Source: Candidatus Aenigmatarchaeota archaeon
GTDB lineage: Archaea; Aenigmatarchaeota; Aenigmatarchaeia; QMZP01
Direction: 5' to 3'
Length of the DNA: 33,098 nucleotides
Assembly: GCA_017609225.1 (NCBI GenBank)
Contig: JAFCEK010000002.1
Span: 1 to 33,098 of the forward strand
Shown: one piece after another, positions 1 through 33,098 of the stretch
Layout of the letters: the number at the start of each line of letters is the position of its first letter
Position numbering within the stretch: position 1 is the first letter of the stretch
The notes under the pieces: model-generated
What the model saw: the letters and a program-made list of their open reading frames with translations, nothing else
Databases searched by the model: none
What the model was told of the DNA's origin: nothing
Made by a program: the position numbers and the translations under genes

Positions 1-512
1 TTGCAGGCTTCAATGGACTGGAAACAGGGCTTGGCCTGATAATATTGAGCACCCTGGGGGTTGTGGCGCTTTTTGTTAACGGAACCATATGGCTTGCTGT
101 TATTGCATTTGCTGCTGCAGCTGCGCTTCTTGGTTTTCTGATATTCAACTGGTGCCCTGCAAGGGTTTTCCCTGGTGATTCCATGACATACAGCATAGGT
201 GCGCTTATTGCAAGCATAGCGATTGTTGGCAATATGGAGAAGATTGGCCTTATACTGTTCATACCATTCATACTGGATGCTATTCTTTCCCTTTGGCCAG
301 AATTTACAGGAAAGGGCAAGGTTGAGGCGTTTGGGAAGCCTAATCCTGACGGGAGTCTGGAGATGCCTTACAAAGGCATAAATGACATGACGCATGTGGC
401 AATGTTTGTGCTGAAAAAAGTAAAGAAAAAGGTTTATGAAGCCAATGTAACAGAATTTCTGCTTCTGTTTGAGCTTTTCTTTGTGCTGGTTGTTTTTGCT
501 TTCTTTGTCTGA
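1..512 (+). CDS. UDP-GlcNAc:polyprenyl-phosphate GlcNAc-1-phosphate transferase, AglH/ALG7-like (3' part)
   Basis: The gene is cut by the window start; the frame opens at position 3 and 169 residues are visible. Members of this family transfer GlcNAc-1-phosphate from UDP-GlcNAc to dolichyl phosphate in the membrane, the first step of lipid-linked oligosaccharide assembly for N-glycosylation. The visible part begins with AGFNGLETG, the conserved AGxNGLE loop of the MraY/WecA/DPAGT1 superfamily. It continues through two hydrophobic segments to NWCPARVFPGDSMTY, which matches the ALG7-type P-x-x-VF-x-GD-x-x-x-Y signature rather than bacterial MraY. A short hydrophilic stretch (GSLEMPYKGIND) and a final membrane segment follow. 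The TTG at 45 is internal, because the conserved motif lies before it. The gene converges on the next one with one base between stop codons. Family assignment is secure; the exact sugar substrate is inferred. Confidence 0.85.
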   Translation, partial: AGFNGLETGLGLIILSTLGVVALFVNGTIWLAVIAFAAAAALLGFLIFNWCPARVFPGDSMTYSIGALIASIAIVGNMEKIGLILFIPFILDAILSLWPEFTGKGKVEAFGKPNPDGSLEMPYKGINDMTHVAMFVLKKVKKKVYEANVTEFLLLFELFFVLVVFAFFV

Positions 513-513
513 T

Positions 514-969
514 TTATTCGCTTCTCCAGTTTTTGGATACCAGATATAAAATCCCTATTATCAGGGCTATTCCGAGAATCAGTACAAGGTTTTCGGATGT
601 TACAAAGCCATACGGGAGCCAGTCATTTATCAAATCTGTTCCCTGGTTTGCAAGGAATATTATTATAAGGGTTATTATAACCAGCAGCAGTCCTGTGTTT
701 ATGCCACCCTTACCCCCAACCTTCGGGAAGCTCTTCTTAATGAATCCTATCAAAAAAACAACAACAAACAGAACAACTGCATAGGGAAGCACTGCAAAAA
801 TAAATGTCACAAACTCGTACTGGCTTGCTGTAAAGAAAGCCAGAATAAGTGCTATAATCATCTTGGCGCCCTTGTTTTTGAAGGGAGCGCCCATCTCCAG
901 GGCGCCGTATGCTATTGCAAGTACCAAAAAGAACGGAATTGCAAAATCCATGAAATTGTACAGTACCAT
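514..969 (-). CDS. Conserved-type polytopic membrane protein, unknown function
   Basis: I do not recognise this 151-residue protein. It is almost entirely hydrophobic, with four to five likely membrane segments (about residues 9-27, 37-50, 56-77, 91-107 and 126-144). Short charged or glycine-rich loops (KNKGAK, KKSFPKVGGKGG) separate them, and the C-terminus is NWRSE. The ATG at 969 lies 9 nt after the stop of the 979-1710 gene, so the two are almost certainly co-transcribed and may form one membrane complex. No catalytic motif is apparent. A component of an archaeal secretion or surface-appendage membrane complex is possible, but only on the grounds of topology and pairing. Confidence 0.6.
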   Translation of the reverse strand: MVLYNFMDFAIPFFLVLAIAYGALEMGAPFKNKGAKMIIALILAFFTASQYEFVTFIFAVLPYAVVLFVVVFLIGFIKKSFPKVGGKGGINTGLLLVIITLIIIFLANQGTDLINDWLPYGFVTSENLVLILGIALIIGILYLVSKNWRSE

Positions 970-978
970 GCTAAAACC

Positions 979-1710
979 CTATGGCAATCTGCCGCCAGAT
1001 GCCTTTTTCTCTTCATAATCCATTTTTTCAAGTATTTTTTCCAGTTTCTTAACTTTTTCCTTAAGCCTTCCGCCAACAGGAACTCCGCCTATCATAAGTT
1101 TTTCCTTGTATTCGGATATTATGGCATAAGCCTCTCCTGACATGGCTGCATATGCCCTCCAGGCGCCAGGGTCTTCCTTCACTGCCTTTTGTATGTTTTC
1201 AAGTTCCTGTAATTTTAAATCAACCTTTTTTTCAAGGCTTTTTACTTCACCAAGCAGTTCAGCCTTACCTCTTTGGATAACCTGCTCTACAATGCCTTGT
1301 TTGCCGCTGGATCTCAGGGCAGACATGCTGCCGCCTTCTCCTCCGCCTTTGCCAAAATGTCCTCTTATGAAGTACCAGAATCCCCCAAGGATTATTATTA
1401 TTATGAACCAGATGTCAGAAAGCCAGAGGAATATTGGATACCATCCGTTAATTATTATGAATATATACACAGCAATCGCTATAAGCAGTCTCAGGCCCTG
1501 CGTAAGCTTTGTGCCATGAAGAACAGTGTTGCTCAGTATGTAAATGAACAGCAGGATTATGACTGTTGGAAAGAAGAAAAAATAAAGCAATGGTCCCAGC
1601 GGCTGCAGAACCTGATGGTATGGTGCCTGCACAAAACTCTGGCAGCTCTGCATGGACTGCGATGTAGGGCACAGAAACTGCATGAGCAGGTTCATTATGT
1701 CAATCGCCAT
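979..1710 (-). CDS. Membrane protein with three membrane segments and a C-terminal coiled coil, unknown function
   Basis: This 243-residue protein has a short N-terminal stretch with two cysteines (Cys14 and Cys23), then hydrophobic segments at about 40-60, 73-90 and 95-115. A glycine-rich linker (GKGGGEGGSM) leads into a soluble C-terminal half rich in charged heptad-like sequence (about 145-180 and 212-235). The N-terminal cysteines could form an extracytoplasmic disulfide, while the coiled coil probably faces the cytoplasm. The ATG at 1710 lies about 25 nt from an AATTTAAGC TATA-like element (minus strand, near 1731-1739), so a leaderless transcript is plausible. It is the first gene of a two-gene operon with 514-969 and diverges from the CBS protein. 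No family was recognised. Confidence 0.6.
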   Translation of the reverse strand: MAIDIMNLLMQFLCPTSQSMQSCQSFVQAPYHQVLQPLGPLLYFFFFPTVIILLFIYILSNTVLHGTKLTQGLRLLIAIAVYIFIIINGWYPIFLWLSDIWFIIIIILGGFWYFIRGHFGKGGGEGGSMSALRSSGKQGIVEQVIQRGKAELLGEVKSLEKKVDLKLQELENIQKAVKEDPGAWRAYAAMSGEAYAIISEYKEKLMIGGVPVGGRLKEKVKKLEKILEKMDYEEKKASGGRLP

Positions 1711-1738
1711 GTTTAAAATATGTATCCAAATGCTTAAA

Positions 1739-1754
1739 TTGGTTCATGAACCAA
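1739..1754. promoter_or_regulatory. Perfect 16-bp palindrome in a divergent promoter region
   Basis: TTGGTTCATGAACCAA is its own reverse complement over all 16 bases. It lies in the 101-nt spacer between two divergent genes. It abuts the TATA-like element of the leftward gene on its upstream side and precedes TATA-like sequences (near 1767-1780) of the rightward gene. This position fits an operator for a dimeric regulator controlling one or both genes. No regulator is identified. Confidence 0.45.
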
Positions 1755-1811
1755 CTGGCTGCAGGAGATAATATTATAACAGGTTACCAATTATAATACG
1801 GGTAGTATAAA

Positions 1812-3068
1812 ATGCTGCTGGAAATTGCTATTCTGGTTATACTTATAATTTTGTCGGCTTTTTTCTCTGGAACAGAGATAGCATTGTTTTCGCTGAGTGA
1901 TGTAAAGGTTAAGAAGCTCATAAAGGCAAGAAAAAAAGGAGCCAAAACACTGAAGAAGCTGAAATCAAGGCCGCACAGACTGCTTGTGACCATACTGATA
2001 GGAAACAATATAGTTAATATAGGGGCGGCCTCTCTTGCAACAGTGGTTGCCACCAATACATTCGGCTCTTCAGGCATGGGAATAGCAACAGGTATAATGA
2101 CATTCCTTATACTTGTTTTTGGGGAGATTGCACCAAAATCGTTTTTTCATCAAAAGGCTGAAAGCATGTCGCTGCTTGTTGCAAAGCCCATATACATTCT
2201 CTCATATGTTCTTTATCCCATTATAGTGTTTCTTGATCTGATAAGCAGGGGAATAATGAGAATTGCAGGGGTGAAAAGGATCAAGGATGAGATAACAGAA
2301 GAGGAGGTAATGGCTGCATTGTCCCTTGGTGCCGAGGCAGGGGTAATAGAAAGGGATGAAGAGGAAATGATTGAGAATATAATAGATTTTGGTGACAACA
2401 GAGTCAGGGATGTTATGACTCCCATAAAGAAAACAGTAACCATGAGCTCTGACAAGAAGCTGATGCATGTGATAACAAAGATACTTGAAACCAGGTATTC
2501 AAGGATTCCCGTATACAGAAAAAACATCAACAACATCATAGGGATAGTGAATCTGAGAAGCATAATGAAGCATGTAAAAAGAAAGGATTTTGATGTGAGC
2601 GTGGACAGGCTTGTATATCCTGTTATCTTTGTAAAAGAGGATGATATGCTTGATGATGTGCTTGATTTGCTGAAGGAAAACGCAACCCATATGGCAATAG
2701 TGCTTGACAAAAAAAGGAAGGTAAAAGGTGTTGTGACTATGGAGGACCTGCTGGAGGAAATAGTAGGGGAAATATATGATGAGTCTGATATCAAGAGGGT
2801 AAAGATACACTTCATAGACAGAAAAACAGCAATAGTTAACGGAAACACGCTGATAAAAGAGCTGCAGGAGGAGATAGGAATCCCTTTAAAGGGCAGGGGA
2901 TTCAGTATCTCTGATGTTGTTTCTGCAAGGTTTAATCAAAAGCCAAAGAAAGGGCAGAAAATAGAGCTGAAAAACTTTGTTCTGACTGTTCTTTCTGTTA
3001 GTAAAAACAATCCTGCAAAAATAAACAGAATAAAAATAGTAAAGAAGAGGGGAAAAATAAAGAAATAG
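1812..3068 (+). CDS. CNNM/CorC (HlyC-type) membrane protein with DUF21, CBS pair and CorC_HlyC domain
   Basis: This 418-residue protein has the standard architecture of the CNNM/CorC family. An N-terminal membrane domain (DUF21, about residues 1-170) includes SAFFSGTEIALFSLS, the family signature near the start. A pair of CBS domains follows at about 195-310, with the linker VRDVMTPIKK and a second-motif region KGVVTMEDLLEEIVGEI. A C-terminal CorC_HlyC domain occupies about 330-405. Family members are implicated in Mg2+ efflux, and their CBS pair typically binds adenine nucleotides; older names such as hemolysin C are misleading. The gene stands alone, diverging from the two-gene membrane operon. 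Length and domain order are normal. Substrate specificity is inferred from the family only. Confidence 0.88.
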   Translation: MLLEIAILVILIILSAFFSGTEIALFSLSDVKVKKLIKARKKGAKTLKKLKSRPHRLLVTILIGNNIVNIGAASLATVVATNTFGSSGMGIATGIMTFLILVFGEIAPKSFFHQKAESMSLLVAKPIYILSYVLYPIIVFLDLISRGIMRIAGVKRIKDEITEEEVMAALSLGAEAGVIERDEEEMIENIIDFGDNRVRDVMTPIKKTVTMSSDKKLMHVITKILETRYSRIPVYRKNINNIIGIVNLRSIMKHVKRKDFDVSVDRLVYPVIFVKEDDMLDDVLDLLKENATHMAIVLDKKRKVKGVVTMEDLLEEIVGEIYDESDIKRVKIHFIDRKTAIVNGNTLIKELQEEIGIPLKGRGFSISDVVSARFNQKPKKGQKIELKNFVLTVLSVSKNNPAKINRIKIVKKRGKIKK

Positions 3069-3072
3069 TTTC

Positions 3073-3087
3073 TGCTTTTTTGAAGCA
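3073..3087 (+). terminator. Small hairpin with T run after the CNNM/CorC gene
   Basis: TGCTT and AAGCA form a 5-bp stem around TTTTG, immediately after the stop at 3068, with a run of six T starting inside the 5' arm. T-rich tracts are enough for archaeal RNA polymerase to terminate, so this is a plausible but weak terminator. Confidence 0.3.
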
Positions 3088-3151
3088 TTGAAAATTTATA
3101 ATTCAGAACATGCAAAGAAAAGTATTTAAATTAAAAATACAAGATGATTTT

Positions 3152-6100
3152 ATGTTTGGAAGGGGGCTTTCCGGATTTGCTGGATTTGGGTTTGTATCCA
3201 TATCTTTCATGCTGATTCTGTTTCTCTGTTTTTTAGCATTTCCTGTTTTCAGCGCTTACAGTGCATATGGAAATTTCAGTGTCCAGAATGAAACCGTGTA
3301 TGTGAACTGGTCAAGCGGCTTTGTGAATGTAACATCTTATACAGATTACATTAACATAAGTATAATAAATACATCAACAGGAGTTTTTTCACTCTATTAT
3401 CAGAATGACAGCAGTCTTTACTGGAATGGTTCATATTCGAATCTGACGGAAACAACATATTCATACTGTTTTTCTGCTGTTGGTTTTCCTGGCATGAAGT
3501 TTATTGTGCAAAACGGCTCTATGGCATACAGCAATGTTAACTTTAATGTAAGCAATGGAACAAGCACCAACTTCACAATAACAGCACATATGCTGTGCCC
3601 CCCCGGAAGGTATTCAGGGAATGTCACATTGAACAACACAAATCATACATATGCAAATGATTCTGTGAACATCATGGTTACATTTGATATACCAATAAGC
3701 AGGCATAATGTTCTGAACGAAACAACATATACAGGATGGCTGAAAGGCAAAATTCCATTATACAATGAAACCGGGACGAATGAAACATACCACAAATATT
3801 ACATGAATACAAGCGAGCTGGAGAATGTGTCAGGCTTCACTGCAACAATGACAGGGTATACAGATGACCTGGATTTGTTTTTATTTGATGAGAACGGCGT
3901 ACTTATAAACCAGAGCATAAACAAAAGCTCTCTGAATGAGGAAATATCTTTTGCAAGGTTCCCTTCCCCAAATTCCGGTGTTATGTGGGAGTTCAGGGTT
4001 TATGGTAATGTCACATCTTCTGCGCTTCAAAACTATAATATATCCTTATATTTCACCACGCTTGATGCCCTGAACAGCTCCAATGAAAGCCAGAGAATCA
4101 ATTCACTGAATTTTGGAGCATTAATTTCAAATCAGAGCAATTCAAGTGAAGTGTTCAGGCTTGCGAACATGGATGACCAGAACCTGACAAACGTGAATGA
4201 AACAAAGGAGCTTTATCATATAAAAATCTGGAACAATGGCTCAACCGGATACAATGAAACGAGAAACTTTACTGATTTCCTTGTTGTGAATTTCACTGAA
4301 AGAATTGAGGTCAGCATAGAATGGGGTCCTGAATCAGGAAAAAACATAACCGACTGGGACCTTTATCTCTATGACAACTCAGGCAATCTTATAAACAGCT
4401 CAACATCAAAGTACATAAATGCAAACATCACAAACGGGACAAGAACAGAATATATAACATACAGCGGTCCGTTTAACTCAAGCAATGATGGCTTCTGGAA
4501 GATATATGTTGTAAATATGACATCTGCAACAGGTGCTGGCCATAGTTTATACAAGGTGAGGGCAAAGATGTGGCTTAATGCATCTGCATGGATAAACACA
4601 AACTTTACTGCAAACACATCGTTTGCCGGGAATGCCACAGGAGGGAATTCAAGCTATGATGTGAATGTAACAATAACAGTGCCTTCAAGAAATATTATAA
4701 ACGGCAGCTACAGGGGGTTCCTTATATACAGCAATGGAAGCGGATGGAAATTTATGCTGCCTCTTAAATTTGATGTTTATGCAGGCATGCTTATAATGAA
4801 CAATTCTATTAGCAATGCGACATATGCTTTCAGGGACAACATAGGATTCAACAAAACCATAAACATAAGCATACCTTATGAAAATATCGGCGGCCTGACT
4901 ATATATTATAATGAATCCAGTTCATATTCTCTTGTGAACACTAACAATGCATCTGCATACATAAATTTTAGCGTGGAGCTGCCTGGAGGAAGCGACAGGG
5001 CTATAAACCCGGGAGAAAACAGCACAATAAACATAACAATCTATCTTGATGTAGATAAAACAGGGAACCAGGAAGGGGTATATACAGGGAATATAACCTT
5101 TTTCACAAACACAACAAATGAAACGAAAAGCTCTTATCCTTACAGTGTATTTACGCAAACAATAACCCTGAACCTTTCACGCTATCTTGATGTTTCACTG
5201 GACAGCATAACACCAACCAACATAAACGGAACAGCGCAGCCTGTTACATTTACATTATCCGTAAGGCTTGCAAACGGCACAGTGATATCAAAGAATAATA
5301 TAATGAACTATCAGAACTTCACATCTGTTTCTGTAAGGGAAACGAATGTTTCATCATATACCCAGTCATTCAGCTCTATAGAATCTGCTGTTGGCTCTTC
5401 TGCATGCGGCGTAAGCACATGCAGCATAAATGCAACATCATACTCGGGCCTTAAGGGGGGAAATTTCAATGTAACTGTTTCTGTGAGCTGGAACACATCC
5501 ATGTACAGCGATGGGTATGGTGCACAGGAGCTTACAGGCAGGGTAACAAACGGCAGCCTTTATGTCCAGGAGCTTGGCTTGTATATAATAGCACTGAACA
5601 GCACAAGCATTGGTGTAATAAACGAGGGAAGCTACAAGTACTTTTATGTTGGTTTGATAAATTATGGGAACAGGTCGGCTGCCATAACAGCAGACCAGAT
5701 ATCATTCAACAAGGGCAGCTGCCAGGTAACGCTTGCCACATCCAGCAGCTACAGCAACTGCTCTGTTTCTGCTTTTAACACATCAACATACAATTATACT
5801 TTGGCTGGTCTTGCTACACAGCAATGTTATTTTTACTGGAGGATTACAGGGAATTCTGTAAGCTCTGATTCCTCGTGTTCAGATGCCAGCATACAGGTTA
5901 ACACAGACAATGTATACAACAGCATGACAGGGATATCTCTTACTGTAAATAATACAGGAACAGGCTCATCCTCCAGCAGTTCAAATCCTTCGGAAACTGT
6001 CAACAGGTCACTGTCAATACTTGCATATCCTTCGCATATTTCAATAAAGCTTAATGAAACAAACACATCAGCAATAACAGTAAGCAATACAGGCAATGTT

Positions 6101-7084
6101 TCCATTACAGCCCAGCTCAGCGTTATATTTACAGAACTGCAGAATGCAAGTGTATACATAACTCCAAGCAACTGCAGCCTGAGTTCAACAGGCACAAGCT
6201 GCATATTTACAGTAAAAATAAATGTTTCAAACACAACCCTGCTGGGCAACTACAGCGGGATTTTCAAGGCTGTTTCCACTACACACTCAAGTGTATACAG
6301 TACAAAGGATTTTGTGCTTTCTGTTCTTCCAACACCTGAAAGAGAAGAGGAGATAAATTATTCATATACCGAATACTTTAATGACTTTCTGAATCTGAGT
6401 TCGGTGTTTGAAGGGATAAAAGCATCCGGCCTTGTTTCTGAAGATAATATAAGCAAGGTTGAACTGCTTCTGAACCAGACAAACGAAACAATAAACCAGA
6501 TGAAAGCATATATATCAGCAGGTGACTTTGTATCAGCTGAGGGGTTGCTGGAAGACCTTAAACTAAAACTTGACAGGATAAGAACAGAAATCCTGCTTCT
6601 TTCAGAGGAGGAACAGGTAAAGATGGAGGCAGCTGCAAGCGGAATCTGGATATGGGTTGTGATAGTTATTGTGATTATAGGTGCAGCTGGTCTGTTAATT
6701 TATATGTTTCTGCCTCCTGAAGGCTACAAGCATGGGCGTGGGTTTATTCCAAAAAAAGAGCGCGACATGCGAAGCAGGATAAAGGAACTGCTGAAAAAAT
6801 TCATATCAAAATTCAGGGGGAGTGGGGAAGGCATAAAATCCGTTAGAAAGGCCTTTAAGAGAAAATCCGGTTATAAATTCAAACCGCACAGATACTCCAA
6901 TGGATATGAAAGGGTGGGCGGCTACAAATATTCATATGGATCTGCGATTAACAATATCAGAATGCCTGAACTTCCAAGGATGAGGTCAGGATTTCTTAAA
7001 AAACTGGGTTCAATAAGGAAAATAGCAAGAAGGAGGCAAAGGGAGCAGAGATTTATTTATGAGTTTGTGCCTGTTTCCCAGTAA
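3152..7084 (+). CDS. Giant sequon-rich cell-surface glycoprotein with C-terminal membrane anchor and basic tail
   Basis: I chose the ATG at 3152 over the one at 3110. It gives a compact signal peptide (FVSISFMLILFLCFLAFPVFSA) and lies about 25 nt after a TATTTAAA box at 3123-3130, as a leaderless gene would. From 3110 the protein would be 14 residues longer (1324). The ectodomain of roughly 1,130 residues is Ser/Thr/Asn/Tyr-rich. It contains about 90 N-x-S/T sequons by hand count, with few cysteines, consistent with repeated beta-sandwich domains of S-layer or adhesin type. A helical stalk (about 1060-1140 of the longer form) leads to one membrane segment (WIWVVIVIVIIGAAGLLIYM). A highly basic tail of about 120 residues follows (KKERDMRSRIKELLKK, IARRRQREQR) and probably faces the cytoplasm. 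An S-layer role is inferred; no family is named. Confidence 0.75.
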   Translation: MFGRGLSGFAGFGFVSISFMLILFLCFLAFPVFSAYSAYGNFSVQNETVYVNWSSGFVNVTSYTDYINISIINTSTGVFSLYYQNDSSLYWNGSYSNLTETTYSYCFSAVGFPGMKFIVQNGSMAYSNVNFNVSNGTSTNFTITAHMLCPPGRYSGNVTLNNTNHTYANDSVNIMVTFDIPISRHNVLNETTYTGWLKGKIPLYNETGTNETYHKYYMNTSELENVSGFTATMTGYTDDLDLFLFDENGVLINQSINKSSLNEEISFARFPSPNSGVMWEFRVYGNVTSSALQNYNISLYFTTLDALNSSNESQRINSLNFGALISNQSNSSEVFRLANMDDQNLTNVNETKELYHIKIWNNGSTGYNETRNFTDFLVVNFTERIEVSIEWGPESGKNITDWDLYLYDNSGNLINSSTSKYINANITNGTRTEYITYSGPFNSSNDGFWKIYVVNMTSATGAGHSLYKVRAKMWLNASAWINTNFTANTSFAGNATGGNSSYDVNVTITVPSRNIINGSYRGFLIYSNGSGWKFMLPLKFDVYAGMLIMNNSISNATYAFRDNIGFNKTINISIPYENIGGLTIYYNESSSYSLVNTNNASAYINFSVELPGGSDRAINPGENSTINITIYLDVDKTGNQEGVYTGNITFFTNTTNETKSSYPYSVFTQTITLNLSRYLDVSLDSITPTNINGTAQPVTFTLSVRLANGTVISKNNIMNYQNFTSVSVRETNVSSYTQSFSSIESAVGSSACGVSTCSINATSYSGLKGGNFNVTVSVSWNTSMYSDGYGAQELTGRVTNGSLYVQELGLYIIALNSTSIGVINEGSYKYFYVGLINYGNRSAAITADQISFNKGSCQVTLATSSSYSNCSVSAFNTSTYNYTLAGLATQQCYFYWRITGNSVSSDSSCSDASIQVNTDNVYNSMTGISLTVNNTGTGSSSSSSNPSETVNRSLSILAYPSHISIKLNETNTSAITVSNTGNVSITAQLSVIFTELQNASVYITPSNCSLSSTGTSCIFTVKINVSNTTLLGNYSGIFKAVSTTHSSVYSTKDFVLSVLPTPEREEEINYSYTEYFNDFLNLSSVFEGIKASGLVSEDNISKVELLLNQTNETINQMKAYISAGDFVSAEGLLEDLKLKLDRIRTEILLLSEEEQVKMEAAASGIWIWVVIVIVIIGAAGLLIYMFLPPEGYKHGRGFIPKKERDMRSRIKELLKKFISKFRGSGEGIKSVRKAFKRKSGYKFKPHRYSNGYERVGGYKYSYGSAINNIRMPELPRMRSGFLKKLGSIRKIARRRQREQRFIYEFVPVSQ

Positions 7085-7113
7085 ATAGCTTTTGGGTTTT
7101 TAGCTGAGTAAAA

Positions 7114-8904
7114 TTATTCCCTGCCTGTAAGTGTTTCCACTATTTTTGCATAGGCAGGCCTTGTTATCAGTATTCCTATCAGCACACCCACAACAGTGGT
7201 TATGGCAAAGCCCCTTACCAGTCCAATACCAAGAAACATCAGAGGCATCATGGCTGCTATGGTTGTTGCTGCAGCTCCGAATATGATGAAGAATGCCATT
7301 TTAATTTTATCCTTTATTGTATATGCCCGTTTTTCCTCCTTGCCTGACATGGTTTCATCCGCAATTATTATCTGATGGTCAACACTTGTTCCCAGGGCTG
7401 CTATCATCCCGCCTATGGCCGGAAGGTCTATGGTCCATGACATTAAACCAAGAAGTGGTATAAGTATTGCGCCAACCCATGCATATATGTCTATTTCATG
7501 CTTCTTCCACCATGCAGTTGATATAAGAAGGAAATTTAAAACAAGTATTACTGCCCATATCATTGAATCTCCTGTTGATGCAACTCCAAGTATTATAATA
7601 ACCTCTGACATTCCTATAAGCACAAGGGGTATGGAAATCTTCAGGCTTCTGTATCTGACAAAAACAATGATTATTACAATTACTGCTGCAATGCCTGCTG
7701 CACAAAAAGCGGAATTAAAGAAGCCCTCACCAAGCCTTGGTGAAATAACATCAACAGAAACTGTTTCAATCTTGACGGGAAGCTCCCCTGACCTCAGTAT
7801 GGTCTGAAGTCTCAGTTTTTCCTCCACAGCATCCTCTTTTTGCTGCCTTGTTCCTGTAATCTGTGGTGTCTGGTAAACCCTGCCTCCCAAATCTGCTCCA
7901 ATCCTCAGGTCGGAAACAAGCTTATCATCAAGGTATAAATATATTTTTGAGTCAAGGTATTCCTCGCCTGTCTGAATGTCAACATATCTTGGGATGCCTG
8001 CTGTTACATCAGCAAATCTCTCTGCACCTTCAAGCGACACCGATATAACAAAATAGAACTGATACACATTCCCGAGCGGTCTTATGCCTGACCTTTGGGG
8101 GTCTGAATAGACGATCTCTATGTCTTTTCCCGTGTAAACCGTTGCCAGAAGTATTATTTTGTTTCCTGTTTTGTTCGCATACTGGAATTCCATGCCTCTG
8201 AAATTGAATGTCTGGTTCAGATAAAGAACTGTGTTGTTGATTTCAATGCTGTTGTTATATACAATCACAGGATAGCTGCTTTCGCCCAGAACCAGCGTTC
8301 CTCTGCTGTCAGATATCTCTATGGGCTTCTCAACCTTTGCCTCAAATCTTCCCTGTTTTGACAGCAGGTTTTCAATCACCTCTCCGCCTATGCCTGCTGC
8401 CTCTATCTGCACATAATAATTTTCTCCGGATTTTATGCTGTAAAACCCTATCTCTCTCAGGCCGTAAAGATTTGCCCTTGTCTGAAGCGTTGATATTATC
8501 TGGTCTATTGTATCAGCTGTGTCATTTTCCTTTGGCTTGAGTATTATCCTTGTTCCTCCGCGCAGGTCAAGGCCAAGGTCCAGGTTTGTTCTTTCAATAT
8601 CTGTTGCATCTATCCCAAGGCTGTTATTCACATCAAAAATGTATTTTTTTCCGTTTGCTGTAAGGGAAACCTTTCCTGTTAGGTTTTCTGTTTTTAAGGC
8701 CCATTCATCATAGTTTTTTATTTTTTGTCCGTTCAGGGCTGTTATTATCATGCCCTGCTCCAGTTCGCCAAACGCCGGCGAGTTTTCTGAAACATAAACT
8801 ATTTCAACGCCGTTTCTTCCGTATGGATATGCCTTCATGCCTATTGCAAGCACTGCACCAATCACCATTATTACCAGAAGCCATACACGCCAGTACTTAA
8901 GCAT
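7114..8904 (-). CDS. secD: Preprotein translocase accessory subunit SecD
   Basis: SecD with SecF forms an RND-type membrane complex that helps complete Sec-dependent export. In archaea, which lack SecA, it acts on substrates crossing SecYE. This 596-residue protein has an N-terminal membrane segment (about 8-25). A PDZ-like stretch follows at about 30-90 (VSENSPAFGELEQGMIITAL, LNGQKIKNYDEW), then the P1-type signature LGLDLRGGTRIIL near 110-122. A large beta-rich extracytoplasmic region precedes five C-terminal membrane segments starting near residue 395. These include SVDHQIIIADE, the conserved SecD D/E-containing helix motif. The gene overlaps the end of secF by 8 nt, so the two are translationally coupled. 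The PDZ-like element is read by eye and is the least certain part. Confidence 0.92.
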   Translation of the reverse strand: MLKYWRVWLLVIMVIGAVLAIGMKAYPYGRNGVEIVYVSENSPAFGELEQGMIITALNGQKIKNYDEWALKTENLTGKVSLTANGKKYIFDVNNSLGIDATDIERTNLDLGLDLRGGTRIILKPKENDTADTIDQIISTLQTRANLYGLREIGFYSIKSGENYYVQIEAAGIGGEVIENLLSKQGRFEAKVEKPIEISDSRGTLVLGESSYPVIVYNNSIEINNTVLYLNQTFNFRGMEFQYANKTGNKIILLATVYTGKDIEIVYSDPQRSGIRPLGNVYQFYFVISVSLEGAERFADVTAGIPRYVDIQTGEEYLDSKIYLYLDDKLVSDLRIGADLGGRVYQTPQITGTRQQKEDAVEEKLRLQTILRSGELPVKIETVSVDVISPRLGEGFFNSAFCAAGIAAVIVIIIVFVRYRSLKISIPLVLIGMSEVIIILGVASTGDSMIWAVILVLNFLLISTAWWKKHEIDIYAWVGAILIPLLGLMSWTIDLPAIGGMIAALGTSVDHQIIIADETMSGKEEKRAYTIKDKIKMAFFIIFGAAATTIAAMMPLMFLGIGLVRGFAITTVVGVLIGILITRPAYAKIVETLTGRE

Positions 8905-9790
8905 ATGTTCTTCCCTTCCTTTCTGTATACCATCTTAGCAGAACAGAGTTCTGGAGCCATGTGTTCATTATATCAACAATCAGGCCTATCAGCAGAACAG
9001 CAGCTATCTGGGACAGCACAGGAGAGATTGCCGAGAGAAGCAGCGCTGCCAGTGCCCCTATGCTTGTCATGCTCATTGTAATTCCTGTTTTGAATGCACC
9101 CCTTATTTTTTCGCTGGTTTCACCTGCTGATTTTAATATTCTGGTTGTAAGCAGTATATCGGTATCAACAGAATAACCTATAATCATAAGCAGCGCTGCC
9201 AGCCCTGCAAGGCTCAGCTCAATGCCAAAAAGCTGCATGAGCCCCAGCGTTATAACAATGTCTGATGCTGCAGCAGCTATCACATAAAGCGATGGCATCA
9301 AAATCCTGAAAACAATGAAAACAATTATTCCCATAAATATGAAGGCAACTATTATTGCTGTTTGTGCCTGCACCCAGAATACCTCTCCAAGCGCAGGGCC
9401 TATGTTTGCTATGGAATAATCCTCTGTTGGTATTCCAAGTTCATGGATTTTCTGGAGAACAAGCTTTGAATCCACAGCAGAATCCGTGTTTATCATAACG
9501 CCTGTTCCTCCAAGGCCCCTTATTTCTCTTATTATAACATCCCCGAAACTCTCTTCAAGTGACTGCTCCAAAAACTGCGTATCAACAGAGTTTGGGGTTA
9601 TTAGTGTTATTACTTTTCCTCCCCTGAGCTCTATTGACCTCTGAAACCATTCACCTGTCTGAGTATATTGATTTACAAGCAGTGCTACAGAAAATACAAG
9701 AACCGCTACAGGTATTATTAAAAGCAGCCTGTATTTTCTGCTCTCTTCTCTGTCGCTCTCCACAAGAACACCTTTTATCTGTTTCTGCAT
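8897..9790 (-). CDS. secF: Preprotein translocase accessory subunit SecF
   Basis: At 297 residues this has the usual SecF size. It contains an N-terminal membrane segment (about 22-42), the short P1-like motif IELRGGKVITL (about 53-63), and a five-helix RND membrane domain. The domain carries IGYSVDTDILLTTRI, the SecF counterpart of the SecD VDHQIIIADE helix. The order secF then secD on the same strand is common in archaea. The ATG at 9790 is 25 nt after the stop of the radical SAM gene. A TATTTAAAAA element lies inside that gene's last codons, so secF could be transcribed from its own promoter as well as by read-through. Confidence 0.92.
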   Translation of the reverse strand: MQKQIKGVLVESDREESRKYRLLLIIPVAVLVFSVALLVNQYTQTGEWFQRSIELRGGKVITLITPNSVDTQFLEQSLEESFGDVIIREIRGLGGTGVMINTDSAVDSKLVLQKIHELGIPTEDYSIANIGPALGEVFWVQAQTAIIVAFIFMGIIVFIVFRILMPSLYVIAAAASDIVITLGLMQLFGIELSLAGLAALLMIIGYSVDTDILLTTRILKSAGETSEKIRGAFKTGITMSMTSIGALAALLLSAISPVLSQIAAVLLIGLIVDIMNTWLQNSVLLRWYTERKGRTYA

Positions 9791-9815
9791 TCCATATGTT
9801 TTTTCAGTATTTGAA

Positions 9816-11192
9816 TTAAGTTTTTAAATAGGTTATTCCTGCTTCAATAATCTTTTTAAATAAAAAGATGTTGCCTGCCCTTATCTGGTTAAGAAGGAAT
9901 CCTGGCCTTATATAAAAACTAAGATATGCCTTTCTCAGGAGCTTCTTCAGTTCCCTGTAACTAAGTCCGGGAATGCTCATAACAGGCTCCAGGGTTGTGT
10001 ACTTTGACCAGTCCTCTGTAAGAAGCAGTCCCTTTCTTTTGGCTTCATCAAAAATTCTTGTTCCGGGATATGGCGTGCATATTGTGAACTGGGCAAAATC
10101 TGTTTTGAGAATTCTTGCAAATTTTATGGTTTTGTTTATGGTTTTTTTTGTTTCGCCGGGTATTCCCAGTATGAAAGATCCCAGGGTTTTTATGCCTTCC
10201 TGCTTTGCTGTTTTTATTGCATCCACTGACTGTCTTAGTGTTATGCCCTTGCCTATTTTGTCAAGAATCCTCTGGCTTCCTGATTCTATGCCAAAATATA
10301 TGGTGTGGCAGCCTGCCTTTTTCAGTTTTCTGGCGAGTCCCCTGCTTATTGTGTTTACCCTTGAGGAGCATGTCCATGACAGGTCAATCTTTTCCTTTGT
10401 CATTATATTGCATATCTCTTCAGCCCTTTTCTGGTTCAGGGTAAATGTGTCATCCATGAATTCCACTTCCTTTATGCTGTATTCATCCTTCAGCATACGC
10501 AGCTCCTCTGCCACATTTTCAGGGCTTCTGGATCTCCATATATTGCCGCAAATAAGGGATGAAGAGCAATAGATGCAGTTGTACGGGCATCCTCTTGATG
10601 TCATTATTATACCGAATCTGTATCTTCCCAGCTTATATTTTTCCATTGGCAGCAGATGTCTTGCAGGATGCGGAAGTGAATCAAGGTTTTTTATAAAGCC
10701 CCTGTCCGGGTTGTTTATGATCTTATTTCCAATTCTGAATGATATGCCTCTTATTTTTTTCATTTCTGCTTTTGGTTTTTTCTTTTCCAGAAAATTTGCA
10801 ATCTCCAGTATTGTCTGCTCCCCCTCGCCCCTTACTATAATATCTATGTATCTGCATTCCCTTAGTGTCTGTTCTGCTGTAAATGTTACATGCGGCCCCC
10901 CGATAATAACAGTGCAGTTTGGGTTTTCCTCCTTTGCTGTTTTTGCTGTTTTGTATGCCCCGTATATGGCTGATGTCACGCTTGTTATGCCTACTATGTC
11001 TGGTTTTGATTTTTTTATTATCCTTTTGAAATCAGAGAAGCTGTAATTCATGGTAGGACAGTCTATTATGCTGACATCATGCATTTTTTCAAGAACAGCT
11101 GCCAAATATGCAAGACCCAGTGGCTGGCCTGAAACACCAAGAAATTTTTTGAGGTCGGATTCTGCCGGCGGTGAAACAAGCATTATCTTCAT
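9816..11192 (-). CDS. B12-binding radical SAM protein
   Basis: The enzyme is 458 residues from the ATG at 11192 (MKIMLVSPP). The frame stays open for 79 more codons, but these would run into the divergent gene and lack family similarity. Residues 1-140 form the cobalamin-binding Rossmann domain typical of this class (LGLAYLAAVLE, PDIVGITSVTS, VIIGGPHVTF, VRGEGE). The radical SAM core follows, with the [4Fe-4S] motif Cys202-x3-Cys206-x2-Cys209 in RGCPYNCIYC. Later motifs are FMDDTFTLN, YFGIESGSQ and TLGSFILGIPGET. Such enzymes methylate unreactive carbons or cyclise lipids, among other reactions. The substrate here is unknown, but the neighbouring divergent geranylgeranyl-reductase homologue makes an isoprenoid-lipid substrate worth considering. 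An AAAAAGTTTAA TATA-like element near 11213-11221 suggests a leaderless transcript. Confidence 0.88.
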   Translation of the reverse strand: MKIMLVSPPAESDLKKFLGVSGQPLGLAYLAAVLEKMHDVSIIDCPTMNYSFSDFKRIIKKSKPDIVGITSVTSAIYGAYKTAKTAKEENPNCTVIIGGPHVTFTAEQTLRECRYIDIIVRGEGEQTILEIANFLEKKKPKAEMKKIRGISFRIGNKIINNPDRGFIKNLDSLPHPARHLLPMEKYKLGRYRFGIIMTSRGCPYNCIYCSSSLICGNIWRSRSPENVAEELRMLKDEYSIKEVEFMDDTFTLNQKRAEEICNIMTKEKIDLSWTCSSRVNTISRGLARKLKKAGCHTIYFGIESGSQRILDKIGKGITLRQSVDAIKTAKQEGIKTLGSFILGIPGETKKTINKTIKFARILKTDFAQFTICTPYPGTRIFDEAKRKGLLLTEDWSKYTTLEPVMSIPGLSYRELKKLLRKAYLSFYIRPGFLLNQIRAGNIFLFKKIIEAGITYLKT

Positions 11193-11250
11193 GAAACCAC
11201 ATGTTAGAATTGCTGTTAAACTTTTTATTGTTTTTATGTAAATCAAATTC

Positions 11251-12291
11251 ATGTATGATCTTGTTGTTGCTGGAGCAGGGCCTGCAGGGATATATGCAGC
11301 AAAGCTCTGCGAGTCCAAGCTTAAGGTTCTGGTTATTGAGGAGCATGAAGAGATAGGCATGCCCATGCACTGTTCCGGTCTGGTTTCAAAAAACCTTGAC
11401 AGGTTTGTGAAGGCTGATATAAAATTCATTGATCACAGGGTTTCCGGGGCTGTGCTTCATTCTGCCGGAGGCAGGAAGCTTAAATTGAAAAAACATGGAA
11501 CAGCTGCATATGTGATAAACAGGGCTGATTTTGACAGGCATATGGCAAAGGGGCTTGCATCAGAGCTTAAGCTGAAAACAAGGGTTGAATCTGTTTCATT
11601 TGAAAAGGACAGGGTTCTGGTTGAAACAGATAAAGGCATGTTTGAGGCAAAATTGCTTCTTGCTGCTGATGGCTCGAATTCTGCTGTGGGCAGAGCCCTT
11701 GGGGCAAAGCCAAAGGAAATTCTGAACGGGCTTATTGGCATTGTAAAAAAGCCTGACAAATCAAAAAACGTGGAGATGTGGTTCAATAGAAATAAAACAG
11801 ACGGCTTCTTCTGGAAGATACCAAGAGGTACAAGCACTGAATACGGCATGATGGGTTCAGGCGCAAAATTCATCCAGCTTGAAAACTTCTTTGGACTGGA
11901 TGACTATGAAAAAATGTCACATCCCATTCCTCTGGGACCTCCAAAAACATTTTTCAGCAGATGTCTGCTTGTTGGAGATGCTGCAGCACAGGTAAAGCCA
12001 TGGTCAGGCGGCGGTGTTATATATGGACTTACATGCGCAGAAATTGCTGCAAAAACCATACTTAACGCTTTCCGGAAAAACGATTTTTCCGAAGAATTTC
12101 TGCGCAGCTATGAAGATGAATGGAGGAAAAAAATCGGAAAAAACATAGCAATGGGCATGCTGTTCAGGGAATTCTACAAAAAAATGAGCAATGAGCAGAT
12201 TGAAAGGATTTTTCAGATGCTTAAAAAAAGAAAAACTGACTTCAGCTTCCTGGATATGGATTTTCCTGCTGAATATTTAACTAAGTTTTGA
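11251..12291 (+). CDS. Geranylgeranyl reductase family FAD-dependent oxidoreductase
   Basis: This 346-residue flavoprotein starts with the FAD-binding Rossmann motif GAGPAG at residues 8-13. It continues with the acidic end of strand 2 (VLVIEEHEEIGMP) and the family motif HCSGLVSKN. A second FAD motif near 239-260 (LLVGDAAAQVKPWSGGG) is characteristic of geranylgeranyl reductases. In archaea these enzymes saturate the geranylgeranyl chains of archaeol-type lipids. The length is somewhat short compared with the roughly 380-450 residues of many members, mainly after the second FAD motif. The gene diverges from the B12 radical SAM gene across 58 nt. Its last 42 nt, together with 3 nt beyond the stop, are repeated exactly 101 nt downstream. 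Specific substrate and saturation pattern are inferred. Confidence 0.85.
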   Translation: MYDLVVAGAGPAGIYAAKLCESKLKVLVIEEHEEIGMPMHCSGLVSKNLDRFVKADIKFIDHRVSGAVLHSAGGRKLKLKKHGTAAYVINRADFDRHMAKGLASELKLKTRVESVSFEKDRVLVETDKGMFEAKLLLAADGSNSAVGRALGAKPKEILNGLIGIVKKPDKSKNVEMWFNRNKTDGFFWKIPRGTSTEYGMMGSGAKFIQLENFFGLDDYEKMSHPIPLGPPKTFFSRCLLVGDAAAQVKPWSGGGVIYGLTCAEIAAKTILNAFRKNDFSEEFLRSYEDEWRKKIGKNIAMGMLFREFYKKMSNEQIERIFQMLKKRKTDFSFLDMDFPAEYLTKF

Positions 12292-12294
12292 GTT
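12250..12294 (+). repeat. Direct repeat, first copy (3' end of the geranylgeranyl reductase gene)
   Basis: This 45-bp stretch covers the last codons (LDMDFPAEYLTKF), the TGA stop and three further bases. It is identical at every base to 12351-12395, with an offset of 101 bp. Confidence 0.95.
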
Positions 12295-12308
12295 CTTTTT
12301 CCCAAGGG

Positions 12309-12345
12309 TTTTTCTTGTGACATGCGGCAGCGTCTGTAAGAAAAA
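12309..12345. terminator. Hairpin between the two 45-bp repeats, possible convergent terminator
   Basis: TTTTTCTT (12309-12316) and AAGAAAAA (12338-12345) are perfect 8-bp inverted arms. An inner GAC/GTC pair extends the stem around a GC-rich loop (ATGCGGCAGC). It lies between the convergent geranylgeranyl reductase and DUF35 genes, where a bidirectional terminator would be expected. It also sits exactly between the two copies of the duplicated gene end. Confidence 0.45.
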
Positions 12346-12350
12346 GGCTT

Positions 12351-12395
12351 CTGGATATGGATTTTCCTGCTGAATATTTAACTAAGTTTTGAGTT
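12351..12395 (+). repeat. Direct repeat, second copy (orphan gene-end duplicate)
   Basis: This is an exact 45-bp copy of 12250-12294, lying after the real stop codon. Read in its own frame it encodes LDMDFPAEYLTKF and a stop, but the intervening sequence is not a continuation of the gene. The zero divergence implies a recent duplication or an assembly artefact. Confidence 0.95.
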
Positions 12396-12398
12396 GCA

Positions 12399-12812
12399 TC
12401 ATTCATTCCCTTCTTCTAATTCCCATTTAAGGCCATAATGTATCAGGCCGTCCTTGCCGTCTTCATATATTTTTCTGAAAACCGCTCTTACCTTTTTTCC
12501 TATTTCTATATTTTCTATATCACCCACAACATGGCCTGCTATATTTGTTCCCTCTTCAAGCTTTATTACAGCAATAGCATATGGAATGTTCTTTTCAAAT
12601 CCTTCTGGAGGAACCTTTATTATAGTATAGGAAATTATTTCACCTTTTCCTGAGAACTGGAAAGATTCAAGCTTTCCTTTTCTTCTGCATTTCGGGCACA
12701 ATATCCTTGAAGGGAAAAAAACAGTGTTACATGTAACGCATTTTGAACCTATTAAATTGTACCTTGATTTCTGCATCCTCCAATGCAATGGAACACTTGA
12801 CTTATGAACCAT
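12399..12812 (-). CDS. DUF35 OB-fold/zinc-ribbon protein, partner of thiolase and HMG-CoA synthase
   Basis: This 137-residue protein has a short N-terminal helix (VPLHWRMQKSRYNLIG). A zinc ribbon follows with Cys25-x2-Cys28 and Cys39-x2-Cys42 (CVTC, CPKC), then a DUF35 OB-fold (GEIISYTIIKVPPEGF, PYAIAVIKLEEG). In archaea this family bridges acetoacetyl-CoA thiolase and HMG-CoA synthase and holds the CoA intermediate, so that thiolysis and condensation are coupled. I chose the ATG at 12812; a GTG at 12821 would add three residues. It is the third gene in the direction HMG-CoA synthase, thiolase, DUF35. Unusually, it is separated from the thiolase by a 241-nt spacer with three stem-loop repeats, the last of which abuts its start codon. 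Confidence 0.88.
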   Translation of the reverse strand: MVHKSSVPLHWRMQKSRYNLIGSKCVTCNTVFFPSRILCPKCRRKGKLESFQFSGKGEIISYTIIKVPPEGFEKNIPYAIAVIKLEEGTNIAGHVVGDIENIEIGKKVRAVFRKIYEDGKDGLIHYGLKWELEEGNE

Positions 12813-12883
12813 ATACTTCACCTTGCAATCTGTTACGGGGACAGCTTTGTTATCAGCATATCCTGTTTTTGGTGTTAGCTATC
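12812..12883 (-). repeat. Stem-loop repeat unit c, nearest the DUF35 start
   Basis: Read on the minus strand, arms GATAGCT (12877-12883) and AGCTGTC (12840-12846) pair over 7 bp with one G-U wobble, around a 30-nt loop. A conserved 3' tail (CCCCGTAACAGATTGCAAGG, then GAAGTATA) runs to the DUF35 ATG. The tail and the motif ACAAAG just before the 3' arm are shared with unit b. Confidence 0.7.
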
Positions 12884-12887
12884 ATTT

Positions 12888-12945
12888 TATACTTCGCCTT
12901 GTATTCTGTGACGGGGACCACTTTGTTCATCCTGTGTTAGTGGTC
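12888..12945 (-). repeat. Stem-loop repeat unit b
   Basis: Minus-strand arms GACCACT (12939-12945) and AGTGGTC (12916-12922) pair perfectly over 7 bp around a 16-nt loop (AACACAGGATGAACAA). The tail CCCCGTCACAGAATACAAGG then GCGAAGTATA matches units a and c. Compared with the other copies, two adjacent base pairs have changed on both sides of the stem, which keeps the pairing. Confidence 0.7.
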
Positions 12946-12951
12946 AAACCC

Positions 12952-13020
12952 TTACTTATGCTTTGTATTCTATGACGGAACAGCTATAAATTCAGTGTAG
13001 TCTGTTAGGTAGTAGCTGTC
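12952..13020 (-). repeat. Stem-loop repeat unit a, first after the thiolase gene
   Basis: Minus-strand arms GACAGCT (13014-13020) and AGCTGTT (12979-12985) pair over 7 bp with a terminal G-U wobble, around a 28-nt loop. The tail (CCGTCATAGAATACAAAGCA) matches the tails of units b and c apart from a few changes and a 2-nt shortening. It begins about 30 nt after the thiolase stop. Confidence 0.65.
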
Positions 13021-13053
13021 ATTTTTTTCATATCACCTCTTAATCATCATATA

Positions 13054-14235
13054 TTAGCTTGTTATGGGCTCTGGCTCTGTTCCCAGTATATGCACAATGC
13101 TTGTTGCGCCCGAACCTCCTATATTGAGGGCAAGGCCATTGTCTGCACCTTTAATCTGAATTGGCCCGCATTCTCCCCTGAGCTGTCTTACAATATCAAC
13201 AATCTGCCTTATGCCTGTTGCACCGACCGGATGTCCTATTGCCTTCAGACCGCCTGTTGTATTGATTGGCTTTTCTCCCTTTATTGTAATCTTTCCTTCT
13301 TCCACGAATTTTCCTCCCTTGCCTTTTTCACAGAATCCCAGGTCCTCTATTGATATGATTTCATTAATTGAGAAGCAGTCATGAACCTCTGCAAGGTTTA
13401 TATCTTCCGGTTTCATATGTGCCTGCTCATATGCCTTTCTTGACGCAACCTTTGTTGCAGCCATCTCCACTAAACTCTTTCTGTCATGCAGGGCGAGCGT
13501 GTCAGATGCCTGGCCGGAGCCCAGAATCCATACAGGCTGTTTGGCTATGTTTCTTGCAATTCTTTCTGATGCCAGAACAACAGCTGCTGCACCATCTGTT
13601 ATGGGAGAGCAGTCAAGAAGCCTTAAAGGATCTGCAATAACAGGGGACTTTATAACATCATCAACTGTTATCTCTTTTGGAAACTGTGCCTTTTCATTAT
13701 GAACAGCGTTTTTATGGTTGTTTACGCTAACCATTGCCAGCTGCTCTCTTGTGGTTCCAAACATATGCATATGTGCCCTTGCTATTAAGGCATAAAGCCC
13801 TGTGAATGTCAGCCCTATGGAGCTTTCCCATTCCTGGTCACCCGCTCCCATAAGGGTTGCTATTGCATCTGTTCCCTTTAAATCAGTCATCTTTTCTGCT
13901 CCTGCTGCAACAACTATCTCATGCTCCCCTGAAAGTATTGAGTGGTATGCCTTTCTGAACGCCAGCGCACCGGAAGCGCATGCTGCCTCGCATCTTGTTG
14001 CAGGTATAGGGTTCAGCCCTGCCTGGTCTGTTGCCAATGGGGCAAGGTGTTCCTGGCCTATAAACCTTCCTGCAGACATATTTCCTATAAACAGGGCGTT
14101 TATGCTTGAGCCGTCCACTCCCGCATCCTTGATTGCAAGTATGCCTGCCTCTGTAGATAGGTCTCTCAGGGATTTTTCCCAGTGTTCATCAAACTTTGTC
14201 ATTCCTATTCCAATTACAGCAACTCTCTTTGTCAT
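13054..14235 (-). CDS. Acetyl-CoA C-acetyltransferase (archaeal thiolase)
   Basis: The enzyme condenses two acetyl-CoA into acetoacetyl-CoA, the first mevalonate-pathway step. It is 393 residues from the ATG at 14235 (MTKRVAVIGIGMTKF, the usual archaeal N-terminus). A GTG three codons earlier overlaps the HMG-CoA synthase stop as GTGA and is a possible alternative. The nucleophile is Cys86 in EAACASGAL. Later conserved blocks are EVHDCFSINE and GGLKAIGHPVGATG with the active-site histidines, and a C-terminal glycine-rich block (NIGGSGATS). It belongs to the archaeal SCP2-thiolase-like group that works with HMG-CoA synthase and DUF35, which flank it here. The length is normal. Confidence 0.92.
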   Translation of the reverse strand: MTKRVAVIGIGMTKFDEHWEKSLRDLSTEAGILAIKDAGVDGSSINALFIGNMSAGRFIGQEHLAPLATDQAGLNPIPATRCEAACASGALAFRKAYHSILSGEHEIVVAAGAEKMTDLKGTDAIATLMGAGDQEWESSIGLTFTGLYALIARAHMHMFGTTREQLAMVSVNNHKNAVHNEKAQFPKEITVDDVIKSPVIADPLRLLDCSPITDGAAAVVLASERIARNIAKQPVWILGSGQASDTLALHDRKSLVEMAATKVASRKAYEQAHMKPEDINLAEVHDCFSINEIISIEDLGFCEKGKGGKFVEEGKITIKGEKPINTTGGLKAIGHPVGATGIRQIVDIVRQLRGECGPIQIKGADNGLALNIGGSGATSIVHILGTEPEPITS

Positions 14236-14240
14236 GTTAA

Positions 14241-15281
14241 TCACTCTGTTTTCAGTTTTCCCATTATTCTTGCATACCTCCCATAATCAATGTTCTGTTT
14301 TCTTTTTATGTAATATTCTGTTTTTTTCGCCTTTTCCCTTCTTTCAAGAATTTTATCTGTAACATTTATCACAAACGAGTCAGAGCCTGCCCCGGAACCA
14401 TATGATGTCATAAGAATCCTGTCGCCTGGCTTTGCCACATCCAGAACATTGCATAAACCCAGCGGTGAGGAGCCTGAATAGCAGTTTCCTATTCGGGTTA
14501 CAACAAGACTCTGTTTTAGCTGTTCCATTGAAAATCCCAGAACCTTTGCTGCCCTTGTAGGGAATTTTCCATTGGGCATATGAAGAACAACATATGCAAA
14601 ATCCGAGGGTCTTAATCCTAGCTTTTTCATCATGTTTGTTGAGGCAGATACAACATGCTTGAAATATGCAGGCTTTCCTGTAAATCTTGCTCCATGCCTT
14701 GGATAGTCCTGCTTGTCCCTTCTCCAGAAATCCGGAGTGTCTGTTGTGAATGAACATGTGCCTTCTATTTCTGCAAGCGGGTCTTTCCCTATCACAAAGG
14801 CAGCACCACCTGCGGCTGCTGTATATTCCAGTGCATCGCCGGGCCTGCTCTGGCTTGTATCAGCACCAATTGCCATTCCATATTCTATCTGTCCTGCCTT
14901 TACATGGGAAATGCAGCACTGTATGCCTGCTGTTCCTGCCTTGCATGCAAACTCCAGGTCAGCAACCATAAGGTCTGTGCCAAGCTGCAGTGCCTCGGCA
15001 ACTATTGTGCCTGAAGGCTTTACAACATAAGGATGGCTCTCTGAACCTATGTAGAGTGCCCCTATTTTTTCCGGCTTTATGCCTGCCCTTAAAAGCGCGT
15101 TTTTCCCTGCCTCAACGCTGATGGTAACTGTATCTTCGTCTATATCAGGGACGCTTTTTTCCTCTATCCCAAGGCCTTTTTTTATGTTTTCCGGGTTTTC
15201 TCCCCAGACCTTTGTTATCTCTTCAACTGTTATCCTGAATTTTGGTATATAACAGCCATAACCTACTATACCTACGGACAT
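14241..15281 (-). CDS. Hydroxymethylglutaryl-CoA synthase
   Basis: The enzyme condenses acetoacetyl-CoA with acetyl-CoA to HMG-CoA. It is 346 residues from the ATG at 15281 ([17 protein letters not shown]). An ATG at 15287 and a TTG at 15290 are in frame just upstream. Active-site residues are visible in order: Glu81 in GSESHPY, Cys113 in EFACKAGT, and His234 in HMPNGKFP, which is the archaeal/eukaryotic HMGS set. A downstream block [14 protein letters not shown] is also typical. It is the first gene of the operon with thiolase and DUF35. A TATTTAAAAAG TATA-like element (minus strand, near 15317-15327) lies about 40 nt before the start, giving a short leader. No HMG-CoA reductase is in the window. 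Confidence 0.93.
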
Positions 15282-15427
15282 AATCATCAAGCCTATTAAT
15301 TAAGCAATGCTAAACTTTTTAAATACTAAAACTTAACTTCGACTATTGTCTAACTATGGTTTGGTATATTATGAGCCCTGTGAATTAAGATTTAAAGCTT
15401 TGCATTATATTTAATACAGATGATGTT

Positions 15428-16513
15428 ATGATCAGCATATCAAAGCCTATGATAGGCAAAGAGGAGATAAAGGCTGTAATTGATGTACTGCAGTCAGGCA
15501 GTCTTGTGCAGGGAAAGAACGTAAAACTTTTTGAAAGGGAGTTTGCAGAGTATATTGGCACAGCCCATGCTGCTGCAGTCAGCTCCGGAACAGCAGCGCT
15601 TCACATAGCCCTTGAATGCCTTGGCATAAGGCCGGGAGATGAGGTTATAACAACGCCCTTTACATTTATTGCAACAGCAAATGCTGTTCTTTACCAGAAG
15701 GCAAAACCAGTATTTGCAGACATAAAGCCAGACACATACAACATAAATCCTGATGAAATAAAGAAAAAAATAACAGACAAAACAAAGGCTGTTATAGCGG
15801 TTCATCTTTATGGCAACCCATGTGATATGGAACATATTGCAGAGATATGCAGGGAAAAGGGAATAGCCCTTGTTGAGGATTGTGCACAGGCTGCTGGTGC
15901 AGAATACAAAGGCAAAAAGGTTGGTGGGTTCGGGGATATGGCTGTGTTCTCTTTTTATGCAACCAAAAACATGAGCACAGGAGAAGGGGGAATGATTGCT
16001 GCAGACAAAAAGGAACTGGTTGAAAGGGCCAAGGTGATGATAAACCAGGGACAGTCAAAAGAATATGAGCATGTGGAGCTGGGATATAACTACAGGATGA
16101 CAGAGATACAGGCAGCAATAGGCATGATCCAGCTGAAAAATCTTGACTCCTGGAACAGGATGAGAATTGAGAATGCAAACTTTTTAACAGAAAACCTGAA
16201 AGGGATCTCCGGTATTGGAACGCCTATAGCAAAACCGGAAGCAAAGCATGTTTTTCATCAGTACACGATAAAGGTACTGAATGGAAAAAGGGGCAGGGTA
16301 ATGGAACATCTGAAAAACAAAAGAATCGACTCAAGGGTTTATTATCCAAAGCCTGTATACCTGCAGCCTTTTTATCTAAGAAAAGGCTTCAGGCCAGGAC
16401 TTTGCCCTGTTGCAGAAAAAATTTCAGAGCAGGTTCTGAGCCTGCCTGTACATCCCGGACTGACACAGGAGAATCTTAACAGAATTGTTTCAGAAGTGAA
16501 AAATGCCTTGTAA
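15428..16513 (+). CDS. DegT/DnrJ/EryC1/StrS-family PLP-dependent sugar aminotransferase
   Basis: This 361-residue enzyme has the standard length for nucleotide-sugar aminotransferases. Visible features are the N-terminal block GSLVQGKNVKLFEREFAEYI, then VSSGTAALHIAL, which helps bind PLP phosphate. DEVITTPFTFIATANA and EDCAQAAGAEY (with the cofactor-ring Asp) follow, then the Schiff-base Lys180 in SFYATKNMSTGEGG. These enzymes move an amino group, usually from glutamate, onto a keto sugar. With the acetyltransferase and Gfo/Idh dehydrogenase just downstream on the opposite strand, it resembles WbpE/WlbC of the UDP-2,3-diacetamido sugar pathway. The two transcription units converge with one base between stop codons. 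The C3 amination role is inferred from context. Confidence 0.88.
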   Translation: MISISKPMIGKEEIKAVIDVLQSGSLVQGKNVKLFEREFAEYIGTAHAAAVSSGTAALHIALECLGIRPGDEVITTPFTFIATANAVLYQKAKPVFADIKPDTYNINPDEIKKKITDKTKAVIAVHLYGNPCDMEHIAEICREKGIALVEDCAQAAGAEYKGKKVGGFGDMAVFSFYATKNMSTGEGGMIAADKKELVERAKVMINQGQSKEYEHVELGYNYRMTEIQAAIGMIQLKNLDSWNRMRIENANFLTENLKGISGIGTPIAKPEAKHVFHQYTIKVLNGKRGRVMEHLKNKRIDSRVYYPKPVYLQPFYLRKGFRPGLCPVAEKISEQVLSLPVHPGLTQENLNRIVSEVKNAL

Positions 16514-16514
16514 T

Positions 16515-17093
16515 CTATTTTTCAAAAACCTCTTTTGGCACCTCAAATGTTTTCCTGCATTTCGGGCATTCAAACAATATGCTGCCGGCTTTTTCCTGTT
16601 TTTTCTCGGATTTCATGCCGCATATGCATACAAATCCTTTTATCTTTGCAGGATTTCCGTAAACAAGCGCATGAGCAGGAACATCCTTTGTTACAACAGA
16701 ACCTGCACCAACCATTGCATATTCCCCTATAACAACTCCGCAGAGTATTGTGGAATTGGCTCCTATGCTTGCTCCTTTTTTCACAACTATCTTCTTTCCA
16801 ACCCTGCTTTTATCCCAGATAAAGGCCCTGGGATAGGGGTCATTGGTGAATGTAACATGCGGTCCTATCAGGACATCATCCCCTATTTCCGCATTGTAAA
16901 CGCATGCATTGTTTTCTATTTTTACGCCTGAACCTATTTTCACTCCGGCATCAATATAAACATTCTTTCCCAGCACGCAGTTTTTTCCAAGTTCAGCATT
17001 TTCCCTTATCTGGGCATGATGCCATATCCTGCAGTTTTCGCCTATCTTCGATTTCGGCGAAACATCTGCTGTTTTATGCATATAGCTTTCCAT
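16515..17093 (-). CDS. Left-handed beta-helix sugar N-acyltransferase (WbpD/WlbB-like) with C-terminal zinc ribbon
   Basis: I chose the ATG at 17093, one base after the stop of the upstream dehydrogenase, giving 192 residues; the open frame continues further into that gene. Residues 5-150 are hexapeptide repeats ([67 protein letters not shown]). The TFTND-PYPR loop and the GNPAKIKG end are typical of WbpD/WlbB UDP-3-amino-sugar acetyltransferases, which use acetyl-CoA. An added tail (153-192) has Cys156-x-Cys158 and Cys176-x2-Cys179, a likely zinc ribbon that bacterial WbpD lacks. It forms a tight operon with the dehydrogenase and deacetylase. A different acyl group on the amino sugar is possible. 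Confidence 0.87.
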
Positions 17094-17094
17094 A

Positions 17095-18066
17095 TCAATC
17101 CCTTGAAAGTTCTGCTGCCTTAAGGGCAATCTCAAGTACAGAGAAGCCATCCTCCCCTGTAACAAGCGGTTTTTTGTTGTTTATTATGCATTCCAAAAAA
17201 CTTTTCAGCTCAAGCCTGAGGGGCTCCTGCTTTTCAATCTTAACCTCAATCTTTTCTGGTTTTGCAAACTCCACAACATCCTCAAAGCTTTTCTCCGGCT
17301 TTCTGTATTTGCTTTTATATAATATTAATTCCTGGGTTATGTAATTTACCTCTGCATAGCCCTTTGTGCCTGTTACCGCAAGGTTTCTTATTTTTACAGG
17401 TGTTATCCAGTTCACCTGAACAAAGGCGTTTGTTCCGTCATACTTTAACAGTATATCAGCATAATCCTCCCTGTGGTTTATCAGCGCCCTGCCGGCTGCT
17501 GCTGCTATATCTGTTGGCTTTTTTTCAAGTATGTAATTGAAAATATCAATATCATGAACGCCTATATCCACTATCACATTTGCATCCTTAACCTGCGGGG
17601 GGAACACGCCAACCCTTCTGGCAACAATGGTTGTTATGTCTCCAAGTTCTCCTTTTTTTATTATTTCCTTCAGTTTCTGGACAGCCGGATTAAACCTTTC
17701 TATGTGACCAACTGCAAGCTTTATGTCCTTTGATTTTGCAGCAGCCATTATTTCCCTTGCGTTTTCCAGCGTATCTGCTATGGGCTTTTCAATAAGAACA
17801 TGCTTTCCTGCATTAATGCAGTCAATGGCTATCTGTTTGTGATAGATTGTGGGCACTGCGATGGAAACCGCATCTATATCTTCCTTTTCAAGCATCTTTC
17901 TGTAATCCCTGTAATAGCTGCAGCCAAACCTTTCTGCGATTTTTCTGCCTTTTTTTTCATTCAAATCAGAAACAGCTACAAGATTTGACTCAGGAAGCTC
18001 TGAATATATTCTTGCATGGTGCTGTCCCATGTTTCCGATACCAATAACAGCTGTATTTAATGGCAT
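17095..18066 (-). CDS. Gfo/Idh/MocA-family NAD-dependent sugar dehydrogenase (WbpB/WlbA-like)
   Basis: This 323-residue oxidoreductase begins with the NAD-binding motif GIGNMG at residues 9-14. It continues to the family hallmark EKP at 93-95 ([11 protein letters not shown]), whose Lys is catalytic. The C-terminal alpha/beta domain contains the substrate-side block [14 protein letters not shown]. In the diacetamido-sugar pathway such an enzyme oxidises C3 of a UDP-N-acetylhexosamine (often the uronate), producing the ketone for the aminotransferase. It follows the deacetylase gene by 3 nt and precedes the acetyltransferase by one base. The product could instead be another keto sugar, since the family is broad. 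Confidence 0.87.
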
Positions 18067-18069
18067 AAT

Positions 18070-18678
18070 TCACCTGTATGCAAAGCGGTAAACCTCGAAC
18101 CCTTCAGCAAAATCAAATCCCATCTGCTTTCCTCTTACCTTTGCAAGGGCTCTTATAAATTCCATATCAAAGTAATATCTTCTCTTCTGGGTTTCATAAC
18201 ATTCCAGTGACCTTATTTTCTTTTCAAGCTGCTCCTCTGTAAGGGAAACAAAGGCAACAGGCTGAAACCTTGGCGTGCTCTTCACATCCTCATACATTAT
18301 TATGCTCTGGTTTCTGAAAATCCTGACAGCCTCTTCTGCAAGGGTTTTATGGTCCTGATGTATGTTGTTTATTGAATGTACAACTATGATATCAGGTTTC
18401 CAGTTTTCTCTTTCCTCCTCCAGTATGCCTCTTATTTTTTCCGCATTTTCAGGGAATTTTGTATTTGGTATGTTCAGCAGCCTGTAATGCTCTTTGCCAA
18501 TGCCAAGGGCTTCCATGCTTTTTTCAAATTCCTTTGTTATGCCCTGATTCCCGGGCTGCTCTTCACAATCAGAAAAAACCAGCAGCTTTATTTCATTTTT
18601 GTCCTTTAATCTTACAAGTAGCCCTGCTGCCCCCAGTTCAATATCATCTGGATGTGCTCCAAGGAACATTATCTTCAT
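18070..18678 (-). CDS. PIG-L/LmbE-family zinc-dependent de-N-acetylase
   Basis: The enzyme is 202 residues from the ATG at 18678 (MKIMFLGAHPDDIELG). An ATG at 18687 would add three residues. The catalytic/zinc motif AHPDD (8-12) and the second metal-binding motif His107-x2-His110 (IHQDH) are both present, so the active site looks intact. The family removes N-acetyl groups from GlcNAc-containing substrates such as GlcNAc-PI, or from small thiol precursors. It is the first gene of the minus-strand operon with the dehydrogenase and acetyltransferase. De-N-acetylation of a sugar nucleotide or lipid-linked sugar, perhaps before re-acylation, is therefore the likeliest role. It diverges from the ATP-grasp gene across about 100 nt. 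Confidence 0.85.
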   Translation of the reverse strand: MKIMFLGAHPDDIELGAAGLLVRLKDKNEIKLLVFSDCEEQPGNQGITKEFEKSMEALGIGKEHYRLLNIPNTKFPENAEKIRGILEEERENWKPDIIVVHSINNIHQDHKTLAEEAVRIFRNQSIIMYEDVKSTPRFQPVAFVSLTEEQLEKKIRSLECYETQKRRYYFDMEFIRALAKVRGKQMGFDFAEGFEVYRFAYR

Positions 18679-18721
18679 ATGAATCATTTCCTTATTGTAT
18701 AGAGTGCTTTTATTTGTTCTC

Positions 18722-18770
18722 TTTATAAATTTTATAAATAGCGAAAAACCCTATATAACCACTACAGGAG
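18722..18770 (+). promoter_or_regulatory. TATA-like element and Shine-Dalgarno for the ATP-grasp operon
   Basis: Two TTTATAAA boxes (18722-18729 and 18731-18738) lie upstream of the gene. A transcript starting 25-30 nt after them would carry a short leader with AGGAG at 18766-18770, seven bases before the ATG at 18778. This decides the start of the ATP-grasp gene. Confidence 0.5.
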
Positions 18771-18777
18771 AATAGAA

Positions 18778-19827
18778 ATGGAAAAACTTACTATACTAAC
18801 AACAGGCGCTGGCGCTCCCGGGGCAGCAGGCATATTCAAAGGGTTCAGGATGGGAGCAGAACAGGATGGAAAACAGCTCAGGATAATAACCTCTGATATG
18901 GACAGGTATGCCTATGGATTCCATCTTGCTGACAAAGGATATGTGATACCTGAGGCATCAAGTCCCAGATTTATTCAGAGGCTTATGGAAATATGCAGGA
19001 AGGAAAGACCTGACTTGCTTTTTTCCTGGGTAACGCCTGAGCTTCTTAAAATATCAAGGTTTTCTGAAAACTTCAAAAACATTGATGTGATACCTGTGGT
19101 ATCAGGGATGGAGGCAATTGAAATTTCCCAGAATAAACCAAAATGTTTTGAGTTGTTCAGCAGGATTTCGCCGAAATTCAGGGTTGTTGAAACCCTGGAG
19201 GATTTTGAAAAAACCGTAAAGGAATTTGGATATCCTGAAAAGAATGTCTGCTTCAAGCCGGTTAGCGGATACGGAATGAGGGGATTCCGCATCCTTTCAG
19301 GAAAAGCCAATCTGCTTGAGGAAAAACCGGAAAAGGCAACCACTGATATGGCCAGTGCGCTGAATATGCTTGCATCATATGATGAATTTCCAGAGATTGT
19401 TGTCATGGAATACCTGTCCGGGAAGGAGTACACTGTTGATATGCTGCTGGATAATGGAAATCCTGTTCTAACAGTACCAAGAGAAAGGTTCAGGATAAAG
19501 TCAGGCATATCAAACATTGCGGTAATAAAAGAAAACCAGGAGATTGCAGGAACTGCTGAAAAAATAGCAAAGAAACTGGATCTGTCATACAATGCAAACA
19601 TACAGTTCAAGCTGGATGAAAACAAAAAACCAAAACTTATAGAGGTGCAGCCAAGGCTTTCAGGAACGGTGATAGCATGTATCGGGGCAGGTGTCAATTT
19701 CCCATACATGGCAGCAAAGCTTGCCCTGGGTGAGAGTTTTGAAAAGCCTGAAATAAAATGGGAAACCACAATGAAGAGGTTCTGGAATGAAGTTTTTATA
19801 AGGAATGGGGAGAAATGGTTTTTATGA
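18778..19827 (+). CDS. ATP-grasp family ligase (CarB/PylC-like)
   Basis: This 349-residue protein has an N-terminal pre-ATP-grasp domain (TILTTGAGAPGAAGIFKGFR, ITSDMDRYAYGF). An ATP-grasp domain follows, with VCFKPVSGYGMRGFRILSG as the nucleotide-binding lysine/glycine loop. VVMEYLSGKEYTVDML is the hinge acidic region, and KLIEVQPRLSGT carries the metal-binding Glu and the usual N/Q-x-R motif. The family joins a carboxylate to an amine via an acyl phosphate. The carbamoyl-phosphate-synthetase-like, single-subunit form often occurs in surface-sugar loci. A strong AGGAG site precedes the ATG. The last codon and stop overlap the nitroreductase start (ATGA). Substrates are unknown; context suggests modification of a sugar or small molecule. 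Confidence 0.8.
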   Translation: MEKLTILTTGAGAPGAAGIFKGFRMGAEQDGKQLRIITSDMDRYAYGFHLADKGYVIPEASSPRFIQRLMEICRKERPDLLFSWVTPELLKISRFSENFKNIDVIPVVSGMEAIEISQNKPKCFELFSRISPKFRVVETLEDFEKTVKEFGYPEKNVCFKPVSGYGMRGFRILSGKANLLEEKPEKATTDMASALNMLASYDEFPEIVVMEYLSGKEYTVDMLLDNGNPVLTVPRERFRIKSGISNIAVIKENQEIAGTAEKIAKKLDLSYNANIQFKLDENKKPKLIEVQPRLSGTVIACIGAGVNFPYMAAKLALGESFEKPEIKWETTMKRFWNEVFIRNGEKWFL

Positions 19828-20357
19828 ACACAACTGAATGCATTAAAACCAGATACAGCATAAGGGAATACAGCGATGCAGCAGTATCTGAAGGTTTGGT
19901 TAAGGAAATACTTCAGGCTGCTGTTTGCGCGCCATCTGCAGGGAACGCCCAGGACTGGGAGTTTATAGTTGTAAGAAAACAAGAGATAAAAAAACAGCTT
20001 GCCGAGGCAGCGCTGGGTCAGGGCTTCATAGCTGATGCGCCTGTTCTTGTTGTTGTATGTTCCAACCTGAAAAAGATAGGCTCTGCATACGGGGAAAGGG
20101 GGGTTTCGCTTTACTCCATACAGGATACAGCTGCTGCGGCAATGTGTCTTATGCTTGCTGCCTGGGAAAAAGGCCTGGGAACATGCTGGGTTGGCGCGTT
20201 TGATGAAGGGAGAGTTAAAGAAATCCTTGTACTTCCAATGGATGTCAGACCGCTTGCAATAATAACGCTGGGCTATCCAAGGGCTGGCATTGAAAAGCCA
20301 AAATCCAGGGATTTATCCGGGGTGCTGCACTGGGAGCATTATGGTGGTGCTGAATGA
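19824..20357 (+). CDS. Nitroreductase-family FMN-dependent oxidoreductase
   Basis: The protein is 177 residues from the ATG at 19824, which overlaps the ATP-grasp stop as ATGA. An ATG at 19815 would overlap 13 nt. The N-terminal TRYSIREYSDAAV is the FMN-phosphate-binding R-x-S-x-R motif of the family. APSAGNAQDWEFIVV, SIQDTAAAAMCLMLAAWEKG and GTCWVGAF follow in the expected order, and the C-terminus is ITLGYPRAG-like. These small proteins dimerise and use NAD(P)H to reduce diverse substrates. The middle position in a three-gene operon suggests a redox step in the same unidentified pathway as the ATP-grasp enzyme. Specific activity cannot be read from sequence. Confidence 0.87.
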   Translation: MNTTECIKTRYSIREYSDAAVSEGLVKEILQAAVCAPSAGNAQDWEFIVVRKQEIKKQLAEAALGQGFIADAPVLVVVCSNLKKIGSAYGERGVSLYSIQDTAAAAMCLMLAAWEKGLGTCWVGAFDEGRVKEILVLPMDVRPLAIITLGYPRAGIEKPKSRDLSGVLHWEHYGGAE

Positions 20358-20803
20358 GAAAAGAAGCTATGATGAGTTTGTTTGTAGGGCTGGTAATGAT
20401 CTCCTCAATTCTGGGTTTTGCTGTAATGCATCTGAATTTCACAAATGCTCCTGCAAACCAGGGGCCTGCAATATCAAATATTGTAAACAGAACCCTCACG
20501 ACAGAAGAAAGGCTTTTCGTGCTCAGAACAGGCAGGGTTTTGATAAGGGATTTGTATCCCTTTAATTGTACATCATGTATTGAGGATAACATAGCCTTTG
20601 AATCCTTTGCCAACAAATTTTCAAATTTTGTTGTTCTGGAAATGGCTGCTGTTCCTGAAAATGAAACCAGAATAGAAATGATAGGTAGAGATGGGAAAAT
20701 AATAGACCTTTGGAACATTACAATAACAGAAGATGCACTGCTTCCAATGTTTTGTGAACTTGTGCTGGCACAGCCAAAAGAATGCCTGCTGCTGGAGATA
20801 TAG
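20354..20803 (+). CDS. Small membrane-anchored extracytoplasmic protein with a CxxC motif, unknown function
   Basis: I do not recognise this 149-residue protein. It starts at the ATG overlapping the nitroreductase stop (ATGA). An N-terminal hydrophobic segment (about 6-27, MMSLFVGLVMISSILGFAV) is a signal peptide or anchor. The remainder is likely outside the membrane and carries several N-x-S/T sequons (NFT, NRT, NCT, NET, NIT). A CxxC motif (NCTSC, about residues 71-75) is followed by beta-strand-like sequence (NFVVLEMAAV, RIEMIGRDGKIIDLW). Two more cysteines lie near the C-terminus. The pattern could be a reduced thioredoxin-like fold, but the motif context is not canonical. It closes the ATP-grasp/nitroreductase operon. 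Confidence 0.6.
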   Translation: MRKEAMMSLFVGLVMISSILGFAVMHLNFTNAPANQGPAISNIVNRTLTTEERLFVLRTGRVLIRDLYPFNCTSCIEDNIAFESFANKFSNFVVLEMAAVPENETRIEMIGRDGKIIDLWNITITEDALLPMFCELVLAQPKECLLLEI

Positions 20804-20857
20804 TTTTAATCCGTTTAATACTGTTTTTAGTAAAGATTTTTCATCTGTTATCTAATG

Positions 20858-20879
20858 GTTCAGTTAGCTGAAAAAGTGC
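20858..20879 (-). repeat. Orphan duplicate of the AlaRS 3' end
   Basis: This 22-bp stretch matches 20937-20958 at 20 of 22 bases, with an offset of 79 bp. On the minus strand it reads TFSAN plus a TGA stop, against TFSVN plus TAA at the true end of the AlaRS gene. Confidence 0.75.
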
Positions 20880-20880
20880 A

Positions 20881-20908
20881 ACGCCTCCTTTGGAGGTGTG
20901 TGTTTTTT
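20881..20908. terminator. Hairpin with T run, probable terminator between convergent genes
   Basis: ACGCCTCC (20881-20888) and GGAGGTGT (20892-20899) form an 8-bp stem with one G-U pair and a three-base TTT loop. TTTTTT follows at 20903-20908 on the plus strand. On the minus strand the same hairpin is followed a few bases later by CTTTTTC, so it could stop transcription from both the small CxxC gene and AlaRS. It lies between the two gene-end repeats. Confidence 0.6.
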
Positions 20909-20936
20909 GGGCGCTTTTTGCCATTGTTAGCAAATA

Positions 20937-20958
20937 GTTTAGTTAACTGAAAAAGTGC
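20937..20958 (-). repeat. Direct repeat at the true 3' end of the AlaRS gene
   Basis: The last codons of AlaRS (TFSVN), its TAA stop and two further bases form the partner of the repeat at 20858-20879. The two mismatches give a Val/Ala change and TAA/TGA. Confidence 0.75.
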
Positions 20959-23854
20959 TTTTGATAACTTTAAGAAGTTTTGAAAGTTCTGCCTTGCCCT
21001 GACCCAGCTCCTTTGAGCCTCCTCCAGAGCCGCCCGCAAGCTGGCATATTTCCTTTATCTTTTTTCCAATATCTGTTTTTCTGCTCATGCCAACAATATC
21101 GCCTGCCTGGTTTGCAAGTATAACAGAAAGCTCTGGGTTTTTGGAAACAAGGTTATGTGCAATTTCTATCATTTCCTTTCTCTCTGCAGCAATCACATCA
21201 AACAGCCTGTTTTCATTTGCTTTTTTCAAAAGCTTTTCTGCTTCAAGGGCTGCAAATTCTTTTCTGATTTTTTCAAGCTCCTTTTTCTGGGCTTTCCAGA
21301 CGCTGAAAATATACCTGCTCAGATCACCCAGGGTTTTCATGGTTTTTTTCTCCAGATATTCATCCAGTTTTTTTTCCTTCATACCAGACCTTTTTCTCAG
21401 TGTGTTGATTTCCTTCCATTGCTGCACTATCTCCCTGAGAAATCTTTCTATTGTTTTTTCAAGCTGGTCAGGATGCACAGAAAAAACAGAGGATGCATCA
21501 TTTATCTGTCCCAAAACATTCTTTTCTGTAAACCTCTTTAATTCATTTCCTGTCTTCACGAAATGCAGGTCTTTTTTTATCATTTTTATTATGTTTTCCA
21601 TTGTTTTCATGCTTCTCCGGATATGCATCTCTGCCTGGGCGCCTGACTTTATTGTTATTCTGTCAATCCCGTCCTGAATCCTTTCAGAGCCCAGAACAAT
21701 GATTCTGCCAACATCTCCTGTATTGCTGTAATGGGTTCCGCCGCATGCCTCATGGTCAAGGTTTCCTATTGAAACTATTCTTATTGTTTTCTCTGGAACC
21801 GCACCGCCCTGATATATGCCCATTCCATATTTGTTTTCTGCCTTATTTCTTGGCAGCATCTCAATCTTTATGGGTATGCGTTTCTTTACAATATCATTTG
21901 CCTTTTCCTCTATCTTTTCAATCTCTTCTTTTGATATCGGCTTGTAGTGCGTTATGTCAAGATGTGCCTTTTCTGTTGTCTTTTTTGAGCCTGCCTGGAA
22001 AACATGCCTTCCCAAAATCTCCCTGGCTGCCAGGTTTATTATATGTATTGATGTATGGTGTTTTGCGAGCTGCTCTCTTCTTTCCCTGTCAATTTTTCCT
22101 GCAATAGTCATGCCTTCCCTGAGTTTCGGATTTTCCAGGTAATGCACAATAACATCCCCAAACTTCTGAACATTGAAAACCCTGAAATTGTTTATATAAC
22201 CAGAATCAGCATCCTGTCCTCCTGACTCCGGATAGAAGAGTGTTTTGTCAAGAACTATCTTGTTTTTGTCAATTATTTTCAGAACCTTTGCCCTGAATTC
22301 CGTCTGCTGCGGATTTTCATGGTAAAGCTTTTTTGTTGCAGGAATTCCTGAAACATCAACATGCTCTTCTTCCTCTTCCCTTTCAGTCATATGCCTCTCG
22401 GAAAGCTTTGTATAAAAATCATCAGGTATCTCAATCCTGATTTTTTTCTCTCTTGCAATCTCCTGAACAAGCTCAGGCTGGATGCCATTGGATTCATAAA
22501 GCTGTATTAGTTTGCTCTCATCAAATGTGCTGTCTCTGGAGCTTCTTGCCTTTTCAAGAATTGACTCAACAATCTTTCTTCCTCTTCCCCTTGTTTCCTC
22601 GAGTCTTTTTCTTTCAACATCAATTATATCTGAAAAGTTTTCAAGGCCTGCACTGAGATTTGGAAACATTGGCTTCAGATATCTTGCATGCTCCTCTGCT
22701 ATTTTTACAATATCTATGTCAAAACCAAACTCCTTTATAAATTCCAGCGCCCTCCTCAGAATAACCCTCAGATTGTAGCCGCCCCCAACATTGCTTGGCA
22801 GTGCGCCATCGCTTACTGCAAACAACAGGGCCTTTGTATGGTCTGCTATTGCATAAAGTGCCTCAAGCGGTGCTATATGCCTTTCCAGCTTCTCAAAGCT
22901 TGTTCCGAGTTTTTTTGCAATAGCTGTCTTTACATCTTTCATGCTCCTTGCCTCATCAATATTCATCCCGCCGGCAAGTTCTGCATACCTTAAAAACAAT
23001 TCCCTGTCATAATCTGTGTTTTTTTTCAGTTTTTCCATGACAGGCCCGAATGTGGCATCATAACTTGTGGGGGTTCCCTGGGTTATCCAGGCAAACCTCT
23101 CCAGGCCTGCACCCATGTCTATAACCTTGTTTTTCATGATTTTGTATTTATCCAGTGTTCCAATGAATTCCGTAAAAACAGCATTGCCAAGCTCAAGCCC
23201 TCTTGCAAAATATTCAAGGGAGTATCCAAATGCTGCGGGCCCAAGCCAGGCATCCTCAATCCATGTTATTTCTTCCGGTTTTATGCCAAAAACCCTTGTA
23301 ACAAGCTCAAAATCAAGCTCTGCGCACCTGTCCTTCCAGTAGCCGTTCCTGCCGTCATACAGGGAGTGCTGGCCTATCATTACAAAGTTTGTGTAATGTT
23401 TTCCTGTCCTGCCTACATTGGGGATGTCATTAAAACGCATGCATGACTGCGGTATAATCAGCGGATTTGCAGGGAATTCAAAAACTGTTTCTCTTCCTAC
23501 CTTTCTCTGAAATGAAACTATGCTTGCTATTGTAAAGTACAGGCCGGGAAACCATCTGCATACAGAAGGGTATGACTGTATGCTCTCATGTCCTCTCTTC
23601 ACAAAAAATTTCTCAATTGCCCTCCATGTTTCAATATAATCCATTTTTCTTTTGCATGGAGAATTGTTTATAAAGCCATATCTGACGCATGGTGCATCAC
23701 CGCAAAGCTCTGTCTGCGGGTCAAGCGTCCAGAAAAATTTTCCGCATGAGCTGCATTTTTTTCTGGTAAATCCATTCTCCTCAAAGAGTTTTACCTTCCA
23801 GTACTTATCCGGGTTTTTCTGCAGTTTCCTTATAAGGTCTTTTTTTGTTGCCAT
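20939..23854 (-). CDS. alaS: Alanyl-tRNA synthetase, archaeal type
   Basis: The enzyme charges tRNA-Ala and edits Ser/Gly mischarged onto it. At 971 residues it is within the archaeal range. The N-terminal cysteine cluster (Cys34, Cys37, Cys51, Cys56; CSSCGKFFW, CGDAPC) is characteristic of archaeal AlaRS. The class II catalytic core runs through SYPSVCRWFPGLYFTIASI (motif 2 region), QSCMRFNDIPNVGRTG, and DMGAGLERFAW (motif 3 region). The editing domain has the metal-binding histidines in KHHTSIHIINL (about residue 600) and CGGTH (about 704). The C-terminal DHHA1-like domain ends with AGGSGGGSKELGQG. The ATG at 23854 has a TATA-like stretch (near 23870-23886) that fits a leaderless transcript. 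It diverges from the 703-residue surface protein. Confidence 0.96.
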   Translation of the reverse strand: MATKKDLIRKLQKNPDKYWKVKLFEENGFTRKKCSSCGKFFWTLDPQTELCGDAPCVRYGFINNSPCKRKMDYIETWRAIEKFFVKRGHESIQSYPSVCRWFPGLYFTIASIVSFQRKVGRETVFEFPANPLIIPQSCMRFNDIPNVGRTGKHYTNFVMIGQHSLYDGRNGYWKDRCAELDFELVTRVFGIKPEEITWIEDAWLGPAAFGYSLEYFARGLELGNAVFTEFIGTLDKYKIMKNKVIDMGAGLERFAWITQGTPTSYDATFGPVMEKLKKNTDYDRELFLRYAELAGGMNIDEARSMKDVKTAIAKKLGTSFEKLERHIAPLEALYAIADHTKALLFAVSDGALPSNVGGGYNLRVILRRALEFIKEFGFDIDIVKIAEEHARYLKPMFPNLSAGLENFSDIIDVERKRLEETRGRGRKIVESILEKARSSRDSTFDESKLIQLYESNGIQPELVQEIAREKKIRIEIPDDFYTKLSERHMTEREEEEEHVDVSGIPATKKLYHENPQQTEFRAKVLKIIDKNKIVLDKTLFYPESGGQDADSGYINNFRVFNVQKFGDVIVHYLENPKLREGMTIAGKIDRERREQLAKHHTSIHIINLAAREILGRHVFQAGSKKTTEKAHLDITHYKPISKEEIEKIEEKANDIVKKRIPIKIEMLPRNKAENKYGMGIYQGGAVPEKTIRIVSIGNLDHEACGGTHYSNTGDVGRIIVLGSERIQDGIDRITIKSGAQAEMHIRRSMKTMENIIKMIKKDLHFVKTGNELKRFTEKNVLGQINDASSVFSVHPDQLEKTIERFLREIVQQWKEINTLRKRSGMKEKKLDEYLEKKTMKTLGDLSRYIFSVWKAQKKELEKIRKEFAALEAEKLLKKANENRLFDVIAAERKEMIEIAHNLVSKNPELSVILANQAGDIVGMSRKTDIGKKIKEICQLAGGSGGGSKELGQGKAELSKLLKVIKSTFSVN

Positions 23855-23970
23855 AAAAACACAGCACCGTATAAAATTAAATAAGTGTTGTATCTTTGTA
23901 TATATTAAATATATTTAGTGTTTATAGCAACAGTATCAGGAATTTAATAAGAGGCATCCAATTATATTAT

Positions 23971-26082
23971 ATGAAGAGGGGGCAGGCTGAATTAATCATC
24001 ATAATTGGACTGTTTGCGGTTTTGGCTTTGGTTGCCTATTTTACATACCAGAGTGGCATATTTGTTTCTTCAGCTGTTCCTGAAAGCATAAAGGCAGAGC
24101 AGGAGCAGGTAAAGAATTCTGTGCTGAATCTGGCAAGGACTGGTGCATCCAGGGTTATAGAAATTACAGAGGCACATGGCGGATATCTGAATTTGTCTTT
24201 GCTTGCCGGTGATTATGATTTTGAGCCCGGCTTTGATTATACTGTTTTTATGCAAACCAAGGTGCCTTACTGGCAGAAATGCCAGAATGACATAAGCCCC
24301 ACAAAAGCACTGGCCAAAAGAAATATTGAATCCGGACTGGAATTTTACCTGAAAAAAAATCTTAATGATACCCTGGCTGTCTATGGGGAAAACATTACAT
24401 ATGATCTGGAAAATCTGGATGTAAAGGCAACAATTCTGAATGACAAGATAGATTTTGAAGTTGACCTTCCAACCACAGTACAGGACTATGAAATAGAACA
24501 GCCGTATGCATTTTCAATACCTTCAAAGTTTGGTGATATATTTGACTTTGCAAAGGACTTTGCATCTGCATCAGCATCAAAAAGGTTTTTGGAATCCTTT
24601 ACCATAAATACCATTTATTCTTCAAACACGCTGAAAACTTCAGGTGTGCTGACAGAATGTGGTGATTCAATCTATCTCTCAACAGATGACATAAAGAACG
24701 GGCTTTATGGTGCAATAGAATACACGCTTGCCAATATATTATGGTGGCAGGAAATGCCTGCTGCTGGTTCAGGCTTCAAGGTTTATGCAATAGAAGATTT
24801 AAACGGAAAGAAATATCCGCATCTCAGCCCAATAAGATTCTATCTTCCTGACGGATTTAAGCCCAGTGCATCAGCTCCTGTAATCGTTACCAATAATGAA
24901 TACATTATAGATTATCTTATATTTGTTTTGCCTGCATGCATCAAGGCATACAACCTGAAATACACTGTTTCATATCCTGTTATCATAAGAATAAACGACC
25001 AGCTCACAGGCCATGGATTTAATTTTGCATCGCTTGTTTTTGTGGATAACATGACAAAGGGAGAATGCACTGCTGCAGGTATTGTTCCTGGTCCTTCCGC
25101 ATGTGAAAACCTTGCCTGCTCTGCAAATATAGCTGTTGTTGATGGAAACAACAACGCACTTGAAAATGTTTCTGTATTTTTTGGTGGTTGTCTTATAGGA
25201 AAAACAGGAGATAATGGGGTTGTTGAAGGCAGCATAGCCTGCGGCGAACAGATATTCATGATGCAGAAACCCGGTTATGAGCTTTATATGCAAACCCTTT
25301 CATCTTCATCTGTAAATGGCACATACAAGCTGCACAAAATTCCTGAGCTGACAATAAAGTTTGCAGATGTTTTAATAACTGAAAATTCCAGTACATTTTC
25401 TTTGCCGGATGGAAATATAACAAATATTAACTACAGAAAATGCACTGTAAATACCGCGACAGAAACTGTTTTCACAAACCTTTCTTCAACAGAAAACCCA
25501 GGCAGGCATTATATGTTAACAAATATAAATTCATCCAGCGTGCCGGAAGGCTGCTCAAATAATCCTGCCTGCGAGAGCTGTTATGCAGACCCTGCAAACA
25601 ATAATGATGACTGTATTGCATGCTCCCGGCTTTGCACCGCAAACATCACTGACTCTGTAACAGTTGATTACATAACAGCTGGTAATTATGATATAGAATG
25701 CGAGATATGGGATACTGAAAACTACATAGTAAAAGGCGGTTTCAAATCAAATTACAACCTGCCTGAACAGGACAGTAATCTGTATTTTTATATACCGCGC
25801 GGCATTGATGATGCATCTGCTGCAGAATCAGAAAAAATTGAAATAACGGAAAGACTCAGGAACTGGTGCAGCATGGAGCCTGTGTCAGTAGCCGAGCAGA
25901 AAAACACAATAGGCATTACAGGGGTTTGCGGCTGCCATGAATTAAGAGGTCTTATAGATAAGGAGTTTCTTTCCTGCATGGGCAGTATGAATGATCTTTT
26001 TGACAGTAACTGGAACTGCAACAGGGACAATGTTTTAAGCGAGATATATTCAAGATGTGGTTACAGGGTGTTGGGATGTTAG
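23971..26082 (+). CDS. Large extracytoplasmic protein with class III (pilin-like) signal peptide
   Basis: I chose the ATG at 23971 (703 residues). It gives MKRGQAELIIIIGLFAVLAL, a class III signal peptide of the archaeal type-IV-pilin-like kind (K/R-G-Q before a hydrophobic helix). A GAATTTAATAAG TATA-like element lies about 26 nt upstream. The open frame starts 25 codons earlier, but that extension is unconvincing. The body is extracytoplasmic. A carboxypeptidase-regulatory-like beta domain (about 386-452: VDGNNNALENVSVFFGGC, TGDNGVVEGSIACG, MQKPGYELYM) is followed by a cysteine-rich patch (about 527-555: CSNNPACESCYADP, CIACSRLC) and a further cysteine-rich C-terminus. It overlaps the next gene by 7 nt. 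Far larger than a pilin subunit, it may be a pilus tip or adhesin. Confidence 0.7.
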   Translation: MKRGQAELIIIIGLFAVLALVAYFTYQSGIFVSSAVPESIKAEQEQVKNSVLNLARTGASRVIEITEAHGGYLNLSLLAGDYDFEPGFDYTVFMQTKVPYWQKCQNDISPTKALAKRNIESGLEFYLKKNLNDTLAVYGENITYDLENLDVKATILNDKIDFEVDLPTTVQDYEIEQPYAFSIPSKFGDIFDFAKDFASASASKRFLESFTINTIYSSNTLKTSGVLTECGDSIYLSTDDIKNGLYGAIEYTLANILWWQEMPAAGSGFKVYAIEDLNGKKYPHLSPIRFYLPDGFKPSASAPVIVTNNEYIIDYLIFVLPACIKAYNLKYTVSYPVIIRINDQLTGHGFNFASLVFVDNMTKGECTAAGIVPGPSACENLACSANIAVVDGNNNALENVSVFFGGCLIGKTGDNGVVEGSIACGEQIFMMQKPGYELYMQTLSSSSVNGTYKLHKIPELTIKFADVLITENSSTFSLPDGNITNINYRKCTVNTATETVFTNLSSTENPGRHYMLTNINSSSVPEGCSNNPACESCYADPANNNDDCIACSRLCTANITDSVTVDYITAGNYDIECEIWDTENYIVKGGFKSNYNLPEQDSNLYFYIPRGIDDASAAESEKIEITERLRNWCSMEPVSVAEQKNTIGITGVCGCHELRGLIDKEFLSCMGSMNDLFDSNWNCNRDNVLSEIYSRCGYRVLGC

Positions 26083-29000
26083 ATTACAGGATGTTTAACT
26101 TGGCAGTTGTGTTTTTTGCAGCATATCTGCTGATTTCCTTAACCATGGTGCAGGCCACCAATATTAACATATATGTTGCGGGTATTTCTTTCGGTACCGT
26201 GGAATACAAACCGGAAAAGCTTGTAAAAAGGGAAATAAGGATTGAAAAAACAGATCCTTTCTGGAACAGTGCGAATGTTTTTATGAATATAAGCGTCAGG
26301 GAAGGGGAAATGAAGGCAGCATATATCTACAAATGCAGAGGCCTCCAGCCTCATGAATGTATTAAATCTGGTTTCTATGACAGCTTTATACCTGAAAATG
26401 GTTTATGGTTTGCAAAAAACTATCAATGGTCTGAGCTGGCAGACACATCGGTTCCGCCATCTCCTGAAAATCCACAAAAAGCAAAGATTATAATGCTGAT
26501 TGAACTGGAAACAGAAACAGGCGAAAGATGGGTTGGATTTTTTGACGAAATAAAAAGAACTGATTTCAGTTTTCCTGAGCCATGGCTCTTCAATTATTCA
26601 CTGAATGAAGCAGAGCTTCATGTAAATATGGATTATGCAACCCAGATAGAATCGTTTGTTCAGGGGAAAGAAATGATTCCCTTTAACCCGGAATGGACTG
26701 AAAAGATTGTTTTTTCTGGCACAGAAAAAGCGTATGAGTTCCAGGCTGAAAGCCCTCCAGGATTTCAGGCAGATGATGTATATAACCACAGTACAAACAC
26801 AATAACAAATATAAGCAAAGAGTATTCTTTTGCCCTGCCTTATACTGATGGTATTGTTTATAATCCTATTGTTTTAAACCTGAATCCGTCTTTCACATGC
26901 GGTAACGGCCAGTGCGAAACAGAGCTCGGGGAAAGTTCAGCAAACTGCTGCTATGACTGTGCATGCACAGCAGGATATTACTGCGATGCCTCAAGTCCAT
27001 GCAAGCGGATTGATGGGATAACGCTTGATTTATATGGAAAGCAAAATACACATATCACCAGTTGCTCTGAATCTCATGTTGTGAATATCACGCTCAGGCT
27101 GAACAATCCGCCTTTTGGCATGCAGTTTATAGGCAAACAATATATACTTGCAGGCCAGACATATACTGCAGCATGCGAAGGCGGACCTTCAGTATATATT
27201 TGCCATATTCCTGTTCCTGCTGATCCCAAGTGCGATGAGGGAACATATAACATTGGCCCAAACTATATTATATTTAACATAACATTTCCTGATGGTCCAA
27301 GAAATCCGATAAAAAAAGATCTTGTTGTGCAGTTTCCAAATATAACAGTTGCCTCATGGGAATGCGGAAACAACATGTGTGAGACAGAGCTTGGGGAAAG
27401 TTCAGCAAACTGCTGCTATGACTGTGCATGCACAGCAGGATATTACTGCGACTGGTACGATGGATCTGGAACATGCAAACCCGAAGTTACAGACTCCAAT
27501 CTTTTGATATCTTTTGTAAACCCAAGGGTGTTTAATTCATCATTACAAGGCCAGGAGCATTTTAATCTGATTGCTCAGATACTGAACAGGCCTGACAGTC
27601 TTGTATCAAATCCTGAAGCTTCATGTGCCATAGACTGCAGGTATAACCTTACCAGCATATGTACTGCTGCATGCAGCATTAGCTGCGCCGAAGAGGCCGG
27701 CGGTCCAAATCCTAATATATACAATTCCTCATGCGAGATAAGCTTTGATATATTAAATTACAACCAGAGCAGAAACTATATTCTGTATCCGGAGATGAAC
27801 TATATCATCAGTTATAAGAACGGCTCTGCAAGCATAACAAAAACACTGACAGGCAGTATTGATACGATCACACTGGGTCCGCATCGCTGCGGGGATGGTG
27901 AATGCACACCTGATGAGAGCATGGAAACATGCTGCTATGACTGTGCATGCACAGCAGGATATTACTGCTATACGGAGAATCCGGGTTATCCTGGTTTATA
28001 TGATGAATGCAGGAACGAATCAGGGATTAGTATGCAAATAACAACCAATTCTCCAACCGTTTTTTCAGATTCCAGTGCAGAGCATACCATAAACATTACA
28101 ATTAATATAAGCAACAAGCCAGGCGGAACTGTTATTGAAGGCAAAATATGCAAACTTGGCGGCCTGGAAAACGGTGTTGCATGTTTCCTGTCATGTTCAG
28201 ATGATGTTTCTTCCAGCCCTGAAAACTATGTAATGAACTGCAATATAACTGTTCCTGCAATAAACTATCTGACCTCTCCCTTTTACAATAACCAGACAAA
28301 AAAACTTGAGTTTTCATCAAACAGCATAAGGATTTCAATAAGGTTTAATGACGGCTCGCGCGGTTATGCTACAAAAGAGCTTAACGGGGAATTTGATGAT
28401 GTTGTGATAACGCCTGAATTTTATTGCGGAAACCATGTATGCGAAGATAGTCTGGAAACTCCTGAAACAGCAAGCAACTGCTGTGTGGATTGTGCCTGCA
28501 AGCAAGACCCCTTGTTCGGTTCAGAGTATTTCTGTCTTATATCATCTGAAAATCCCGGCGGCACCTGCATTCATATGACTGATATAGGGCTTGTTATTGA
28601 TGACCCAGACACTGCAAAATGCACAATAAGCAACATTGGCGATGGGTGCCTGTTTATGCATGCAGTGAATTTCAATGCAGAAATAGTCAATGCCCCACAT
28701 GATGTTCAAATAATAAGCAGTTACTATACATATGATGGCATTGATTACGCATTAACCTGCATGCAGGATTCCATGAACCATACAAATTATTCCTGCTCCT
28801 TTGTGATTCCTCATCCCGAAGGCCCGCAGGAAGGGAGCATGGTGAAAAATGTTGATGTTAATTTTGTTGTAAGATATACAGATGGAAACGAGCTTATAAC
28901 GCAGAACATCTCCGGAAGTTTCAGCCTTTACATAAAAATGGAAAAAACATCTGATGTCAGGACATGCGAAGCCCAGCTAAATGAAATTGAAGAGGATATT

Positions 29001-29381
29001 AAAGAGATAAAAGACCTGAAGGATTTTGTTAAAGGGTTTGTTAATGTGTTTCTGGGCATTGCTTCATTTTTTGCTCCTTTTTGTGCTCTGGAAATAGCCA
29101 CAGGAGGATTGCTGCTGTGGTTTGGTGTGGCTTCATGTGTCTGGGCTGCTGTTGCTAGTTGTATGGCTTCCTGCATTAGTGCAACTATTATACCGCTTAT
29201 TGATGATACCCTGGAAGAAGCAGAAGGTATGAAAGCCAATATAGAATCCAGATGCCAGGCCACAGATCTTGACAGCCTTAACAGCGGTATTATTGGGATG
29301 TTTGATAAAAGCGAAAGGATATCAACACTTGTTTCGGGTGTAACATGTGCTGTCTGCTTTATAGCAGCCATTTTCCTTTAG
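26076..29381 (+). CDS. Cysteine-rich modular surface protein with four repeated CGN-CC-DC modules and a C-terminal membrane region
   Basis: The ATG at 26076 overlaps the previous stop by 7 nt; an ATG at 26055 is in frame. The protein has 1101 residues. An N-terminal hydrophobic segment (FNLAVVFFAAYLLISLTMV) is a signal or anchor. Four cysteine-rich modules begin near residues 274 (CGNGQCETELGE), 429 (CGNNMCETELGE), 604 (CGDGECTPDE) and 783 (CGNHVCEDSLE), each with a CCxDCAC core and further cysteines. Beta-rich segments of about 120 residues with N-x-S/T sequons separate them, a spacing of 155-180 residues. The C-terminal 130 residues hold a helix and two to three hydrophobic stretches (VFLGIASFFAPF, TCAVCFIAAIFL). 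It is co-transcribed with the class III-signal protein, so the two probably work together on the surface. Confidence 0.7.
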   Translation: MLDYRMFNLAVVFFAAYLLISLTMVQATNINIYVAGISFGTVEYKPEKLVKREIRIEKTDPFWNSANVFMNISVREGEMKAAYIYKCRGLQPHECIKSGFYDSFIPENGLWFAKNYQWSELADTSVPPSPENPQKAKIIMLIELETETGERWVGFFDEIKRTDFSFPEPWLFNYSLNEAELHVNMDYATQIESFVQGKEMIPFNPEWTEKIVFSGTEKAYEFQAESPPGFQADDVYNHSTNTITNISKEYSFALPYTDGIVYNPIVLNLNPSFTCGNGQCETELGESSANCCYDCACTAGYYCDASSPCKRIDGITLDLYGKQNTHITSCSESHVVNITLRLNNPPFGMQFIGKQYILAGQTYTAACEGGPSVYICHIPVPADPKCDEGTYNIGPNYIIFNITFPDGPRNPIKKDLVVQFPNITVASWECGNNMCETELGESSANCCYDCACTAGYYCDWYDGSGTCKPEVTDSNLLISFVNPRVFNSSLQGQEHFNLIAQILNRPDSLVSNPEASCAIDCRYNLTSICTAACSISCAEEAGGPNPNIYNSSCEISFDILNYNQSRNYILYPEMNYIISYKNGSASITKTLTGSIDTITLGPHRCGDGECTPDESMETCCYDCACTAGYYCYTENPGYPGLYDECRNESGISMQITTNSPTVFSDSSAEHTINITINISNKPGGTVIEGKICKLGGLENGVACFLSCSDDVSSSPENYVMNCNITVPAINYLTSPFYNNQTKKLEFSSNSIRISIRFNDGSRGYATKELNGEFDDVVITPEFYCGNHVCEDSLETPETASNCCVDCACKQDPLFGSEYFCLISSENPGGTCIHMTDIGLVIDDPDTAKCTISNIGDGCLFMHAVNFNAEIVNAPHDVQIISSYYTYDGIDYALTCMQDSMNHTNYSCSFVIPHPEGPQEGSMVKNVDVNFVVRYTDGNELITQNISGSFSLYIKMEKTSDVRTCEAQLNEIEEDIKEIKDLKDFVKGFVNVFLGIASFFAPFCALEIATGGLLLWFGVASCVWAAVASCMASCISATIIPLIDDTLEEAEGMKANIESRCQATDLDSLNSGIIGMFDKSERISTLVSGVTCAVCFIAAIFL
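26928..26986 (+). repeat. 59-bp exact internal repeat, copy 1
   Basis: This encodes the GESSANCCYDCACTAGYYC part of cysteine-rich module 1. It is identical to 27393-27451 at every base, including third codon positions. Confidence 0.95.
27393..27451 (+). repeat. 59-bp exact internal repeat, copy 2
   Basis: Module 2 counterpart of 26928-26986, identical over 59 bp, 465 bp apart. The identity exceeds what protein-level constraint would need and points to recent duplication or gene conversion. Confidence 0.95.
27930..27968 (+). repeat. 39-bp exact internal repeat, copy 3
   Basis: Module 3 shares 39 identical bases with 26946-26984 (encoding CCYDCACTAGYYC). Module 4 (from about 28425) has the same cysteine pattern but diverged DNA. 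Confidence 0.9.
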
Positions 29382-29432
29382 GAACATGACAACTAAGCCA
29401 AATCCTGCCCGGGCTTCAAAATTTTCAAAAAA

Positions 29433-29900
29433 TTACCCGAACAGGCTGCTTAGTCCTGCTGCTGCCTCTTCAGCTTTCTTGGCAGAATCTTCCTCTTTCT
29501 TTTCTTCCTTTTTTTCCTCTGTTTTTTCTGCTGCTGGTGCTGCTGATGGGACTGCAACTGCCTGCTTTACTGCTTCATCTATGTTGACTCCTTCAAGGCT
29601 TGCAACAAGAGCCTTGACCTGTGCTTCATCCGGTTTCTCTCCTGTAGCCTCTATTACCTTTTTTACTCCCTGTTCATCAACAGGCTTTCCGGCTGAATGG
29701 AGAAGCAATGCAGCATATACATAGTTTACCTTGGGTTCTGCCTTTGCTTCCTCTGGTTTTTCTTCGGGTTTTTGCTCTTTTGCATTTTCCTTGGATTCTT
29801 TCTGCTCTTCTGGTTTTGCCTCTTCATTTGAAGCTTCCTGCTTTGGCTCCTCTTTTGGCTCTTCCTTTTTTTCAGCTTCTGGTTTGTTTTCCTCTGTCAT
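29433..29900 (-). CDS. rpl12: Ribosomal stalk protein L12 (archaeal P1-type) with long N-terminal extension
   Basis: L12 dimers bind L10 and recruit translation factors to the ribosome. The canonical archaeal domain starts at about residue 58 ([20 protein letters not shown]). It runs through the dimerisation helices, an Ala/Pro/Glu/Lys hinge, and the factor-binding tail [10 protein letters not shown]. The preceding 57 residues are almost only E, K, P, A and Q ([16 protein letters not shown]). They replace the usual start immediately before YVYAALLL, and no alternative ATG, GTG or TTG lies near the canonical start. The ATG at 29900 has a strong GGAGGTG Shine-Dalgarno eight to nine bases upstream, so the extension appears genuine. 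Last gene of the stalk operon, 25 nt after L10. Confidence 0.93.
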
Positions 29901-29925
29901 CTATTACACCTCCGTTTTTATCTGT

Positions 29926-30759
29926 TCATTTTATTTTTTCCTTGAGTGCCGCTGCATGGGCACTGGCACAGGCAAGCATCTGGGCTATATTTTCCTGGGT
30001 TGGTATGCCTGCCTCCAATGATAATGAAAGTGCCTCATTATATGCCTTTGATATCAGTATTGAAATGTTTTCTGGAGTAAAGTAATTTATATTTATTGAA
30101 AGATTGAATCCCTGGGATGCGCAGGATTTTAGTGCATCCAAATATGCATCCTTTGGTATGAACAGTATATCTTTTGTATATATGGTCCCGTTTTCCCAGG
30201 CAGCTGCAAGATTCAGGCCGAGATTCATGGGATTAATTCCAAGCTTTGAAAGAACATCTGCAAGCTCTTTGCTTATTTCATCTCCCTCTTTTGCCACAAC
30301 AGTGTCCTCTTTTACAACAATTTTTTCTGCCTCAACGCCTGCCGGGATTTTAACCTTCTGAAGCTCTCCTATAACAGGTCCCGGAGCAAGGTTTGTGGGA
30401 CCTGCCCTGACAACAATATCATTGGGTGCTATGTCACCAGGTTTGGCAGGCGCCTCTGATTTTGATTCTTCTATTATTCTTGCAAGCTTGAACGGATTTT
30501 CACTGCTGAACAGGAATGCCGGCTCACCTTCTATATATGCCTCAAGTCCTGACAGCCCCTTCTTTTTTGCTTCCTTGAGTATGATTTTTATAAGCCTCTT
30601 TTTGACCATTTTTATTACTGCCTTTCCTCTCAGCTTTTCTCTTATCTGATGGAGCTGCCTGGCAGGCAGTTTGTGCATATTCAGTATTCCTATAACAGGG
30701 TATTTCTCCATCTTTTCCTTAACCTCTTTCACTGTTTTTATTTTCTTTTTACTTACCAT
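29926..30759 (-). CDS. rpl10: Ribosomal protein L10 (archaeal P0-type), lacking the acidic C-terminal tail
   Basis: L10 anchors the L12 dimers to 23S rRNA at the GTPase centre. The rRNA-binding domain (KTVKEVKEKMEKYPVIGILN, HQIREKLRGKAVIKMVKKRL) is followed by the archaeal insertion domain (PGDIAPNDIVVRAGPTNLAP, KIPAGVEAEKIVVKEDTVVA). The start of the L12-binding helical spine is present (TPENISILISKAYNEALSLS). The protein ends at residue 277 with ALKEKIK. Archaeal P0 usually continues for a further 50 or more residues through more spine, an acidic stretch and a GLFG-like end. None of that is present, and the stop is followed directly by the L12 leader. A GAGGT Shine-Dalgarno precedes the ATG. 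Possible consequences are fewer bound L12 dimers and no P0 factor-binding tail. Confidence 0.93.
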   Translation of the reverse strand: MVSKKKIKTVKEVKEKMEKYPVIGILNMHKLPARQLHQIREKLRGKAVIKMVKKRLIKIILKEAKKKGLSGLEAYIEGEPAFLFSSENPFKLARIIEESKSEAPAKPGDIAPNDIVVRAGPTNLAPGPVIGELQKVKIPAGVEAEKIVVKEDTVVAKEGDEISKELADVLSKLGINPMNLGLNLAAAWENGTIYTKDILFIPKDAYLDALKSCASQGFNLSININYFTPENISILISKAYNEALSLSLEAGIPTQENIAQMLACASAHAAALKEKIK

Positions 30760-30772
30760 ACTACTACCTCTT

Positions 30773-31603
30773 TTACCTGAATGGAACCTTTACAGCCGGT
30801 CCCATTGTTAGTTTGACATGCACGGATTTTATATTGTTAACGCCTTTTGGCAGTTTTTCTTTTATTGACTCCAGCACAGCATCCGCATTTGCAGCCACAT
30901 CATCATCAGGCATTTTTTCTGAACCAATAACCATATGAACTACAGGGCTTTCTTTGAGAGAGATTCTGATTGTTTTGTTTGCCATAGCAACAAAGGGTTC
31001 TATTTTTGCATTCGGTGGTACTGGCTTTGGCACCTTGCCTCTCGGGCCAAGAACTGCTCCAAGGCTTTTACCAATCAGCGGCATGAGTGAAACCTCGCTG
31101 TAAAACCAGTCATATTCATTGGCTATTTTCTTCATTTTTTTTCTGTCCTTTGCGAGTTTTTCTATCTCATTCTTGCTTACAACAAGTCCTATCCCTTCTG
31201 CTTTTTTTGCCAATGTTGTAAGGCTGTCTGTAAACATTGCTATTTTAACTGGCTTGCCTCTTCCCTTTGGAAGTGAAAAATCATAACTGAATCTGTTTTC
31301 GGGTTTTTTCAGGTTTATATCCTTCAGATTAACAGAGATTGTCCATGTCTGCTCAAAATTTCTTTTTTTTGAGTTTTCCCTTGCCTTTTTTATGCCATCA
31401 AGCACTGTCTTTATTTTGGTTTTTTCTTCATTCTCCGGGCTGGGTTTTTCAGGCACAGAGCCCTGGCTGCCCTTTTTTTTAATTTTTGCCTTTTCAATCC
31501 TTTCCGCATCAGAACCAGCAGTACTGGGTTTTTTGGTTGCTTCTTCTGAATCAGTATGCCCTAGCCTTTTCTCTGCCTTCCTAGCGGGTTGTTCCCTGTC
31601 CAT
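30773..31603 (-). CDS. rpl1: Ribosomal protein L1 with charged N-terminal extension
   Basis: L1 forms the mobile stalk at the ribosomal E site and in archaea often represses its own operon. The canonical domain begins near residue 62 (KIKTVLDGIKKARENSKKRN). It contains WTISVNLKDINLKKPENR, GPRGKVPKPVPPNAKIEP and the C-terminal VKLTMGPAVKVP block. I chose the ATG at 31603 because TAGGAGG lies about six to twelve bases before it; the frame stays open 11 codons further. Residues 1-61 are a Lys/Glu/Ser/Pro-rich extension (EQPARKAEKRLGH, PEKPSPENEEKTK) that standard L1 of about 215 residues lacks. A GTTTATAAATAC TATA box lies upstream, so L1-L10-L12 can be transcribed separately from L11. Confidence 0.93.
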   Translation of the reverse strand: MDREQPARKAEKRLGHTDSEEATKKPSTAGSDAERIEKAKIKKKGSQGSVPEKPSPENEEKTKIKTVLDGIKKARENSKKRNFEQTWTISVNLKDINLKKPENRFSYDFSLPKGRGKPVKIAMFTDSLTTLAKKAEGIGLVVSKNEIEKLAKDRKKMKKIANEYDWFYSEVSLMPLIGKSLGAVLGPRGKVPKPVPPNAKIEPFVAMANKTIRISLKESPVVHMVIGSEKMPDDDVAANADAVLESIKEKLPKGVNNIKSVHVKLTMGPAVKVPFR

Positions 31604-31608
31604 TGCAA

Positions 31609-31680
31609 TCCTCCTACCGAAGTAGTATGAAAGCATCCTGCTTTGGATGTTATGAATATTAGCATGGAAGTATTTATAAA
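31609..31680 (-). promoter_or_regulatory. Promoter and leader of the L1-L10-L12 genes
   Basis: A TATA box (minus strand TTTATAAA, 31673-31680) is followed by a leader of about 40 nt that ends with the Shine-Dalgarno GGAGG just before the ATG at 31603. The leader is where autoregulatory L1 binding would be expected, although I see no clear copy of the rRNA-like L1 target. Confidence 0.5.
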
Positions 31681-31718
31681 CTTTAGGTGCTTTCTCCCAA
31701 TAACTTTTATGTTAATGC

Positions 31719-32216
31719 TTATTTTCTTGCCCTTATTTTTTTCATTCTTTCCTTCAGGGTTTCATGCTTTCTTTCAAGGGCTTTAAGCCTTTTTTCTGTC
31801 TGCTGCCTTTTTTTGAACTCCTGCACAATAACCTTTGTTGCATCATTCAGCCGGTTTTCAATTTCCACCATCTTTCTTATCAAATCCCTCTGCGTTTTTT
31901 CTATTTTTTCATCAAGGTCTGCCCTTTTCACATCAAGATGGTAAAGCCTGTTTTCATGCCTTTCCTTCAGGTTGCGCGTCAGCGAATGGCTCTTGTCCAT
32001 CCAGTTTGTAAGATATCTTATGCTTTCAGCAAATTCCTTTTTTTGTCTTTCAAATTCCCTGTTTGAAAGCTCTTCATTGATTTTATGTATGCCTATGACT
32101 ATTACCATCAGGCCGAATGCTATATCCAGAAAGAATATATTAAACGCTGTCTGGAATATTATTGCTGCTCCAAGTATTACAAACAATATCCAGAATATTG
32201 TATTCCAGGTTATCAT
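31719..32216 (-). CDS. Membrane protein with long coiled coil, inserted in the ribosomal protein cluster
   Basis: I do not recognise this 165-residue protein. Two adjacent hydrophobic segments (about 5-22 and 26-43: NTIFWILFVILGAAIIF, IFFLDIAFGLMVIVIGI) form a hairpin anchor. About 115 residues of highly charged, heptad-like helix follow (EKIEKTQRDLIRKMVEIENR, EKRLKALERKHETLKERMKK), almost certainly a cytoplasmic coiled coil. The basic end is KKIRARK. It lies between L11 and L1, where archaea normally have no gene. A GTTTAAATTATTT element about 27 nt before the ATG suggests its own leaderless promoter. A membrane-tethering or scaffold role is conceivable, but nothing in the sequence identifies one. 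Confidence 0.65.
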   Translation of the reverse strand: MITWNTIFWILFVILGAAIIFQTAFNIFFLDIAFGLMVIVIGIHKINEELSNREFERQKKEFAESIRYLTNWMDKSHSLTRNLKERHENRLYHLDVKRADLDEKIEKTQRDLIRKMVEIENRLNDATKVIVQEFKKRQQTEKRLKALERKHETLKERMKKIRARK

Positions 32217-32255
32217 GTTTCGCTATTAAACAGTAAATAATTTAAACCTTTCGCT

Positions 32256-32879
32256 CTATTTGTCCTGCTTTTCCTCGGGTTTTTCCTTTGTTTCAGCTGG
32301 TTTTTCTTCTGCTGCTTCTGCCTCTGCTTCGGCTGGCTTTTCCTTTTCTTCAGCCTCTGCCGGCGCCTCCTCTTCAGTTGTCTTTGCCCTTGCCGACTCC
32401 TTTGCTGCCTCTTCCTCTGCCCTTTGTTTGTCCAGCTCTTCGTATCTTTTAAGCTCCTCTTCTGTTATGGCGCCTTTTCCTATTGTCACGCCCATGCTCC
32501 TTGCTGTTCCTTTTACCTGGTTCAGGAATTGCGGGTCATCAGAACCGAATTTCATTTTTGATATTTTCTTTACCTGCTCCTCTGTCAGGTCACCAACCCT
32601 TTTTATGCCAGGCATGTCGCAGCCCTTGTTTATGTCAATCTCTTTTTTTATCAGCGCTGAAACCGGTGGCGTTCCAACCTCTATTTCAAATGTTTTCTTT
32701 TCTGTATCAACTATAACCTTAACCGGCACCTGCATTCCCTTAAGCTCGCCTGTTTTCTCATTTATGCTGTCTATAACCTCTTTTATGTTTACACCCAGAG
32801 GTCCCAGTGCAGGACCGAGCGGCGGGCCTGCTGATGCCTTTCCTCCTTCCACCATTGCTGAAACTGTTTGCTTTGGCAT
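32256..32879 (-). CDS. rpl11: Ribosomal protein L11 with charged C-terminal extension
   Basis: L11 binds the 23S rRNA GTPase-associated centre at the base of the stalk. Residues 1-150 are a complete archaeal L11: [20 protein letters not shown] at the N-terminus, [12 protein letters not shown] in the middle, and the C-terminal rRNA-binding domain with [13 protein letters not shown]. From about residue 150 to 207 a tail of almost only E, A, K and P follows ([20 protein letters not shown]), which typical L11 of about 160 residues lacks. A TATA-like TTTAAATAG lies in the 42-nt spacer to the gene before it. GGTG near the ATG may act as a weak Shine-Dalgarno. It is first in the visible L11-L1-L10-L12 order. 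Confidence 0.94.
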
Positions 32880-32891
32880 ATTACACCAACA

Positions 32892-32908
32892 TTTCTTTTT
32901 AAAAGAAA
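32892..32908. promoter_or_regulatory. Near-perfect palindrome in the L11 leader
   Basis: TTTCTTTT and AAAAGAAA are 8-bp inverted arms around a single base. They lie between the TATA-like element (near 32911-32919) and the L11 ATG, at or just upstream of the expected transcription start. This could be a regulator site or simply the T-rich terminator of the upstream gene. Confidence 0.35.
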
Positions 32909-32921
32909 CAACTATTTAAAT

Positions 32922-33098
32922 TTATTCTTCTTTCTTTTCCTTCTTCTTTTCGCCAGGCTCTTCTGTTTCAGGGCCTTCTTTGATTATTTCTGCCTGCTCT
33001 GGTTCTGTTTTTTCCGGCTCTTTTGGCGGATATTCCTCTTCTCCTTCTTTTATAAGATGCTCTCCCTCCCTTGCCTCTTCTTCTATGGCTTCCATTGG
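32922..33098 (-). CDS. C-terminal tail of the gene preceding L11 (charged low-complexity; identity unresolved)
   Basis: Only the last 58 residues are in the window. They are dominated by E, K and P (EREGEH-like start, PPKEPEKTEPEQAE, PGEKKKEKKEE) with no recognisable fold. In archaea the gene before L11 is most often the elongation factor Spt5 (NusG), so this may be an Spt5 with an acidic/basic tail, but nothing in the visible residues proves it. The tail resembles the extensions on L11, L1 and L12 in the same cluster. Confidence 0.6.
   Translation of the reverse strand, partial: PMEAIEEEAREGEHLIKEGEEEYPPKEPEKTEPEQAEIIKEGPETEEPGEKKKEKKEE

Follow-up and report, generated by a model that had tools for sequence, protein, structure and literature searches.

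Charged terminal tails on ribosomal proteins of an Aenigmatarchaeote and its relatives

Why should several neighbouring ribosomal proteins of one archaeon carry long charged extensions? The question is raised by the end of a contig (C39) in an archaeal MAG of 880 kb that is 78% complete. The organism belongs to the Aenigmatarchaeota, a phylum within the DPANN archaea. The window, which is the whole stretch of 33,098 nucleotides that was analysed, runs to the contig end at position 33098. The genes near this end are transcribed from the minus strand in the order contig-cut gene, uL11, an unnamed membrane/coiled-coil gene, uL1, uL10 (aP0) and L12 (aP1). An initial annotation, which omitted the gene at 31719-32216 between uL11 and uL1, described tails on uL1, uL11, L12 and the gene before uL11. 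It ascribed them to independent gains under a shared pressure, such as salt tolerance or tethering at the factor-binding side of the ribosome, rather than to chance. The features concerned are listed below.

29433..29900, minus strand: L12 (aP1), 155 aa, ending in GLSSLFG (TIGR03685 above cut-off)
29730..29900, minus strand: charged N-terminal extension of L12, residues 1-57
29926..30759, minus strand: uL10 (aP0), 277 aa, ending in ALKEKIK (PF00466, PF17777; alignment with PDB 3a1y)
30773..31603, minus strand: uL1 with corrected start, 276 aa (PF00687, 154.5 bits)
31403..31603, minus strand: charged N-terminal extension of uL1, about residues 1-67
31610..31625, minus strand: uL1 leader hairpin CUAC-UUCG-GUAG running into GGAGG (Shine-Dalgarno), conserved and covarying
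31719..32216, minus strand: unnamed conserved gene flanked by uL11 and uL1, whose product combines two hydrophobic segments with a long coiled coil
32256..32879, minus strand: uL11, 207 aa (PF03946 and PF00298 above cut-off)
32259..32429, minus strand: C-terminal tail of uL11, about residues 151-207 (from canonical length and AlphaFold2)
32922..33098, minus strand: C-terminal E/K/P tail of 58 residues in the gene before uL11, whose 5' part is lost at the contig end

All four tails exist and have lengths near those first given, but the start of uL1 needs correcting. The longest open reading frame of uL1 covers 30773-31636 and encodes 287 aa. Its first 11 codons (MLSYYFGRRIA) coincide with a conserved leader hairpin and Shine-Dalgarno sequence, so the start is placed at 31603 and not at 31636. 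The protein contains the Ribosomal_L1 domain expected of archaeal uL1 (PF00687). The domain common to relatives starts near residue 67, which gives about 66 extra N-terminal residues instead of about 61. AlphaFold2 models of uL1 and uL11 were built on alignments of 32 and 28 sequences. In the uL1 model, residues 1-50 have a pLDDT of 50-64, and the first secondary structure is a helix at residue 56.

The leader hairpin lies immediately 5' of the uL1 start and occurs before uL1 throughout the order, with the consensus CYRC-NNNN-GYRG into GGAGG (for instance in L038, L047 and L058). It was found in all 37 readable leaders, 36 of them by pattern, including the window's own, and one as a 5-bp variant. 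Both inner pairs covary, and none is broken among 19 distinct sequences. A UCCG is usually present a few to 20 bases upstream. The leader matched no family in Rfam. It probably marks an mRNA site, in overlap with the Shine-Dalgarno sequence, at which L1 regulates its own synthesis. In a Thermoplasmata record from Guaymas (L146:5588-6442), the uL1 open reading frame, counted from a putative start, has 77 extra N-terminal residues.

The uL11 protein contains the N-terminal and RNA-binding domains of archaeal L11 (PF03946, PF00298), and scores just under the cut-off of the NCBIfam equivalog PRK01143 (156 vs 162). It has 207 aa, compared with 158-167 aa in almost every archaeon sampled outside the Aenigmatarchaeota. 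The excess is 47 residues over canonical length and about 57 after the core, in agreement with the 57 originally counted. The AlphaFold2 model shows a helix up to residue 169, followed by pLDDT values of 41-56 that stay below 50 over residues 171-197.

At the contig end, the 58-residue E/K/P tail can be read directly in the sequence, as had been noted. Synteny and the tails of relatives indicate that the cut-off gene is most likely aSpt5/NusG, which sits upstream of uL11 in most relatives and often has a long tail of this kind. The contig breaks off inside the tail, and a search of the rest of the same genome found no NGN/KOW part of aSpt5. Tails are present on aSpt5 in 12 of 22 cases, with extensions of up to 246 residues, which makes it an exception among non-ribosomal proteins. 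Within otherwise low-complexity E/K/P sequence, motifs recur in the long aSpt5 tails (L052, L044, L049, L058, L042, L057): an SVFD-like motif in mid-tail and LLxELExEx(K)n at the terminus.

Homologues of the unnamed gene occur in 23 genomes, nearly always between uL11 and uL1. Profile searches with the gene at 31719-32216 gave no named family. Longer homologues (L047:4723-5424, L063:4622-5476) have a weak winged-HTH match at the end.

The remaining two proteins are uL10 and L12. Residues 4-265 of uL10 align with residues 6-272 of P. horikoshii aP0 in PDB 3a1y. Because this alignment follows the solved aP0 core to residue 272, the L12-binding spine is largely kept. The rRNA-binding domain is present as well (PF00466, PF17777). 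The C-terminal LFG factor-binding tail is absent, and none of 37 Aenigmatarchaeote uL10 proteins ends in LFG. Most other archaea sampled have this end, and some Thermoplasmata records (L101, L146) are also without it. L12 has the helical N-domain and the C-terminal LFG (TIGR03685, 104.4 vs 100), and its terminal LF is kept in 34 of 36 cases, the remaining two being cut or truncated. In aP1, EF1A and further factors bind to the LFG end (PMC6791870). The reported extension of L12 is real, with 57 extra N-terminal residues. A uL10 tail is never found beside an L12 tail (0/17, p=0.019) or a uL1 tail (0/19, p=0.008). The pattern is a hint, based on too few independent events for a claim, that the spine receives a charged strand from one protein or the other. 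An exchange of tails between the uL10 C, L12 N and uL1 N termini was considered and kept as a lead only, since on the tree the pattern comes down to some two gains with a single reversal (G001).

A survey of other ribosomal proteins can show how far such tails extend. It covered the uL1, uL2 and uS11 neighbourhoods of 41 genomes and 23 of about 60 ribosomal protein families, in targeted stretches. Conserved cores were set by alignment. A tail was defined as a terminus at least 20 residues over the tenth percentile of its family, with at most 25% hydrophobic residues. The material consists of one genome per species, the MAGs are incomplete, start codons were chosen mechanically, and the statistics treat genomes as independent.

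In the genome of the window, 10 of the 23 families are tailed. Outside the stalk these are uL23 (N-terminal, 67 residues), uS11 (N, 43), uS3 (C, 35), uS17 (C, 32), uS4 (C, 30), uL24 (C, 26) and eS4 (C, 24); the tailed stalk proteins are uL1 (N), L12 (N) and uL11 (C). Two further contigs of this genome, C67 and C48 (L168:1-282, L167:1-246), overlap within the uL23 gene in the common sequence ILKFPHLAEKSINMVE. They are thus probably neighbours in the genome, and once joined they give a uL23 with an N-terminal tail of roughly 70 residues.

Across the 41 genomes, tails are found in 152 of 640 ribosomal protein-genome cases and in 1 of 124 non-ribosomal ones, a difference that holds across thresholds. 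Such a terminus is absent from the 22 other genes of the window and from EF1A in the sampled genomes. The median C-terminal extension of Nop5 is 6.5 residues (4 in the window's own genome), and a basic K/R/G end, 30 residues long, occurs in a single genome. In a search for Cbf5, the DKCLD model matched weakly. A composition bias of the whole proteome is ruled out by the tail-less window genes, EF1A and Nop5. Widespread tails, which would have spoken for such a bias, do occur within the ribosome but not in the proteome. Since hardly any tails occur beyond ribosomal proteins and Spt5, a pressure shared by many proteins is plausible, but one centred on the stalk is not supported.

Tails are also concentrated by lineage. 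Tailed termini number 134 of 1265 in Aenigmatarchaeota, compared with 16 of 628 in 20 other archaea, including Methanobacteria, Methanocaldococcus, Thermococci, Hydrothermarchaeota, Asgard and Thermoplasmata. Of the 16 outside tails, nine belong to a single lineage represented by two small genomes (L112, L140); in uL10 or uL11 these are similar to an Undinarchaeote record (L118) or to one another. These two Undinarchaeote-like genomes and a DPANN genome (L144, S014_61) have similar long tails on uL11, uL10, uL22, uL24 or L12. Small-genome archaea of this kind suggest that the trait is wider than the Aenigmatarchaeota.

Within the phylum, a FastTree phylogeny of 19 proteins places the uL1 and L12 tails in a single clade (G024, G019, G014, G000, G003 and G017, where G000 is the genome of the window). 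Both were lost in G001, and the L12 tail was also lost in G017 and gained once more in G016. The uL11 tail occurs in most families across the order. Because of this shared inheritance, the four tails of the operon are not four independent events, and independent gain is not supported for uL1 and L12. Tail load varies by clade: it reaches 43-48% of families in the window's genome and its sister G014, and is close to zero for the majority of family f4. Few or no tails are present in the relatives G016, G018, G026 and G038, which means that tails are dispensable in the phylum.

The tails have a characteristic composition. In 168 tails, K+E make up 44% of the coding frame and 21% of the other frames, and R+G make up 9% compared with 26-32%. 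This frame-specific pattern cannot be explained by purine-rich DNA alone. The fraction of charged residues is 0.31-0.63 by family, and above about 0.45 in most. Tail length varies by up to two-fold or more within a genus while composition is kept. In a GC-rich genome the composition moves to A/P and the tails stay disordered. GC as a driver was rejected, as tail load shows no correlation with GC (rho 0.15). There is a weak negative trend with the thermophily proxy CvP (rho -0.32, p=0.05, kinship ignored), on which no claim is made.

Charge depends on the protein. In 18 of 22 genomes the tails of uL10, uL11 and L12 are more acidic than those of other ribosomal proteins in the same genome (Wilcoxon p=0.0025). 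The mean net charge per residue is -0.07 for stalk tails and +0.06 for other ribosomal tails, with genomes treated as independent. Spt5 tails are the most acidic (-0.19), and those of uS11, uL23 and uL24 are basic. Location thus matters for tail charge, not for tail presence, and this is the part of the stalk idea that survives.

Several explanations can be weighed against these data. Assembly errors or wrong start and stop codons could mimic tails, and the source is a MAG whose contig ends inside the upstream gene and whose uL1 reading frame begins 11 codons early. Against this, independently assembled relatives have the same tails at the same termini, the uL1 start is fixed by the conserved leader, and the tails lie in open frames with normal neighbours. 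Artefact is refuted for uL1, uL11 and L12, and its overall probability is negligible. The same recurrence in relatives bears out the view that the tails go beyond chance; they are neither accident nor annotation error. If the tails were a device specialised for the GTPase centre and L1 stalk, serving to tether factors or stalks, this would account for the acidic stalk tails and for the tailing of three of the four stalk proteins here. Compared with 7 of 19 other ribosomal proteins in this genome, the latter gives p=0.28. Pooled over genomes, stalk families are somewhat more often tailed (44/134, 33%) than others (108/506, 21%; Fisher p about 0.004), but tests at family level are not significant (p about 0.08-0.21). 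Tails occur on uS3 in 73% of genomes and on uL24 and uL23 in 60% each, as often as or more often than on uL11 (52%) and uL10 (51%), while L12 (17%) and uL1 (16%) trail. The placing at the factor-binding side is therefore not upheld, and such a device is improbable. Salt adaptation is more improbable still. Several members are marine or from cold seeps, according to record titles, and E-rich tails resemble halophile proteins. However, in G017, a relative from groundwater by its record title, the uL1 tail measures 96 residues and the C-terminal extension of uL11 54, tail load is uncorrelated with core net charge (rho -0.11, p=0.5), and the tails are mixed-charge or basic rather than acidic overall.

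The main rival is near-neutral growth, in which purine-rich repeats at gene ends slip and the functionless products are tolerated at surface termini. Repeat periods within tails (9, 12 and 21) are multiples of three, length changes fast among congeners, and tail load is very different between relatives, all as this rival would predict. It fits less well with the lack of tails on non-ribosomal proteins, the repeated use of the same termini, the protein-dependent charge, the strong preference of the frame for K/E over R/G, and the shift to A/P in the GC-rich genome with disorder retained. It is possible, but on balance unlikely. Retention of ribosome-wide disordered polyampholyte tails for their bulk charge and disorder, after expansion that preserves triplets, is the probable explanation, with a putative biochemical role. 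The evidence indicates that the ribosome surface has changed across the lineage, with nothing special to the stalk gene cluster or to salt.

Such retention could proceed as follows. Many ribosomal proteins of both subunits, together with Spt5, have K/E/P/A-rich tails, predicted to be disordered, beyond their conserved cores. They would lengthen as short repeats near the ends of the genes expand in frame. The ribosomal-protein termini concerned lie exposed at the ribosome surface, where the tails may be retained as a charged, flexible brush that acts in bulk and would need no sequence-specific function. The brush may favour solubility, spacing, and contacts with rRNA or during assembly. With the aP0 tail lost, its charged linker would be replaced at the stalk by the acidic tails of uL10 or L12.

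Few proteins are as well conserved as those of the ribosome. Even so, within one phylum of small symbiont-like archaea many of them, and Spt5 as well, have repeatedly gained long tails that are charged and disordered, while almost none of the other proteins tested have such tails. If selection keeps these tails, they offer a natural experiment on the role of the electrostatic surface of the ribosome. The case also shows that stalk-centred explanations drawn from one operon can mislead.

Terminal extensions of ribosomal proteins and terminal K/E polyampholytes are already known, and the tail set in DPANN ribosomes appears to be unreported; a literature search, with most subscription journals outside its scope, found no description of it. 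The extensions and tails of bacterial, archaeal and eukaryotic ribosomal proteins have been reviewed with stress on positively charged, network-forming ones that contact rRNA (PMC11764897). The tails described here are likewise non-globular terminal segments added to conserved cores, but they are mixed-charge, length-variable and lineage-specific. Archaeal aP1 and aP0 end in a K/E-rich linker bearing an LFG-type factor-binding end (PMC6791870). L12 keeps this end here, whereas its extension is at the N end and has no LFG, and uL10 of the sampled phylum is without LFG.

Eukaryotic snoRNP proteins bear lysine-rich disordered KKE/D domains, which are reported to be absent from archaeal snoRNPs (PMC11528048). 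KKE/D domains sit on snoRNP and biogenesis factors, whereas the Aenigmatarchaeote tails are found on ribosomal proteins, and Nop5 has no polyampholyte tail. In both cases, strong polyampholytes of K and E/D are terminal, occur on abundant ribosome-related proteins, and appear to depend on bulk electrostatics over sequence. A wider proposal, speculative and rather doubtful as a whole, is that ribosomes across an archaeal phylum are coated with polyampholytes in parallel to the nucleolar KKE/D domains. The tails would drive ribosome clustering, or coupling of ribosomes to RNA polymerase through Spt5, in very small cells, and the charged linker lost with the factor-binding tail of aP0 would be re-supplied on uL10 or L12. 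If kept by selection, the tails would in any case be an archaeal parallel to the polyampholyte domains of eukaryotic ribosome production.
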